From contig NZ_JACRSE010000003.1 of assembly GCF_014281055.1 (NCBI RefSeq), positions 372,001-436,000 on the forward strand: a stretch of DNA of 64,000 nucleotides, written 5' to 3'. The stretch comes from Fluviispira vulneris (GTDB lineage: Bacteria > Bdellovibrionota_B > Oligoflexia > Silvanigrellales > Silvanigrellaceae). Below the pieces are notes generated by a model that was not told the origin of the DNA, did not search any database, and was given only the letters and a program-made list of their open reading frames with translations. Below, piece by piece: positions 1-64,000 of the stretch (position 1 is the stretch's first letter; the number at the start of each line of letters is the position of its first letter). The position numbers and the translations under genes were made by a program.

Positions 1-191
1 AATTTTTTATAGAGTCTGTTACTAATACATTGTGTAAATATAAGCCAAAAAATAAGAGTGAATTTTATCAAATATTAAAGGAAAAACAAATTTTTAAGAA
101 TAAGAAATATGAGTTTGCTGTTTATAATTTGAATGAAGGCGATCTTGTATTTGAAAGAAGTTTTTGGGTACATGTTAATGAGAAGAAGTAA
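1..191 (+). CDS. C-terminal fragment of an unidentified protein
   Basis: An open frame enters from the left edge (reading from base 3) and stops with TAA at 189-191, giving about 62 residues ending in FWVHVNEKK. No start lies in the window. The composition (KYKPKNKSEF, NLNEGDLVFERSF) looks like a real soluble protein rather than random AT-rich sequence. The frame overlaps the start of the following histidine kinase by about 20 bases, which suggests one transcription unit with translational coupling. I do not recognise the family; a sensory or output partner of the kinase is possible, but that is only inference from position. Confidence 0.6.
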   Translation, partial: FFIESVTNTLCKYKPKNKSEFYQILKEKQIFKNKKYEFAVYNLNEGDLVFERSFWVHVNEKK

Positions 192-1974
192 AGAACTTAA
201 GATAAAAAAGAAAAAAGATTTATTAAATACGGTCTTATATACAATATTAAAAAAGTCAATTGTTTTTCCATCTGTCATTATAGCCTTGATGGCTTTAATC
301 TTTATTTTTATAATATATGCATATAATAATAATAAGCAGATAAGATCTAATCTGTTAAGAATTAGTACGCTTTCAAAATTCTATGAAAATTCAATTATTA
401 TTTCTTATAATAAAAGCGAGTTTTATTATAAGAAAGAAGGCTATACAATCGAAGATGTTAATAAAATATCAGTTAAAGTCTATGCAGATAATATAGCTGA
501 TATTGCTAAAATAAATGATTGTATAGATCCGGATATTTTTAATATTTATGTTAGTAATTCATATATTTGTTATATAAAAAAGGTTAGTTTTTCTAGAAAT
601 ATTTTTTATTATATAATAAAAGAAAAGTATGATAGTAGATATGTAATTTATTTACAGATTGTTTCTGTTTTCTTTTTTTTCATACTGCTTTCTATTTTAT
701 TGAGTCTATATTTGGTTTCTAAAAATAAAAAATTACAGAAAATAAATATTGATTCAAAACGCTTTAACGTTTGTCTTTCTCTTATAAATAAGGGTGATTA
801 TAAAAGAGCAAATGAAATAATAAATAAAATTTCAATTTATGAGTTATATAATGCAATCTTGAAGATATCAATTTTTAATCAAAAGAAGCGGATGATAACA
901 AATGAAGTAGAAAAAAAATCTGTTGTTATACATGATCTTTCTAAGTTTATAAATTGTATACCTTTAGATTTAACAAGGGATAATTTCGATTATGACTTAA
1001 TGAAAAGCTTTATTATGAATATGAGGAATCTTTTAAGACAAAATTATGATACTATAAGTAAATTCGATATTCGTAAGTGTATCATCGAAGGGGCTTCGGT
1101 ATTAATTGCAAATAAAATAGAAATTGATTTATCAAAAATAAAAAGTCATATTTTTGTTGGTAATGAAAACGCAATGAGTCAGGTTTTTATTAATATTTTT
1201 TCTAACATTATAGAACACTCATATGTTGCTCTTGCTCAGGTTTTTATAAGAACTAATTTACAAACGATAGGGAATAATATATTTTATGTGTTTGTAGTTA
1301 GGAATACCGGTTCATTTGTAGATATAAATGCAAAGGATTCAATATTTTCTAAAAATTATACTTCGCATGAAATTAAAAACAAAAAATTTGGAACGGGTCT
1401 TTATTTTTGTAAAAATGTTATTGAAAGTTACGGAGGGAAAGTTAGTTATAAATCTAAAGAAAATAATAATTTGAATGAATCTTTTTTTCAATTAAAAATT
1501 GAGATTCCTGCATTTAGTAATTTAGTGAATGTGCCATCTATAAATATTAGTCAACAAAATAAAACACAAGATGAAATGAGTAAATATCAATGTATAGAAA
1601 ACCTTGTTATTTCAGTTCTTGAGGATGATAAGTTTTTATTAATGAAATGGAAAGAGATACTGGGCGATAATAATGTTTATTATTATGAAGACCCTCAAGA
1701 TTTTACTTTAGATTATAAAGATAAGATAGGTGTTTCTAAGACTAATTTAATAATAACTGACTATTATTTTAATAATAATCCGGTAGATAAATTATTGGAC
1801 TTTGATTTTTTAAAAGTAGTTATGGGGTTTCGGGGGAAAATATTTTTACATACTTGTATTAAAAACTATACAGACCATAATAATATATTTGATTATATTT
1901 TTGAATCAAAGGATATCTTTTATAATAAAGAGAAGTTATTTTTTATTTTTAATAATTTCAATGAATCTGATTAG
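172..1974 (+). CDS. Membrane sensor histidine kinase with receiver-like C-terminal tail
   Basis: About 600 residues. There are two membrane segments (roughly residues 30-50 and 160-182) with an extracytoplasmic segment between them, then a linker, a weak dimerisation/H-box-like stretch (VVIHDLSKF) and an HATPase_c domain. That domain has an N-box-like FINIFSNIIEHS and a G-box-like FGTGLYFCKNVIESYGG. The last 120 residues resemble a receiver: an acidic pair in VLEDD, a candidate phosphoacceptor in IITDYYF and a T in FLHTC. This would make it a hybrid kinase with a divergent receiver. ATG 172 or 178 is preferred to ATG 133 because the upstream gene runs to 191 and AAAGAAG at 154-160 can act as a ribosome-binding site. 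The signal sensed cannot be read from the sequence. The last 39 bases overlap the convergent regulator gene. Confidence 0.75.
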   Translation: MLMRRSKELKIKKKKDLLNTVLYTILKKSIVFPSVIIALMALIFIFIIYAYNNNKQIRSNLLRISTLSKFYENSIIISYNKSEFYYKKEGYTIEDVNKISVKVYADNIADIAKINDCIDPDIFNIYVSNSYICYIKKVSFSRNIFYYIIKEKYDSRYVIYLQIVSVFFFFILLSILLSLYLVSKNKKLQKINIDSKRFNVCLSLINKGDYKRANEIINKISIYELYNAILKISIFNQKKRMITNEVEKKSVVIHDLSKFINCIPLDLTRDNFDYDLMKSFIMNMRNLLRQNYDTISKFDIRKCIIEGASVLIANKIEIDLSKIKSHIFVGNENAMSQVFINIFSNIIEHSYVALAQVFIRTNLQTIGNNIFYVFVVRNTGSFVDINAKDSIFSKNYTSHEIKNKKFGTGLYFCKNVIESYGGKVSYKSKENNNLNESFFQLKIEIPAFSNLVNVPSINISQQNKTQDEMSKYQCIENLVISVLEDDKFLLMKWKEILGDNNVYYYEDPQDFTLDYKDKIGVSKTNLIITDYYFNNNPVDKLLDFDFLKVVMGFRGKIFLHTCIKNYTDHNNIFDYIFESKDIFYNKEKLFFIFNNFNESD

Positions 1975-2511
1975 CTCTTTTAGATCGCTTTCTTTTTCTA
2001 AATTCATCTGCTCATGTATTTTTAAAACAAATTGATATATTATGGACAACCAATCTTCAGATTCTGATATATCAATCAATAGTGCTGTTAAGGTAAATAT
2101 TTTGGTAGTTTTTTCCTTTGATATTTTGTCATCTTTATTAAGAATATTTTTAATTCGCTTATGAATTAATGCTCTTCTTAAAATTGGCCCACTCTCTAAA
2201 AATGTTTTTTTCAAAATATCTATCCATTGATTGTCTTTTTCTTTTGTTTCAGAAGGAATTTCTTCAATTTGGTAAAGGAAATTAAAAATATTTTCATTTG
2301 TTAAAGAGGCAAACTTTTTTATATTTATTATGCTTGCGGTTAATGGCGAGTATTTCTTGAGACGGATTTTATTATAATAGCTTCTATCGAGTTTCAGAAT
2401 ATCAGCTACATCTTTGTTACTATATCCGGTGCTATTATGAAACTTTTCTAAATAATGTCCAAGTGTTCTTAAATGTTTAGCTTCTTCTTCTTTCTCATTG
2501 ATAGTTAGCAT
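1936..2511 (-). CDS. XRE-type helix-turn-helix DNA-binding protein
   Basis: 191 residues. The N-terminal third carries a lambda-repressor-like helix-turn-helix (GYSNKDVADILKLDRSYYNKIR, about residues 29-50). The rest is predicted helical, charged and without recognisable ligand-binding motifs. Its 3' end overlaps the 3' end of the histidine kinase gene by 39 bases on the opposite strand, so the two genes cannot both be transcribed to the end without antisense overlap. A role in regulating the neighbouring signalling genes is possible but unproven. No partner toxin or phage gene is adjacent. Confidence 0.65.
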   Translation of the reverse strand: MLTINEKEEEAKHLRTLGHYLEKFHNSTGYSNKDVADILKLDRSYYNKIRLKKYSPLTASIINIKKFASLTNENIFNFLYQIEEIPSETKEKDNQWIDILKKTFLESGPILRRALIHKRIKNILNKDDKISKEKTTKIFTLTALLIDISESEDWLSIIYQFVLKIHEQMNLEKESDLKELIRFIEIIKNKK

Positions 2512-2896
2512 AGAACTCTCTCATTATGTCTATTAAATACAAAATCGATGCCATTTAAGGCGGCCTGAAAGGATACAATTTTTATAAAAAATTTTCAAAA
2601 AGTGTAGAAAAATATTCCTATTGTTAAAAATGAAAATCAGATAAGTCATTAATATTTTTTATATAAATTGATTTGTATAGGGCGTTTCTATGTAAGATGA
2701 TGAAATAAATAAATAAAGTAAGGGTTGGAGCGTGATTTGAGGTATTAAAAACCATTGACAGAACTACATGTGGTATATTAATCCCCGCAAGGGTGTATTG
2801 CACTCATTCGCAAATATAAAATAATATCCAATATTTTTAGGAGATTTTCTTATTGATAATGATAAGGAATGCAATTGTTGTGTTTTATAAAATAAA

Positions 2897-2946
2897 TTAT
2901 TTTTATTAAATATTTTATTTTATTTAGAATAATTTAATAAAAATAA
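2897..2946. repeat. AT-only inverted repeat
   Basis: Perfect 15-base arms, ttatttttattaaat at 2897-2911 and atttaataaaaataa at 2932-2946, separated by 20 bases. There is no GC clamp and no following T tract, so it is not a standard intrinsic terminator. It may be a cruciform-prone or protein-binding site, or simply a product of base composition. Confidence 0.45.
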
Positions 2947-3382
2947 AGTATTATTGATATTTTTTCATTTATTTAAATTTGATATGAATAATTTAAGTTA
3001 TGATATATGAAATTAATTAAGATATATTAATATGAGTATTGTATAACTCTCAATTAAAATATCCTGAAAATAATAATTGTATATAACTTGATTTTATCTA
3101 TCTCTCGTATTTTTTTGGAAATCTATCAGTTAAGCATGAAATAGACATTAGTTTATGAACGACGGCAAAGAAAGCATTCTCAATATTATGAATAGTTCAT
3201 TATGTAATATTTTTATGCAAAAAATGGTCTTTACATTTTTAAAAGACTTCTATATTAGATTGGTACAAATTTTGCTTTCAATCAAATGGAATTCTTTGAA
3301 CTGCAATCAGTTTCAAGATTGTTTCTACATGGATGTTGTTAGGATTTTAAAAAACATAAAAAGTATTCTTGTTATTTTAATG

Positions 3383-3391
3383 TGTTATAGT
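3383..3391 (+). promoter_or_regulatory. Candidate extended -10 promoter element for the glyQS run
   Basis: TGTTATAGT matches the extended -10 pattern TGnTATAAT with one mismatch and lies about 60 bases before the preferred glyQS start. No good -35 hexamer is visible at 17 bases, as is common for extended -10 promoters. The background is AT-rich, so confidence is low. Confidence 0.3.
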
Positions 3392-3453
3392 TTTTCTGCC
3401 CAAATAGTGGAAATTGTTAAATTAAAGTATTTCTCTTGTAAAAGGTGAGGCTT

Positions 3454-6400
3454 GTGGAAATTAGAAACTTTCAAGAATTTATTATTGCTCTTTGCAACTA
3501 CTGGGTCGATCATGGCTGTATATTAAGTCAGCCATATGATGCGAATATGGGCGCAGGTACATTTCATCCACATACATTCTTGAAAGGCGTGGGTCCAGAA
3601 CCATGGCGCTCTGTTTACGTGCAACCTTGCCGCCGACCTGTAGATGGTCGCTATGGAAAAAGTCCATACCGTTTTCAACATTATTATCAATTGCAAGTTC
3701 TATTAAAACCCTCACCCTCTAATATTGTCGATATTTTTCTAAAATCCCTGGAATATGTGGGAATAAATTTAAAGAATAATGATATTGGACTGCTCGAAGA
3801 TGATTGGAAAGGTCCAACTCTGGGTGCTTGGGGACTAGGCTGGGAAGTGCGCGCCAATGGGCAGGAAGTTACACAATTTACATATTTTCAGCAACTCGGT
3901 GGTCTTGATATAGACGTTGTATGTGGGGAAATCACATATGGACTCGAGCGTCTTTTTATGTATGCAAAAGGCTATAAAAATGCTCTCGAAATGCCTTTTA
4001 ATGAGCACTATACATACGGAGATATCTTTTACCAAAATGAGTATGAATTCTCTCACTATAATTTTAAAGAAGCTAATTCCAAAGAGTTATTAGAAAATTT
4101 TAATAAATATGAACAGCGTGTTTTTGAGCTCTGTGAGAAAGGACTTGTTTTACCAGCATACGATTATGTGTTACAGGCTTCTCATGCTTTTAATATTCTT
4201 GATGCCCGTGGTGCAATTTCAGTTAGTGAAAGACAGCGCTATATCGGTCGAGTGAGAGACTGTGCAAAAAAATGTGCTGTGCAATATCGTGCTGAAAGAG
4301 AAAAGCTTGGTTTTCCTATGCTAAATAAGCTCGATACTGATGCAAGAAAACCTTTATTGAATAAAAATGCGATTATAAATATAAAAGAAAGTCAGCCTGA
4401 AGACATTTATAATTTAGAGAAAGATTTTACTAATAAGAAAACTTTAAATGTATTATTTGAACTTGGTGTAGAGGAAATGCCACCTGCATTTCAATCTTCT
4501 GCGCGTGAAGAATTAGTGCAAAAAATCGCTGATTTTTTTAAGCAAATGACAGCAAAAATATATAAATCTTATCAATCTGAAAAAGACATGCCGAAAAATA
4601 TTGCGGAGTATGTCTCTATCTTAAAAGATATAAAATATTCTGTGCAAATATCGTCAAGACGTTTAAGTATTTTCTTTGAAAATATTCCTAAATCAGAGCC
4701 AAGGCAGACGATAGAATTATGGGGACCAGTTGAAAGGGTAGCAAAAGCTGCTGATGGCAATTTATCCCAAGCTGGAATGGGTTTTTGTAAGAAAAATAAC
4801 ATAGAACCTTCTTTTGTTCAGTTTAGAGAAAAGGCAAACGGTATTTTTCTTTATGCAGAAAAAGAAATGGAAGGTAGCGATTTCCCAACTTTATTAGGGC
4901 AAAATTTTAAAGAATGGTGCTATGATCTGAGCGCGCCTTTGAAAATGAAATGGTTACCAAGTGACTTGAGTCCAACCTTTATTCGCCCCGTAAGGTGGGT
5001 GTTAGCTCTGGTTGAAAATAAAGTGATTCCACTGGACATGTTTGGTATTAAATCAGGACGTGAAACATATGGTCAAAGGATTTTACATCCTGAACCAATA
5101 ATTATAAAAGATGTTCTAGATTATAAAAAGTCTCTTGAAAAAGTATTTGTATTAAGTTCTGTTGAGGATCGAGAAGATTTAATTTTAAAACAAGCCAATA
5201 AACTCGCTGATAAAGTAAATGGAAAATTATTTTATGATGAAGAGTTATTGCAAAAATGTGTTGGTTTATTTGAAAATCCAGAGATTTTCATTGCAGAGTT
5301 CGATAAAAAATATTTGCGTTTACCAAAATGTTTGATATCTGGTGTCTTGCGCGAACATATGAACTATTTTTCAGTAACTTCAAAGGATGGCAGTGAAATA
5401 CTTCCATATTATATAGGTGTTGCTAATTATAAATGTTCAGATATAAATGCAATGATTGAAGGAACTAAAACAGTTGTTATTGGTAGACTAGAAGATGGTG
5501 CTTTTTATTATGACACTGACCTTTCAACACCAATTTATGATTTTAGAAAAAAATTAAGTGATCAGCTTTTTCAGGATGGAATGGGAACTCTTTTTGATAA
5601 ATCAGAACGTGTAAAACAAATTGCAAAACAAATTTATTTGTTACTAGAAGCAGATTCTGCAGCCGATTTAAAAAATATTGATATTGTCTTGATTGAAAAA
5701 GCAGCAGAATTATGCAAGGCTGATTTAAAATCAGGATGTGTACAAGAATTCCCCGATGAAATGCAAGGTATTATGGGGGGAGTTCTTGTTCGAGAACAAA
5801 ATGTTTTAAATGATAGCCATCGATCATCTCTCGTTGCTCAAGCAATCGAAGAACATTATATGCCTATTGGAGCTCAATCTTCATTGCCAACAAGTAAGTT
5901 AGGTTCAATTTTAGCTTTAGCGGATAAACTTGATTCATTATGTATCATGATTAGCCATGGTGCTGAAGTAAAAGGCAACAAGGATCCTTATGGTATGCGC
6001 CGCTTAGCACTTGGTATAGCGCGTCTATTAGGTCTTAAAAATGAAGAAAACTGTCTATACATATCTCTTAAACAGGCAGTTGATTTGACTCTCAAAGTCT
6101 TAAAAGAAACAAATAGTACATTAGTAGCTGATAGCGTAAGTAAAATTAATAATTTTATTGTTGAAAGAATGAAAGCCACTTTAAAAGAAGATTTCGATGT
6201 GCGTTCTTTAGAGGCTCTTTCCCAGCAGCTTATTTCAGAACCTCTTTACAAAGTGAGAAGTTTAGCAGAGGCAATTGCACTTGCGCTTCAGCAAACAGGA
6301 AAAGGGTCCTTGCTTGAAGCTCTAAATCCCTATCGCAGGGCAAGAAATTTGACTTTAAACTGGAATGATAAAAATGTAAGCATTTCACTCTTTAAGGAAA

Positions 6401-6651
6401 AGGAAGAGTCAATTTTATTTGAAAAACTTACCAATCTTGAGTTAACTATAAAAGAACTTCATGCAAAGGCAAAGTTCGAAGAAATGCTCATTGCGCTGGC
6501 AAGTTTAACAGAGCCAATGGCCGCTTTTTTCGACAATGTTATGGTAAATGATCCTGATGGTGATTTGAAGAAAAACAGACTATGCCTTTTAATGAGAATT
6601 CGCTCTCTTTATGAGGACGTGGCAGATTTTTCTCTCATTCAGGTACAATAA
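3454..6651 (+). CDS. glyQS: Fused glycyl-tRNA synthetase alpha-beta chain
   Basis: 1065 residues charging tRNA-Gly with glycine. Residues about 1-300 are a complete alpha subunit (FQEFIIALCNYWVDHGC, the GAGTFHPHTFL region, YRFQHYYQLQVLLKPSP). After a linker of about 40 residues the beta subunit begins at VLFELGVEEMPPAF and runs to the end. Most bacteria with the alpha2-beta2 enzyme use two genes; a single-chain fusion is known from chlamydiae and a few other groups. GTG 3454 is preferred to GTG 3445 because AAGGTGAGG (3442-3450) then serves as ribosome-binding site. It is the first gene of a compact run: ribF begins three bases after its stop. Confidence 0.95.
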   Translation: MEIRNFQEFIIALCNYWVDHGCILSQPYDANMGAGTFHPHTFLKGVGPEPWRSVYVQPCRRPVDGRYGKSPYRFQHYYQLQVLLKPSPSNIVDIFLKSLEYVGINLKNNDIGLLEDDWKGPTLGAWGLGWEVRANGQEVTQFTYFQQLGGLDIDVVCGEITYGLERLFMYAKGYKNALEMPFNEHYTYGDIFYQNEYEFSHYNFKEANSKELLENFNKYEQRVFELCEKGLVLPAYDYVLQASHAFNILDARGAISVSERQRYIGRVRDCAKKCAVQYRAEREKLGFPMLNKLDTDARKPLLNKNAIINIKESQPEDIYNLEKDFTNKKTLNVLFELGVEEMPPAFQSSAREELVQKIADFFKQMTAKIYKSYQSEKDMPKNIAEYVSILKDIKYSVQISSRRLSIFFENIPKSEPRQTIELWGPVERVAKAADGNLSQAGMGFCKKNNIEPSFVQFREKANGIFLYAEKEMEGSDFPTLLGQNFKEWCYDLSAPLKMKWLPSDLSPTFIRPVRWVLALVENKVIPLDMFGIKSGRETYGQRILHPEPIIIKDVLDYKKSLEKVFVLSSVEDREDLILKQANKLADKVNGKLFYDEELLQKCVGLFENPEIFIAEFDKKYLRLPKCLISGVLREHMNYFSVTSKDGSEILPYYIGVANYKCSDINAMIEGTKTVVIGRLEDGAFYYDTDLSTPIYDFRKKLSDQLFQDGMGTLFDKSERVKQIAKQIYLLLEADSAADLKNIDIVLIEKAAELCKADLKSGCVQEFPDEMQGIMGGVLVREQNVLNDSHRSSLVAQAIEEHYMPIGAQSSLPTSKLGSILALADKLDSLCIMISHGAEVKGNKDPYGMRRLALGIARLLGLKNEENCLYISLKQAVDLTLKVLKETNSTLVADSVSKINNFIVERMKATLKEDFDVRSLEALSQQLISEPLYKVRSLAEAIALALQQTGKGSLLEALNPYRRARNLTLNWNDKNVSISLFKEKEESILFEKLTNLELTIKELHAKAKFEEMLIALASLTEPMAAFFDNVMVNDPDGDLKKNRLCLLMRIRSLYEDVADFSLIQVQ

Positions 6652-6654
6652 TTT

Positions 6655-7620
6655 ATGTCTTTAAAAGACTCATTTCAGATATTTGGAGACAGAGAATCTT
6701 TCGATAAAAAGGAAAGATTCTCATTAACAATTGGGAATTTTGATGGCGTTCATTCTGGTCATTTATATTTAATTAATGAATTAAAGAAAAGCTCGCCAGA
6801 TACAAAAATTGCGCTTTTAACCTTCGATCCTCATCCCGCAAATTTTTTCTCCCATGACAACGCAAAACCTCTATTGACATCTTTAAACGAAAAAATAGCT
6901 TTATTATTAAATGCTGGAGTTGATCTTGTCATGGTACAAACATTTTCACAAGAATTTTCTTTATTAAGTGCAGATGATTTTTGTTTGTGGTTAAAGGATC
7001 TTTTCCAAATTGATACTATATTAATTGGTCATGATTTTTGTTATGGAAGACAAAGAAAAGGTAATTTTATACATATGAAATGCTTTGCAGAAAATGTAGG
7101 ATGGACAATTAAACAAGCTTCTGCTTTCAAATTATTTGATGGAAAAACTGTTTCTTCGTCTGCTGTGCGTGAAGCTTTATTACAAGGTGATGCGGAATAT
7201 GCTGAGAAGCTTTTAGGCCATTCCTATTTTTTGTCAGGCATGGTAGTTAAGGGAGATCAGCGTGGCCGTTTAATTGGTTTTCCAACTGCGAATATTTTAC
7301 TCGATGACAATCTCGTAGTCCCAAAACATGGGGTATATGCTTGTTACGTTGAAATAGATTCAAATGGGAAATTATTACAAGCTGTAATGAACTGTGGTGT
7401 TCGTCCAACTATTGCAAGTGGCTTGAAATTACAAATTGAAGCTCATATTCTTGATTTCTCTGAAGACATTTACACCCGAAAAATTAAATTTCATATTAAG
7501 AAATTTTTAAGAGGTGAAATGAAATTTAATGGAATTGAGCAATTGAAAGAGCAAATTGCAAAGGACGTCCAAAAAACAAGATCTTATTTTATGGATGACC
7601 GAAATGAGCAAAATATCTAA
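6655..7620 (+). CDS. ribF: Bifunctional riboflavin kinase / FAD synthetase
   Basis: 321 residues, the usual family length. It makes FMN from riboflavin and then FAD. The N-terminal FAD synthetase half has the nucleotidyltransferase signature TIGNFDGVHSGH (about residues 23-34), LTFDPHP and GHDFCYGRQRKGN. The C-terminal riboflavin kinase half has GDQRGRLIGFPTANI, the flavokinase nucleotide-binding loop, and GVRPTIASG. It sits between glyQS (3-base gap) and ppk, whose start lies inside the ribF 3' end, so these genes are probably co-transcribed and translationally coupled. Confidence 0.95.
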   Translation: MSLKDSFQIFGDRESFDKKERFSLTIGNFDGVHSGHLYLINELKKSSPDTKIALLTFDPHPANFFSHDNAKPLLTSLNEKIALLLNAGVDLVMVQTFSQEFSLLSADDFCLWLKDLFQIDTILIGHDFCYGRQRKGNFIHMKCFAENVGWTIKQASAFKLFDGKTVSSSAVREALLQGDAEYAEKLLGHSYFLSGMVVKGDQRGRLIGFPTANILLDDNLVVPKHGVYACYVEIDSNGKLLQAVMNCGVRPTIASGLKLQIEAHILDFSEDIYTRKIKFHIKKFLRGEMKFNGIEQLKEQIAKDVQKTRSYFMDDRNEQNI

Positions 7621-9931
7621 TCCTGACATAAAAAAAAACAAAAATATTATTCCCTATTCTAGTCAAAACCAAATAAAAGAACTGGTACAATTAAAACAAA
7701 TTCATTTAGATGATCATGATCTTTATCTTAATAGAGAAATTGCTTGGTTGTCTTTTAATGAACGAGTATTAACAGAAGCAGAAAATAAAAATGTTCCTTT
7801 ATTTGAAAAAATAAAATTTTGTACAATTTTTGCTTCAAACTTAGATGAATTTTTCATGGTCAGATTATCTGGCTTATTAAAACTTGTTGTTAAACCAAAC
7901 AATATTTATCCGGATGAAGATGAATTTGACGAAACATTAGATGAAGTTGCAATTAAAGTTAGGGGACTGATAAAGCGCGCAGAGCGATGTTTGTATACAC
8001 AAATTTTTCCAATGCTAGCAAATCACCATATTTCTATTGCAAACTTGGATGAATTGACTCGATCGGAAGAAGAGAAATTAGACGCACATTTTGAAAGCCA
8101 AGTTTTTCCAGTTCTCACTCCTCTCGCAATTGATCCCGCGCATCCTTTCCCTTACTTATCGAATTTATCTTTATATTTAGCTGTAACTTTTGAAGGTGTT
8201 TCTGAAAATGGAGAACCACTCTTAGCTTTAGTTGAAATTCCTCAAAAAATTCAAAGACTCATTCCTATAACAATAAAAGCGAATAAACATAGATTTTTTC
8301 TTGTTGAAGAACTTATAAAAAGTTATATGCCCGCCTTATTTCCTTGGACTAAAGTTATAGGTACCTATTCATTTAGAGTAACAAGAAATCTTGACTATCA
8401 ACTTCTTGAGGGTGAAGTCAAAGATCTTATGAAATCTATTGAGTATGAGTTGAAAGATAGAGAGCAAAAAACTGTTGTGAGGCTTGAATATGAAAAAAAT
8501 ATGCCTGATTGGTTACGTAATAAACTAGCAGCTGTTTTAGAACTTGATTCTTCTGATCTTTATGAAATTGATGGTATGCTTAATTATCGAGATCTTGCAG
8601 CACTTTTAAAACTTGAGCGTGTGGATCCAGAGTTAAAAGATCCTTCATTTAATCCTAGATTAAATATTTCACTCGTCGATGAAAGTCGTGATATATTTGA
8701 TATTATACGTGAAAAAGATATTTTATTGCATCATCCCTATGATTCATTTGCAAGTGTTCTCGATTTTCTAAGAAGTGCAGCAAAAGATGAAAAAGTATTA
8801 GCAATTAAGCAAACACTTTATCGTTCAGGAGGTGACTCTCCAATTATAGAAGCTCTTGTGAATGCTGCGGAAAGAGGAAAGCAAGTTACTGTTGTCGTAG
8901 AATTAAAAGCTAGATTTGATGAAGCAAATAATATTGAATGGGCAAAAAGACTTGAGCGAGCGGGCGCACATGTGGTTTTTGGTTTTATTGATTTAAAAAC
9001 ACATGCGAAATGTACATTAGTGGTAAGAAAAGAAAAAAATAATTATCTACAGAAATATGTACATTTATCAACAGGAAATTATAACAGTGCAACAGCAAAG
9101 CTTTATACCGATATTGGGCATTTAACTTCAGATGCTGCTTTATGTGATGATGTCGCAAATCTTTTTAATTTTCTCACTGGATTTAATATTTTGAGAGATC
9201 AAGAGAAAACCCGCTTTCGCGCTCCCGATTTTGAAAAGATAAAAGTAGCTCCCTTTCGCTTAAGGGAACAAATTATTCAACTCATAGATCACGAAAAGAA
9301 ATTGCATACACAGGATAATCCTGCCCATATCATTCTAAAAATGAATTCTTTGGTTGATACGAAGCTTTGTCATGCACTTTACAAAGCTAGTCAAAAAGGT
9401 GTAAAAATTGATTTGATTATACGAGGTGTTTGTATTTTAAGACCAGGTATTCATGGCATTTCTGATAATATAAAAGTTATTAGTATCATTGATAGATTTT
9501 TAGAGCATTCAAGAATATTTTGGTTTAAAAATAATGGAAATCCACTTATTTATTGTGGTAGTGCAGATTTTATGCAGCGGAATATGGATAAGCGTATTGA
9601 AATTGTTTGGCCAATTGAGCCTCTAGAATTAAAATTAAAAATTACCGGAATTTTAAATAATTTCTTAAAAGATAATTGTAAAAGCCATTATATGCAAAGT
9701 AACGGCACATATATTAAAAGTCAAATTCAAAACGGAGAAGCATCTTTCCGATGTCAAGAAAAATTTATTGAAGAGGCAAGAAGGTATGGGGTAAAATCAA
9801 TTGCGTATGACCAGGCAATAAAACCGCTTTTCGATAAAAAAGATTTTGAACGTATTCCTGAGCGTTTTATACCATCTTTAGTAGTCGAAGAGCAGAAGAA
9901 AAACGTGACTAAGAAAAAGAAGAAAAAGTAA
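7604..9931 (+). CDS. ppk: Polyphosphate kinase 1
   Basis: 775 residues. It reversibly polymerises the gamma phosphate of ATP into inorganic polyphosphate. The N-terminal domain starts YLNREIAWLSFNERVL. The catalytic core has KTHAKCTLVVRKE, whose His (about residue 467) matches the autophosphorylated histidine of the family, followed by YVHLSTGNYN. It ends in a lysine-rich tail (VTKKKKKK). The frame is open from 7556, but ATG 7604 (or 7595) places the start at the ribF stop; the upstream start would duplicate ribF coding sequence. The stop overlaps the next gene in a TAATG junction, giving a ppk-ppx pair that makes and degrades polyphosphate. Confidence 0.95.
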   Translation: MSKISNPDIKKNKNIIPYSSQNQIKELVQLKQIHLDDHDLYLNREIAWLSFNERVLTEAENKNVPLFEKIKFCTIFASNLDEFFMVRLSGLLKLVVKPNNIYPDEDEFDETLDEVAIKVRGLIKRAERCLYTQIFPMLANHHISIANLDELTRSEEEKLDAHFESQVFPVLTPLAIDPAHPFPYLSNLSLYLAVTFEGVSENGEPLLALVEIPQKIQRLIPITIKANKHRFFLVEELIKSYMPALFPWTKVIGTYSFRVTRNLDYQLLEGEVKDLMKSIEYELKDREQKTVVRLEYEKNMPDWLRNKLAAVLELDSSDLYEIDGMLNYRDLAALLKLERVDPELKDPSFNPRLNISLVDESRDIFDIIREKDILLHHPYDSFASVLDFLRSAAKDEKVLAIKQTLYRSGGDSPIIEALVNAAERGKQVTVVVELKARFDEANNIEWAKRLERAGAHVVFGFIDLKTHAKCTLVVRKEKNNYLQKYVHLSTGNYNSATAKLYTDIGHLTSDAALCDDVANLFNFLTGFNILRDQEKTRFRAPDFEKIKVAPFRLREQIIQLIDHEKKLHTQDNPAHIILKMNSLVDTKLCHALYKASQKGVKIDLIIRGVCILRPGIHGISDNIKVISIIDRFLEHSRIFWFKNNGNPLIYCGSADFMQRNMDKRIEIVWPIEPLELKLKITGILNNFLKDNCKSHYMQSNGTYIKSQIQNGEASFRCQEKFIEEARRYGVKSIAYDQAIKPLFDKKDFERIPERFIPSLVVEEQKKNVTKKKKKK

Positions 9932-11505
9932 TGTTAAATTTGCCTCTCAGAAATATGTTTGAAAAAAAAAGAATTGCAGCAATTGATGTTGGCTCAAATA
10001 GCGTTCATATGCTTTTAGTTGAAATGGAATCACCTGAAGAATATAAAATTATTGATTCAGAAAAAGAGCAAGTGCGTTTAGCTGCCTCTATTGACTCTGA
10101 CGGCAATTTAAATAGTGATGCTCTCAATCGTTTGCTTTCTGTATTAAAAAAAATGAAAGAAATTGCAGATTTTCATGGTGCACAGATACGTGCTGTTGGT
10201 ACAAGTGCATTGCGAGAAGCTAAAAATGCCAATGACTTTGTTGCTAAAATATATAAGAAAACAGGAATTGATATCGAAATAATATCTGGGCATGAAGAAG
10301 CTCGTCTTGTTTACTTAGGTGTACAGCAAGGTCTGCCTATACAGGATAAATCAACTTTAATTGTAGATATTGGTGGTGGCTCGACTGAGATTGTTGTGGG
10401 TCAGTGGGGTGAGGAGCGTTTTGCCACATCATTAAAATTAGGTTCCGTTCGTTTAACACAGGGATTTATTCAAAGTGATCCTTTGAGTGATGAAAATTTA
10501 AGATCGCTCGAACTTTATATTAATACACGACTTGAGCCTGTTTTGTCTGAGGTTGAGAGGGTTGGTTTTGATTGTGCAGTCGGATCATCAGGAACAATAA
10601 AAGCGGTTAAATCTTTGGTTTTGGGTTTAACCAATGCAGAAGTTCCTCCTTCACTTCATGGTTCTATCTTAACAGCAAAAGAAATCTGGATAGCAAAAGA
10701 AGCAATTCTTAGGTCGCGCTCATTAAAAGATAGAAAACAATTGCCTGGTTTAGATTCAAAAAGAGCTGATATTATTGTCGCTGGAATATTTGTTCTCAGT
10801 GCAATCACTAAAATATTAGGAATTCGTGAGTGGATGATTTCCTTAACCGCAATTCGTGAGGGAATCTTGTACGATACTATGCTGAGAGATGGTGTATGGT
10901 TACAAGGCGATACAAGTGATATTCGGTGGCGCTCAGTTCGTTCTTTTGGACAAAAGTTTCATATCGATGAAGCGCATGCCTTTCATATTACATCATTTTC
11001 CGTAAGTCTTTTTGATCAATTATATGAAAAACATAATTTATCTAATTCTTGGCGTGAGTATTTACGCTCTGCAGCATATTTGCATGAATGTGGCTTATTT
11101 ATCGGCCACACTGGGCATCATAAACATACCTTTTATTTTATTCGAAATGCGACCTTGCCTGGTTTTACAACTCGTGAGATGCAAATAATTGCAACAATCG
11201 TACGATATCATCGCAAACGCATGCCTCGTGAAAATGATGAAGTATATTGTGACTTTGATAAAGATATTCAAAAGGCTGTGAATATTTGTGCATCCATTTT
11301 GCGTCTGGCAGTAAGCTTAGATAGAGGGCGTCAAGGTAAAATTCATGAAATTAAAATCAACGATTTGTTTATGGAGAAAATGAGTCTTTCCCTTTATATG
11401 CGAGCTGGTCAGGATATTGAGCTAGAAATGTATGAAGCAGCAATTGAAAAGAAAGCATTTGAAAATGTTTTTTCGAGTTCTCTGGAGATTGTTTTAGAGC
11501 ATTGA
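9931..11505 (+). CDS. ppx: Exopolyphosphatase / pppGpp phosphatase family protein
   Basis: 524 residues. The N-terminal ASKHA phosphatase fold has AAIDVGSNSVHMLLVE, the TSALREAKN segment, IVDIGGGSTEIVVG and VGSSGTIKA. The C-terminal part has an HD-type region (YLHECGLFIGHTGHHKHT) typical of the long Ppx/GppA forms. It releases phosphate from polyphosphate ends or hydrolyses pppGpp; sequence alone does not separate the two roles. The one-base overlap with ppk strongly suggests polyphosphate turnover. Long form comparable to E. coli Ppx/GppA. Confidence 0.92.
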   Translation: MLNLPLRNMFEKKRIAAIDVGSNSVHMLLVEMESPEEYKIIDSEKEQVRLAASIDSDGNLNSDALNRLLSVLKKMKEIADFHGAQIRAVGTSALREAKNANDFVAKIYKKTGIDIEIISGHEEARLVYLGVQQGLPIQDKSTLIVDIGGGSTEIVVGQWGEERFATSLKLGSVRLTQGFIQSDPLSDENLRSLELYINTRLEPVLSEVERVGFDCAVGSSGTIKAVKSLVLGLTNAEVPPSLHGSILTAKEIWIAKEAILRSRSLKDRKQLPGLDSKRADIIVAGIFVLSAITKILGIREWMISLTAIREGILYDTMLRDGVWLQGDTSDIRWRSVRSFGQKFHIDEAHAFHITSFSVSLFDQLYEKHNLSNSWREYLRSAAYLHECGLFIGHTGHHKHTFYFIRNATLPGFTTREMQIIATIVRYHRKRMPRENDEVYCDFDKDIQKAVNICASILRLAVSLDRGRQGKIHEIKINDLFMEKMSLSLYMRAGQDIELEMYEAAIEKKAFENVFSSSLEIVLEH

Positions 11506-11518
11506 AAGGTAATGGATC

Positions 11519-13309
11519 TTGAAGCTAAAATATTTTACACAAATATTATTTTTATTTACTTTTTCTACGAATGGATTAGATGTTTTCGCATTTGTTAACG
11601 AAGGAAATATAAATCAAAATCCATATCAAAAAGAAAATTTATGTCCAAGAATCGGTGCTCTTTCAGGTCAAATAACCATTCCTGAAGATGAAAATTATTT
11701 TAAAAAATATAGCAATAATATTATTATCAGAATAGGTGGTATTCAATACACTGGGGCTGAAAGTTACTCTTTTGAATTTTATCCTGATAACAATGGATGT
11801 TTTTCTATTCCAAAAAACTTTGTCCCTTCTGGCAGCTCTTTTAGTTTATATTTTTGGGATCAAAGTGGTCAATTAAATAAAAGAATTCTTCCAGTATATG
11901 TGGCTGATGTGCCAAATTATTATAATGTTATTTTAAAAACGCATGCGTATACTGCCGCTTTAGCTGAATTATTCAGTGAAGATAAAAAACAGCATTTTGA
12001 AAATACAGGAATGTGCGGATATATTGACGGAGTTAATCCTATACATATATCTGGATCACAAGCATATTTGCAAAATAACTACGGTAAAATATTTACGGCA
12101 AAATATTTTACCGCAGATGATTTACCTTCTCGTGAATTGAGTGCTATGACTCAAAGTGGTCATTTTTGTTTCTTTAATGTAAATACTTGTAGCAATGATG
12201 AAATGCAATGTAATCTAGAGTCAGATAATTATAAATTAAATATCACTCTACAGAACGGTGAGAAATTTAGCTTTGATTTGTTGTTATCTCCTTTTTCATT
12301 TTCAGATGATTTACTTTTTGACTTAAAGACTTCTATTTTTAGACCAGTAAATATTAAGGAATTGAGTGGTGGACAAAGTATATCTTACAAAAATTCCACA
12401 AATTTATCTTTAAAGACATCACCTAATTATTCATCAGTCCAAATTTCTAATGAGATGAAAAATCAGTTAGTTTATTTTCCTCTTGGGAATGATCTTTTGA
12501 CAATTGATTATAAATTGCCTTTTGAAAAAAAAGGGCAATTCTTCATATTGAAAACAAATGCAGAATTATATACAAAAAATCTGCTTTCTTTGCAGGCTGA
12601 ATATAAACCTGGGCAAATTTATGTAGACAAAACGTCACCTTTATTGTTAAAAATATTTAATCCAAATTTTATAAAAGACAATAAAGAATATCTCAATCCA
12701 TTGATGACTCAGGATTTAGGGGGCTCATTTTTAGCGCTTAAATTAAATGAAAATTTTTCTGCGAATAATGTATCTGTTTTTTTAAGAGATTTTAAGGGGA
12801 ATAGCAATTTCGATTTCTTTTCTATAAAAAATAAATTTAATAATGATTTAATGGGTTTTTTCTATAATATCCCGCCTGGGTTTTATCAGTTATTTGTTGT
12901 GGATAATATGACGCAACTTATAATTTATACCACTTTAGTTCAGTCAGTACCAAATAAGACTCAAGTTATTATAGATGAAATTAATTTGGAGAAAGTTTTG
13001 CAACAATCTGACGAGATAGCTTTTGATCCAAATATGGTTTATATTGTAAATTCAAATTGGAATGACAATGATAATTATTTACAGCATGCTGATGTGAATT
13101 TTGATATTTATGGAAATAGTGAAATATTAGAGAGTATTTTTTTAAATTCTTATAATGCTTATTTGAATGGCTCTGATTTTGGCTTTAATAATTTATTTAA
13201 TCGTGTAAATATTGATGATTTATGTAAAATTAACAATGATAAAGTTGAGCAATTAAATAAAAAATCACCACTTGATTTTTTATTTGCAGATGACAAAGGA
13301 GACAGTTAG
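11519..13309 (+). CDS. Large exported protein of unknown function
   Basis: 596 residues from TTG 11519, preceded by GAAAGG at 11504-11509. The nearby ATG 11512 is out of frame. The N-terminus is a signal peptide (KLKYFTQILFLFTFSTNGLDVFAF), so the product should leave the cytoplasm. The remainder is rich in Asn, Ser and aromatic residues with alternating polar/hydrophobic stretches, suggesting beta structure. A few cysteines (LCPRIG, MCGYID, NTCSNDEMQC) could form disulfides. No catalytic motif is recognised. It follows ppx by 13 bases and may be in the same transcript. It ends one base before the convergent rnhA stop. Confidence 0.7.
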   Translation: MKLKYFTQILFLFTFSTNGLDVFAFVNEGNINQNPYQKENLCPRIGALSGQITIPEDENYFKKYSNNIIIRIGGIQYTGAESYSFEFYPDNNGCFSIPKNFVPSGSSFSLYFWDQSGQLNKRILPVYVADVPNYYNVILKTHAYTAALAELFSEDKKQHFENTGMCGYIDGVNPIHISGSQAYLQNNYGKIFTAKYFTADDLPSRELSAMTQSGHFCFFNVNTCSNDEMQCNLESDNYKLNITLQNGEKFSFDLLLSPFSFSDDLLFDLKTSIFRPVNIKELSGGQSISYKNSTNLSLKTSPNYSSVQISNEMKNQLVYFPLGNDLLTIDYKLPFEKKGQFFILKTNAELYTKNLLSLQAEYKPGQIYVDKTSPLLLKIFNPNFIKDNKEYLNPLMTQDLGGSFLALKLNENFSANNVSVFLRDFKGNSNFDFFSIKNKFNNDLMGFFYNIPPGFYQLFVVDNMTQLIIYTTLVQSVPNKTQVIIDEINLEKVLQQSDEIAFDPNMVYIVNSNWNDNDNYLQHADVNFDIYGNSEILESIFLNSYNAYLNGSDFGFNNLFNRVNIDDLCKINNDKVEQLNKKSPLDFLFADDKGDS

Positions 13310-13768
13310 TCAGAATTTTTCATCTATTCCTTTTTTATTTGTAATTGCATTTCTAGCAAGTTCATCACACATTTCATTGTATTTGTCCCCAGAATGCCCT
13401 TTGACCCATTGCCATGAAAGAATGTGTTTCCTTTGGAGCAAACTCAAGGCAAGCCATTCTTCTTGATTTTTTACAGGTTTTCCATTTTTGGTTTTCCACC
13501 CATTTTTTTGCCAGTTCTCTAACCAACCTTCGGTAAAAGCATTTTTGACATATTGGCTGTCAGTGATAATAAGGACAGGCATAGGGCGCAATAAACTTTC
13601 GAGCCCCTTGATGACTCCCATAAGTTCCATTTTATTGTTTGTTGTTTGAATCTCATAACCAGAAAATCTTCTTTTATGTTCTCCATATAGAAGAACGCAG
13701 CCCCAACCGCCTGGTCCAGGATTTCCAGAACAAGCGCCATCTGTGTAAAGTGTTACGTGTGAAGTCAT
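13310..13768 (-). CDS. rnhA: Ribonuclease HI
   Basis: 152 residues, full family length. It cuts RNA in RNA:DNA hybrids. The DEDD metal site is complete: D10 (LYTDGACSGNPGPGGWG), E48 (NNKMELMGVI), D70 (IITDSQYV) and D135 (EMCDELAR), with the catalytic-loop His125 in VKGHSGD. The handle region (WQKNGWKTKNGKPVKNQEEW) is present, as in E. coli RNase HI. The stop abuts the convergent secreted-protein gene with no spacer. Confidence 0.97.
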   Translation of the reverse strand: MTSHVTLYTDGACSGNPGPGGWGCVLLYGEHKRRFSGYEIQTTNNKMELMGVIKGLESLLRPMPVLIITDSQYVKNAFTEGWLENWQKNGWKTKNGKPVKNQEEWLALSLLQRKHILSWQWVKGHSGDKYNEMCDELARNAITNKKGIDEKF

Positions 13769-13843
13769 TTATCTGCTCTCTTAAAGCCATTGCTAAAGTT
13801 TATGCAAATGCTTTTGAAAATGTTGACATGAAAGAATATTCGA

Positions 13844-14467
13844 ATGCTAGCTGAAACGCCACCGGTTCAAAATAATCACATTGATACCTATCCTATGGTC
13901 GATGGGATATCAGCACAACTTGTACCTCTCAGAACAGAGAATATGACGTTTCCTCAAACAGTATTTTCATTTGGTGTTTATAATGAAAATGTACTTTCAT
14001 CCACTTCAGATGCGTATACGACTTCCGGATATGGATACTCTTTGGGAATGCAACATCATATTAGAGGCATGTGGAGTGGAGGAATTGATATTAGATGGTC
14101 TGACTGGCTTGCAAACAATACTTCTCAAGATTCGAATACAAGTCCATTGTCGATTTACTCTAAAATTGAAGGGACACCACGCTTAAATTTTTTGCTAGGA
14201 AATGATTTAGGAAATATGTTTCGCCCCTATTTTACTGGTGGAATAGGATATACTATATTTTTTGATGAAAGATCTTTATTTGCAGCTCGTGCAAAAACAG
14301 CTTTTGGTCAAATTTCTGCAACATATGGAGTTGGAATTCGTGTTACTTTTCCTAAATCAATTGCCCTTAAATTTTCGTATGAGCGTTGGCGGGGCATCCA
14401 GACTGCGGATTATCAAGCACAAATTATCCGATTGGAGTTGGTATTTGGGGATGTCGATAATATTTAA
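13844..14467 (+). CDS. Outer-membrane beta-barrel-like protein without visible signal peptide
   Basis: 207 residues with alternating aromatic/glycine strands (SFGVYNEN, YGYSLGMQHHIRGMWSGGIDIRW, RPYFTGGIGYTIFF, YGVGIRVTF, LKFSYERWRG, IIRLELVFG), the pattern of an eight-stranded OmpW/OmpA-like barrel. Unusually, no signal peptide is seen. The only start is ATG 13844, because an in-frame TGA at 13829-13831 closes the frame upstream; beyond it the frame reads MQMLLKMLT. Either the start region is mutated, translation begins unusually, or export follows another route. Divergent from rnhA. Its 3' end overlaps the next gene by 17 bases. Confidence 0.6.
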   Translation: MLAETPPVQNNHIDTYPMVDGISAQLVPLRTENMTFPQTVFSFGVYNENVLSSTSDAYTTSGYGYSLGMQHHIRGMWSGGIDIRWSDWLANNTSQDSNTSPLSIYSKIEGTPRLNFLLGNDLGNMFRPYFTGGIGYTIFFDERSLFAARAKTAFGQISATYGVGIRVTFPKSIALKFSYERWRGIQTADYQAQIIRLELVFGDVDNI

Positions 14468-15110
14468 ATTTTTATTAATTTTATTATTTTTCCCATGGAA
14501 AGCCTATGGACAAAGTGTCATATTTTCTAATCCTGTCGGTGAAAATCTTCCTGAATATAAGCTAATTTCTGTAAATAAATCGATTATGAATTGTGGTGAT
14601 AGATCCGATTTATATATTTATTCTTCCTTGGATATTAAAGCAATTTTATCGATTGCAAATTTTCTTTCAGATGAAAAAGTTGCTATGACAACTGATTGGA
14701 ATACATTTTTACCAATGACTTATAATCCCACTTCATCTGGTTTAAATGAGAGAGATATTGGAAATTTTCCAGAAGATATTAGACGTATTCTTTATATTTG
14801 CACAACTTGGAATGAAAGTTTTCAATTAAAACTCTTTTCAATTCCTAAAGAGGCTATCGAAAATATCACAAAATCAGTTAAAACAAATAGACCATGGCAG
14901 AGTTTAAGTCAGGAAGAAGCATATCAACTTGATCATTTTTCAGAAGCAACACTGTATGATTTTGTTTATATAATTCTTCGTTCTAACGTTTACAAATCTA
15001 TTAAAGGAGGTTTCGAAAAAAATCCAACTTTATGGTCAACTCCTTTTACTTGGCGAGTTATCAATACGAAAGAAAAAGATATTAATAGCGAATTGGAGAA
15101 GAAAGATTAA
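14451..15110 (+). CDS. Small exported protein of unknown function
   Basis: 219 residues from ATG 14451. The N-terminus is a clear signal peptide (SIIFKFLLILLFFPWKAYGQ). The mature part has no recognised domain and includes two cysteines (NCGD, ICTTW). Longer in-frame starts upstream would reuse the barrel gene and spoil the signal peptide. The start lies 17 bases inside the barrel gene, suggesting coupled expression and perhaps a shared envelope role. Confidence 0.6.
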   Translation: MSIIFKFLLILLFFPWKAYGQSVIFSNPVGENLPEYKLISVNKSIMNCGDRSDLYIYSSLDIKAILSIANFLSDEKVAMTTDWNTFLPMTYNPTSSGLNERDIGNFPEDIRRILYICTTWNESFQLKLFSIPKEAIENITKSVKTNRPWQSLSQEEAYQLDHFSEATLYDFVYIILRSNVYKSIKGGFEKNPTLWSTPFTWRVINTKEKDINSELEKKD

Positions 15111-15246
15111 AAATATATTATTTTCATGGGCTGGTAATATTTTTTCAGCTTTTATAAAAGAAGAATATTTAGAGCATGAATACTTCGATTCATTTCTTTC
15201 AAATTTAGTTTTACTAAATGAGTTTGATGAAAATCCTTTTTTTAAT

Positions 15247-15699
15247 ATGGCAGACGAATTATTCATTGCTAAACAAATGTATGAAATCTCTTTGGCAGAT
15301 GCTTACTCACAATCTTTAAATTCTTTTGAAAATTTCTTTAGTCATTGTGTTCATGCAACAAATGAAAAGTATTTTTCAAATTTCTATGCAATATTTGAAG
15401 ATAAAAAATTAATTTCATTTTTAAATATGAATATTATTATGAATGAAGCGGAAATGGATTATTTATTTGTCTCTAATGACTATAGAAGGCAAGGGTTATC
15501 AAATTTGTTATTAAGTATTTTCGAATATTCAAATAAATATATTGGAAATCATCAAGTTAGCAAAATTATTTTAGAAGTTGGAGAAAATAATACACCCGCT
15601 TTATCTTTTTATTTAAAGACTGGTTTTATAAAAATTTCAGTTCGCAAAAAGTATTATAAAAATATGGAAAATGCTTTTGTTATGGAAAAGAATCTTTAG
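15247..15699 (+). CDS. GNAT N-acetyltransferase, RimI-like
   Basis: 150 residues from ATG 15247. The acetyl-CoA loop is YRRQGLSNLLL (family pattern RxxGxx), preceded by MDYLFVSNDY. The C-terminus (ILEVGENNTPALSFYLKTGF, RKKYYKNMENAFVMEK) resembles RimI, which acetylates the N-terminal alanine of ribosomal protein S18. Substrate is not proven. The same frame stays open upstream to 14974 with protein-like content but no ATG, GTG or TTG. An ATT at 15106, behind GGAGAAG (15095-15101), could add 47 residues if used. Confidence 0.75.
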   Translation: MADELFIAKQMYEISLADAYSQSLNSFENFFSHCVHATNEKYFSNFYAIFEDKKLISFLNMNIIMNEAEMDYLFVSNDYRRQGLSNLLLSIFEYSNKYIGNHQVSKIILEVGENNTPALSFYLKTGFIKISVRKKYYKNMENAFVMEKNL

Positions 15700-15828
15700 A
15701 ATTATTGTTTTTATATATTGTTAATCCAACCTCTATTATAAAAATAGCGTTCCAAGTATGTATCAAAATATGAATATTTGCTAATATCCAGAAAACGATC
15801 TTTATGCATTTTTTTGTGAGGTGAGCCT

Positions 15829-17013
15829 ATGCGATTCATTCTATACGATTTTCATATTATTCGCCCACAATATGAATCAATTCAGGGAGATGCGCTAAAT
15901 TGGATAGCGCAAGCACATGCTTTTTCTAAGTATAAAGAGAGTTTAGCGCAGGGACGTAGAAAAAATATTGATGAGTATTATGATCTCATTCAAAAAATTG
16001 TTCTCAGATTTGCTTGCAAGCCAGAAAAAATTAGTAAACGTGGATCGGATATTTCAGATTTTCTTCATACTAATTGGGATGCAATGGAAATATTTAATCT
16101 TAATAAAAGTGCGTCAGGTGTTTTTATGCATCAACGTATGCAGTTTTTTGAATATAAAATTCAAAATATTTTACAAATTTTTTATAAAGATGTTTATCAT
16201 GCGCCGCAAAATCTAATTCATGTTTCCTGCACCGGCTATGTATCACCATCTGCACCACAAAAACTAGTGGCAGAGCGTGGTTGGGGAAGTTTTTGCCAAG
16301 TGACACATGCTTATCATATGGGCTGTTACGCTTCTTTACCTGCAATAAGAATGGGAAAAGGATTTTTGCAAAATGAGAATAGACATCAAGCTATAAATGA
16401 AAAAGTTAAGAAAAAAGTTGATATTATTCATAATGAATTGTGTACACTCCATTTTAACCCAGCGGCTCACGACCCTGAACAAATTGTTGTCCAGAGTTTA
16501 TTTGCGGATGGTCATATAAAATATTCGATATGCGAATCTAATGATTATTCAGCTAACGATACGCAAAATGCATTTGAAATTATTGTTGAGCAAGAGAATT
16601 TGTATGCTGAGTCTTTTGACGCAATGACCTGGCGACTTTCAGATTTTGGTTTTCAAATGACCATTTCAAGAAAAGTTCCATCAATAATTGCCGAAAATAT
16701 TGAAGTATTTCTTAATAATTTATTTGACAAAGCTGGAATGAATTTTAGTGACGAAAAAGAAAAAGTTATTTTTGCTATTCATCCAGGAGGACCAAAAATT
16801 ATTGAATATATAAGAGATATTTTGAATTTATCGGCACAGCAAATAAAGTACAGTCAATCTATTTTATTTGAATATGGTAATATGTCTTCGGCAACTCTTC
16901 CACATATTTGGGAACGAATATCTCAAACAAAAGAAGTCATAGGCATGCTTGTAGTGAGTTTAGCATTTGGGCCAGGACTCACAATGTCTGGCTCAATAAT
17001 GAGAGTCATATGA
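15829..17013 (+). CDS. Type III polyketide synthase (chalcone synthase-like)
   Basis: 394 residues, the normal length. It condenses an acyl-CoA starter with malonyl-CoA and cyclises the product to a resorcinol or pyrone. The thiolase-fold Cys-His-Asn triad is intact: C134 (HVSCTGYVSPSAPQ), H318 (FAIHPGGPKII) and N351 (YGNMSSATLPHIWERI). Related bacterial enzymes make long-chain alkylresorcinols or alkylpyrones. The stop overlaps the start of the following membrane protein (ATGA). The start is preceded by GAGGTGAG. The starter length cannot be read here. Confidence 0.92.
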   Translation: MRFILYDFHIIRPQYESIQGDALNWIAQAHAFSKYKESLAQGRRKNIDEYYDLIQKIVLRFACKPEKISKRGSDISDFLHTNWDAMEIFNLNKSASGVFMHQRMQFFEYKIQNILQIFYKDVYHAPQNLIHVSCTGYVSPSAPQKLVAERGWGSFCQVTHAYHMGCYASLPAIRMGKGFLQNENRHQAINEKVKKKVDIIHNELCTLHFNPAAHDPEQIVVQSLFADGHIKYSICESNDYSANDTQNAFEIIVEQENLYAESFDAMTWRLSDFGFQMTISRKVPSIIAENIEVFLNNLFDKAGMNFSDEKEKVIFAIHPGGPKIIEYIRDILNLSAQQIKYSQSILFEYGNMSSATLPHIWERISQTKEVIGMLVVSLAFGPGLTMSGSIMRVI

Positions 17014-17531
17014 TAATCGTAGATATTACATTTTTAATTTTTATAATATTTCATTCAATAATTATGCTTATAGATGAGTTTTATTTTCATAGGAAAAGAG
17101 GTTTGACTAAATGGGAAAGGATTGGTCATCCATTAGATACTCTGTCAACACTTCTTTGCTTCTTTGTCATCATTTTTCTTCCAATGACAAAAATAAATAT
17201 GATTATTTTTTTATTTCTGGCTATCATCTCTTGTGCATTGATTACTAAAGACGAATTTGTTCATGCAAAATACTGTAGTAAAATTGAGCATCTATTGCAC
17301 GCTTTTTTATTTATTTGTCATCCCATAATGTTGATATTTATTTTTGTATTTTGGTCAGCATTCTCTAAATCATATTTTAGTTTTTTATTACATGTGGATT
17401 TAATTTTTTTAAAAAACATAATTATATTCCAGTTTGTATCAATTAATTTGTTTTTATTGTACCAAATTTTATATTGGAATATAATATGGAAAGGTCGTAA
17501 ATATGCTGAAAAAATATCAAATAAACAATGA
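17010..17531 (+). CDS. Polytopic membrane protein rich in conserved-looking His/Asp/Glu
   Basis: 173 residues with about four to five membrane segments. Charged and His residues sit in repeated motifs near the membrane: DEFYFHRKRGLTKWERIGHPLD (about residues 22-43, with the conserved-looking parts DEFYFHR and IGHPLD) and KDEFVHAKYCSKIEHLLHA, followed by CHP. That arrangement is compatible with a metal-binding membrane enzyme, but I cannot name the family. The ATGA overlap with the polyketide synthase gene and the overlap with the methyltransferase gene (17503) make a role in the same pathway likely. The start at 17010 is chosen over an in-frame upstream one because of this coupling. Confidence 0.65.
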   Translation: MIIVDITFLIFIIFHSIIMLIDEFYFHRKRGLTKWERIGHPLDTLSTLLCFFVIIFLPMTKINMIIFLFLAIISCALITKDEFVHAKYCSKIEHLLHAFLFICHPIMLIFIFVFWSAFSKSYFSFLLHVDLIFLKNIIIFQFVSINLFLLYQILYWNIIWKGRKYAEKISNKQ

Positions 17532-18249
17532 AATTTATAAGCAAATGGGAGATGAGTGGTACGTAAGTGATAATTATGTGGCTCTTCTGCGAGCTGAAGC
17601 AAGGGCACGCAATCCATGGGTTAGTAAAAAAATAAATGAATTGGTAAAAAATGAAAACATTTCTGTATTAGATGTTGGTTGCGGTGGAGGATTGCTTGCA
17701 AATGAATTAGCTAATATGAATTATAATGTCACCGGTGTAGATATTCACCCAGAAGTTCTAAATGTAGGAAAAAAATATGACAAGACAGGAACTGTAAAAT
17801 ATCAGTATGCCGATGCTCATGCTCTTCCATTTCCTGATGCTAATTTTGATGTCGTCTGTATATTAGATGTTCTTGAACATGTGGATAATTACATTCAGGT
17901 ATTAAACGAATGCGTGCGTTGCTTAAAAAAAGGAGGTTATATTTTTTATCATACATTTAATAGAAATATATTTTCTTTTTTATTTGTTATAAAGGGAATG
18001 GAAATATTTGTTAAAAACACTCCTAAAAACTTACATGTTCATCACTTGTTTATTAAACCTAAAGAGATTAGAAATATATTAATGGAATTAAACTGCAATT
18101 TAAAAGAAATTAAAGGCTTAAACCCTAAAATATTTTCAAAAGAATTTATGAAATTAATATTTAAAGGGGAGATTGATGATAAATTTGAATTTAAGCTAAC
18201 AAACTCATTAATTTCTGGATATATTGGTTACGCAGAAAAGTTAAATTAA
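17503..18249 (+). CDS. UbiG-like SAM-dependent methyltransferase
   Basis: 248 residues, class I methyltransferase fold: motif I VLDVGCGGGLLANELA, then the acidic GVDIHPE, ADAHALPFPDANFDVV and LDVLEHVDN. The N-terminal segment (MGDEWYVSDNYVALLRAEARARNPWV) follows the UbiG layout. UbiG methylates ring hydroxyls in ubiquinone synthesis. Here, downstream of a type III polyketide synthase, O-methylation of a phenolic lipid is the simplest inference. The first 29 bases overlap the membrane-protein gene. It ends 20 bases from the convergent RND gene. Confidence 0.85.
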   Translation: MLKKYQINNEIYKQMGDEWYVSDNYVALLRAEARARNPWVSKKINELVKNENISVLDVGCGGGLLANELANMNYNVTGVDIHPEVLNVGKKYDKTGTVKYQYADAHALPFPDANFDVVCILDVLEHVDNYIQVLNECVRCLKKGGYIFYHTFNRNIFSFLFVIKGMEIFVKNTPKNLHVHHLFIKPKEIRNILMELNCNLKEIKGLNPKIFSKEFMKLIFKGEIDDKFEFKLTNSLISGYIGYAEKLN

Positions 18250-18269
18250 CAGAATTGAATCTGCCTCAT

Positions 18270-21200
18270 TCAGTCGTTTGTTCTTCTTTCTTTTAGGGTG
18301 CGAGAATGGGGTCTTATTTTATGCAAAATATTTTTTAGCTTCATTTTAGTTTCATTTATAAAACTATAAAAACATGGCACTATTAATAAAGTTAAAATAG
18401 CAGATGAGATGAGCCCTCCAACGACAGTTATACCCATATTTGCTCTACTCTCATGCCCTGGTCCTGTGCTTAAAATGAGTGGTATCATACCAGCCACCAT
18501 TGTTAATGTTGTCATTAAAATAGGTCTAAAACGGACGTATGCTGATTCGAGCAAGCTTTCATTGACTGACATACCTTCTCTGGCTTTTTGTTGAGCAAAT
18601 TCTATCAATAAAATTGCATTTTTTGTCACGAGTCCCATCAGCATAATAATACCAATAATAGCGTTTATAGACATGGGTTGTCTTGTTATAATTAATGCTA
18701 AAAATGATCCTGAAAATGCAAGCGGAACACTGAGCATGATGGAGAATGGCCCCATAAAATTTTCGAACTGTGCGCAAAGCACCATGAAAATAAAAAGAAC
18801 AGCGAGTAAAAGTGTCGATGAAATTATTTTAATACTTTCATTCAAAAATTCTGTATCACCCCCTAATTTATTTTTAATTTCAAATGGCATAGTTTCTTTC
18901 ATATAATCATTTATTTGAGAGGTTACTCCCGCTAAGTTTTTTCCAAAATATTTTGCTTTAATTGTAATTTCTTTTTCCCCATTTAAATGGCGAATAACAG
19001 ATTCAACTTTTACTTTTTCAATTGTTGCAATTGTCGATAGTAGCACAGAGTTGTCATTGCGTGTTGGAATAAAAACGCCAGCTAGGGAATTAAGTGTTTG
19101 ATTATTATTGTTTGGTAACATAATTTTTATGTCATAAAAGCGGCCATCAGCATAAAAATCTCCTACTTTTTCTCCTGCATATAAATATTTTAATGTACTT
19201 GCAATATCTTGAGATGTTATTCCTAAACTCGCGGCTTTAATTCGATTTGGAATAATTTTATATTCATAGGTAGAGTCATCTGCATTGCTAGAAGCATCTT
19301 TTACATCTGGAAGGGTATTCATAAATTCAATCAGTTTCTGTGAATACATTTCAAGTGTTTGGGTGTTACTAGAGAGAAGACTGATTTGCAGAGGATAATC
19401 TCGTGAGCCGAAACCAACTTTTTCTTCTGGATTTTGAATAAATCGTTTTAAATTTTCAGATATATTTTGTTTGAATTGAGCAGTTGTAAAAGTTCTTTTT
19501 TTGGGATCTATTAATGTAATATTGTAATTAATATCACTTGCAACACCAAACTGACCTCCGCCAACTCGCATAAGAACGCTCTCAACTCCAGGATAGGAAA
19601 GGATATATTTTTCGATTTCCTGGGCTCTTTTAGTAGAAACTGCTAATGGAGTATCCTTTGCAAGAGTAAATGATATTCTCGTTTTACCATTATCTTCATC
19701 AATATTGAGAGTCATCGGTACAAATTTTAACAAAATGACGCTTAAGATTAGTATTACAAGGGCTGCTGAAAGAGTCGATTTCTTATATCTCAATAAAAAA
19801 CGTAATGTATTCTGATATTTTTTTTGAAATTCAGCAAATTTTTTATCAAATAGTTCAGCATATTTATTTTTTTGAGTGCTTAAATGATTTTCATCTTTCA
19901 ATATGCGGCTACTCATCATAGGAACTAAGGTAAATGCAACAAAAAGTGAAATTAGCACTGAGGTTGCTACGGTGATACCAAATTCAAAAAAGAATTTTCC
20001 AATAATCCCTTCCATAAATGCTACAGGAATAAAAACGGCAACAATTGCTAATGTAACAGCAATCGCAGCTAAACCTATTTCAGCTGTGCCATCATACGCA
20101 GCAGTGAAAATGTTTTTACCAAGAGTTCTATGTCTATGAATATTTTCAATAACAACAATTGAGTCGTCTACAAGTATTCCTATTGAAAGAGTTAGTGCTA
20201 ACATTGTTAAGTTATTTAAAGTAAAGTTTAACGCATTTGCAACTATAAATGTTCCTATAATTGAAGTTGGTATGGAAACAGCACAAATAATAGTATTGCG
20301 CCAATCATGAAGAAAGATAAAGACGACGAAGACTGCAAGTATGGCACCAAGTAAGAGGTCAAATTTAACTGATTCAATGGATGATGAAATCCATGTTGAA
20401 TCGTCAAAAATGACCGAAAGATTGAGATTTTCTCTTTGGGAAATATTAATCTTTTTAATCAGATCACGAATATCGTTAGAAACTTCAACCATATTAGATT
20501 GAGGTTTTTTTCCGATATAAATAAAAATAGATTGTTTACCATTGAATTCCCCATAGGATCTTGCCTCGACAACGCTGTCTTTTACTTCTGCAATATCTTC
20601 TACACGGAGAATATTATTAGGATTTAATTCTAATGGTATTTTTGCAATGCTATCAATGGATGTTGGTATATTTTGAGTAGACATACCTGTGACACTCGTC
20701 GGTGTGCGCAGAAGTCCAGCTGGTAAGGTAACAATTTGGCTGGCAATTTGATTTTTTATCTTAATCGGTGATAATTGCATCGAATTTATGAGAGCGGAAT
20801 TCAACTCTATATGTACTTCTCTTTCTTGTGAACCTATTACATCAATTTCTCCAACACCTTTTATTTGTTGAATTAAAGGTTTTAATTCAAAAATGGCATA
20901 GTTTGAAAGTTCTTTTTTAGATAGCTTTGTTGATGATAAAGTTAATCCCAAAATGCTATCACCATTCATTTCATATTTTTCAACAATTGGAGTATCTGCA
21001 TCCTTAGGAAAATATATTTGGCTTACTTTATTTCTCACATCTTCAATGGCTCTATCTGGTTTTACTTCGAGATCAAATTCGAGTGAAACACTTGCACCGT
21101 TTTGATATGCTGAGCCATTCATATTTTTGAGACCAGTGATACTTCGAAAACTTTTTTCCATAGGTTTTAAAAGGAGTTCCTCAGAAGTAGAGGGATTTGA

Positions 21201-21359
21201 TCCTGAATAGGCAACACTCACGGTTATAAACGGCAATTCAATATTAGGTTTGTCTTCTATCCCTAGTTTAGGATAGGACATAAGGCCAAATATTATGATT
21301 AATAGATTCAAAATAGATGAAAAATAAGGTCTTTTGATAGAGACTTTTGAGAGTAGCAT
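18270..21359 (-). CDS. RND efflux transporter permease (AcrB/MexB-like)
   Basis: 1029 residues, typical for the HAE1 family. It is the inner-membrane proton/drug antiporter of a tripartite pump. The N-terminus ([39 protein letters not shown], about residues 7-45) starts the first helix. The proton-relay aspartates are in [15 protein letters not shown] and the matching lysine in [15 protein letters not shown]. Two large periplasmic loops give the usual duplicated layout. Downstream of the adaptor and TolC genes on the same strand (17-base gap), so it is the last gene of the operon. The substrate is unknown. Confidence 0.93.
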
Positions 21360-21376
21360 TTCAGTTTCTCTTAAAA

Positions 21377-22306
21377 TTAGTTGGATTTAAGTTTGATTTC
21401 TAAAAAAGTACCTGGCACAAGCGTACCTGTATAATTTTTTACATCTGCATAAACATCAAAGGTTCTTGTTGATTGATCAATTACTGGGACAATTCTTTTT
21501 ATAATTGCAGTCCCTTTTTCGCCAGATATTGGATTTATTACATCAAATTTCATTCCAAGTTTTACTTGATTAAAATAGGTAATCGGCATTTGAGTAAATA
21601 AACTAAGATTTTTCATTTGTGTAATTTGTAATGCAGGTGTTCCTTCAGAGAGATAATCTCCAACATTTTTTAATACCTTAGAAATAACTCCTGAATACGG
21701 TGCGTAGAGTTTATTTGCTTTAAGGATAAATTCTTTACCCTCTAAAGTTGCTTGTGCATTTTTTAAATTTAGAATTGCAGCTTTGGTATTTATTTTTTCA
21801 TTTTCTAATGTTGTTGTATTGATAATCCCATTTTTTTGCTGCTGAGTAACACGAAGTAATTTTTTTTCTTGTTGCTCGAGTAATAATTTTTTATTTTCAA
21901 CTTCAATCTGCGCAGAGCGAACATCTATAGATGCTTGTTTTTCCGCTAAGGAAGCTAGCAATTGACCTTGCTTGACTTCTTCGCCGGCTTTTACATAAAT
22001 ATTGCTGATTGTGCCTGAAGTCAAAAAACCAATTGAGCTTTGATTTTCCGCTTTAATTGAAGCCGGAATTCTTGGCACACTGCTTGCGTCCAGAGAAGTG
22101 TCAATGATGTTCGTTTTTATATCATGGAGAATATCACTTTGTTTTGCAGCTTCTTGTGCTGGTTGAGAGGTTTTTTCTTGAGTCGGTGTCGAGTTTGTTG
22201 CTGGTAATGAAACTTTTTCAGTGCCTTGTTTTTTACATGATATGAAAAGGCCAAATAGACTCATGAGAATTATTGAGCTAAAAATTTTAACTTTTTTATG
22301 ACACAT
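21377..22306 (-). CDS. RND periplasmic adaptor (membrane fusion lipoprotein)
   Basis: 309 residues from the ATG at 22306; a longer frame opens further up, but this start follows TAAGGTG and gives a lipoprotein signal (IFSSIILMSLFGLFISCKKQ). Next come a low-complexity Thr/Pro/Gln linker, a biotinyl-lipoyl half-motif (GTISNIYVKAGEEVKQGQLLASL), a helical hairpin and the second half (LYAPYSGVISKVLKNVGDYLSEG). It bridges the RND permease to the outer-membrane channel. It lies 8 bases downstream of the TolC-like gene. Confidence 0.9.
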   Translation of the reverse strand: MCHKKVKIFSSIILMSLFGLFISCKKQGTEKVSLPATNSTPTQEKTSQPAQEAAKQSDILHDIKTNIIDTSLDASSVPRIPASIKAENQSSIGFLTSGTISNIYVKAGEEVKQGQLLASLAEKQASIDVRSAQIEVENKKLLLEQQEKKLLRVTQQQKNGIINTTTLENEKINTKAAILNLKNAQATLEGKEFILKANKLYAPYSGVISKVLKNVGDYLSEGTPALQITQMKNLSLFTQMPITYFNQVKLGMKFDVINPISGEKGTAIIKRIVPVIDQSTRTFDVYADVKNYTGTLVPGTFLEIKLKSN

Positions 22307-22314
22307 AGAGCACC

Positions 22315-23664
22315 TTATTGAGTAATTTTTGGAATATCGCCTAATGCAGCTTGTAACTTGAGCCATGAAATATCAAGATTATTTCTCATTTCTGCTAAAT
22401 TAATTTTTGAATTTGTTAAACTATTTTGCACTAATATAAGCTCTGAAGCTGATAGATCACCTGTCTGGTATTTTAGCAGTGATAATTTTAAAGCTTCTTC
22501 CGAAATATTGACTGCATCTTTAGATTTTATCAGATTTTCGTTAAAGTTCTTAAAATTATTGTATGCTAGAATAATTTCTTGATTGATATTTATTTCTGAC
22601 TCTTCTTTATCAAGAATGAGTTTTCTTTTTCTATTTAATATAGACATTTGATTGTCAGCTATAACACCACCATCCCAAATTTTCCAGTTCAAGCTCAACC
22701 CATAAGTGAATTTTGTTTGAGGATAATAGATATAATTTGGATCATTTGGGCTAGCCTCTTGAGAGGATTTTTCATAGCTGTTTCTAGCAAAAACATTTAT
22801 CTCTGGTAAATATGCTGCTGATGAATGTAATAAATTATATTTTTCAGCACTGATTTTATTATCAAGACTTTTTAATTCATTTCTATTGTTTTTTCCTTTT
22901 TTAATGATACTTTCAAGAGATTCTAATGGTTTATTTCTTAACTCAAAATAAGATTTATTTTCATATGAGAGTGTAAGGTTGCTATGTATATTTAAAAAAG
23001 TTTTTAGTTCATTAATTTTATTTTGTAATTCGTTTTCAGCTTGACTGAGTTTTATTTCACTTTCAATATATTTTGCTTGGAATTGCAAAAGATCTATTTT
23101 TGTTTTATTTTCATCTCCACTTTCAAAAAGGATTTTGGTTTCTTTTAATTGATCAGCTACACTTGTTAATTCAGTTTTTTTTATTTCAATATTCCGATAA
23201 GCTTGTTGAACATTTAAAAAATATTCAGCTGCTTTTTCTCGAGCTTTTATTCTCTCTGCCAAAAGATCAAAGCTTGCCGCTTTTTTAAACTCTTTTTTCG
23301 CCATTAAGTTGGGTAACTCTGTAATGAGACCTGTTAATGGTTGACTTAGCTCTAGAGCAATGCTTTCGCTCTGTGAGGGAATATTGGAATTATAGTTCTG
23401 CCTTTGATCATCTGCAAAAGTAAGATCTCCAGAGATGCTTAGACTTGGACCGAAATTAAAGTAGGAGAGTGTTTCAGATTTGTCATAATAGTCTAAATCT
23501 TGAGTAGCAGCTTTCACTTTATAAGAATTTATTTCAGCTAAATCCATAGCTTTTTCAAGCGTGATATTCGTTGGTAAATTACTATTTATTTTAGATTGGG
23601 AAATACTTGAGTTTTTTATAAATGACAAAAAAATAACTAAAAAAATATATTTAATAACTTGCAT
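22315..23664 (-). CDS. TolC-family outer-membrane efflux protein
   Basis: 449 residues with an N-terminal signal peptide (YIFLVIFLSFIKNSSISQS). The mature protein shows two related coiled-coil/strand halves typical of OEP proteins: ITLEKAMDLAEINSYKVKAATQDL and the later KYNLLHSSAAYLPEINVFARNSYEK, ending ...NLDISWLKLQAALGDI. It forms the exit duct for the adaptor and RND permease encoded just downstream, in the order channel, adaptor, pump. Confidence 0.88.
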   Translation of the reverse strand: MQVIKYIFLVIFLSFIKNSSISQSKINSNLPTNITLEKAMDLAEINSYKVKAATQDLDYYDKSETLSYFNFGPSLSISGDLTFADDQRQNYNSNIPSQSESIALELSQPLTGLITELPNLMAKKEFKKAASFDLLAERIKAREKAAEYFLNVQQAYRNIEIKKTELTSVADQLKETKILFESGDENKTKIDLLQFQAKYIESEIKLSQAENELQNKINELKTFLNIHSNLTLSYENKSYFELRNKPLESLESIIKKGKNNRNELKSLDNKISAEKYNLLHSSAAYLPEINVFARNSYEKSSQEASPNDPNYIYYPQTKFTYGLSLNWKIWDGGVIADNQMSILNRKRKLILDKEESEININQEIILAYNNFKNFNENLIKSKDAVNISEEALKLSLLKYQTGDLSASELILVQNSLTNSKINLAEMRNNLDISWLKLQAALGDIPKITQ

Positions 23665-23716
23665 AATTATCGGTGAGCTCTCCTTGCTATGTTGCTTATT
23701 AAGAAATATCCCTCAC

Positions 23717-23756
23717 TCACAAATGTGAAATTACGCTATGCTCAATTTATTTTCAA
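23717..23756 (-). promoter_or_regulatory. Predicted promoter and palindromic operator of the efflux operon
   Basis: On the minus strand, TTGAAA (23751-23756) and TAATTT (23728-23733) are spaced by exactly 17 bases, about 60 bases before the TolC start. A palindrome TCACAAATGTGA (23717-23728) abuts the -10 element at the expected transcription start, a classic repressor position. No repressor gene is adjacent, so the regulator would act from elsewhere. Confidence 0.4.
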
Positions 23757-23908
23757 TAAAAGTACACAAAAATTAAACAGTAGGGTTATCTTATATTTGC
23801 AATATTTTTTAGATTGAATATTTAAATTAATTAAATTATTAAAATATTCATTTTCAATATTGGGATTGTTTAACAAACATAAAATTGCTTGTCAAGAAAA
23901 ATAAATTA

Positions 23909-24229
23909 TTATAAATCTAATTTTTTTTCTAATATTTCTATCAGTATCTTTTGATCAATAATTTGCTTTTTTAGTTCTCGCAATTCAATTTCTTTTTCTT
24001 TTAAATAGCTTTCAAATTGTATTATTTCTTCTTTTTTTTCATTATATAATTCATCTTTTATAAAAACATAGTATTTACCATCACGAAATTCAGATCTTAT
24101 TTTGCCAGATTTTAATTTTCTTCTCAGTGTTATTTCTGATGTTTGTAAAAGTTGTGCTGCTTCATTGAGTTTGAGCCAATGGCCTGGCTCATTTATCTCT
24201 TTCATTTTTGCTGATAATTTTTTTGCCAT
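23909..24229 (-). CDS. Excisionase/MerR-type DNA-binding protein with coiled coil
   Basis: 106 residues. The first 55 have a winged helix-turn-helix of the excisionase (HTH_17) type: WLKLNEAAQLLQTSEITLRRKLKSGKIRSEFRDGKYYVFIKDEL. The C-terminal 45 residues are a charged coiled coil (YLKEKEIELRELKKQIIDQKILIEILEKK), probably for dimerisation. It begins 4 bases after the stop of the upstream stand-alone receiver, so the two form a probable operon. An output role for that receiver is inference from position. Confidence 0.75.
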   Translation of the reverse strand: MAKKLSAKMKEINEPGHWLKLNEAAQLLQTSEITLRRKLKSGKIRSEFRDGKYYVFIKDELYNEKKEEIIQFESYLKEKEIELRELKKQIIDQKILIEILEKKLDL

Positions 24230-24233
24230 ATTG

Positions 24234-24587
24234 TTATCCTAAATATTTAAGGAGTTCGTCGATTGAATAAGGTTTTTGCATGCACGAAAAGTTAGAATAT
24301 GAATTTTTTAATTTTTCAATTCGATTGTCGGCAGAATCATCGCCTGTGGTCAAGATAAATTTTTCTTTAAATATATGATTTAATTCATTTTCAAAGAAAT
24401 CAATTCCATTTTCACCATTTGCTAGGAAAAGATCGCATATTATTGCATTTATTTCAGTGGTTTTTTTTAAAATCTCAAAAGCGTCACTGAGATTAAGTGC
24501 TGTCAAAACATCAATACCTTTTTTTTTCATTCTACGTGCTGCCATCTCAAGTAAATCTGAATCATCGTCAATAATTAGAACTTTCAT
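24234..24587 (-). CDS. Stand-alone response-regulator receiver
   Basis: 117 residues, only a CheY-like receiver. The acidic pocket is at LIIDDDSDLL, the phosphoacceptor Asp in AIICDLFLANG (about residue 53), the switch Thr in ILTTGDDS and the conserved Lys in CMQKPYSIDELL. It has no output domain. The next gene encodes a small DNA-binding protein with a coiled coil, which could be its partner. No histidine kinase lies beside it; a hybrid-like kinase is at the left end of the window. Confidence 0.85.
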   Translation of the reverse strand: MKVLIIDDDSDLLEMAARRMKKKGIDVLTALNLSDAFEILKKTTEINAIICDLFLANGENGIDFFENELNHIFKEKFILTTGDDSADNRIEKLKNSYSNFSCMQKPYSIDELLKYLG

Positions 24588-24630
24588 AATGAGTTATTAC
24601 CTTTTTTTACGGTTTTTGCACATAGTTCAC

Positions 24631-24639
24631 TGATAGAAT
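24631..24639 (+). promoter_or_regulatory. Candidate extended -10 element for the malic enzyme gene
   Basis: TGATAGAAT matches TGnTAnnnT about 80 bases before the maeB start, without a clear -35 hexamer. It lies in the 130-base divergent region shared with the receiver gene. Support is weak. Confidence 0.28.
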
Positions 24640-24720
24640 AGCACATTGCATGCTTTAAATATAAAGGGTACCGTAGACTGAGGTTGTTCCCATGACATCA
24701 TTTAGAGGAAAGGAATATAC

Positions 24721-26994
24721 ATGGGTTTGAGAGAAGATGCACTAAATTATCATAGCAAAGGCCGCAAAGGCAAAATTGAAACAGGAATTACAAAGGAGTG
24801 TAAAAATCAAAAAGATATCACTCTTGCATATTCTCCAGGAGTCGCTGAACCATGTAAAGAAATAGCAAGGGATCCTTCTCTTGTTTATGAATATACAGCA
24901 AAAGGAAATTTAGTTGCAGTTGTGACCAATGGGACTGCAGTTCTTGGTTTAGGTGCGATTGGTCCCATGGCAGGTAAACCTGTAATGGAAGGAAAAGCGG
25001 TTCTATTTAAAATGTTTGCAGATATTGATTGTTACGACATTGAATTGAATGCAAAAACACCTGAAGAAATCATTTCTGCATGCCGAATGCTTGAACCTAC
25101 TTTTGGTGGAATTAATCTCGAAGATATCAAAGCACCCGAATGCTTTGAAGTGGAAGAGCAATTGCGTGAAGAACTTGATATTCCTGTTTTTCACGACGAT
25201 CAGCATGGAACAGCAATTGTCAGCGCAGCCGCATTGATCAATGCTTGTGAAATAACAGGACGTAATATTGCTGATGTCATATGTGTCGTAAATGGTGCAG
25301 GAGCAGCTGCGATTGCTTGTGCACAAATGTACATTAATATCGGCTTAAAAAAGGAAAATCTTTTTCTATGTGATTCCAAAGGTGTGGTTTATAAAGGACG
25401 CACGGAAGGAATGAATAAATATAAAGAAAGATTTGCAAACGAAACTAAAAAACGAACTTTAGCTGAAGCAATTGATGGGGCTGATGTCTTTTGTGGGTTG
25501 AGTGTTGCTGGCGCAGTTTCTAAAGAAATGGTTGCAAGCATGGCCAAAAATCCAATTATATTTGCCATGGCAAATCCGGATCCCGAAATCAGCCCTAAAG
25601 ATATAAAATCAGTTCGCTCCGATGCAATTATTGCAACTGGTCGCTCAGATTATCCGAATCAAGTGAATAACGTTCTAGGATATCCTTATATATTTAGAGG
25701 ATGTATGGACGTTCTATCTAGAAGAATAAATGAAGAAATGAAAATGGCTGCTGTCTATGCAATCGCAGGACTTGCAAAAGAAGATATTCCCGAAAGTGTA
25801 ACACGTTCATATGAAAGTATTTCAGGTTTTGGTCGTGAATATCTAATTCCTAAGCCATTCGATCCTCGTTTATTATTAAGAGTTGCTCCTGCGGTTGCAA
25901 AAGCAGCTATGGAGACAAATGTTGCTCGTAAAAAAATTGACCTTGACATTTATGTTGATCAATTAGAATCCCGTTTAGGTGTTTTGCAATCCGTGACTCG
26001 AAAAATTAAACGTGGAGTTGTTATTGCCAATAGAGCAAATGGAAAGAAAATGCGGGTGGTTTTGCCTGAAGGAACAAGCCCAAAAATTTTAAAAGCTGCA
26101 GAAATAGTGCGGAGTGAAGGAATTTGTGAACCCATTTTGTTGGGTAATGTGAATAAGATTCATGATCTTATTCGAGAAGCAAAATTAGAAAAAAATCTTG
26201 ATCAGGTAACGATTATCGATCCTGCAGTGGATAAAAATACAGATGTTTATGCATCTGTATTACTTGAGAAGCGTGCAAGAAAAGGTGTGACAAGGATGGG
26301 TGCGCAAGAACTCATATCCGGTGATCACCATTATTATGCAGCGATGATGGTTGAGTCGGGTCATGCTGATGCATTTTGTTCTGGAGTTCATCATAATTAC
26401 GGCGATGCTCTTAGACCTGCTTTACAAATTTTTGGAGTGCAAACAGATAAAGTTCTTGCTGGAATTTATATGCTTCTATGGAAAGAAAGAAGTATTTTTG
26501 TAGCGGATGCAACTGTTAATATCAATCCAAGTGCTGAACAATTGGCGCAAATAGCTATTCAGACACATGATATTGCAAAAATATATTTAAGCGAACATCC
26601 TAGAGTTGCTATGCTCAGCTTTAGTAATTTTGGTAGCACGAAACATCCTGAATCAGAAAAAGTTTGTAGAGCAACCGAAATTGTGAAGAAATTGCGCCCT
26701 GATATTGAAATCGATGGAGAAATGCAAGCTGATTTTGCATTATCATCGGAGTTATTGGAGCGCTCCTACGGCTTCTCTACTTTAAAAGGTCCTGCAAATG
26801 TCCTTATTTTTCCAGATCTCACTTCAGGAAATGTTGCATATAAATTACTAGGAAAATTGGGAGGGGCAACAACAATTGGTCCTATATTGACTGGTATCAA
26901 AAAGCCAGTAAATGTTTTAGCGCGTAATTCTGATATTGAAGAAATTGTAAACTTAATTACATTTACTGTGCATAGGGCGCAAAATGGAATGTAA
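24721..26994 (+). CDS. maeB: NADP-dependent malic enzyme with C-terminal phosphotransacetylase-like domain
   Basis: 757 residues, the size of the MaeB class. It decarboxylates malate to pyruvate. The malic domain has [30 protein letters not shown] and the metal region [19 protein letters not shown]; the NAD(P) domain has [16 protein letters not shown]. From about residue 430 a phosphotransacetylase-like domain follows ([35 protein letters not shown]), usually regulatory in this class. A strong terminator lies directly downstream. Confidence 0.95.
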
Positions 26995-27015
26995 TTTTAC
27001 TGCGTAAGTAATTAA

Positions 27016-27049
27016 AAAAAAAAGATCTCAAGTTTTGAGATCTTTTTTT
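27016..27049. terminator. Bidirectional intrinsic terminator
   Basis: A run of A, then GATCTCA / TGAGATC arms and a run of T (27016-27049) gives a stem that works on both strands. It ends transcription of maeB from the left and of the convergent prolidase from the right; the prolidase stop codon (27048-27050) lies within it. Confidence 0.85.
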
Positions 27050-28370
27050 ATGGAAGAAATTCTCTTGTTAAATTTCTTTGAGAATGCCCTTGTGCGACAA
27101 CATCATCTTCTATTCTAATTCCTCCAAATGGGATAAGTCTTTCAACTAGATTCCAATTTACTTTATCTGCAAAAGAACTATTACTTCTAAAATTATTTAA
27201 TAGTATTGGAATAAAATATATTCCTGGTTCAATAGTAACAACCATATTTTGTTCAAGGGTTCCAACAAAACGTAAATTACTAAAAATAACTTTTGGATTT
27301 TTAGGCGCGGGATTTCCTTGTACATCCAATTGTTTTCCACCAATATCGTGGACTTGAATGCCAAGCATATGTCCTAAGCCATGTGGAAAAAATACTTTTG
27401 TAATTCCTTCATTTACTGCACTTTCGTAATCACCAGAAATATTGAGTACGCCTAAATTTTCTAAAATTTCAGCAATTTTGAGATGACAATTTGTATGTAA
27501 ATCAGGAAAATATAACCCCGTCTTTACTTGAGAACACAATTCAATTTGCATTTTTTCAGTTTGATTTAGGAGATCTTGAAAAACGATATCTGCTTTATTC
27601 TGAGTATATGTTCTTGTAATATCTGATGGGTAATTATTAAATGAAGCACCAGAATCTATTAAAAGTACTTTACCATTTTTAATTGTTTCACGATTGTGAT
27701 AATGCAAAATAGCACCATTTTTATTGAGAGCAACAATTCCTGTGTAGGGAAGATCGGCATCGACACAATCCATTGCATGCAAATACGTCATGTGAATTTC
27801 ATATTCTGATGCACCATTCAAAAATGCGTTTTTTGCAGCAATATGTCCTTTAGCAGCAAGTCTATTTGCTTCAGACATACAATAAATTTCATAATTTGAT
27901 TTTGATCGTCTGTACCAATTTAATCGAGAGGTCATAAGCTCACAATTGATTCGAACATTGTGAACGGCTGCGTATTTTGTCTCATTGCCGATAAAAACAG
28001 AAAAGCTAAGATCACCAAGTTGTGACCAAATTTTATCAATAGAATTGACTTCTATAACTTCAAATTCGTTTGCCCAAAATGGATTGCCAAAAAGTTCATG
28101 GTAGTGCCAAAAATCATCAGGCGCATAATAAATGAGAAGGGGTTTTTTTCCTGGCTCGTATTTTATAACGTGGTGAGCACCTTTTGCAGGACACCAATGG
28201 GCAAAATGTGGATTTGGACGGAACAATGCATTTACATCGTCGGTGAAATATGTAAAAGGCTCTCCAGCTCCTAATATAAGTGCGCGGTAGTTGAGAGCAT
28301 TGAGTGCTTCAGCAGCATCCGTCATTCTTTGTTTAATATGCTCTGAAAAAAGTGTGGTCAGGTTGTTCAT
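27048..28370 (-). CDS. pepQ: Xaa-Pro dipeptidase (prolidase, M24 family)
   Basis: 440 residues, the length of proteobacterial PepQ. It hydrolyses dipeptides ending in proline in the cytoplasm. The pita-bread metal ligands are visible: the two Asp in LLIDSGASFNNYPSDITRTY, His in FFPHGLGHMLGIQVHD, Glu in VTIEPGIYFI and Glu in GGIRIEDDVV. The N-terminal domain (YFTDDVNALFRPNPHFAHWCP) matches bacterial PepQ. Monocistronic and convergent with maeB. Confidence 0.92.
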   Translation of the reverse strand: MNNLTTLFSEHIKQRMTDAAEALNALNYRALILGAGEPFTYFTDDVNALFRPNPHFAHWCPAKGAHHVIKYEPGKKPLLIYYAPDDFWHYHELFGNPFWANEFEVIEVNSIDKIWSQLGDLSFSVFIGNETKYAAVHNVRINCELMTSRLNWYRRSKSNYEIYCMSEANRLAAKGHIAAKNAFLNGASEYEIHMTYLHAMDCVDADLPYTGIVALNKNGAILHYHNRETIKNGKVLLIDSGASFNNYPSDITRTYTQNKADIVFQDLLNQTEKMQIELCSQVKTGLYFPDLHTNCHLKIAEILENLGVLNISGDYESAVNEGITKVFFPHGLGHMLGIQVHDIGGKQLDVQGNPAPKNPKVIFSNLRFVGTLEQNMVVTIEPGIYFIPILLNNFRSNSSFADKVNWNLVERLIPFGGIRIEDDVVAQGHSQRNLTREFLP

Positions 28371-28595
28371 AGAATTTCCTTTTGATTTAGAGAAGTTCTT
28401 TTCAAGAGCATAATCTAAACAATTCTAATTGAAAATGAAATAGATTCATTTTTTCTTTATTCTTGTTGCTAGGAAAACAGTTAGTCTAGAGTATTTTGTT
28501 AAAAATTTGAGTTAAGCTTTTATAAAAAAGAAATTTGTGCTATATGTCCTTGTTTTATAAGTTATTTGTTCTTAGATATGAATGGAAGTAAAAAA

Positions 28596-29249
28596 ATGAG
28601 TGAAATAAATAAATACGGAAAACGTGAAATCATTTTGAGAGCATTAGAAAGATATAAAGATCAATCAATTCTTGGAATATTTAAGAGTTACGAAGAACAA
28701 ACAGAAGAGCAATTGTTTGCTTTGTCACGGTTGACCGATTTTATTAAAGGGGAAGAAAATTGTTTTCAAAGGAGCAATTTAAGTGGACATGTGACTGGCT
28801 CATCATTGGTAGTCAATAAAGATTTCACAAAAGTTTTGATGACTTTTCATGCAAAATTAAAGAAATGGTTGCAATTAGGAGGACACTGTGATGGCGATCA
28901 TTTAGTGCACCAGGTCGCTCTGCGGGAAGCAAATGAGGAGTCTGGTTCAAATCTTCTTCATTTATTAAACTATTTTGCTTTCCCACAAAAATACAATATG
29001 CATGATTTTGAAAATATTATTCCGTTTGATTTAGATATACATGAAATTCCTGCAAGGTTGGCAGAACCAACTCATCTTCATTATGATATTCGTTATTTAA
29101 TTTTAGCAGAAAAAGAAGATGATATTTTAATTTCTGAAGAATCGTTAGATTTGAAGTGGATCCCAATTCATGAAATTCAAAGCTATACTAATGAATATAG
29201 TACAATTAGACAGTTTAAAAAATTAAATATATTGATTCAATCACTATAA
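28596..29249 (+). CDS. Nudix hydrolase
   Basis: 217 residues from ATG 28596, preferred over TTG 28566 because GGAAGT at 28584-28589 is well placed. The Nudix helix reads GHCDGDH-LVHQVAL-REANEESG: the RE and EE pair are intact, but the first Glu of the GX5E part is His. This GGH-type box occurs in a known branch of the family. An unassigned substrate, probably a nucleoside-diphosphate derivative. An N-terminal helical extension of about 70 residues precedes the fold. Confidence 0.85.
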   Translation: MSEINKYGKREIILRALERYKDQSILGIFKSYEEQTEEQLFALSRLTDFIKGEENCFQRSNLSGHVTGSSLVVNKDFTKVLMTFHAKLKKWLQLGGHCDGDHLVHQVALREANEESGSNLLHLLNYFAFPQKYNMHDFENIIPFDLDIHEIPARLAEPTHLHYDIRYLILAEKEDDILISEESLDLKWIPIHEIQSYTNEYSTIRQFKKLNILIQSL

Positions 29250-29270
29250 TATTTTATAAATTGAATATAG

Positions 29271-29297
29271 AAATGGAAGAAAAAATTCTTTCCATTT
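29271..29297 (+). terminator. Weak terminator-like stem after the Nudix gene
   Basis: AAATGGAA (29271-29278) pairs with TTCCATTT (29290-29297), followed by AT-rich sequence but no long T tract. It lies between the Nudix stop and the HAD start and may end the Nudix transcript. Confidence 0.35.
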
Positions 29298-29328
29298 TAT
29301 AACAGATTAATTTGATTTGGGTGAATAA

Positions 29329-30141
29329 ATGAAAGCTGTGGCTTTAGATCTTGATGGCACGTTATTAAATTCTTCGCACTCTGTCTCCCCTTTAGCAATA
29401 AAAACACTCTTAGAATTGGAAAATTCGGGGATAAAAGTTGTTTTAGCAAGTGCAAGACCTATACAATCCGTGTTAAAAATTGCACAAAGTATTGGTTTAA
29501 AAAATGAAATGATGATTGCTGGAAATGGTGCTATTATAGCACAGAAAGATCATAAAATTCTTTATAAAAAATCTATAGAAAAAGCTGATTTAGATCATAT
29601 TTTTAAAATTTATAAAGAATTTACTGCTCAATATGTAAAAGAAAAATTGACTATGCACATATACAGTGAATTTAATTGGCTTGTTCCATGGAATAGTCAA
29701 AAAGCACAAGAAGAAGCGAGAATAATAGGATTTTTACCAAATATAATTGGTGAAGAAGCTTATGAAATCGAAAATGCAGAAAAAATAATGATCGTATCTG
29801 AACCAATTATATTAAAACAATTTTCAAATTTTTTAATAGAGAAATTTAGTCATCTTGGTATAGTTTTATCAAAGCCAGATTCTTTGGAAATAAATGCTTA
29901 CGGTGTTTCTAAATACACAGGAGTTTTAGAATTTGCTAAAATAAATAACTTAGCGATTGATGAATTTATTTGCATTGGTGATGGTGATAATGACGAAGCT
30001 ATGCTTAAAAATTGCGGATTTGGTGTTGCAATGGCCAATGCCTCTATAGCGGCAAAAAATGCAGCAAAAGAAGTGACTCTTTCTAATGATCAAGATGGTG
30101 TTGCGTATTTTTTGCGAAAATATTTTTCATTAAATAATTAA
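29329..30141 (+). CDS. Cof-type HAD-superfamily phosphatase
   Basis: 270 residues. HAD motif I is ALDLDGTLLNSSH (Asp nucleophile and acid/base Asp), motif II VLASARP, motif III Lys in SKYTGVLEFAK, and motif IV IGDGDNDEAML. The large type IIB cap between motifs II and III places it with the Cof/YidA phosphatases, which dephosphorylate small sugar and cofactor phosphates. Exact substrate unknown. Ribosome-binding site is weak (TTGGGTG). Confidence 0.9.
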   Translation: MKAVALDLDGTLLNSSHSVSPLAIKTLLELENSGIKVVLASARPIQSVLKIAQSIGLKNEMMIAGNGAIIAQKDHKILYKKSIEKADLDHIFKIYKEFTAQYVKEKLTMHIYSEFNWLVPWNSQKAQEEARIIGFLPNIIGEEAYEIENAEKIMIVSEPIILKQFSNFLIEKFSHLGIVLSKPDSLEINAYGVSKYTGVLEFAKINNLAIDEFICIGDGDNDEAMLKNCGFGVAMANASIAAKNAAKEVTLSNDQDGVAYFLRKYFSLNN

Positions 30142-30157
30142 AATATTATATATATCT

Positions 30158-30201
30158 GGTAAATATTACCTGTTGTCATACTTTTGAAAGATTAATACTA
30201 T
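30158..30201 (+). promoter_or_regulatory. Predicted emrAB promoter with upstream palindrome
   Basis: TTGTCA (30173-30178) and TACTAT (30196-30201) are spaced by exactly 17 bases. A palindrome GGTAAATATTACC (30158-30170) abuts the -35 element, where an activator or repressor could bind. The first efflux gene starts 75 bases downstream. Confidence 0.45.
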
Positions 30202-30275
30202 TTATTTTAAATAAGCTATTTTATTATTAAAGGAATCAAACTTTATTTGCTTTAATAATTTAAAAAGGATTTAAA

Positions 30276-31136
30276 GTGAATATATCTCCTAAAAAGATTT
30301 TTTTTTCTATAGCAGCTTCAATTGGTTTAGTCATAATTTCATATTTTATATTGCAAAATATTTTTTATGTATCGACTGATAATGCTCAAGTGGAAGGACA
30401 TGCAGTCTTACTTGCGTCTAAAATAAGTGGTTACATCACTAAAGTGAATGTAATTCAAGGACAAAAAGTAAAGAAAGGGGATATTTTAGTTGAAATTGAT
30501 GACAGAGACTATCAAAATACTTTAAAACAAGTAAAATCGAATTTAATTTCGCTCGAAGCAAAGCTCAAGGATTCTGAAAGAAATTTTAGAAGATCAGAAA
30601 AACTATATAAATCAGGTGCAACAACTCAACAACAATATGATACAAGTTTAGCAAATTATACTGATACAAAAGCACAATACGATAGTGTACATACCCAAGT
30701 TTTACAAGCAGAACTCATTCTTGAATTTACAAAAATAAAGGCTCCGACAAATGGTATAATTGCAAAATCTTCTGTTGAACAAGGACAATTCGCAAGTCCA
30801 GGAGTTCCTTTAATAGGATTTGTTGACTCAGAAGAGCGCTGGATTACCGCAAACTTTAAAGAAACAGAAATTGAATCTATTCGTATCGGTACAAGTGTGC
30901 TAATAGAAGTGGATGCAATTTCAAGTAAAAAATATGAAGGATCTGTTTATTCCATAAGTTCAGCTACGGGTGCAACATTTACTTTATTACCACCTGATAA
31001 TGCCACAGGGAATTTTACAAAAGTTGTGCAAAGAGTACCTATTAGAATTAAATTTGAGAAATTAACTGATAAAGACATTGAATTATTAAGATCAGGGCTT
31101 TCAGCATTAGTAAAAATTAAAAAATCATCTGGTTAA
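30276..31136 (+). CDS. emrA: HlyD/EmrA-family efflux adaptor
   Basis: 286 residues from GTG 30276 after AAAAAGGA. One N-terminal membrane anchor (IFFSIAASIGLVIISYFILQ) is followed by the two lipoyl halves (ISGYITKVNVIQGQKVKKGDILVEIDD and IKAPTNGIIAKSSVEQGQFASPGVPLIGFV) around a helical hairpin, then a C-terminal beta-barrel. It pairs with the MFS pump encoded 4 bases downstream. Gene symbol by family and neighbour; the specific drug is unknown. Confidence 0.88.
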   Translation: MNISPKKIFFSIAASIGLVIISYFILQNIFYVSTDNAQVEGHAVLLASKISGYITKVNVIQGQKVKKGDILVEIDDRDYQNTLKQVKSNLISLEAKLKDSERNFRRSEKLYKSGATTQQQYDTSLANYTDTKAQYDSVHTQVLQAELILEFTKIKAPTNGIIAKSSVEQGQFASPGVPLIGFVDSEERWITANFKETEIESIRIGTSVLIEVDAISSKKYEGSVYSISSATGATFTLLPPDNATGNFTKVVQRVPIRIKFEKLTDKDIELLRSGLSALVKIKKSSG

Positions 31137-31140
31137 TAAA

Positions 31141-32691
31141 ATGACTTTAAATTCAAAATTAATTGTTTTTGTAGCTGTATTAGCATCACTCTTAGAAATT
31201 ATCGATACATCTATTGTAAATATAGCTATTCCTACAATTATGGGAAATTTAGGGGCTACCCTCGAAGACGCAAGCATGATTGTAACGGGTTATACTGTCG
31301 CAAATGCTATTGTATTACCAGCTTCTGCATGGCTTGGTGAAAGAATTGGGCGAAGAAATTATTATTTAGGTTGTATTATTGTCTTTACAATTACCTCTGT
31401 TGCATGTGGTTTAGCTCCAAATTTAACATCATTAATTATCTTTAGAATTTTACAAGGTTTGGCTGGTGGTGCACTTTTACCAACGTCACAAGCTTTAATT
31501 TTTGAACAATTTCCTAAAGAAAAAGCAGGAATGGCAGGAGCCATTTTTGGTATGAGCGTCATGATTGGGCCGACACTTGGACCCGTTTTAGGTGGCTATT
31601 TAACTGATGAGTATGGTTGGAGATCTATTTTTAATATCAACTTACCAATAGGTTTATTAACTTTATTTGTTGGAATGATTTGTATTCAAGATAGGACAGA
31701 CTCACAAAAAGCAAGAAAATCAAATTTAGACACAATTGGATTGATACTGCTTATTTTTGGTGTTGGTTGTCTCCAATTTTTATTGGAAAGAGGACAAGCC
31801 GATGATTGGTTTTCTTCTAAAATAATTACGGCTTGCGCTATCGTTTCTTTTATCTCAATATTTCTTTTTATTTGGTGGGAATTAAAAGTCAAAGAACCCA
31901 TTATCAACATAAAATTATTTGCCAATCCTATTGTCGTGGGTGGCGTTCTCCTTATGGCGTGTCTTGGATTTTTTTTATATGGGATTGTCTTTGTACTTCC
32001 AGTTTTTGTAAATAATATTTTTCATTATACAGCTACGCAAATCGGTGTTTTATTTATTCCAGGTTCACTTTTGACTGCGATTTTAATGCCGTTTGTTGGG
32101 AAAAGTATGCAAAAAATATCTGATCCAAGATTTCTAATTGTGATTGGATTAATTTTTGTGGAACTTTGTCTCTATTCTATGACTTATTTTTCTCCACTCA
32201 CTTCTCAAAATGAATTATTGGGAATGTTATTTATTCGAGGAATAGCGATGGCTTTTCTTTTTATACCAATAAATTCTTCTATATTGAGTCAGTTTTCTGG
32301 ATACGAACTGGGTCAAGTTGCAGGTCTGATGAATTTGTTTAGGCAAGTGGGTGGAAGTATGGGAATAGCACTTATCGATACATTATTATCGCGAAATATA
32401 GATATTAATTATTTAAATTTAATTAGTAAAATATCTCTTTTAGATGTGAATGTACAGGATGTATTTATTTCAACAACAAATAATTTAGCATTTAAATTTA
32501 ACTCAAGTATAGGTATGGCTGATAGTTCAGAAGCTGCTTTAAAGAATTTGTATCAGAGAGTACAAGCACAAGCTTTTACCTTAAGTTTTTTACAACTTGT
32601 CGTAATTATGATGTGCATTTTTAGTTTATCTTTTATTCCACTTATGTTGGTTAAGATTAAAAAGAAAGTAAATCCTGTAGATTCTCACTAA
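31141..32691 (+). CDS. emrB: MFS drug/H+ antiporter, DHA2 (EmrB) family
   Basis: 516 residues with about 14 membrane segments. The family motifs are visible: LEIIDTSIVNIAIPTI in helix 1, WLGERIGRRNYYLG after helix 2, and the antiporter motif GPTLGPVLGGYLTD in helix 5. It transports hydrophobic compounds out using the proton gradient, with the adaptor encoded just upstream and probably a TolC-type channel (one is encoded at 22.3 kb). Confidence 0.92.
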   Translation: MTLNSKLIVFVAVLASLLEIIDTSIVNIAIPTIMGNLGATLEDASMIVTGYTVANAIVLPASAWLGERIGRRNYYLGCIIVFTITSVACGLAPNLTSLIIFRILQGLAGGALLPTSQALIFEQFPKEKAGMAGAIFGMSVMIGPTLGPVLGGYLTDEYGWRSIFNINLPIGLLTLFVGMICIQDRTDSQKARKSNLDTIGLILLIFGVGCLQFLLERGQADDWFSSKIITACAIVSFISIFLFIWWELKVKEPIINIKLFANPIVVGGVLLMACLGFFLYGIVFVLPVFVNNIFHYTATQIGVLFIPGSLLTAILMPFVGKSMQKISDPRFLIVIGLIFVELCLYSMTYFSPLTSQNELLGMLFIRGIAMAFLFIPINSSILSQFSGYELGQVAGLMNLFRQVGGSMGIALIDTLLSRNIDINYLNLISKISLLDVNVQDVFISTTNNLAFKFNSSIGMADSSEAALKNLYQRVQAQAFTLSFLQLVVIMMCIFSLSFIPLMLVKIKKKVNPVDSH

Positions 32692-32700
32692 AAATGCTTT

Positions 32701-33255
32701 TTAAAAGAAATAATCATCTACTGTTTTTGCAGTTGGAATCGATTCTTCTTGTAAATTATAATCATCGCCAAAAATTATTTTTAAAAATAAATTTCTTGAT
32801 TCATAGTTCGTGAAATTCTTGGAAGTTTCAACCCAAAATTCATCATTAGGAACAGGTAAATTGGTATTAGCACTTGTTTTTATATATTCAATAATATTTT
32901 TTAAAGAGTTTAATAAACCATTTAGCTCTTGACTCATTCGGTCTTGAAATTGCAGTAACATTATAATTGGCCCTACAATTTCCATTAAGTGACTATTTTT
33001 TTCTTTCATATCCAGGATAGTTCTGCGTAATTCAGATTCTTGTAGGCTTTCATGGATAGCAATATTTTCAATTTTAGAAATTGTGATTTTGGTTAATTTA
33101 TTGAGCATTTCTTTTTGTTCTTCAGTCAGAGTGCTTAATTTTTGAAAATAATCCCCAATATTAAGAACGGCTTGTTCTGAAATTGAAGAAACTCTTTGTG
33201 AAAATATTTGCATAATATTTGATATATGAGTGTCAATTGCAATTTGTGCTTCCAT
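32701..33255 (-). CDS. CheZ-like helical protein, possible chemotaxis phosphatase
   Basis: 184 residues, almost entirely helical, with a long hairpin-like region. The segment IMLLQFQDRMSQELNGLL carries Asp and Gln spaced as in the CheZ active site (QDxxxQ). The C-terminus ends TVDDYFF, resembling the CheY-binding tail that CheZ proteins carry after a flexible, Pro/Thr-containing linker. Both features point to a CheY-P phosphatase-type function, but overall similarity to CheZ is weak. No other chemotaxis gene is present in the window. Between emrB and leuS, on the leuS strand. Confidence 0.55.
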   Translation of the reverse strand: MEAQIAIDTHISNIMQIFSQRVSSISEQAVLNIGDYFQKLSTLTEEQKEMLNKLTKITISKIENIAIHESLQESELRRTILDMKEKNSHLMEIVGPIIMLLQFQDRMSQELNGLLNSLKNIIEYIKTSANTNLPVPNDEFWVETSKNFTNYESRNLFLKIIFGDDYNLQEESIPTAKTVDDYFF

Positions 33256-33359
33256 TCTTCCCTCGCTGATGGGTTCTGCATATAACTTAGTCTGATACTA
33301 GCAGAGGGCAGAGGGAAGATGTGAGAAGTCAATTATTTTTGGTTTAAAAATTGACTCTT

Positions 33360-35813
33360 TTACGTTGCCACAAAGTTCAATATTCTATTTGCAACATATA
33401 TAGTTTTTCTTAAAGTTTTTCCTTCGAGAGTAGCTTTAACATTACTATTTTCCATGGCTGCTGCTACAGCGATCTCTTGGCTTGCATTTAACGGGATTGT
33501 TATCTCACCTCTATGTTTGCCATTCACTTGGACGCCAATTTTTATTTCGTTATCGATAATAAACTCTGGGTTATATGTAGGCCATTCACTCAATGAAATA
33601 AATTCATATTTGCTACTATCCGGTGAAATTTTTTCTTCTACAAAACATTTATACCAAAGTTCTTCAGATAAATGCGGTGCAAATGGTGAAAGAATTTGTA
33701 AAAATTTACTTAATATTTCTTTATTTTTGCATTGTGATTCTGCAACTGAATTTAAGAAGATCATCATTTGTGCAATAGCTGTATTGAAACTTAAATTTTC
33801 AATATCTTCAGTGACTTTTTTGATCGTTTTATGCAGTATTTTGTAATCTTGCTGAGTAGCAGGTTCTGTATTTAATAAACTCTTTCCATCATCTGAAAGA
33901 TAAAAGCGTTCTACCCGACTTAAGAAACGATGCACACCCGCTAGGTTGCTGTCATCCCATTCTTTTGTTTGGGTGAGTGGCCCCATAAACATTTCGTAGA
34001 CTCTAAGTGAATCCGCCCCATACTGTTCGATCACTTCGTCAGGGCTTAAACCGTTGCCTTTAGATTTAGACATTTTGGCCCCATTTTTGCAAATCATGCC
34101 TTGGTGAACCAATTTTTGGTAAGGCTCTTTTACTGGACAAACACCAATATCATATAAAACTTTTGTCCAGAATCTTGAATACAGCAAATGTCCGACCGCA
34201 TGTTCTTGTCCGCCTATATAAAGGTCAACTGGCATCCAATATTTGAGTTTTTCGAAATCTGCTAATTGCTTGCTGTTGAATGGGTCTACATATCTTAAAA
34301 AATACCAACTGCTACCAGCGCTGCCAGGCATTGTGTCTGTCTCAACAAATTCTAATGTTCCATCTTTTGTTTTCTTTTGCACCCAACTTGTAATTGCAGA
34401 TAAAGGACTTTTGCCATCTCCTGTGGGTTCATAACTTTGGACTTCTGGTAAAGTTAAAGGGAGTTCGGACTCTTTGAAAGCTCTTAGGACATTGCCTTGA
34501 GAATCTTTCATAATTGGAATAGGTTCTCCCCAATATCTTTGCCGACTGAAAACCCAGTCCCTTAATTTATAAGTGATACTTTTTTCCCCAAGATTTTTTT
34601 CTGATAAATATTGAATGATTTTTTCTTTTGCAGCTTCAATATTTAAACCATTAAGGAATTGAGAATTTATGATTTCCCCATCATCTGTATATGCTTCTTT
34701 TTGAATATCAAAAGAGTTATTTTGTGCAGCAACAACTTGAATGATTTTTAAGTTAAATTTGAGAGCAAATTCATGATCTCGTGTGTCGTGAGCAGGAACT
34801 GCCATAATTGCTCCAGTGCCATACCCCATCATGACATAATCACTGATCCAAATTGGAATTTTTTCATTATTTACAGGATTTATTGCATATGAACCTGTGA
34901 ATACACCTGTTTTTTCTTTATTTAATTCTGTTCTGTCAAGATCACTCTTACGCGAAGCAAATTCACGATATTCTGCGACATGCGCTTTATTTTCTTCAAG
35001 AGTAATGGTATTTACGAGTGGATGTTCAGGTGCAAGTACCATATAAGTTGCGCCAAACAAAGTATCTGGGCGAGTTGTAAAAATTTCAATTTTTTCTGAC
35101 TCGAAATTTTCAATAGCAAATTTTACTTTTGCGCCAATGGATTTTCCTATCCAATTTCTTTGAATTTCTTTGGTTGATTCTGGCCAATCGAGATCGTCTA
35201 GATCTTCTAAAAGGCGCTCTGCATAGGAAGTTATTTTAAGCATCCATTGTTTCATGGGGACGCGAAAGACAGGATGTCCACCGCGCTCACTTTTTCCTTC
35301 TATAACTTCTTCATTTGCAAGCACTGTCTTTAGCTCTGGACACCAATTAACGAAAACTTCAGCTTGGTACGCTAAACCTTTTTCGAATAACTTAGTGAAA
35401 ATCCATTGTGTCCAATGAAAGAATTTTGGGTCGCAGGTAGCAACTTCTCTGCTCCAGTCATAAGAAAATCCAATACTATCGAGTTGTTTTTTAAAGTTCT
35501 CAATGGACGCATATGTTAACTTTGCTGGGTGTTCCCCTGTATCTATTGCATGTTGCTCTGCTGGTAAGCCAAAGGCATCCCAGCCCATGGGGTGCAAAAC
35601 ATTATACCCTTTCATGCGGTAGTAGCGTGATGTGATATCTGTCGCTGTATAACCAAGCGGGTGCCCTACGTGTAATCCTGAAGCGCTTGGATATGGGAAC
35701 ATGTCGAGAGCATAATACTTTGGTTTAGATTTATCTTCATTTGTTTTGAAAATGTTTTTATCTTTCCAGTATTTTTGCCAGCGCGGTTCAAGTTGCTTAT
35801 GTTGGTACGCCAT
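33360..35813 (-). CDS. leuS: Leucyl-tRNA synthetase
   Basis: 817 residues, class I synthetase. The HIGH-type signature is PSASGLHVGHPLGY (about residues 40-53). The large editing domain includes TTRPDTLFGATYMVLAPEH and GTGAIMAVPAHDTRDHEFA, which clear mischarged products. The KMSKS loop is GAKMSKSKGNGLSPDEV. A short C-terminal domain (GVQVNGKHRGEITIP) completes it. Ribosome-binding site GAGG. A stem-loop lies in its leader. Confidence 0.97.
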   Translation of the reverse strand: MAYQHKQLEPRWQKYWKDKNIFKTNEDKSKPKYYALDMFPYPSASGLHVGHPLGYTATDITSRYYRMKGYNVLHPMGWDAFGLPAEQHAIDTGEHPAKLTYASIENFKKQLDSIGFSYDWSREVATCDPKFFHWTQWIFTKLFEKGLAYQAEVFVNWCPELKTVLANEEVIEGKSERGGHPVFRVPMKQWMLKITSYAERLLEDLDDLDWPESTKEIQRNWIGKSIGAKVKFAIENFESEKIEIFTTRPDTLFGATYMVLAPEHPLVNTITLEENKAHVAEYREFASRKSDLDRTELNKEKTGVFTGSYAINPVNNEKIPIWISDYVMMGYGTGAIMAVPAHDTRDHEFALKFNLKIIQVVAAQNNSFDIQKEAYTDDGEIINSQFLNGLNIEAAKEKIIQYLSEKNLGEKSITYKLRDWVFSRQRYWGEPIPIMKDSQGNVLRAFKESELPLTLPEVQSYEPTGDGKSPLSAITSWVQKKTKDGTLEFVETDTMPGSAGSSWYFLRYVDPFNSKQLADFEKLKYWMPVDLYIGGQEHAVGHLLYSRFWTKVLYDIGVCPVKEPYQKLVHQGMICKNGAKMSKSKGNGLSPDEVIEQYGADSLRVYEMFMGPLTQTKEWDDSNLAGVHRFLSRVERFYLSDDGKSLLNTEPATQQDYKILHKTIKKVTEDIENLSFNTAIAQMMIFLNSVAESQCKNKEILSKFLQILSPFAPHLSEELWYKCFVEEKISPDSSKYEFISLSEWPTYNPEFIIDNEIKIGVQVNGKHRGEITIPLNASQEIAVAAAMENSNVKATLEGKTLRKTIYVANRILNFVAT

Positions 35814-35844
35814 GTCAATCCTCGACAGTAAGTGTTATAAAACC

Positions 35845-35866
35845 CACCCTTTTTACCCATAGGGTG
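35845..35866 (-). promoter_or_regulatory. Stem-loop in the leuS leader
   Basis: On the minus strand CACCCT (35861-35866) pairs with AGGGTG (35845-35850), 32 bases upstream of the leuS start. A competing smaller hairpin (ACCC/GGGT) overlaps it. It could be an attenuator or just a stabilising leader stem; no leucine-rich leader peptide was found. Confidence 0.3.
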
Positions 35867-36107
35867 CAGATAAATCGAGCTCATTTGTAACAAAGAACAG
35901 CATTAAGTGGAAGAGAGTTTCCTAATACAGGGTTAATAATTATGTGTTTTTTTTAAAGCACTCATTTTTATAAAGTTTTTTGATGACTGAAGAAACTACG
36001 ATGTCACAAAAAAGTCACAAAATATTTACAAGTACGTGACGATTGTGTAAACTCAGGAAATGCTTTGCTTCTCATCGTAACAAAATTGACATAAGCAGGT
36101 GATTCTA

Positions 36108-36656
36108 ATGCAGTTGGCTAAGAAGAAATTAAAATCTTTCAAAGAAATTCGTGATAAATCCGGCAATAGCTTTTATGAGTTTTCAACCTCATGGTGGGCT
36201 TTGCTGTTTTTTATATCACTTGTGGGGGGTTGCGTTATTTGGAATACTTTTATGGTTCCAAATTTAAAATTCGATCCCTACCCCTATAACGGTTTGCGTA
36301 CGGTATTGGCTTTATTAGGTGCTATCCAAACCCCTATACTTTTGCTCTACAGCCGCAAATCGACTGATTATAGAAAATCTTTGCTTGAACAAGACTACGA
36401 ACTCGAAAAAAAGATTTTTAAGAAAATAGAAATCATTGAATCTGAAATTAAGCACGATAGAGAAATGTATTTAAAAGAATTCAAACAAATTACACGTCTT
36501 ACACGAAAGATGTCTTCAAAAAAGAGAAAAGTTAAAATATTAGATAATAATAAAATAGAAAATAAAGATTTGCTTAAAGTAGAAATCCAAAAAAATGAAA
36601 TATTAAATAATAAAAAATCAGAGAAAATAGAGAATGGGGAGAAAATATCTGCTTAA
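36108..36656 (+). CDS. DUF1003 membrane protein
   Basis: 182 residues from ATG 36108, with AAGCAGG at 36093-36098 as ribosome-binding site. Two membrane helices (WWALLFFISLVGGCVIWNTF and LRTVLALLGAIQTPILLLYS) flank the DUF1003 hallmark FDPYPYNGLRTV, followed by the usual charged DYRKSLLEQDYELEKK. The C-terminus is a Lys/Glu-rich cytoplasmic tail. Function of the family is unknown. Divergent from leuS. Confidence 0.8.
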   Translation: MQLAKKKLKSFKEIRDKSGNSFYEFSTSWWALLFFISLVGGCVIWNTFMVPNLKFDPYPYNGLRTVLALLGAIQTPILLLYSRKSTDYRKSLLEQDYELEKKIFKKIEIIESEIKHDREMYLKEFKQITRLTRKMSSKKRKVKILDNNKIENKDLLKVEIQKNEILNNKKSEKIENGEKISA

Positions 36657-36659
36657 CTC

Positions 36660-37409
36660 TTATAAAGTTAAATCATTTTGATCGTCAACATAAGCTTCTC
36701 CCGCTTTGCTTTCAGCAACTACAATTGCACCAGCAGCAGCCATGGCAAAAGAAAAAATTGCTCCAATGAGTGGTATATAATTCCATATTCCTAGGCCAAC
36801 ACAAAGTCCCCAATTGCGAATGCCAAAAATAAATCTTTTTCTCAAAGGTAAATTCATAAGAAGTAGGGTTCGATCAATGCTACTCCAGCCTAAATACCAA
36901 ATTCCTATAAAAAAAACGAGAGGAGCAAAAATCTGGACAAAAAATGATATTATAATAATGCTTATAACGATAATGCCTTTTGTAAACTCTGATATGATGC
37001 TGTCAATAAAATCCATTAAACCTTGTTTGCGCATAAGAGTACCAGATGTTTTTTCGAATGCTTTTTGTGCAATAATATCGTAAAGTGGGCTTGCATAGGC
37101 ATTTACAAATGCAGTGCCAAACACCCCATAAAATAAAAACCCAACTATCCAAACTACAATTTCGATAAAGGTGGGATTAAAAATAGGGGCGATAAATGAA
37201 TCTTGCCACTTTAATGATAGTGAATTGAACAAAGGGTGAATCCATTTTGCTATGACTATATTTCTAATTAGCCAAGTGTATAAGAGGAGATTCAGTATGT
37301 GGGGACTTACCCCTAATAAAAGCATACCTTTATTGAGTTTAAAAAATCTGACAGAATGGAACGGGGCCTTAAATCCTATGATTATTTGTTGGATGGGTGA
37401 ATGGGACAT
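36660..37409 (-). CDS. EI24/CysZ-family membrane protein
   Basis: 249 residues with about five to six membrane segments. FGTAFVNAYASPLYDIIAQKAFEKTSG and LGLGIWNYIPLIGAIFSFAMAAAGAIVVAESKAGE fit the EI24/CysZ family; CysZ proteins take up sulfate in some bacteria, while others have no known role. No sulfur gene is nearby, so the transport role is unproven. Convergent with the DUF1003 gene (3-base gap). Confidence 0.75.
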   Translation of the reverse strand: MSHSPIQQIIIGFKAPFHSVRFFKLNKGMLLLGVSPHILNLLLYTWLIRNIVIAKWIHPLFNSLSLKWQDSFIAPIFNPTFIEIVVWIVGFLFYGVFGTAFVNAYASPLYDIIAQKAFEKTSGTLMRKQGLMDFIDSIISEFTKGIIVISIIIISFFVQIFAPLVFFIGIWYLGWSSIDRTLLLMNLPLRKRFIFGIRNWGLCVGLGIWNYIPLIGAIFSFAMAAAGAIVVAESKAGEAYVDDQNDLTL

Positions 37410-37458
37410 TAGGTCCTCCTTTATAATTTAAGAATAGTTCGACTTATGGAGACTCTCA

Positions 37459-39813
37459 ATGGCAATGTCCTCTGAGTTACAAAATAAAAATCAGAATTCC
37501 TCTGTTATGCAAAAAAATACAGCAAATAATCAGGAATATTTTAAAGAATATATACATGTACTCCTGTTAGGGATTACTTTTTGTATATTCGTCTCAATTA
37601 TTACATATAATCCAGCAGATCCAAGTTCTTTTAATATAAGTTCACAAGTGACAAATAAACTTGCAGAAATCACAAATACTTTTGGGCCTATAGGTGCATC
37701 CATAGCGGACTGGTGTTTCCAGGTATTTGGTTTAGGTTCTATCGTATTTTCAATGGTATTTATTGCTCAACTTTTAAATACATTTCGCAAGCCCAAACAA
37801 AAAAGTAGATTTATTTTAAGAATATTTGGCTATCCACAGCTCATTGCCTGTTACTTAGGATTATTATCCTTAATTTTACCAGAAACTCATTTTAGAGGAA
37901 TTGATATCTACACTGGCGGTTTGCTCGGATCGAGTATTGCTCATTTCACAACTATGTTGGTTGGTAAATCAGGTGCAATAATTTCTTTATCAATAGCAGG
38001 CTTAGCGAGTTTGACCTTATCTTTAGGAATAAGACCCATTGCAACAGTTTCATATTTACTGGCATTGTTACCTTTTAACTCAACAAAAAATTTTGTAGGT
38101 GTTGTTTCTGATGAATTACCCGAAAATGAAAAGGAACATGTGCAACTCACTCATGAAGAAATATTTAGACGTAATCGTGAAGAGATAAAGAAAAATTTGA
38201 GTGAAAATAGTCTTAAAAATTCAGGGCAAAGTGAAAATCAAATAAAAAATAATCCACCAATTTCAGAAATTGAAAATACATCATCTCTAAATATTATAAA
38301 TTCTGCATTTTCAATTGCAAAATCAGATTATGACTCCTTAGTAAATTTACTTGAGTATCATAAATCTAATTTTCCTAAAAAAAACGTAGAACTTGAAAAT
38401 CAAAAATTAAAGGCTGAAGCTAGTCAAATTGAAGAAAAATTAGCCTCATTTGGGGTAAAAGGAACAGTGATAAAAAGCCAGAATGGTCCTGTCATTAACG
38501 TCCATGAGTTTGAACCTGCAGCTGGAATTAAAGTAAATAAAGTTCTTTCTTTGCAAGATGATCTAACATTGGCTTTGCGTGCACAAAGCGTTTTAATTGG
38601 TCTACAACCTGGGAAAAGTGCACTTGGTATCGAAATTCCTGCATCAATTAGAGAAACGGTTTCTCTTAAAGAAATTATGGAATCTCCACTCTTTCAAAAT
38701 CCTAAAATTCCTTTGCCAGTTGCATTGGGTAAAAATGTGGATGGAACACCACTGATAGCTGATTTATCAGCTATGCCGCATTTATTAGTTGCAGGTTCAA
38801 CAGGCTCAGGCAAAAGTGTTTGTATTAATTCAATGCTTTTAAGTCTTATGATGAGTAAAACACCTCGCCAATTAAGACTGCTATTAGTCGATCCAAAAAT
38901 GTTAGAGCTCTCAAATTATGACGGAATTGGTCATTTACTTATGCCAGTTGTCACTGAACCAGATAAAGCGGCTGGTGCTTTAAAATGGGCAATTGAGGAA
39001 ATGGAGCGGCGTTATCGTTTGATGAAAAATTACCAAGTCCGTAATGTCATGGCATTTAATAATGGGATTGAAAAGGGTGAAATTAAAGATTTAGAGAGCA
39101 ATAAAGCTCTCGATTATTTACCATACATTGTTGTTGTCGTTGACGAATTAAGCGATCTTATGATGACTGCCCCCAAGGACGTTGAAGATAGTATCCAAAG
39201 ATTAGCACAAAAAGCACGTGCTGCTGGGATTCATCTTATACTTGCAACACAAAGGCCAAGTGTGGATGTTTTGACTGGTGTTATTAAAGCAAATCTCCCC
39301 TGCCGCTTGAGTTTTCAAGTGTCTTCTCGGCATGATAGTAGAACAATAATTGAAAATATTGGTGCAGAACGTTTGCTTGGAAAGGGTGATATGCTCTTTT
39401 TACCGCCTGGTATTAGTAAAGTCATACGAGCACAATGTGCATTTGTTAATGATAAAGAGATAAATGCTTTATCCAACAAATTGCAAAAATTATATCCTAC
39501 ATTTTATGAAGCGAATGTTATGCAAGATATTGAAAGAGCATCACAAGATTTAAGACAAAAAAATGACAAAGTAAGCTCATTAAGTATGCCCTCAATCTTG
39601 GGAGATAATGAGACGATAGATGAAAATACTCTCTATGATAAAGCTGTTGAGTTTGCTCGTGAATGCGGAAACGTAAGTACGTCAAGTATTCAGAGAGAAT
39701 TCCGAATAGGTTATAACCGAGCAGCTCGATTGATGGATAGAATGATACGCGAGGGGATTGTTGGACAGTCGGAAGCAACTGGCAAGCCTAGACCCGTATT
39801 AAAAAGATTTTAG
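37459..39813 (+). CDS. ftsK: FtsK/SpoIIIE DNA translocase
   Basis: 784 residues. About four N-terminal membrane helices anchor it at the septum. A short linker follows, then the alpha/beta motor domain with Walker A in VAGSTGSGKSVCINSML and Walker B-like YIVVVVDELSDLMM, and a C-terminal winged-helix gamma domain (VSTSSIQREFRIGYNRAARLMDRM) that in the family reads KOPS-type polar sequences. It segregates chromosome termini at division. The RodZ-like gene follows after 27 bases. Confidence 0.95.
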   Translation: MAMSSELQNKNQNSSVMQKNTANNQEYFKEYIHVLLLGITFCIFVSIITYNPADPSSFNISSQVTNKLAEITNTFGPIGASIADWCFQVFGLGSIVFSMVFIAQLLNTFRKPKQKSRFILRIFGYPQLIACYLGLLSLILPETHFRGIDIYTGGLLGSSIAHFTTMLVGKSGAIISLSIAGLASLTLSLGIRPIATVSYLLALLPFNSTKNFVGVVSDELPENEKEHVQLTHEEIFRRNREEIKKNLSENSLKNSGQSENQIKNNPPISEIENTSSLNIINSAFSIAKSDYDSLVNLLEYHKSNFPKKNVELENQKLKAEASQIEEKLASFGVKGTVIKSQNGPVINVHEFEPAAGIKVNKVLSLQDDLTLALRAQSVLIGLQPGKSALGIEIPASIRETVSLKEIMESPLFQNPKIPLPVALGKNVDGTPLIADLSAMPHLLVAGSTGSGKSVCINSMLLSLMMSKTPRQLRLLLVDPKMLELSNYDGIGHLLMPVVTEPDKAAGALKWAIEEMERRYRLMKNYQVRNVMAFNNGIEKGEIKDLESNKALDYLPYIVVVVDELSDLMMTAPKDVEDSIQRLAQKARAAGIHLILATQRPSVDVLTGVIKANLPCRLSFQVSSRHDSRTIIENIGAERLLGKGDMLFLPPGISKVIRAQCAFVNDKEINALSNKLQKLYPTFYEANVMQDIERASQDLRQKNDKVSSLSMPSILGDNETIDENTLYDKAVEFARECGNVSTSSIQREFRIGYNRAARLMDRMIREGIVGQSEATGKPRPVLKRF

Positions 39814-39840
39814 GGCTGAAATCTAAAAAGGACTGTGGAT

Positions 39841-41202
39841 ATGAATATAACGCAAGTCGCATCTCCAAATGACAAGAATGCTCTTGGCGTTACTTACGAA
39901 ACGGCAAATATTGTCGGAAGTCGATTGAAGCAAGCTCGTGAAAGTCGAAGGTTATCTCATTCCCAAGTTTCAGCACGGGTAAAAATCAGAGATAGGTACA
40001 TTGAAGCCATTGAAGCTGGTGATTGGGATGTATTGCCACCTGGATTAAATGGTAGAGGATTGATACGTCTTTATGCGAGAGAACTTTCAGTCCACATTCC
40101 TGAATTTGAATCTTTTCAACATTTGCAAACAGTAAGAGTGGAAAGACAATCAGAAAGTTTAATGTCCTCTTCAACAAAAAAATCTAAATATCATCCAGCT
40201 GCGGAAGAATCTGCTGAAGTGATTCGCTCTATTTCAAGAAGAGACTTTCAAAAAGTAACTGGGGGTGATGTTCCTGCAGATTTTAATTCGCCTGCAGCTG
40301 CTTCAACAGATGAAAATTCTCAAGCTAAATCCTACAATCGACCAGCATATATTCCACAGCGTCCGCATTCAAATGCAATTGTCACCCCAAATGCTTTCGA
40401 AGTACTAGGAATTGAGGTTGAAGAAAAATCCAATTTCCAAGGACATAAAACAAATTATAGCAGTTATGCAGAATCCGCACCTCTGCCAAGAGCTGAACCT
40501 GTTAAACGAGCTATGCCAGAGAATAATTATTCGGTTGTAAAAGAAAGCGCAATTGAAGTAAAATATACTGAAAGTGAACCAATTTATCACACTAGAGTTG
40601 AAAATATTCAAAATGATAGTCAGGAGTTTAAAGTAGAAACTGAGAAAAAAAGAGGTTCTGTTGATTTAGCTCCAATGCGCATCGTTTTAGGCTTAGCTTT
40701 TTTTGCAATATTTGGCTTTATTACACTCTTTTTAAGTTCAAAAAATTCACATCAAAATAAAGTAACTAATTTAAATGCAAAATCTATAGAAAATAATGTA
40801 GAAGTAGCAGAGCCTATCCCTTCGAGTGTTGTTGAGCCAAATATTCAACAAAATAAAGACACGCATGAATCTACAGAGACTGCTGGGCAAACACAAACAG
40901 TGGCAGCAGGTGGGATGAGTATTTCATCACAAAAAGTTTCAAACTCAATGATTATTGAACACACGGCAAAACTGAATGTGACAAGTAAAGTAAATATCAT
41001 TGTTGAATCTGATGGAAAGCAAATATATTCAGGAACCCATCCAGTTGGAGTTTTTGAAATTCCTTTTAAACAAAAAGCAGAAATCACGATAAGTGATGCT
41101 TCAAAAGCATCATTAACTTATGAAGGCTGGGATCATGGTCCTCTTGGTTATGTGGGTAGAAAAAGAAAGATTATTTTAAATGCCCAACCCTATGTTGAAT
41201 AA
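39841..41202 (+). CDS. RodZ-like membrane protein with cytoplasmic helix-turn-helix
   Basis: 453 residues from ATG 39841, with AAGGA at 39828-39832 as ribosome-binding site. An HTH_25 domain (SRLKQARESRRLSHSQVSARVKIRDRYIEAIEAGDWDVLP) is followed by a Ser/Ala/Pro-rich linker of about 180 residues, one membrane helix (MRIVLGLAFFAIFGFITLFLSS) and a periplasmic C-terminal domain of the DUF4115 type. RodZ links MreB to the cell-wall machinery. The long linker and moderate similarity leave room for another role. Directly behind ftsK. Confidence 0.7.
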   Translation: MNITQVASPNDKNALGVTYETANIVGSRLKQARESRRLSHSQVSARVKIRDRYIEAIEAGDWDVLPPGLNGRGLIRLYARELSVHIPEFESFQHLQTVRVERQSESLMSSSTKKSKYHPAAEESAEVIRSISRRDFQKVTGGDVPADFNSPAAASTDENSQAKSYNRPAYIPQRPHSNAIVTPNAFEVLGIEVEEKSNFQGHKTNYSSYAESAPLPRAEPVKRAMPENNYSVVKESAIEVKYTESEPIYHTRVENIQNDSQEFKVETEKKRGSVDLAPMRIVLGLAFFAIFGFITLFLSSKNSHQNKVTNLNAKSIENNVEVAEPIPSSVVEPNIQQNKDTHESTETAGQTQTVAAGGMSISSQKVSNSMIIEHTAKLNVTSKVNIIVESDGKQIYSGTHPVGVFEIPFKQKAEITISDASKASLTYEGWDHGPLGYVGRKRKIILNAQPYVE

Positions 41203-41219
41203 ATCATAAAATGAAAAGC

Positions 41220-41249
41220 TTGATTGTTGTTGAATAAGATTGTTATAAC
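41220..41249 (+). promoter_or_regulatory. Candidate ligA promoter inside the terminator hairpin region
   Basis: TTGATT (41220-41225) is followed after 18 bases by TATAAC (41244-41249) within an extended -10 TGTTATAAC. Transcription would begin near 41256, about 25 bases before the GTG start, inside the following stem-loop. Confidence 0.45.
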
Positions 41250-41276
41250 CTCTCTTGACTCTAAGGGAGGTTTTTT
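41247..41276 (+). terminator. Terminator-like hairpin whose 3' arm is the ligA ribosome-binding site
   Basis: AACCTCTC (41247-41254) pairs with GGGAGGTT (41265-41272), 8 bp with one GU pair and a 10-base loop, followed by a T tract through 41276. It could end read-through from ftsK/rodZ. The 3' arm is also the GGGAGG ribosome-binding site of ligA. Confidence 0.6.
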
Positions 41277-41278
41277 AC

Positions 41279-43249
41279 GTGTCATTAAAAATAAATGCAA
41301 AAAATGAAATTGAAAATTTAGCATCACAAATTCTTTATCATAAAAAATTATATTATAAAGGAAAAAGTATAATAAGTGATGCTGAATATGATGCTCTTGA
41401 AAATAGATTAACAAATTTATGTGCAGATCATCCTGTTTTAAACCTAGTTGGTTATCCTTTTGAAGAGACTAATAATAAAATATCCCATTCCATAGCTATG
41501 CTTTCTTTAGCAAAAACATATTCTGTAGAAGACCTATTTGATTTTATATGCAAAAATAAATGTATTGCTTTGGATAAAATTGATGGAATGGCTTTATCAA
41601 TTGAATATGATGAGAATGGAAATTTTTTGCGCGCATCTACACGTGGAAACGGAAAATATGGAGAAGATGTAACTGAACATGTTTATCATATAAAAGATAT
41701 CAATAAAAAAATTAATTTAGCAAATAATGTAGGAAAAATAAAAATTGAAATTAGAGGGGAAGTTTATTTTCCACTTTCAGAGTTTCCTAAATTTACAGAA
41801 AGGTTTGATAGTTTTAGAAATGCTGTTCCAGGGACATTAGGGAGAAAAGATGTTGAAGGGGCGCTCGATGTTTTACGCATTTTAAAATTTTGTGTATATG
41901 ATATTATTGCTTTTGATAAGAATAATAATTATATATCAGCACGTGATTTTAGCGAGATATTTTCCATTGAGCCAGATTATTATTCTAAATTAAAATTTCT
42001 GGATAAAATTGGCTTTTATACTTCTATATCACATGTTAAGGAAATTGTTAATTTAAATGAAATCGATAAATTAAAAGAATTTTTAAATAATTTGTATTCC
42101 TCAAGAAGGGATTATCAAATTGACGGTATTGTCTTCCGTTTAAGAGATGAAATTATCTGGGAATCACTCGGAAATACAGCTCATCACCCAAGAGGAAGTT
42201 TAGCATTTAAACAAGCCGGAGATACTGCAGAAACAGAAATACAAGAGATTGAAGTCAATGTTGGGCGAAGTGGAAAAATTTCTTTTCGTGCAAAGTTAAC
42301 TCCTGTTTATTTATCTGGAGCTAAAATTTCTTACGCAACCTTACATAATGCTGAGTTCATTGAAAATGGTAACTATGCAGTCGGAGCAAAAGTTGAGATC
42401 ATACGCAGTGGAGAAGTTATTCCTGCCATACTTCGTTTAATTGAGCCAGCAGAAAAGAAATTTAAACTTCCAACCAAATGTTTATGTGGTTTTCCTTTGG
42501 TGCGAAAAGGTCCAGATTTATTTTGTCTTGAAAATCCCAATTGCACTTACAAAGACCAAGAGAGTTTAGTTTATTATGTATCTTCATTAGATATAATGGG
42601 TGTTTCAGACAAAATTGTATTAAAAATTCGTGAAGCTGGTTTAGTCCAAGAACCCGCCGATTTTTATAAATTAACGGTAGAAGATCTTTTACAAATTGAG
42701 GGATTTGCACAAAAATCATCAGAAAATGTTATAGCAGCAATTCAAGGTTCTAGAAAAATTCCATTAGCAAAGTTTTTGACTGCGTTGGGTTTAAAAAGAG
42801 GAGGCTCTGTTAAATGCCAAGAAGTTGCAAAAAAATGTAAGACTTTAAATAATGTTTTAAAATTAAAGGTTGAGGATTTACTAACTGAAAAAGGTTGGGC
42901 ACAAAAATCTGCGGAAGATTTTATAGATTCTCTTGTAAATAAAGAAAAGATAATTCAAAATTTATTAGAATTTGTTACAATTATCAATGATAACTCTGGT
43001 GTTCTAAGTGAGGAACAAAAAAATCATCCGTATTTTGGAAAAAATATATGTATAACCGGAGCTTTATCTAGGCCGCGAGAAGAATATAAAGCTATGCTCG
43101 AAAAAGCAGGCGCAAAACTTGTAAGTGCAGTGAGTTCAAAAACTGATTTTTTAGTTTGCAATGAAAGCTCAAGCTCTTCAAAATATAAAGATGCTCTAAA
43201 ACATAATGTAAAAATACTAACTGAATCTGAGTTTTCAGCGCAACTTTAA
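41279..43249 (+). CDS. ligA: NAD-dependent DNA ligase
   Basis: 656 residues from GTG 41279, after AAGGGAGG. The adenylated lysine is in ALDKIDGMALSIEY. The OB-fold, the four-Cys zinc finger (CLCGFPLVRKGPDLFCLENPNC), the helix-hairpin-helix segments and the C-terminal BRCT domain (GKNICITGALSRPREEYKAML) follow in the usual order. It seals nicks in replication and repair. The convergent ComEC-like gene overlaps its last 15 bases. Confidence 0.96.
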   Translation: MSLKINAKNEIENLASQILYHKKLYYKGKSIISDAEYDALENRLTNLCADHPVLNLVGYPFEETNNKISHSIAMLSLAKTYSVEDLFDFICKNKCIALDKIDGMALSIEYDENGNFLRASTRGNGKYGEDVTEHVYHIKDINKKINLANNVGKIKIEIRGEVYFPLSEFPKFTERFDSFRNAVPGTLGRKDVEGALDVLRILKFCVYDIIAFDKNNNYISARDFSEIFSIEPDYYSKLKFLDKIGFYTSISHVKEIVNLNEIDKLKEFLNNLYSSRRDYQIDGIVFRLRDEIIWESLGNTAHHPRGSLAFKQAGDTAETEIQEIEVNVGRSGKISFRAKLTPVYLSGAKISYATLHNAEFIENGNYAVGAKVEIIRSGEVIPAILRLIEPAEKKFKLPTKCLCGFPLVRKGPDLFCLENPNCTYKDQESLVYYVSSLDIMGVSDKIVLKIREAGLVQEPADFYKLTVEDLLQIEGFAQKSSENVIAAIQGSRKIPLAKFLTALGLKRGGSVKCQEVAKKCKTLNNVLKLKVEDLLTEKGWAQKSAEDFIDSLVNKEKIIQNLLEFVTIINDNSGVLSEEQKNHPYFGKNICITGALSRPREEYKAMLEKAGAKLVSAVSSKTDFLVCNESSSSSKYKDALKHNVKILTESEFSAQL

Positions 43250-44401
43250 TTTCTGAAAATGATATCTCGTATAAAAGATTTTTCTTTCCTTATAGAGATC
43301 TAAAATTACCCAAAGCACAACAAGAACAATGCTTAAATATAGAAGTCCCTCCAATTTAAAAAGTGGGTTATTTCTGTCGTAAGGATTTTTTATATTATAT
43401 GGATCAGAAAATGCGATAGAGATCTGTTTCAGAATTTTTAGTGAAAGATCGAAAATATTTATAAAATGTTTATAATATAAAAAATCTTCAGGTATTATTA
43501 AAATAATTAAAGTCAGTGGAGTGATTAAAAAACAAACTATTGGGAGAGCAAGTATGTTTGCCAGACATGAGTTGAGTAGATGAATAGAAGAAAATGGTGA
43601 TAAAATAATTCCAGTAAAGATAGATGTTAAACATGTGCTTGCAAGTGCAACTAATAATTTTGATTTTTTAATAAAAAAATATGAAAGATAAATTGAAATT
43701 TCTGCGCAGGTAGCTCCTATTGCAGAGAGAAGAAATGAGAAATTATATAAAATATTACCAAAAAATATTGAAATAAGAATTAAAACAAAAAATCTGGTGA
43801 ATGTTGAGCTAGGAATGTATGGAAAGAAAGGAAAAAAAAATAAATGTTGAGCCTGTAAATTTTTAATTTTAATCAAATACGTTAAAGAAGAAACTCGGAT
43901 TAGTGCTCCCGTACAACCAAACATATGACACAAAAATAATGAAATAATTACAGCAAAAAATGTTCTAAATTTATTTATAATATCTATGAGAAGAAAGGGA
44001 GTTATTGAATTACGTAATGAATAATAGAGAGAGTAAGATATGATTTTCCCAAATCCACTTGCGAGAGGAACAACTTGTCCACCAGATATAGCTAATAAGT
44101 GAATAAGTCCTGAAGATTGAAATTGCTTTGCCTCAAAAAAGGAAAGTTTTCGTATATTTGCTAAAAAATTTAATGCTAAGTTTTTCTCCTGCATGGCAAT
44201 AGCTATATTTTGTGACTTTTGTTTTATGCGTGAGGAAAGATTGAAGGTATTTTCAATGATTCCGGTGTCAGAGAAAAAGTATATTGTGTTGTGAATAATT
44301 ATAAAAAGAAAAGTATACGTAATAAGAGCATGAATAATGCCTTGCGAATATTGAAAGACATAATTTCCATCTTGTAGAATTTTTAACTTTGAGAACTTCA
44401 A
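43235..44401 (-). CDS. ComEC/Rec2-type DNA-uptake channel, competence domain only
   Basis: About 388 residues from TTG 44401, preceded by GGAGAC; a frame opens further up at 44443 without a ribosome-binding site. The competence-domain core is recognisable: FQSSGLIHLLAISGGQVVPLASG and FGCTGALIRVSS, within about eight to ten membrane segments. The family normally adds an OB domain and a beta-lactamase-like nuclease domain; neither is seen. It would carry single-stranded DNA across the inner membrane. Prepilin peptidase at 55.4 kb is a possible partner in uptake. Confidence 0.7.
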   Translation of the reverse strand: MKFSKLKILQDGNYVFQYSQGIIHALITYTFLFIIIHNTIYFFSDTGIIENTFNLSSRIKQKSQNIAIAMQEKNLALNFLANIRKLSFFEAKQFQSSGLIHLLAISGGQVVPLASGFGKIISYSLYYSLRNSITPFLLIDIINKFRTFFAVIISLFLCHMFGCTGALIRVSSLTYLIKIKNLQAQHLFFFPFFPYIPSSTFTRFFVLILISIFFGNILYNFSFLLSAIGATCAEISIYLSYFFIKKSKLLVALASTCLTSIFTGIILSPFSSIHLLNSCLANILALPIVCFLITPLTLIILIIPEDFLYYKHFINIFDLSLKILKQISIAFSDPYNIKNPYDRNNPLFKLEGLLYLSIVLVVLWVILDLYKERKIFYTRYHFQKLKLR

Positions 44402-44564
44402 ACTGTCTCCAATGTCTAGCCATATGCAATAAAGCTTCCTCAATTTCTGAGTTATATTCTTGTGAGTTGGTTATTTCATTAAAAAAAGGAGGTGTTCAGT
44501 TATTGGAGTGATATGTCCAAAATCTGTCATAATTTCAACATATGCCAGAGTCTCACATATAGAC

Positions 44565-44593
44565 TTGACGGAGAGCTCTTTTTTTGTCAAAGA
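44565..44593 (+). promoter_or_regulatory. Weak candidate promoter for tRNA-Arg
   Basis: TTGACG at 44565-44570 is a good -35. At 17 bases the -10 (CAAAGA) is poor; GATAAA lies at 44592-44597. Placement fits a start just before the tRNA. Confidence 0.3.
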
Positions 44594-44603
44594 TAAAGGA
44601 AAT

Positions 44604-44680
44604 GTCGCCATAGCTCAGTTGTATAGAGCACATCTTTCCTAAAGATGGGGTCGTAGGTTAGAGTCCTACTGGTGACGCCA
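44604..44680 (+). tRNA. tRNA-Arg (anticodon CCT)
   Basis: A 77-base cloverleaf with encoded CCA. The acceptor stem is GTCGCCA with TGGTGAC. The anticodon stem CATCT/AGATG encloses the loop TTCCTAA, so the anticodon is CCT, reading AGG. The T arm (GTAGG/CCTAC region, GGTTAGAGTCC) is normal. A T-rich stretch follows. The adjacent accessory-looking genes make this a candidate integration point. Confidence 0.95.
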
Positions 44681-44699
44681 TTTTTATTTATTTGAATTT

Positions 44700-46013
44700 T
44701 TAACGCAGTTCAAGAAATTTAAATCCTCCTCCTCCATTCCAAGTAAGTTCGCGTGATATTCCATGCAAATCATTTCCTTTTATAACTTTGCACAACCGCG
44801 TATGTGCATGAGTGTAAATCTGCTCTTCTTTTTCAATACCAATCCATTTTCTTTGCATCTTATGAGCTACAGCAGCTGTTGTGCCTGAGCCGAGAAAGCA
44901 ATCTAATACCCATTCATTTTCTAATGTTGCGATTGATAGAATACGTTTTATGAGAGCTTCTGGCTTTTTGCCATTACAAAATGAAACGCCTCCCTCTCTG
45001 GCAATTCCATTCCACGGAATGTCAGTCCAAATGTCAGTTAAAATTTCAGATGGCTTAAATTTTCCATTAATATATTGAAACCTTTTGTCATAAAATATAA
45101 TTTGATTGCCATTTAAAAGAAAGAAATCATCCTTACTTTCGCATGATGATTTGAAAACAACTCCCTTATGTGCTTTTGAATGTTCAATGAGTTCATTTCT
45201 TTTTAATTTTGCTCCTCCTCCAATAGGTGCTAGGCGAAAAACTTGTTTTGGATTCGAGATTGCAAAATTTGCGATGTCTTTTTCAAGTTCTTTTTTGTTA
45301 ATTTGCGTGGTTTGAATCAATGATTTAAATGAGCTTTTATTGAATTTTAATTTTACAAACGCATCTTTGATATTTTCAAATTTCCAAAGTGAATGGTTCT
45401 CTTCCCTATTGTATAACCAATATGAGTAAAATTTATCGTACTCTTTTTCTAAATAAACAGGATTTAGTTTTAGTTTGTTTTTATTTTTTGCATAAAGTAG
45501 TAAATAATTTGCACATGAAAATAAAACTTTCCCAGTGACTTTAAAACCTGAGGGATCATGTGTTTTGACAGTTATAGTATTTATATAGTTTTCCCTGCCA
45601 AATATATTATCAAGCAAGACTTTTGCATAAGCAAATTCATTATCATCTAAATGGAGAAATAAGCAGCCTTCTTCATTCAGAAGGATTCTGCAGGCTATTA
45701 GCCGTTGTCGCATAAATTCAATCCATCTTTCATGATCAAACTCATCACAATATTTAAGTTTCATACCTTTGGAATTGATGCTCACTCCAGTATTGAAAGG
45801 AGGGTCGAGATATATGCATTTGATTGTATTTTTAAATGAATCTTGCAGGTGTTTTAAAACATCAAGATTATCGCCATGTATAAGTAAATTTTGTGTGTCT
45901 TTTGAATTTTGTGAAAGATTCGTATCCTCCAATAGATGGTAAGTCAGTTTTTGACTCGAAATATTGTATACAATATTTTTAGATTTTCTTATATCCTGTT
46001 TATTTTGCAACAT
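44700..46013 (-). CDS. Type III Mod-like adenine-specific DNA methyltransferase
   Basis: 437 residues. The catalytic motif DPPFNTG (residues 70-76) comes first, then the SAM-binding FxGxG motif DCFLGSGTTAAVAHKMQRKWIGIE near residue 385, the beta-class order of type III Mod and similar enzymes. The middle (residues about 180-330) would be the target-recognition region. No Res helicase gene follows, so it may be a solitary methylase or work with an unrelated neighbour. It lies against tRNA-Arg. Confidence 0.88.
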   Translation of the reverse strand: MLQNKQDIRKSKNIVYNISSQKLTYHLLEDTNLSQNSKDTQNLLIHGDNLDVLKHLQDSFKNTIKCIYLDPPFNTGVSINSKGMKLKYCDEFDHERWIEFMRQRLIACRILLNEEGCLFLHLDDNEFAYAKVLLDNIFGRENYINTITVKTHDPSGFKVTGKVLFSCANYLLLYAKNKNKLKLNPVYLEKEYDKFYSYWLYNREENHSLWKFENIKDAFVKLKFNKSSFKSLIQTTQINKKELEKDIANFAISNPKQVFRLAPIGGGAKLKRNELIEHSKAHKGVVFKSSCESKDDFFLLNGNQIIFYDKRFQYINGKFKPSEILTDIWTDIPWNGIAREGGVSFCNGKKPEALIKRILSIATLENEWVLDCFLGSGTTAAVAHKMQRKWIGIEKEEQIYTHAHTRLCKVIKGNDLHGISRELTWNGGGGFKFLELR

Positions 46014-46108
46014 ATATTCCTAAGAAATTTATATAAAATTGAGTTCTTACTATTATCAAATATTTATGAATGAATAGCAAGATCCAACCTTTGGAATATA
46101 TTTGTTTT

Positions 46109-47116
46109 TTATAATCTATTCAGTTCTTCATGAATTCTTTTTTCGGTATCAATTTTTTCTTTAAGTTGGGTACTCGTGCGTTTCAAGTTATTTTTAATGT
46201 CATTCGAAATGAATTCATTGAAATGTAAGCGTATAGAAGCGATTTCATTGCATGCAAATAAAGCCGTTTCTTTTAGACTGGTATTATTAAGATTTATCAG
46301 TTTTTCATAAGTATTTTCTTTTAATATATTATCTGTACTCTTCGAGTTTAAGTATTCCTTATATTTTTTATTTTGCAAATTATTTTTTAGAACTTTTCCA
46401 AATTTTATTTCTCCAATAATGAGTCCATCAAAGTATTCATTTCTACCGATTAATATAAATCCATTTAGAATTTCAATACCTTCAAATTGCTTACCAGAAC
46501 CAATTCGTACAATATTTACTATGTGAATGCCTTTAAAATCATTATTATGATAAATAATGGCTCCATTGATTTTAGCCAGATTTTTTTCGAAAAATGTAAA
46601 TATGTTTTTAATCGGATTTACCGATTGATTTTTGCTTTCGTGTTTTTTATTATCTATCAATTGTGTAATACTTATAAGAGTTTGTATATATTCTTTTAAA
46701 GGAATATTTGTAATTAAAACAAGTTCTTTGTTAGATTTATGGACTATAGGTGCATAATTTAAGATATCATCTAAATCTTGAGCGGTTTTATAAAATCCAT
46801 TTTCTTTTATTGTATCTTTAATTTGTTGGAATTGGTCTCCATATGGATATGCAGATTTTTTTTGAAACTGCTGTTTTCTGATATTATAAATAATTTTTGA
46901 AAAAACAATAAAAAATAAAAAATTTATTAAAAAAGAGTTATAATCAAAAAGTGACTTTAAAACAATTGGAAGAATATTAAATGCTAAAAGAAATCCAACA
47001 AAATATAAAATCCAACTATATGATTTGAAAATTGATCTTTTATTTGTAGGTCTTGTCTGAACAGAAGAAATTTCTTCGACATATTGTATAAGTGATGGAT
47101 ATGAGTCATTAAACAT
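46109..47116 (-). CDS. Unidentified protein with two N-terminal membrane helices
   Basis: 335 residues. After a short cytoplasmic start come two membrane helices (residues about 30-80). A soluble region has hydrophobic beta-like strands (NGAIIYHNNDFKGIHIVNIVRIGSG, EGIEILNGFILIGRNEYFDGLIIGEIKFGKVL) and the C-terminus is helical (RTSTQLKEKIDTEKRIHEELNRL). I do not recognise the family and see no nuclease or ATPase motif. It lies upstream of the Mod-like methylase on the same strand with a 95-base gap, so they may be co-expressed. Strongly AT-rich. Confidence 0.6.
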   Translation of the reverse strand: MFNDSYPSLIQYVEEISSVQTRPTNKRSIFKSYSWILYFVGFLLAFNILPIVLKSLFDYNSFLINFLFFIVFSKIIYNIRKQQFQKKSAYPYGDQFQQIKDTIKENGFYKTAQDLDDILNYAPIVHKSNKELVLITNIPLKEYIQTLISITQLIDNKKHESKNQSVNPIKNIFTFFEKNLAKINGAIIYHNNDFKGIHIVNIVRIGSGKQFEGIEILNGFILIGRNEYFDGLIIGEIKFGKVLKNNLQNKKYKEYLNSKSTDNILKENTYEKLINLNNTSLKETALFACNEIASIRLHFNEFISNDIKNNLKRTSTQLKEKIDTEKRIHEELNRL

Positions 47117-47309
47117 TGTTTGTTTCTCTCTGTATATAGTTACACGGAAAGATTATATTGCTATTTTTATAATATACAAAATAATTATCCAAGCTAAAAT
47201 TCTTTTATATATTTCTGATGCTAAATTCTGATGTATTTTATCAATATTGGATATCAATGTTGAAGTTAAATAAATGTGATTTTCTCCATTATTTTTATTA
47301 TTAATTAAT

Positions 47310-47452
47310 GCTAAAATGATCAATTTATCTCGTCTATTTTAGCAAAATTCATTTTCTTAGTTTGAGAATGGACTCCATCTAATACTAAGACAAGTGGAAC
47401 ATTTATCTTTAGTTTATCAAAATCGATTTATTTTGATAAACCGTATTTTTTT
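47310..47452 (+). ncRNA. Candidate structured small RNA ending in an intrinsic terminator
   Basis: In a gene-free gap, three stem-loops occur in series on the plus strand. Stem 1 is GCTAAAAT (47310-47317) with ATTTTAGC (47336-47343). Stem 2 is TCTTAGT (47355-47361) with ACTAAGA (47384-47390), containing an inner ATGG/CCAT pair (47368-47378). Stem 3 is GTTTATCAAAAT (47412-47423) with ATTTTGATAAAC (47430-47441), followed by a T tract. No plus-strand gene precedes the terminator back to the tRNA at 44.6 kb. No firm promoter can be assigned in this AT-rich stretch. Confidence 0.35.
47412..47448 (+). terminator. Strong intrinsic terminator with no upstream gene
   Basis: A perfect 12-bp stem with a 6-base loop is followed by CCGTATTTTTTT. 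On the minus strand there is no T tract, so it acts for plus-strand transcription only. It forms the 3' end of the candidate small RNA. Confidence 0.7.
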
Positions 47453-47606
47453 ATGAAAATACACTTAAATTATATATAATTATTCTTTTAATATATGGAT
47501 AAGTATTTATTAAATTTTTATCTATAAATTATGCAATGAAAAATGAGCTGGAGGAAATCTCTAGGAAAAAATCAATACGAACTATTAGTTTAAGTATTTA
47601 ATAATA

Positions 47607-47846
47607 TTAAGTATTTCTATCTAGATCTTCTTTAGAGGAGCTTTCATCAAAGATCTCATTACACTTTCTACACATATACTTTATTTTTTTGGGACGTATG
47701 GTAATACCAAATGTAACAAGGAACCAACCAATGCCAGAATATTCGGCTTTTGGGGTCACCATGTGATGGTATTTATTGAATCCATCTCGGCACGTTTTAA
47801 GAGTGATATCCTTTTGATGCGATACAGATGCAATTTTTTCAGACAT
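47607..47846 (-). CDS. Small zinc-ribbon-like protein
   Basis: 79 residues after a strong AAGGAGG ribosome-binding site. A CRKC knuckle (MCRKCNEIFDES) near the C-terminus and an earlier Cys/His pair (CRDGFNKYHH) suggest a small zinc-binding fold, possibly incomplete. A short hydrophobic stretch (IGWFLVTFGITI) lies between. Family not recognised. Confidence 0.6.
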   Translation of the reverse strand: MSEKIASVSHQKDITLKTCRDGFNKYHHMVTPKAEYSGIGWFLVTFGITIRPKKIKYMCRKCNEIFDESSSKEDLDRNT

Positions 47847-48008
47847 AAAGCCTCCTTATTTGGGTATTGCATAGAAAACTCTATAGCATAACTTGCTTCC
47901 CGTTTTCTACATTGAATTATAGATACTCTTAGTTTGAGCTTATGTGCTAGTAAAAAGAATTCTCAATGGTGAATCCATTTTTCACTGCTTCCATTTTGGA
48001 GTTTGGCT

Positions 48009-48914
48009 ATGAAAGATTCTAATTTTCTCTTTCCATTAAAAGAGAAATCGAAACCAATTTTAAAGTGGGCGGGTGGAAAAACAAATTTATTACCTCAGCT
48101 TATTAAAGTTTTTCCTAAGAATTTTAAAAGATATATTGAGCCATTTATTGGTGGTGGTGCGGTTTTCTTGTCATTGAAAAAAGGCACTTCAGCTATTATT
48201 AATGATTATAATGAAGAAATTTTTAATTTATATATTGGTGTTCGAGAAAATCCGGCAGAGATTGCAAAATATTTAGACTCATTTTCTTCTCTATATTCTG
48301 AAGAATTTTATTATAAATTAAGAAAAGAAATTCCAGAAAATAAATACGAAAAAATGGCTCGAACAATTTTTTTGAATAAAACTGGATTTAATGGTCTCTA
48401 TAGGCAAAACTCTAAAGGTGATTTTAATGTACCGTTTGGAAAAAGACTCTCTTGTCCAAGCCTTTATGAATGGGACAATTTGTTTAAGGTCTCTGAGAGG
48501 CTTAAATATGCACAGATTCTAAATGATGATTTTGAGATGATTATCGATCAATCGGGATTAGGAGATTTTGTCTATTGTGATCCGCCTTACGAACCTCTAT
48601 CTATTACTTCTTCTTTTAATTCCTACAATAGCATTGGCTTCAATAGAAAACAGCAAATTCGATTATTTGAAGCCTGTGTGCGGGCATCTAAAAGAGGTGC
48701 TTGTGTTGCAATTTCAAATTCTAATTCAAATTTTATTTTAAATTTATACGATGATTTTTTAATTAATAAGTTATTTGCTAAAAGAGCAATAAACTCGGAT
48801 GGAAATAAAAGAGGAAGGATTGAGGAGATTCTTGTATTGATTTGCGAAGAGAGCTATTCGAGTTTTTATTTCAATCAAGATATAAGAAATTCAACAGAAT
48901 GCTCTCTTACTTAA
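48009..48914 (+). CDS. Dam-type DNA adenine methylase
   Basis: 301 residues from ATG 48009, with GGAG at 47998-48001 as ribosome-binding site. Alpha-class N6-adenine methylase order: SAM motif LKWAGGKTNLLPQLIKVFP, YIEPFIGGGAVFLSL, then catalytic DPPY in VYCDPPYEPLSI. Resembles Dam/DpnM enzymes methylating GATC; target specificity is inferred, not shown. No matching endonuclease is adjacent. Confidence 0.88.
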   Translation: MKDSNFLFPLKEKSKPILKWAGGKTNLLPQLIKVFPKNFKRYIEPFIGGGAVFLSLKKGTSAIINDYNEEIFNLYIGVRENPAEIAKYLDSFSSLYSEEFYYKLRKEIPENKYEKMARTIFLNKTGFNGLYRQNSKGDFNVPFGKRLSCPSLYEWDNLFKVSERLKYAQILNDDFEMIIDQSGLGDFVYCDPPYEPLSITSSFNSYNSIGFNRKQQIRLFEACVRASKRGACVAISNSNSNFILNLYDDFLINKLFAKRAINSDGNKRGRIEEILVLICEESYSSFYFNQDIRNSTECSLT

Positions 48915-49862
48915 TTAAACTGCTTTTTTGTGAGGAATAAGATCTGGAGCGACTTTGGAAGCAGTTTCTTGGTCGTTTTTAAGAACGTCATCCTTCTTAG
49001 AAACTCTATTTGGCAACTTAATATCAGTAACAAGGCCAAGTTTTTTTAGAGTGGAGATCATAATCCAAGTTTGGTCAAGTTGCCACCATTCCCATCCGTG
49101 ACGAGCGGCTCTTGGTTGGGCATGGTGATTATTGTGCCAACCTTCGCCAAACGCAAGGATACCTACCCACCAATTGTTACGGGAATCATCATTGGTGTTG
49201 TGTGGGCGAGTCCCCCATTTGTGGGTTGCAGAGTTTACAAACCAAGTTACATGGTAACCCGAAACAAGTCTTACGAAAATACCCCATATTATGAAGCTCA
49301 TTCCGTTATACCAGTCAAATCCAGCTGCACTGCCTAGAACTCCGCCAAGAGCAAATAAAGCAAGACCCACTGCAATTTGAATTAGGATCATGTTTTTTTC
49401 TAAGAACATGAAATATTTAACTTTTGCAATATCAGGACAGTAGTGTGAAACCTCTTCAATGGAATTTAAGTCAGCACGTCTATTGAAAATAAAGCCAATA
49501 TGCGAATGCCAGAAGCCTAAATTCATGTCATGTGGGTCATATTTAGTATCCGAATATGCATGGTGGACTCTATGCTGTCCAACCCAAGAGATGGGTCCGC
49601 CTTGGCAGGCAAGAGTCCCGCAAAAGGCTGCAAAGTTTTGAATAATTGAATTTGCTTTAAAGCCTTTATGGCTGAGAAGTCTATGGAAACCAAAGGTAAT
49701 ACCCACCATACCTGCAAGGTAATGCATTACAGCAAATACAATGAAAGCTTGCCAAGTAAAATAGTACCAGCACAAGGTCAATGCTATGATGTGCACTGCG
49801 GAAATCCAAATGAAGTTTCTCCAATTAAATTTCGTTATTGATGCAGATTCTCTTAATTTCAT
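48915..49862 (-). CDS. Delta-9-type acyl-CoA/lipid fatty acid desaturase
   Basis: 315 residues. The three His boxes of membrane desaturases are present: HRLLSHK, HRVHHAYSD and HNNHHAQP, among about four membrane segments. It introduces a double bond into saturated acyl chains using a di-iron centre, and controls membrane fluidity. Convergent with, and immediately adjacent to, the Dam-like gene. The 200-base leader shows no clear operator. Confidence 0.92.
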   Translation of the reverse strand: MKLRESASITKFNWRNFIWISAVHIIALTLCWYYFTWQAFIVFAVMHYLAGMVGITFGFHRLLSHKGFKANSIIQNFAAFCGTLACQGGPISWVGQHRVHHAYSDTKYDPHDMNLGFWHSHIGFIFNRRADLNSIEEVSHYCPDIAKVKYFMFLEKNMILIQIAVGLALFALGGVLGSAAGFDWYNGMSFIIWGIFVRLVSGYHVTWFVNSATHKWGTRPHNTNDDSRNNWWVGILAFGEGWHNNHHAQPRAARHGWEWWQLDQTWIMISTLKKLGLVTDIKLPNRVSKKDDVLKNDQETASKVAPDLIPHKKAV

Positions 49863-50066
49863 AAATACCTCTAAAATTTGAAAAAAGTGTTACCCACTCT
49901 TCATGAGTTCTAACGGCAATTCTAAAGCATTGTGAAGGCTTTAAACGTAAAAGAACTGTAAAGATGTTTAAGTGTATGAATTTATTTGATTATCTATATT
50001 ATGATCGGCTTGATTATTAAGGAATTCTATATATTTGTAATTTAAGTATATTTTTTTAAATCCCTG

Positions 50067-50924
50067 TTAGGACTTGATTTTTAAGTATTCATTGTAAATA
50101 TCTTTTGAACTTTGCTCGTATTTTTCTGCTAAGATTTTACAGGCTTCTTTTATATGTATTCCTTTTTTTACTAACTCCAAGCTTTCAAAGGCTATTTCTT
50201 CTAGAGATTTATCTAATTCTTCATCTAAGATTTGCTCAATATTAACGGTAATCACAAATTCTCCTTGAATTTCAGATTTTTTTTCCACTTTTTGTAATAT
50301 ATCATCAATATTACCATTAATATGTTCTTCAAATTTTTTAGATATTTCTCTGGAGAGCGTTAATTGAATTGGCTCATTGATAAAGTATTCTTTTATATTT
50401 TTTAATGTATCTATAATTCTTTTTGGGCTCTCAAAAAAAACAGCAATACATGGAGCAATTGTTTTCCAGCGTGCAAATTCCTTACACTGATCTTTTTTGT
50501 TTCGTTCTAAAAAGCCTGAAAAAATTGTGCGAGGTTGAATAAATCCACTCGCTGCAAGTGCAGAAGTCATACTACTTGGGCCAGGAATACTTAATATCCG
50601 AATTCCATGTTTATGAGCTGACCGTATGAAAAAACAACCCGGATCTGAGATGCAAGGAGTCCCAGCGTCAGAAACAACGGCAGCGCTTTTGGAGTCTGAA
50701 TTTAATAATTTATTAATTAAATATTCAGATTTTTCTTTTTCATTATGAACATGAAGACTTTCAAGAGAAGATTTTATACCAAAATTATGCAATAATTTGC
50801 TTGTATGTCGTGTGTCTTCACAGGCAATAAAACTAACAGAAGATAAAATACTTTGAGCGCGTTGAGAAAAATCACTTAAAGTACCAATGGGAGTCGCTAC
50901 GATATAAAGAACAGGTTCAGACAT
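50067..50924 (-). CDS. rsmI: 16S rRNA 2'-O-methyltransferase RsmI
   Basis: 285 residues, the usual length. It methylates C1402 of 16S rRNA. Tetrapyrrole-methylase fold with LYIVATPIGTLSDFSQRA at the N-terminus, ACEDTRHTSKLLHNFGI and VSDAGTPCISDPG; the RsmI C-terminal helical tail is present. The MBL hydrolase gene ends 8 bases upstream on the same strand. Confidence 0.95.
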   Translation of the reverse strand: MSEPVLYIVATPIGTLSDFSQRAQSILSSVSFIACEDTRHTSKLLHNFGIKSSLESLHVHNEKEKSEYLINKLLNSDSKSAAVVSDAGTPCISDPGCFFIRSAHKHGIRILSIPGPSSMTSALAASGFIQPRTIFSGFLERNKKDQCKEFARWKTIAPCIAVFFESPKRIIDTLKNIKEYFINEPIQLTLSREISKKFEEHINGNIDDILQKVEKKSEIQGEFVITVNIEQILDEELDKSLEEIAFESLELVKKGIHIKEACKILAEKYEQSSKDIYNEYLKIKS

Positions 50925-50932
50925 TATTTTCC

Positions 50933-51775
50933 TTAATTAAATTTAAAAACTTCTGCACTATATTTGCCTTTTTCATCTCGCTTAATCGTGCCAAAAGGAT
51001 GTTTAACATCGTGGGTAAAAAATAACTTCGCATTTTTAGAATAAAGATCATCTAATAAAATCTTTTTTTCATTTATCACAAGTTCTGGAAAACGATCATA
51101 TCCCATGGATATTGGTATATGCATCCAAGCAAAACCCGGTATGAGATCACTCGCAAAAACAACTAAGTCATTGTCTAAGTGAATTTCTGCAAGCATTAGA
51201 CCTGGAGTATGCCCATGTGAAAAACGAAAAGTGACCAAGGGATTTAAATCACATTTCCCATCACTATCAACTAAAACAAGCCGGCCTGAATTATCAAGCA
51301 ATTTATTTAACTCTGGAATATATGAGGCTTTGTCTCGCGGGTGAGGGTTTTGAGCTCTTAACCATTGCTCTTTTCCTACATAATATTTAGCATTTGGAAA
51401 TAAAAGTCTTAAATTACCGTCTCCAAATGCAGAAAGGAGCCCACCTGCATGGTCGAAATGTAAATGAGATAGAACCACTGCATCTATTTGTTCATGGGTA
51501 AAATTATTTTTATTTAAATTTTTTATGAGAATGTGCTCACTTTCAATGACTCCATATCTTTCTTTCAGCTTGGGTTCAAAAAAAGCTCCAACGCCTGTCT
51601 CAAATAAAATATTTTTACCTGTATTATCTTGAATGAGTAAAGCTCTACAAGCTAAATTAATTTTATTATCTTGATCACATTCAACCCATGTTTCCCACAT
51701 AGCTTTAGGAGCGTTACCAAACATAGCGCCGCCATCCAATTTTTGGGTATTTCCTTCGATTGGAATAATCTTCAT
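50933..51775 (-). CDS. Metallo-beta-lactamase-fold hydrolase
   Basis: 280 residues from the ATG at 51775, preceded by TTGGAG; the in-frame TTG further up lacks a site. Metal ligands are visible as LSHLHFDHAGG, the later His in FRFSHGHTPG, Asp in VFASDLIP and a terminal His in FTHDVKHPFG. It has the layout of lactonase-like or quorum-quenching MBL enzymes, but substrate cannot be inferred safely. Between the anchored protein and rsmI. Confidence 0.85.
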   Translation of the reverse strand: MKIIPIEGNTQKLDGGAMFGNAPKAMWETWVECDQDNKINLACRALLIQDNTGKNILFETGVGAFFEPKLKERYGVIESEHILIKNLNKNNFTHEQIDAVVLSHLHFDHAGGLLSAFGDGNLRLLFPNAKYYVGKEQWLRAQNPHPRDKASYIPELNKLLDNSGRLVLVDSDGKCDLNPLVTFRFSHGHTPGLMLAEIHLDNDLVVFASDLIPGFAWMHIPISMGYDRFPELVINEKKILLDDLYSKNAKLFFTHDVKHPFGTIKRDEKGKYSAEVFKFN

Positions 51776-51790
51776 TTTCAGCTCCAATTT

Positions 51791-53395
51791 TCATAAATTT
51801 GTTGGTTCATAATTTTGATCAAAATAAGGTTTTTTTAATTGTAAAAAAGGTAGAATTTTATTCAACATAATTTCAGTGTTAATGATTACCCATTTTCCTT
51901 GACGTTGAATATTCGGATTTGGAAGAGGAAAAGTTTCTTTAGAAGAAATATTATTCCTAAATAATAAAGTCTTTAATATAAATGTTTCAATAGAATTTAA
52001 AACTTCAGGTCTTAATTCTTTACCGTCATTTTGAAATAAATCACCCGTTGGAGAATATAGTTTCAATTCAGGAACTAACTTTACCCCATCAGATTCAAAC
52101 TTTATTACTGCTTTTTCTGAATAACCCGTAATCTTATTAATTTTGTTTTCAAAGGATGAAAAATAAGCCTCTCCAGATGGGGATGAAAAATAATCAGATA
52201 ATATATTGGAATTTTGGCGAATTCTTTCTGAAAAATCGATCAGCTCATTTTGTATTCTTATCATGTCAAATAAAAATGAGACGCTTAAAATATTTTTAGC
52301 AGTATGATTTTCTAACAAATAATCTTTGCCTATTGAAGTAGTAGATTTTAAAGTATTATCTTCGTCACTATTCTTTTGGGGGGTTAGAAGTTTTTCTATA
52401 AAAGATAAATTGTTGGAGTAAACTAAAGTTTTACCTTTTAGAGCCCAAAAAACTTTTAATTTTAATTTAAAATCCGTATTGATGAATTCTATTAATTCTG
52501 AAAAATTCTTTCTAAAAGTGTCTCTTTTAATTGATAATCTTCCGCAATAATCCCAAGGATTAATTTTGATTGAACAAATAGTATTTAAAAGTTGTTGAGG
52601 ATCTGTTACTGACAAACTTATATGCGATTCTTTTATGCTTTGATCTGTATTTGTATTTAAAGTTTCAACTGAAATATCTATAGAATATTTTTTTAGATAA
52701 TTTTCTACTTCTTTGTTAGTTTTGTTAATTAAGATCTCTTGTAATAGATTTGTTTTATTTAAATAAGGTGATAATGCTAATAAAAAAGTGTTTTTAGCAG
52801 ATAGATTAAGCTGTATAGCGCCGCCTAATAACAATATTTGTCCATTCCAAAGTTCTTCTAATAAGGAAGATAAAGGTTTAGAAAAAGGACTGTTTTCATT
52901 TTCAAGTAAAAATGATTCACTGTTCTGGGGTGTGATTTTCTCCAAATTTGATAAAATTATATTGTTTTCTTTCTGATATCCGTATAATTTCGGGTCAAAT
53001 ATTTCATTTTCATCACTCGATTCTTCTTCGATAAAGTTAAGGTAATCACTTAAAACCTCATCGAGTTTTTTAATGGAACGATTGCTATGTTGAGGTTTCA
53101 AATCTAATATAACAAAACCAGAAGCGCCAATGTTTTTGTCTGTGGCCATTTTTAAATTATTTGCTTCTTCACTCTTTTCATTTTTCAGTATTAAAGAAAA
53201 CTTTTCATCGATATTTTGCGGGTAATTAAAAGAAGCAGCAAATGCAGTTTTCCCAACTTTTTTTGCAAGTGAAGAGATTTCAAGTGTATTATTTTTAGAA
53301 TTTTCAAATAAATAAAAGATAAGTGAGCCTATGACTAAAGAAATAATAATTAGGATCCCAATTGTATACTTAATTATTTTTGAAAAATTTTTCAT
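51791..53395 (-). CDS. Membrane-anchored extracytoplasmic protein of unknown function
   Basis: 534 residues. One N-terminal membrane helix (YTIGILIIISLVIGSLIFYLF) without a clear cleavage site anchors a large soluble domain. It has alternating strands and helices, few cysteines and no motif I recognise; the layout recalls DUF3352-type surface proteins only loosely. Its stop lies 15 bases before the MBL hydrolase start, so it is probably co-transcribed. Confidence 0.65.
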   Translation of the reverse strand: MKNFSKIIKYTIGILIIISLVIGSLIFYLFENSKNNTLEISSLAKKVGKTAFAASFNYPQNIDEKFSLILKNEKSEEANNLKMATDKNIGASGFVILDLKPQHSNRSIKKLDEVLSDYLNFIEEESSDENEIFDPKLYGYQKENNIILSNLEKITPQNSESFLLENENSPFSKPLSSLLEELWNGQILLLGGAIQLNLSAKNTFLLALSPYLNKTNLLQEILINKTNKEVENYLKKYSIDISVETLNTNTDQSIKESHISLSVTDPQQLLNTICSIKINPWDYCGRLSIKRDTFRKNFSELIEFINTDFKLKLKVFWALKGKTLVYSNNLSFIEKLLTPQKNSDEDNTLKSTTSIGKDYLLENHTAKNILSVSFLFDMIRIQNELIDFSERIRQNSNILSDYFSSPSGEAYFSSFENKINKITGYSEKAVIKFESDGVKLVPELKLYSPTGDLFQNDGKELRPEVLNSIETFILKTLLFRNNISSKETFPLPNPNIQRQGKWVIINTEIMLNKILPFLQLKKPYFDQNYEPTNL

Positions 53396-53419
53396 AAATC
53401 ACCCAAACCCTAATTGTAA

Positions 53420-55432
53420 TTAACGAAAAAGTTCAAATAATTTCCTTGCAGCTTCCATCCTTTTTGCTTCTTCTGATTGGGGATCGGTTCTGCAAAATTC
53501 CACTAGATCTGTTGGAATAGCAGATAAAAAACGTGATGGTTTTGGTTCTCTTTCTGCATTGCAGGAACGTCCTTTTTTTCGGAATCCACAGTGAGATATA
53601 TACAATCTGTATTTAGCCCTCGTTATAGCAACATAAAATAATCTTCGCTCTTCTTGTTCACCATTTTTTACTGCAATACTTCTTTCATGTGGTAAAATTC
53701 CTTCTTCAACACCAATAAGAAAAACATTTGGAAATTCAAGTCCCTTTGATGAGTGAATCGTCATGATCTGAACTTTCCCAGAAGTGTCATTTGCAGACTC
53801 AAATTTTGCTTCATCGAGATGGAGAGCATCAATGACAGATTGAATATTTTCTTTTTCAAGTTCAAGCTTTTCTATAACTTTTAAAACTCTTTCAACAATA
53901 TCCATCCGAAATTGTGCAATCTGCATATTAGCAGAAGATACTAAAATATCTTTTTTCAGGCCAATATTCTCATAACATTGTCTGAGAGAAGATGAAATAT
54001 CAACTATTCCTTCAGAGTATTTTAGTTTTGCACCAAAATTATCCCATAAATGCACAAATTCTAAAACCCCTTTGTGTGTATTGGAGAATTGTTTTAAAGC
54101 ATCTAAAAAAGAAACATTCGATTTTGTTTTCTGAGATTGTAAATATATTTCTTTAATTTTTTCAAGAGTTGCTATTCCAACTCCTCTTGAAGGTAAATTT
54201 AATATGCGAAATAAGCTGTTTAAATCTGAACTATTGTGGGCAAGTTTCAGATAAGAAAAGAGATCTCTAACTTCTTTGCGGTCAAAAAATTGGGTGCCAC
54301 CATGAATATGATAAGGGATTTTCTTTTCAGTGAAAACTTGTTCAAGTGGAAGTGATTGACTGTTTGATCTCACTAAAATTGCTATTTGATCGAGGTTGAA
54401 ATTCTGACAGGATGATCTTAATTTTAATATATTTTCTGCAACAAAAAGAGCCTCATCTCTCTCATTTTCGCATTCTTGAATAATAATAGAGTATTTATTT
54501 TCTTGTTGGCTCCACAATTCTTTTCCTAATCGCTCCGTATTTTCTCTAATCACACTATTGGCTGCGTTCAAGATATTTGGGCTGCAACGATAATTTTGTT
54601 CTAAGGTAACTTTTTTAGCTTCTGGAAATGCCAATAAGAAATCGGAAATGACAGATGGCTTAGCTCCTCGCCAAGAATAAATACTTTGATCATCATCTCC
54701 TACAACGCATACATTTCTTGATTTTGAAGAGAGCATACAAATAAATTCAAATTGTGCATGGCTCGTGTCTTGATATTCATCAACCATAAAAAATGAAATA
54801 TTATTTTGTATTCTTTCTAAAAGTTGAGGATTTTTTTTAAATCCAATGACAGCTAAGTACACAATGTCGTCAAAATCTACTAAATTATATAATCTTAATC
54901 TACGGTTGTATGAGTTAAATAATTGTTTTAAAATTTTGCTATCGAAAATATTTTTTTTGAGTTGAAAGTCTTCATCAGTATAAAGGCAATCTTTAAAATG
55001 TGAAATTTTTTGGGCTGCATCTTGGAGAGAAAGTATGTCTTCAAGATGGAACTCGCGAATAGATTCTCGTAAAAGATTTTTACTTTCGCTTTCATCTGAT
55101 ATTGAAAAATTTTTTTGTAAGCCAAATTCAGCATGATTATTTCTTAGCAATTTTAAGGCAAATGAGTGAAAGGTTGAGAGTTCAACTTTTTTTGCTAATT
55201 TTTCACTGACAATCGTAGCTAATCTTTCTTGCATTTCTTTTGCGGCTTTGTTGGTAAAACTAACAGCCACGATACTTTCTGGGCGTATGCCTGAGTGAAT
55301 CATCCAAGCAATACGCGAGGTAATAACCTTTGTTTTACCAGTCCCTGCTCCAGCAAGAACAAGTAATGCTCCTTTTGAAGATATAACAGCTTCTTTTTGC
55401 TCATTATTAAGTTGATTTAAAATATGTTGCAT
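53420..55432 (-). CDS. UvrD/Rep/PcrA-family superfamily I helicase
   Basis: 670 residues. Helicase motifs in order: Walker A LVLAGAGTGKTKVITSRIAW (about residues 25-44), VSFTNKAAKEMQERL, motif II DEYQDTSHAQ, motif III GDDDQSIYSWRGA, motif IV EQNYRCSPNI, motif V IMTIHSSKGLEFPNVFLIG and motif VI YVAITRAKYRLYIS. A 3'-to-5' helicase for repair or fork restart; length suits Rep/PcrA, and exact orthology is not decided. Confidence 0.93.
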   Translation of the reverse strand: MQHILNQLNNEQKEAVISSKGALLVLAGAGTGKTKVITSRIAWMIHSGIRPESIVAVSFTNKAAKEMQERLATIVSEKLAKKVELSTFHSFALKLLRNNHAEFGLQKNFSISDESESKNLLRESIREFHLEDILSLQDAAQKISHFKDCLYTDEDFQLKKNIFDSKILKQLFNSYNRRLRLYNLVDFDDIVYLAVIGFKKNPQLLERIQNNISFFMVDEYQDTSHAQFEFICMLSSKSRNVCVVGDDDQSIYSWRGAKPSVISDFLLAFPEAKKVTLEQNYRCSPNILNAANSVIRENTERLGKELWSQQENKYSIIIQECENERDEALFVAENILKLRSSCQNFNLDQIAILVRSNSQSLPLEQVFTEKKIPYHIHGGTQFFDRKEVRDLFSYLKLAHNSSDLNSLFRILNLPSRGVGIATLEKIKEIYLQSQKTKSNVSFLDALKQFSNTHKGVLEFVHLWDNFGAKLKYSEGIVDISSSLRQCYENIGLKKDILVSSANMQIAQFRMDIVERVLKVIEKLELEKENIQSVIDALHLDEAKFESANDTSGKVQIMTIHSSKGLEFPNVFLIGVEEGILPHERSIAVKNGEQEERRLFYVAITRAKYRLYISHCGFRKKGRSCNAEREPKPSRFLSAIPTDLVEFCRTDPQSEEAKRMEAARKLFELFR

Positions 55433-55449
55433 AAAAAATAATTTACCTA

Positions 55450-56319
55450 TTAAAATGCACCAATAAATAAAAATGAGTTAATATCATTTCCATAAATACT
55501 GATTGTCAGAGATGATATAGCTAAAAACGGACCGAAAGGAATTGCAATAGAGAGGCCTTTTTTTGAATAAATTCCAATTATAATTCCAATAATAGCCCCA
55601 ATTATACAAGCTAAAAACAAAGTCAATAAAACTCCTTTCCATCCAAGTACAGCTCCAATAAATGCAAGATATTTGATATCTCCCATTCCCATTCCTTCTT
55701 TGTGGCGTAAAAATTCATAAAGTTTTGAAATACAAAATAATCCACCGCCACCAATTGCTATACCTATTAAACTTTCTACCCAGCCCATCTCTGGATTTAG
55801 AAAACTGATTAAAAAACCAACTATGATTCCTGGAAGTGTGATTGAGTTTGGCAAAATTCTGTATTTAATATCAATAAAAGATAAAGGTATTCCAGTATAT
55901 AAAAGCCATAGTGAAATAAAGAAAGGGGCGTAACCTGAGTAGTGAAAACGACCAAACTGAAAAAAATTATTAGAAAATAAAAATGGAAATGAATCAATAA
56001 TAATATAAGGGTTTAAAAATTTAAAAAAGATAAATACGGTTAAAAATCCGCATAAAAATTCTACAAATGGATATTGCAATGATATTTTTGTATTACAGTT
56101 TTCACATTTCCCTTTAGTATAAATATAACCTATTATTGGAATGAGAGCTATTAGAGAAATTGTTTTTTTACATGATGGGCATGAACTTCTTGGTAATATA
56201 AGTGAAATATTATTCGGCAGACGATAAATAACAACATTTAAAAAACTGCCAATACTTATTCCAAAAATAAAAACAAATATTCCGAAAATAATATTCAATG
56301 TATTTAATTCGTATGGCAT
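55450..56319 (-). CDS. Type IV prepilin peptidase / methyltransferase
   Basis: 289 residues with about eight membrane segments. It cleaves and N-methylates prepilins. The N-terminal methyltransferase part has two CxxC pairs (CPSCKKT and CENCNTK). The peptidase aspartates are in IDIKYRILPNSITLP and MGDIKYLAFIGAVLG. The gene ends 17 bases before the helicase start. The pilin substrates are outside this window. Confidence 0.93.
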   Translation of the reverse strand: MPYELNTLNIIFGIFVFIFGISIGSFLNVVIYRLPNNISLILPRSSCPSCKKTISLIALIPIIGYIYTKGKCENCNTKISLQYPFVEFLCGFLTVFIFFKFLNPYIIIDSFPFLFSNNFFQFGRFHYSGYAPFFISLWLLYTGIPLSFIDIKYRILPNSITLPGIIVGFLISFLNPEMGWVESLIGIAIGGGGLFCISKLYEFLRHKEGMGMGDIKYLAFIGAVLGWKGVLLTLFLACIIGAIIGIIIGIYSKKGLSIAIPFGPFLAISSLTISIYGNDINSFLFIGAF

Positions 56320-56429
56320 TTGTTTTTCCTTGACAAATTAAGAGTCTTCAATCAACTATTCTAAAGGATAGTTTCTGCCTTATAAATTACAGCAAAAGGC
56401 TAAACAATAGAATTGAACATGAGAAAACT

Positions 56430-56876
56430 ATGAAATCAATCTCAAAAAACAGAAAAGCTTGGCACGACTACTATATTGAAGAAAAGATAGAAGCAGGTGT
56501 GAGTTTAAAAGGCAGTGAAGTAAAAGTATTACGTGATGGGCATGGGAGTATCGTCGAAGGATACGCTATGGTGCGTGATGGACAAGCTTGGCTTGTGAAT
56601 GCTTATATTCCATCGCTAAAACATGCAAGTTACTTAAATCATAGCGAAAGAAGAGATAGGAGACTTCTCTTACACAGAAATCAAATCGAACGCCTCGATG
56701 CAGCAACTCGGCAAAAAGGCTATACACTCATTCCGCTTGAAATCTATTTTGATGATAATAATCGGGTGAAAATTGAACTTGGTCTTGCGAAAGGCAAAGC
56801 GCATCACGACAAGCGTGATGCGGAAAAGCAAAAAGATGCTAAAAAAGAGGCACAAAAAGCAATGAAGAGATATTAA
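56430..56876 (+). CDS. smpB: SsrA-binding protein SmpB
   Basis: 148 residues. It binds tmRNA and delivers it to stalled ribosomes. The core SISKNRKAWHDYYIEEKIEAGVSLKGSEVKVLRDG is diagnostic, and the basic C-terminal tail (GLAKGKAHHDKRDAEKQKDAKKEAQK) is complete. The tmRNA gene itself is not in the window. The stop overlaps the convergent lipoprotein stop by 4 bases. Confidence 0.97.
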   Translation: MKSISKNRKAWHDYYIEEKIEAGVSLKGSEVKVLRDGHGSIVEGYAMVRDGQAWLVNAYIPSLKHASYLNHSERRDRRLLLHRNQIERLDAATRQKGYTLIPLEIYFDDNNRVKIELGLAKGKAHHDKRDAEKQKDAKKEAQKAMKRY

Positions 56877-57337
56877 TCGACTTCCACGTTTAGAATAAAC
56901 TCTTTATCTGTATCAAAACTATTGGCTGTTGTGAGCAGTCCTTTTTGTCTTGCAACAATTTTTATTGCTGTTTTTCCTTTGCCAATAAAAGCAAATTTGT
57001 AAATTGCGCTTCCAGAGGCTCCTATGAGACCATTTTTAGGGGTACAACAGGAGGCTTTGCCTTCATAATTGACAAAAGCATTGTTGTAGCGCGGCTCTAA
57101 ATATGAATATGCTGTAGTGCTTATATCCCTGACAACCAGCGCAATTTTTTCGTCTTTATCAATACTTACTGAAACAGTGTCTTTGTCGACACCATCAACA
57201 ACCAAATAGCCATTGATTTTATATCTTTGTATTTCTTCATTTGAGGGCATATTTGTATTGCTTGAGGATGAAATACAGCTACTGAGTGCAAAAGGTGCAG
57301 ATAAAAGTAGACTTGCCATTGTAATATACTTTTTCAT
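56873..57337 (-). CDS. Lipoprotein with chagasin-like (I42) inhibitor features
   Basis: 154 residues. A lipobox (ASLLLSAPFALSSCISS) marks lipid attachment at Cys. The rest shows the pattern of chagasin-type cysteine-protease inhibitors: DISTTAYSYLEP at the place of the NPTTGY loop, GASGSAIYKFAFIGKGKTAIKIVARQ like the GxxG-plus-strand region, and a late basic loop. The match is by eye and partial. Adjacent to smpB on the opposite strand. Confidence 0.5.
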   Translation of the reverse strand: MKKYITMASLLLSAPFALSSCISSSSNTNMPSNEEIQRYKINGYLVVDGVDKDTVSVSIDKDEKIALVVRDISTTAYSYLEPRYNNAFVNYEGKASCCTPKNGLIGASGSAIYKFAFIGKGKTAIKIVARQKGLLTTANSFDTDKEFILNVEVD

Positions 57338-57342
57338 AAATT

Positions 57343-57987
57343 TTAACTCATGCTACAAGTTAGTTTGGTTAATGATTCTTTCCCTGTAAGCAAAACGGAA
57401 TCCCATGAGCGACGAGCTTCATCACCTTGAAACTCTTCATCATATGTTTCCAAAAGATCTTGAATCCCATCTGCGTCTTCCAGCAGACTCAAAGCATTTA
57501 CTGCTGAGCGGAAATAGCGTGCTGCTTCATTGGGATGGCGTTTTACTTTTAGGCACAAGCGACCCATTTCTTCATACCATTGTGCCTTTTCTTCTGGCAG
57601 AGCGTATTCACCGCTTTCCCCAAGTAAGTAGATATAAGAATTGAGAGCTCGCACATGATCGCGTGCAGCAATCATTTCTGCAATTTTAGGTGAAAGTGAT
57701 TGAATTGTCTTGCGAGCGCGGACCTGTTCTCTTCGTTTGTCCTCTATGCTTTCTTGTGAATTTCTCTCAATGATCCGTTCACAATAAGCTTTTAGGAGGC
57801 GTAAATCTTCTGGAAGTACTTGATCTCGTTCGGTTTCAAGAGTTGGGTTGATTTGACGAAAAAGACTCAGCAACTCTGAAGGTTGAACGTGTAAGTAGCT
57901 TGCGAGGACTTGTATAGCCCATGGCCTCTCATCAGGCCATACTCTTTCAGCTCGTTCCATTTGCCTAATCAGTTCGTGCATATCCAT
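57343..57987 (-). CDS. Helical-repeat (TPR-like) cytoplasmic protein of unknown function
   Basis: 214 residues from the ATG at 57987, after AAGGAGAAG. All-helical. The C-terminal half (KAQWYEEMGRLCLKVKRHPNEAARYFRSAVNALSLL) has TPR-like helix pairs. The N-terminal half (RPWAIQVLASYLHVQPSELLSLFRQ) has no recognised domain. Its base composition looks less AT-rich than its neighbours. No function assigned. Confidence 0.65.
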   Translation of the reverse strand: MDMHELIRQMERAERVWPDERPWAIQVLASYLHVQPSELLSLFRQINPTLETERDQVLPEDLRLLKAYCERIIERNSQESIEDKRREQVRARKTIQSLSPKIAEMIAARDHVRALNSYIYLLGESGEYALPEEKAQWYEEMGRLCLKVKRHPNEAARYFRSAVNALSLLEDADGIQDLLETYDEEFQGDEARRSWDSVLLTGKESLTKLTCSMS

Positions 57988-58269
57988 AGCTTCTCCTTGA
58001 TGGCTTCTTCTCATTTAATACAATACAGCAAACAACAAGCCCTTAAACATTGGCCAACAAATACATGCGACTTTAGATTGCAACGGTCAAGACAATTTTT
58101 TGTCTCTGCTTCAATCTCTTTGGTTTAGATTCCTTGAATACAAATAGGTTATCAGAATATTTGGCTGCTAACTACATGAAAAGCAATGTCAAACAAATTT
58201 ATGTACATTTCATAAGAACAACTTAAGTGAATTTTGTTTTGTTTAAAAAATAAGCACAGTTTCGGTTAT

Positions 58270-58287
58270 CTCTTTTTTAAAAAAGAG
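58270..58287. repeat. Perfect 18-base palindrome
   Basis: CTCTTTTTTAAAAAAGAG, about 90 bases upstream of the sigma-54-like promoter, a distance typical for an enhancer-binding-protein site. It is mostly A and T, so chance cannot be excluded. Confidence 0.45.
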
Positions 58288-58365
58288 TGAATCAGAAAAG
58301 ACACACTTTCTCATAAAAAAAAGCAGAACAGACTAAAAAAACTAAAGATTTATTTATAAAAAAAC

Positions 58366-58381
58366 TGGCATAATTTTTGCT
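58366..58381 (+). promoter_or_regulatory. Sigma-54-type promoter
   Basis: TGGCATAATTTTTGCT has the -24 TGGCA and -12 TTGC elements with the exact GG-to-GC spacing of the RpoN consensus, preceded by the favoured pyrimidine. It lies 68 bases before the ATG of the 67-residue protein. Confidence 0.6.
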
Positions 58382-58448
58382 TGTTGATTTTAGTTGCAAA
58401 CTTTGTCGAGACAAATTTATTGCGTTTAACCTAATAAAGGGGATATAC

Positions 58449-58652
58449 ATGCATACACTTTTGAATACAATAAAAAACATGAACCAAAGTTCAAATTTAG
58501 GAACATCTGCAAATATGACTAAATTAATTGCGGAAAGTATATTTAAAGATTTAAAATCTCATGGTTTTGCAGACAAGGATATCGTTGCCGTTTCATCAGA
58601 AATTCTGAATAAATTAACAGATGATTTAAGAAATCGACTTGAAAAAAAATAA
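58449..58652 (+). CDS. 67-residue helical protein under probable sigma-54 control
   Basis: ATG 58449 follows TAAAGGGG. The frame is open further upstream, but those codons lie over the promoter. The product (MHTLLNTIKNMNQ..., KLIAESIFKDLKSHGF, DIVAVSSEILNKLTDDLRNRL) is amphipathic and helical, with no signal peptide or cysteines. Not recognised. The sigma-54-like promoter, clear ribosome-binding site and coding-like composition support a real gene. Confidence 0.6.
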   Translation: MHTLLNTIKNMNQSSNLGTSANMTKLIAESIFKDLKSHGFADKDIVAVSSEILNKLTDDLRNRLEKK

Positions 58653-58682
58653 GTATAAATTATTAAAAATAAAAAACTGAAA

Positions 58683-58710
58683 AAGCCTGAAAGAATTCTC
58701 CATCAGGCTT
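58683..58710 (-). terminator. Intrinsic terminator of the histone-like gene
   Basis: AAGCCTGA (58683-58690) pairs with TCAGGCTT (58703-58710). On the minus strand the stem is followed by TTTTCAGTTTTTT, so it terminates transcription arriving from the histone-like gene. It lacks a T tract on the plus strand. Confidence 0.7.
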
Positions 58711-58771
58711 ATGAGGCGGGTCAGATTGTCTTAAAAACAATTCTGCATTTAAAGAAACAGGTTAAAATTAA

Positions 58772-59182
58772 TTAACCTGCTTTTTTGAGATGTTTGTCAG
58801 AAGTTTTTCTTGCAACTACTTTTCTAGCTGTTGTTTTTCTTTTTGCTTTCCGTTTGCGAGTTTTTGAGACTACTGAAAGCTTAGTCTTTCTCTTAGCTTT
58901 TCTTTTAGTCTTTTTTACGCCAGTTTTTTTTGCACTTGTTTTTCTACGTTTTCTTTTCGTAGCAGTTGTTTTTTTGCCAGCAGTTTTTCTACGTTTTCTT
59001 TTCGTAGCAGTTGTTTTCTTGCCAGCAGTTTTTTTACGTTTTCTTTTCGTAGCAGTCGTTTTCTTGCCAGCAGTTTTTTTACGTTTTCTTTTCGTAGCTG
59101 TCGTTTTTTTGCCAGATGTCTTTCTACGTTTTTTACCAGCAGTTTTAGTTTTAGTGCCAGCTTTTTTTCTTCTCGTTACCAT
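58772..59182 (-). CDS. Histone H1-like lysine-rich DNA-binding protein
   Basis: 136 residues, almost entirely Lys, Arg, Thr, Ala and Gly. The central part repeats a 15-residue unit (KKTTATKRKRKKTAG) about four times, matching 45-base tandem repeats in the DNA. The C-terminus has AKRKTKLSVVSKTRKRKAKRKT. Similar to the C-terminal tail of eukaryotic H1 and to the HctB/BpH1-type bacterial proteins that bind and compact DNA. Unstructured apart from basic patches. A small basic ORF overlaps its start. Confidence 0.85.
   Translation of the reverse strand: MVTRRKKAGTKTKTAGKKRRKTSGKKTTATKRKRKKTAGKKTTATKRKRKKTAGKKTTATKRKRRKTAGKKTTATKRKRRKTSAKKTGVKKTKRKAKRKTKLSVVSKTRKRKAKRKTTARKVVARKTSDKHLKKAG
58940..59118. 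repeat. 45-base tandem repeats within the histone-like gene
   Basis: About four near-identical 45-base units encode the 15-residue basic repeat. Such tandem units can expand or contract by slippage, so length may differ between strains. Confidence 0.75.
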
Positions 59183-59307
59183 GACGTTTCCTCTCTCACA
59201 TCACTGAAGACGTTTATTTTTGCCACATAGCGTCTCTCGACGCGTCTATTGCGCAATCGAGCATCATCACGACGCATTCTTTTTGCGCTTTCAATTTTTA
59301 TCGTCAT
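59176..59307 (-). CDS. Small Arg-rich ORF overlapping the histone-like gene start
   Basis: 43 residues (MTIKIESAKRMRRDDARLRNRRVERRYVA...ending REETSW without long hydrophobic parts). Its stop overlaps the ATG of the histone-like gene (ATGGTAA), a common coupling arrangement. AAGGT lies about 11 bases before its ATG. The composition is more coding-like and less AT-rich than intergenic sequence here. It could be a small nucleic-acid-binding protein or a leader for the histone-like gene. Confidence 0.45.
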   Translation of the reverse strand: MTIKIESAKRMRRDDARLRNRRVERRYVAKINVFSDVREETSW

Positions 59308-59428
59308 CGGTAAAAATACCTTGAGTTTATTTTGTGAGTCTGCATGCAGAGTAAACAACTTTTTGGCTAAAGAATGAAAAAAATAGCTTTGAATAATTTG
59401 TTAAAGTACAATAAAATCAGGTGTTTAA

Positions 59429-60322
59429 ATGAGTAAAGTGAATTCAGTGACAACTTCTTTTGTTCCAGATGGGAAAACAAAATATTGTTTTCTTTTTGGC
59501 GCATCAATTGAAAAATCTCTTTCTCCAGGTCTTCACACGAATTGGTTTCAGAAAGAAAATTTGAATTGCATTTATCTTCCCATGCCAGTTACAACCGTAG
59601 ATTTATTTTCTGCATTAGTATTAAATCTCGTTGAGACAGAAGGATTTATTGGAGGAAATATCACTTCTCCATATAAAAATAGCATAGTGAATATGAATAT
59701 TTTTGAAATGACAGAAAGTGTGCAAGCAATACAGGCTGCAAATACAATATACCGAAATAATAGAGGAAACTGGTGCCTTGAAAACACAGATATTTTTGGG
59801 GTTAAAAAATCAATTCAACATCTTATAACTAAAGAAGAAAAGTACTATGCACTTGTTTTAGGTGGAGGGGGTGCAGCCGCTGCCGCATTATATAATTGCA
59901 GTCAAGATAAGAACTGCTTAAAAAGTATTTGTTTTACTCGAAATCCGTCTAAAACAATTGCTTGCTTTCCTCTTCTTACGCAGCAAAGGAATGTTGCAGT
60001 GCATTTTCTAGTAAATGAAGAACTCAATAAAACGATAGAGCAAATCTCTCAGGAAAAAGTTAATCTTGTAATTATCAATTCTCTGCCAATTGGTTTCTCA
60101 TCAGGCGAAAAGAATTTATTTGTGCACTATGTGATTGAGCGCGCTCTTCTTAATATGAAGAAAAATTATATTTTTTATTTTGATATGATTTATACTGATA
60201 CTGTAGCAACATCATTTGCAAAAAAGAATAAAATAAAAGCCATCAATGGGAAAAAAATGCTAGAAGAGCAAGCAAAGAAAAGCTTTGCTCTTTGGCGAGA
60301 ACAACTTTTAAGAGTTAAGTAA
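59429..60322 (+). CDS. aroE: Shikimate dehydrogenase
   Basis: 297 residues. It reduces 3-dehydroshikimate with NADPH. The shikimate-binding part has FGASIEKSLSPGLHTNWF, GGNITSPYKNSIV (catalytic Lys) and NTDIFGVKKSI. The nucleotide loop is VLGGGGAAAAALY. The C-terminus (EEQAKKSFALW) matches the family. Overlaps the convergent aminotransferase gene by 15 bases. Confidence 0.88.
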   Translation: MSKVNSVTTSFVPDGKTKYCFLFGASIEKSLSPGLHTNWFQKENLNCIYLPMPVTTVDLFSALVLNLVETEGFIGGNITSPYKNSIVNMNIFEMTESVQAIQAANTIYRNNRGNWCLENTDIFGVKKSIQHLITKEEKYYALVLGGGGAAAAALYNCSQDKNCLKSICFTRNPSKTIACFPLLTQQRNVAVHFLVNEELNKTIEQISQEKVNLVIINSLPIGFSSGEKNLFVHYVIERALLNMKKNYIFYFDMIYTDTVATSFAKKNKIKAINGKKMLEEQAKKSFALWREQLLRVK

Positions 60323-61510
60323 TAAATCAGCTACTGTATGCAGAGTTTCATCTTTCTTGCAAAAAGCAAAGCGTACCCATGGCAAGCTTTTAGGTGGTTG
60401 CTTGTAAAATACTGAAACGGGGATTGTTGTTACTCTATGAGTTTCAACAAGTTGACGTGCATATAACACATCAGACATATCTCCCGCCAGTCCTTCAAAA
60501 TTCGCTGTTAAGAAAAATGTACCTTCACAACTGCTTGTGTGGTAACCAGCTCTCTCAAGCACGGATTTCAAATAATTTCTTTTTATTTCATAACTTTTCT
60601 TCTGCTCAGACAAATAGTTTTCAAACCATTTTTTATCAGACATGACATCTGCCAATCCAAGTTGTGTGAATGGGCTTGTGCAAAAAACGGTTGCTTGATG
60701 AACGATACGAATGGCATTTGTTAAGTTAGCTGGAGCACAAATCCACCCTGTTTTCAGTCCGGTAAAGCCAAATGTTTTTGCAGCGGAACTGATTCTTGCA
60801 ACAAGATGTTGAATCTTTGGGATTGTGCAGAGAGAAATATGTTTATGTGAGGCATAGGTTAAATTTTCATAAACTTCATCACTTAATACGATTGCATTAT
60901 TTTTTAAAACCTTTGATGAAATGCGATCAATTTCATCTTCGCTAAAAACTTTTCCTGTTGGGTTGTGAGGTGAATTAAAAATAAGAAGTGAAAATCCCCC
61001 AGCTGCAGCAGCATCGAATTCACTCCAATCAATTGTCCAGCCCCCTCCCCTTACACCAATGGGCGTGTCAGGAGAATGCAATCTAATGGGAACAACTTCG
61101 CCTCCTGCATTAGCAATTGCTTGATAATAGAGATCGAATGCGGGTTCAAAAACGATCACTCTATCGCCAGGATTGATAAAAGCATTGATAGCGCTATACA
61201 GGGCTTCTGATGCGCCAGTTGTAATTGTTATTTCACTTTCTGGGTCATAAATAACTCCAGTAGTTGATTCCACATAATAAGAAACTTCCCTTCTTAATGC
61301 TTCTTCTCCTTGGGAAGGTGAGTATTGATTGTGGCATGACAATACTTGTTTAGCGATGGAATCAAGCAAGCGGGTAGGACCATAAAAATCAGGAAATCCT
61401 TGGCCAAGGTTTACGGCGTTGTAAAGCTTTGATAATGCAGTCATTTCTGAAAAAATGCTTTTTTGGGTCGCACTCCAACGTTTTGCAATTCTGTTTGTGG
61501 TTTGCATCAT
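60308..61510 (-). CDS. PLP-dependent class I/II aminotransferase
   Basis: 400 residues, fold type I. NLGQGFPDFYGP and NSPHNPTGKVFSEDE are characteristic of the class I branch that includes methionine and kynurenine aminotransferases (YbdL-like). The PLP lysine is K245 in SSAAKTFGFTGLKTGW; the D-x-Y motif is LSDEVYENL. Amino-acid specificity cannot be read from the sequence. Monocistronic. Confidence 0.9.
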   Translation of the reverse strand: MMQTTNRIAKRWSATQKSIFSEMTALSKLYNAVNLGQGFPDFYGPTRLLDSIAKQVLSCHNQYSPSQGEEALRREVSYYVESTTGVIYDPESEITITTGASEALYSAINAFINPGDRVIVFEPAFDLYYQAIANAGGEVVPIRLHSPDTPIGVRGGGWTIDWSEFDAAAAGGFSLLIFNSPHNPTGKVFSEDEIDRISSKVLKNNAIVLSDEVYENLTYASHKHISLCTIPKIQHLVARISSAAKTFGFTGLKTGWICAPANLTNAIRIVHQATVFCTSPFTQLGLADVMSDKKWFENYLSEQKKSYEIKRNYLKSVLERAGYHTSSCEGTFFLTANFEGLAGDMSDVLYARQLVETHRVTTIPVSVFYKQPPKSLPWVRFAFCKKDETLHTVADLLLNS

Positions 61511-61624
61511 AATACCTTTAGATAATTTTAATAATTTTCACACATTCATGCTATAAAACAGCTTTAAAATATGCTTTATTGGCAAGTTGTGAAAGCGAGC
61601 CTTTAAAAGAGGAGCTATCAATTT

Positions 61625-62764
61625 GTGTTATCAGGAAACCACTTTTCTATCAAGTTTGTGCCTGATTTCTTAAAATTTCGAGAACTATATAGATATAATA
61701 ATATTATTGAAGAGGCTATAATGAAGAAGAGAGGGCATAATTTAAACCCATTTGAGTATAAATTGTTATCCGATTTGCTTCATTTAGAAAAAAATTTAGA
61801 TTATTCTGGAAAAAGTATTTTACTGAATCTACAAGTTTCAGGTGGTATGGATAGCATGTGCCTTTTGCATGCTTTGACTAAAGTTTTGCATTCAAAACTT
61901 TTTAAAACAAAAAATCAGTTTAAGTTAATAGCCCAGCATTTTAATCATAAAAAGCGTGGAGATGAATCGGATCAAGATGCAGAACTGATCCAAAAAATTT
62001 GCTTAGAAACTGGTGTTCCACTTTATCTTGAAATCGCAGAAGAAAAAACCTTTAGTGATGGAGAAAAAAATTTTCAAAACAGCGCGCGGAAATGGCGAAA
62101 AAATAAAGCTTTAGCATTATCTGAAAAAATAAAGAGTGAATTGAGTTGTGAGCATTTTTATATCGTAACAGCGCATCATGCGCGCGATCATGTAGAGACC
62201 GTATTATTACATGTATTAAGGGGTTCTGCTCTGCAGGGTTTAAAAGGGATTCAAAAACTTTCTGATGATAAACTTTTTTATAGGCCGTTTGCAAAAATTA
62301 ATTTTGAGGAAATTGAAGAATACTCAAAAGAATTTGATATTAAATATAGAGTAGATATGTCGAATTTATCTGATGATTATGATAGAAATTATATCAGAAA
62401 TCATATTCTCGGGCATTTGAAAAAGTTAAGACCAAATTATCAGCAAGCATTTCATAAATTGTCAGAACATGCAATTGAGCAATTGATGCTTAATGAAACA
62501 TTTCTTAATTCAAGTTTGCAGGGCAATTTTGTAATTGATAAGGGAACAAGATCTTCTGAGCTTTTTCATATTCTTATCCAGAAAGAGAAAAAATTGTTAG
62601 GGGTTGTGACAAAAAACTGTATAGACAATATTCTCTATGAAGTGGAGCTTATGTTTAAAAAGAAGATAATAAAAAAAGAGATTAAAATAAGTTCAGGATG
62701 GAAAATTCATTTGTCAAATAATAATAAAAACATTGAGATAGATGTTTTTAGAGAAAAATTATAG
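61625..62764 (+). CDS. tilS: tRNA(Ile)-lysidine synthase
   Basis: 379 residues from GTG 61625 behind AGAGGAG; ATG 61721 behind GAAGAGG would give 347 residues and also keeps the whole domain. It converts C34 of tRNA-Ile2 to lysidine so that AUA is read. The PP-loop is LNLQVSGGMDSMCLLHAL. AQHFNHKKRGDESDQDAE and TAHHARDHVETVLLHVLRGSALQGLKG are diagnostic. ftsH follows, the usual gene order. Confidence 0.93.
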   Translation: MLSGNHFSIKFVPDFLKFRELYRYNNIIEEAIMKKRGHNLNPFEYKLLSDLLHLEKNLDYSGKSILLNLQVSGGMDSMCLLHALTKVLHSKLFKTKNQFKLIAQHFNHKKRGDESDQDAELIQKICLETGVPLYLEIAEEKTFSDGEKNFQNSARKWRKNKALALSEKIKSELSCEHFYIVTAHHARDHVETVLLHVLRGSALQGLKGIQKLSDDKLFYRPFAKINFEEIEEYSKEFDIKYRVDMSNLSDDYDRNYIRNHILGHLKKLRPNYQQAFHKLSEHAIEQLMLNETFLNSSLQGNFVIDKGTRSSELFHILIQKEKKLLGVVTKNCIDNILYEVELMFKKKIIKKEIKISSGWKIHLSNNNKNIEIDVFREKL

Positions 62765-62853
62765 AAGAGTTAAGAAAGTATCCGATAAGGAATGACTTGA
62801 CTTAGTGTGGTACCGTTGCAAACTGTTTAAAAGGGTGTAGAGATCGCCCGTTT

Positions 62854-62872
62854 AGTAGCATAATATGATACT
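62854..62872. promoter_or_regulatory. Palindrome upstream of ftsH
   Basis: AGTAGCATAATATGATACT is palindromic apart from one base pair. It lies 50 bases before the ftsH start in the tilS-ftsH gap, with GATCGCC repeated on both sides. Possible operator. Confidence 0.35.
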
Positions 62873-62922
62873 TGATCGCCTCCAACCAAACCAGAGGCTA
62901 AAGTGAAAGGTAAGGAGCTCGA

Positions 62923-64000
62923 ATGGGTAAAGAATCTTGGTTAAAAGCCGCGCTGGTGTGGGCAGCGATGATCGTTTTATTTGCTTTGTGTTTTAAATTA
63001 TTATACAAACCCCACGAAGATGTTCAAAAAACATACCCACAATTTCAAAGTTATATTGAAAAATCTTTGGGCGACCAACAGAGTATTGTGAGTGTGACAG
63101 TTCGTTCTGATAATCTCCGTGGCGATGAAATTATAGCAAAACTCAAAGACAACTCAACTGTTACGACCTATGGTCCCGCCGACGATGGCGTGCGCTCTCA
63201 GTTACGTAAAGAACTGGAAGCTAAAAAAATTCCTATCAATTATGAAAAACCAGATGACAGCAGTGTTTGGTGGGTGAGCCTCATTACGATGTGGCTACCT
63301 GCACTATTAATTGTTGGACTTGTGCTGATGTTTCTTCGCAATATGCAAGGTGCAGGCGGCAAAGCCATGTCTTTTGGCAAAAGTAGAGCAAAGCTTCAGT
63401 CTGAAGGTGCAAATAAAGTCACATTTAAAGACGTTGCTGGTATTGAAGAAGTTAAGCAAGAATGTTCTGAAATTGTTGCCTTCCTAAAGGATCATAAAAA
63501 GTTCCAAGACATCGGAGCAAGAATTCCCAAGGGAGTTCTTATGATGGGAGCACCAGGAACAGGTAAAACTCTTTTAGCGCGCGCGATTGCGGGTGAAGCA
63601 GGAGTTCCTTTCTTTACAATTTCTGGCTCAGATTTCGTTGAAATGTTTGTTGGTGTTGGTGCATCACGCGTGCGTGATTTATTTGAAAATGCCAAGAAAA
63701 ACTCACCTTGCATTATATTTATCGATGAGATCGATGCCGTCGGTCGCCATCGTGGTGCAGGTGTGGGCGGTGGACATGATGAAAGAGAGCAAACTCTCAA
63801 TCAATTGTTGGTTGAAATGGATGGTTTCGAAGCAAACGACGCTGTCATTATCATTGCAGCCACAAATCGTCCCGATGTCCTCGATCCCGCTTTGTTAAGA
63901 CCCGGCCGTTTTGATAGACGCGTTATGGTTGGATTACCTGATGTTCGTGGGCGTAAAGAAATTCTTAACGTGCACATGAAAAAAATTAAACATGCTGAAG
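62923..64000 (+). CDS. ftsH: ATP-dependent zinc metalloprotease FtsH, 5' part
   Basis: About 359 residues are present; the gene runs off the window before the protease domain. Start ATG 62923 follows AAGGAG. Two membrane helices ([19 protein letters not shown] and [22 protein letters not shown]) enclose a periplasmic domain. The AAA domain has Walker [21 protein letters not shown], the pore motif [15 protein letters not shown], Walker [12 protein letters not shown] and the SRH with RPGRFDRR. It degrades membrane and short-lived proteins. Confidence 0.97.

Follow-up and report, generated by a model that had tools for sequence, protein, structure and literature searches.

Operons that combine a type III polyketide synthase (PKS), a methyltransferase, and an oxidative partner are of a known kind. 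At the locus described here, the synthase and the methyltransferase enclose a small membrane protein (MEM) of an unnamed family with no solved fold. Which reaction might this protein contribute, and what do the three gene products make together? The locus lies in a 64,000-nucleotide stretch (the window) of DNA from Fluviispira vulneris, a member of the Silvanigrellaceae. A preliminary description of the window, made from the sequence, had proposed that the three genes make a ring-hydroxylated and O-methylated resorcinolic lipid or quinone-like molecule, with the membrane protein supplying the hydroxylation step. Our analysis partly supports this interpretation and strengthens it: the trio, which predatory bacteria, environmental chlamydiae, and myxobacteria have in common, probably builds a decorated phenolic membrane lipid. 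We found no description of the trio or of MEM in open-licence papers; papers on sponge and Hydra chlamydiae report type III PKS clusters.

Organization of the Locus

Three overlapping genes on the + strand, about 2.4 kb in total, occupy positions 15829-18249 of the window:

15829-17013, + strand: PKS, 394 aa, ATG start; ArsB/ArsC-like type III polyketide synthase, predicted alkylresorcinol synthase
17010-17531, + strand: MEM, membrane protein, 173 aa; ATGA in common with the PKS stop
17503-18249, + strand: MT, UbiG-family SAM O-methyltransferase, 248 aa; 29-nt overlap with MEM

Both gene overlaps noticed previously, the ATGA at 17010 and the overlap starting at 17503, are present, and a Shine-Dalgarno-like GAGGTGAG lies upstream of the PKS ATG. 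Promoter and terminator scans at the locus gave no signal above that of shuffled sequence. The GNAT gene preceding the PKS in the window is absent from the recurrent neighbors of trio loci. An RND efflux set on the - strand (18270-23664) is transcribed toward the trio; by eye, its genes encode an RND pump, a membrane fusion protein, and an outer membrane channel protein. Homologues of the RND pump and adaptor are also found downstream of MEM in the Polyangiaceae loci L047 and L059, possibly by coincidence.

The Synthase Is Predicted to Make an Alkylresorcinol

The PKS matches the C-terminal half of chalcone/stilbene synthase in Pfam (PF02797, 2e-26), and its best relatives in the PDB are structures of ArsC from Azotobacter (3vs9/3vs8, 4e-65), the next best match being at 4e-26. 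Four codons are of functional interest:

16228-16230, + strand: catalytic Cys134 (sequence and alignments)
16780-16782, + strand: catalytic His318 (sequence and alignments)
16879-16881, + strand: catalytic Asn351 (sequence and alignments)
16630-16632, + strand: Trp268, at the position of ArsB Trp281 and ArsC Gly284 (aligned to 3vs8, Gly, and 3vs9, G284W)

The C134/H318/N351 triad, previously judged intact, aligns as the type III PKS triad. Among 92 aligned PKS rows, His and Asn are found in all 92 and Cys in 90, the other two being gapped. The residue at the ArsB Trp281/ArsC Gly284 position is important in determining whether an alkylpyrone (Gly) or an alkylresorcinol (Trp) is made (PMC6274091). 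Because of Trp268 and the role of this one well-studied residue, the window PKS is predicted to make a 5-alkylresorcinol. Trp occupies the position in all 92 trio PKSs compared (92/92), which agrees with the resorcinolic product suggested before. The arsABCD system of Azotobacter vinelandii, which includes the closest solved PKS relative (ArsC) and shares the Trp with the trio PKS through ArsB W281, differs in that the dedicated fatty-acid synthases ArsA/D feed its PKS. To our knowledge, arsABCD has no MEM or UbiG partner.

The genome of the window contains a second type III PKS-like gene (L164:5318-6472; G000:C1, about 324.3-325.5 kb), in which Ser replaces the catalytic Cys; the aligned G002 homologue has Asn. 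Downstream of this gene lies an open frame that spans at least 1451 aa and looks NRPS-like by eye. The long branch of the PKS-like sequence suggests that its condensing function has been altered or lost.

The Methyltransferase Belongs to the UbiG Family

Against the curated UbiG model TIGR01983, the MT scores 144.7 bits (cut-off 102.95), and it matches E. coli UbiG (4kdc) at 2e-23. It is the sole UbiG over the cut-off in the genome of the window. The alignment with 4kdc continues through the membrane-binding insertion after beta-4:

17953-18030 (approximate limits), + strand: MT segment aligned to the UbiG membrane-binding insertion (alignment to 4kdc)

The UbiG-like layout ascribed earlier to the last enzyme is thereby borne out by both the curated cut-off and the aligned segment. 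In UbiG, the insertion binds membranes and gates the entry of SAM (PMC4796655).

The MT thus shares family membership and the membrane segment with UbiG/Coq3 of ubiquinone biosynthesis and differs from them in its setting, a polyketide operon in genomes without a proteobacterial UbiA over the cut-off. UbiA, which alone among the ubi genes was searched, was found over the cut-off in none of the 56 genomes of the window's phylum (0/56), so that the UbiG of the trio has no evident ubiquinone pathway to serve; a ubiquinone role for the MT is unlikely. UbiG enzymes methylate ring hydroxyls adjoining another oxygen (ring ortho-diols). Since this arrangement is absent from plain resorcinol, a hydroxylation would be needed before the MT could act, an argument that combines established knowledge with inference.

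Conserved Residues and Predicted Structure of the Membrane Protein

The Pfam scan assigned no family to the window MEM and gave no credible match across 73 family members, and sequence searches of NCBIfam and the PDB with MEM returned chance-level matches alone. An NCBIfam match to FTN_0109 (E 0.0024, 25 residues) was weak and was taken as chance. The AlphaFold2 model of MEM (73 family members) is an all-helical bundle with a pLDDT of 92.6 and a pTM of 0.87, for which Foldseek found no match in the PDB at E<=0.001.

In MEM, 17 positions, including five His, four Glu, and two Asp, are unchanged in all 98 homologues. These are D22, E23, H27, R30, E36, G39, H40, D43, S74, K80, E82, H85, E93, H97, L100, F101, and H104, so the earlier label "His-rich" understates a set that extends to Glu, Asp, and others. 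They fall into four motifs:

17073-17099, + strand: motif 1, D22 E23 xxx H27 xx R30, end of helix 1 (98 sequences and model)
17115-17141, + strand: motif 2, E36 xx G39 H40 xx D43 T44, start of helix 2 (alignment and model)
17229-17264, + strand: motif 3, S74 ... K80 D81 E82 xx H85, helix 3, broken at 80-81 (alignment and model)
17286-17321, + strand: motif 4, E93 xxx H97 xx L100 F101 xx H104, start of helix 4 (alignment and model)

In every helix, the invariant His and Glu form pairs at a spacing of i/i+3 or i+4. In the model, the conserved residues of helices 2 and 4 lie on one face and those of helix 1 within a 140-degree arc, while helix 3 is broken exactly at K80-D81. All invariant residues but S74 and H104 are placed at the end of the bundle adjoining K/R-rich loops. 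By the positive-inside rule, this end of the modeled bundle is predicted to be cytoplasmic, the same side on which the MT acts. We also considered an internal duplication (DE..H..E..GH / DE.H..E...H), which was rejected because hhalign of the two halves was not significant.

With one Glu and one His per helix, MEM could have the appearance of a two-metal carboxylate site, with a spacing and a fold unlike the known ones. It shares paired candidate Glu/His ligands in each helix, as well as the logic of a quinone pathway, with membrane or membrane-associated di-iron oxygenases of the Coq7, alternative oxidase, and fatty acid hydroxylase types. However, MEM had neither a Pfam match to Coq7, AOX, or FA_hydroxylase nor a PDB fold match to them, and its ExxxH spacing, against the ExxH of known four-helix di-iron enzymes, argues against a di-iron reading. 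From the residue pattern and the operon logic, MEM is probably a membrane di-metal oxidizing enzyme of an unnamed family.

Two other roles have to be weighed against these residues. A protein that is small, all-helical, and fused to the MT in two species could lack catalytic activity and serve as a membrane scaffold, lipid-binding partner, or flippase, recruiting the PKS and MT and moving the product. We regard this as quite unlikely for a family whose 17 invariant residues gather at one end of the bundle and, with few exceptions, are polar or charged, and whose neighboring MT has its own UbiG-type membrane-binding segment (PMC4796655). Alternatively, MEM could be a second, unusual methyltransferase replacing the ICMT-type SrsB/BpsB of actinobacterial and Bacillus operons, which are of similar size, also have membrane helices, and likewise adjoin a type III PKS. 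The srsABC operon of Streptomyces griseus indeed shares with the trio a PKS and the methylation and hydroxylation of alkylresorcinols, pairing the PKS with an ICMT-type methyltransferase and a monooxygenase, without MEM and without UbiG (PMC6669644). Nevertheless, the ICMT family of Pfam neither matched the window MEM nor appeared among the families listed for the 73 members, Foldseek against the PDB returned no significant methyltransferase match, and the operon already contains the MT, making a methyltransferase role for MEM highly improbable.

The Three Genes Occur Together Across Phyla

Searching the collection with MEM alone gave 80 loci, labelled Bdellovibrionota, Chlamydiota, Myxococcota, Acidobacteriota, Fibrobacterota, and others, in a sample biased to sequences sharing two conserved peptides, so that distant relatives in other contexts could be missed; many of the matches are MAGs with doubtful labels. 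Among them are loci of Fluviispira multicolorata (L037) and Spirobacillus cienkowskii (L038). The genome with the trio nearest to the window is G005, which is listed, together with G004, in the window's genus. The cross-genome search proposed in the preliminary description did reveal co-occurrence of the three families, with all three present at 68 of the 80 loci, well beyond chance, and the MT at 71. The same description had named a membrane family residing mostly away from type III PKS genes as evidence against the proposal; a PKS is found beside MEM at 75 of the 80, so this attempt at refutation failed. The order PKS-MEM-MT is conserved in most of these loci over several phyla, and MEM and MT are fused in frame, in one open frame, at L073:2839-4005 and L116:4056-6149 (an Oligoflexia MAG and a Deltaproteobacteria MAG).

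The flanking genes differ between loci and are unshared across phyla. A larger operon around the trio was therefore rejected, as the neighbors vary upstream and downstream, the sole recurrent ones being a TauE/SafE permease and a redoxin, for the most part at Chlamydiota-type loci. The TauE/SafE permease gene lies near the trio in 19 loci (e.g., L046:2896-3831 and L184:5035-5829, Chlamydiota-type), and a transport role associated with the trio is possible.

Within 151 Chlamydiota genomes, MEM was found in 44, UbiG in 44, this class of PKS in 43, and all three in 42. Genomes with MEM contain the PKS class in 43/44 cases and UbiG in 42/44, with a Fisher p of about 1e-32 or less for each gene pair, p-values that ignore shared descent. 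In all 43 genomes having both MEM and the PKS, the two reside on the same contig. The sole MEM genome lacking the PKS is G211, where MEM is at base 30 of its contig; the other breaks in the pattern are the MEM of G189 and the UbiG of G223, at or near contig ends, and a lone MT in G158. In G158, a membrane gene that looks similar to the TauE/SafE permease gene adjoins the MT even though the PKS and MEM are gone. As for labels, metagenome bins titled "Chlamydia trachomatis" (L079, L099) carry the trio; in all likelihood they are environmental chlamydiae under a wrong label. Several MAGs labelled "Verrucomicrobia" also group with Chlamydiota, and one of them, G077, was counted as Chlamydiota.

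The presence or absence of MEM matches that of UbiG in 53 of the 56 genomes from the window's phylum, including where the genes have separated. Five Silvanigrellaceae genomes (G006, G008, G010, G012, and G013) keep UbiG away from MEM, and the Bdellovibrio loci L098, L105, and L111 have no MT nearby, the MT being elsewhere in their genomes. Because the MT is retained when non-adjacent, the co-occurrence of the trio is not merely inherited adjacency. This bears on the reading of the locus as inherited synteny, with the MT a ubiquinone enzyme and MEM unrelated to it. One genus of Silvanigrellaceae (g4) favors that reading by keeping a higher-scoring and more canonical UbiG outside the operon, near a lon-like gene (L168:4421-5230), possibly a displacement within the UbiG family. 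Inherited synteny is, however, already contradicted by the order kept across several phyla while the flanks differ, by co-occurrence without linkage, by the MEM-MT fusions, by the 56 genomes without a UbiA over the cut-off, and by Chlamydiota, in which UbiG accompanies MEM and the PKS in 42 of 44 genomes; we consider its probability negligible. The proposal that the trio is one functional unit, by comparison, holds for order, co-occurrence, and fusion, and the co-function of the three genes is well supported by genomics.

Exceptions to the trio are rare and of several kinds. The PKS and MT occur without MEM in G022 and in a second copy in G053, a genome otherwise having the full trio. The PKS is found without MEM or MT at the related loci of G031 and G033 and in an additional copy in G054. 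Some PKS-MEM pairs lack a nearby MT. MEM lacks a PKS in the stretch examined at L042 and L108 (both with an MT), at L059, and at L061 and L082, which start close to contig edges. In G014, MEM and the PKS are non-adjacent on the same contig, with no UbiG over the cut-off.

As the rare PKS-MT pairs without MEM show, the MEM step is dispensable. Methylation need not wait for MEM in such genomes, which fits a pathway metalloenzyme with another reaction: oxidation or desaturation of the alkyl tail, halogenation, or oxidation or reduction of a hydroquinone. The same residue and operon evidence would fit such an enzyme. CylC, for example, acts in a type III PKS pathway. It is a dimetal-carboxylate halogenase (PMC8406957). 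Against such other reactions, the MEM-MT fusions, and the fact that MEM and UbiG are retained together, suggest that the UbiG substrate is produced by MEM, and UbiG enzymes act on ring ortho-diols. We therefore consider another reaction of MEM rather unlikely, if a serious contender.

An Alternative Operon in Chlamydiota

Another 17 Chlamydiota genomes contain a type III PKS of a different clade, scoring 180-210 bits in the PKS search; the five sampled are separated from the trio PKS with full support. In 15 of the 17, the locus consists of this PKS, a methyltransferase, and an FAD oxidoreductase, as in the compact operon L180:3342-6240 and 14 similar Chlamydiota loci. The one methyltransferase scanned scores 49.6 bits, below the UbiG cut-off. 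None of the 17 genomes contains MEM or the trio UbiG, and no homologue of the FAD oxidoreductase is present at trio loci; the two types of operon are mutually exclusive among the sampled Chlamydiota genomes.

The alternative operon has the composition of the hierridin (hidABC) and planctomycetal operons, which, like the trio, comprise three genes, for an alkylresorcinol synthase, a methyltransferase, and an oxidative partner (PMC8086630, PMC10896814). In these operons the oxidative partner is an FAD oxidoreductase and the gene order differs from that of the trio, and the hierridin-like version in Chlamydiota differs further by its methyltransferase below the UbiG cut-off and its separate PKS clade. 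The reaction of the planctomycetal flavoprotein was left unresolved after expression (PMC10896814). Because the alternative operon contains the FAD oxidoreductase and never MEM, MEM seems by analogy to occupy the oxidative-partner slot of type III PKS operons. This contrast is the best available argument for an oxidizing MEM, although the analogy of the slots is itself unproven.

A Proposed Pathway and Its Implications

From the gene content, the families of the PKS and MT, the cyclization residue, the co-occurrence, the fusions, and the invariant residues, we infer a metal, an oxygen chemistry, an order of steps, and a product, as follows. The PKS would take a long-chain acyl starter supplied by ordinary fatty-acid metabolism, extend it with three malonyl-CoA, and close the ring by aldol condensation, giving a 5-alkylresorcinol. 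The Glu/His/Asp cluster at the predicted cytoplasmic end of the MEM bundle would bind a probable two-iron center and hydroxylate the ring of the membrane-held resorcinol to an ortho-diol. The MT, which its insertion would hold at the membrane and which is fused to MEM in some species, would then O-methylate the ring diol. The end product would be an alkyl methoxy-hydroquinone or a quinone-like lipid; it may oxidize to the quinone, and a redox role is speculation. Our confidence is evenly divided on this scheme as a whole, a self-contained pathway that runs, on the cytoplasmic side of the inner membrane, from alkylresorcinol through two-iron ring hydroxylation by MEM to O-methylation by the MT. 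The words "di-iron" and "hydroxylase" rest on the residue pattern and operon logic, as MEM has no relative of known function or fold.

More tentatively, and with considerable doubt, MEM may represent a new superfamily of di-iron aromatic hydroxylases, small, embedded in the membrane, and unlike any solved fold, that replaces the flavoprotein and yields together with UbiG an alkyl methoxyquinone, a possible respiratory or redox lipid in ubiquinone-lacking predatory bacteria and environmental chlamydiae. The MEM family reaches across several phyla and is closely bound to a single pathway. Should it prove to be an oxygenase, it would provide a new enzyme scaffold for the hydroxylation of phenols, and O-methylated phenolic lipids or quinones of a new class would be predicted. 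In the organisms concerned, which include chlamydiae, relatives of Bdellovibrio, and the Daphnia-infecting Spirobacillus, envelope and redox lipids are important for the interaction with host or prey.
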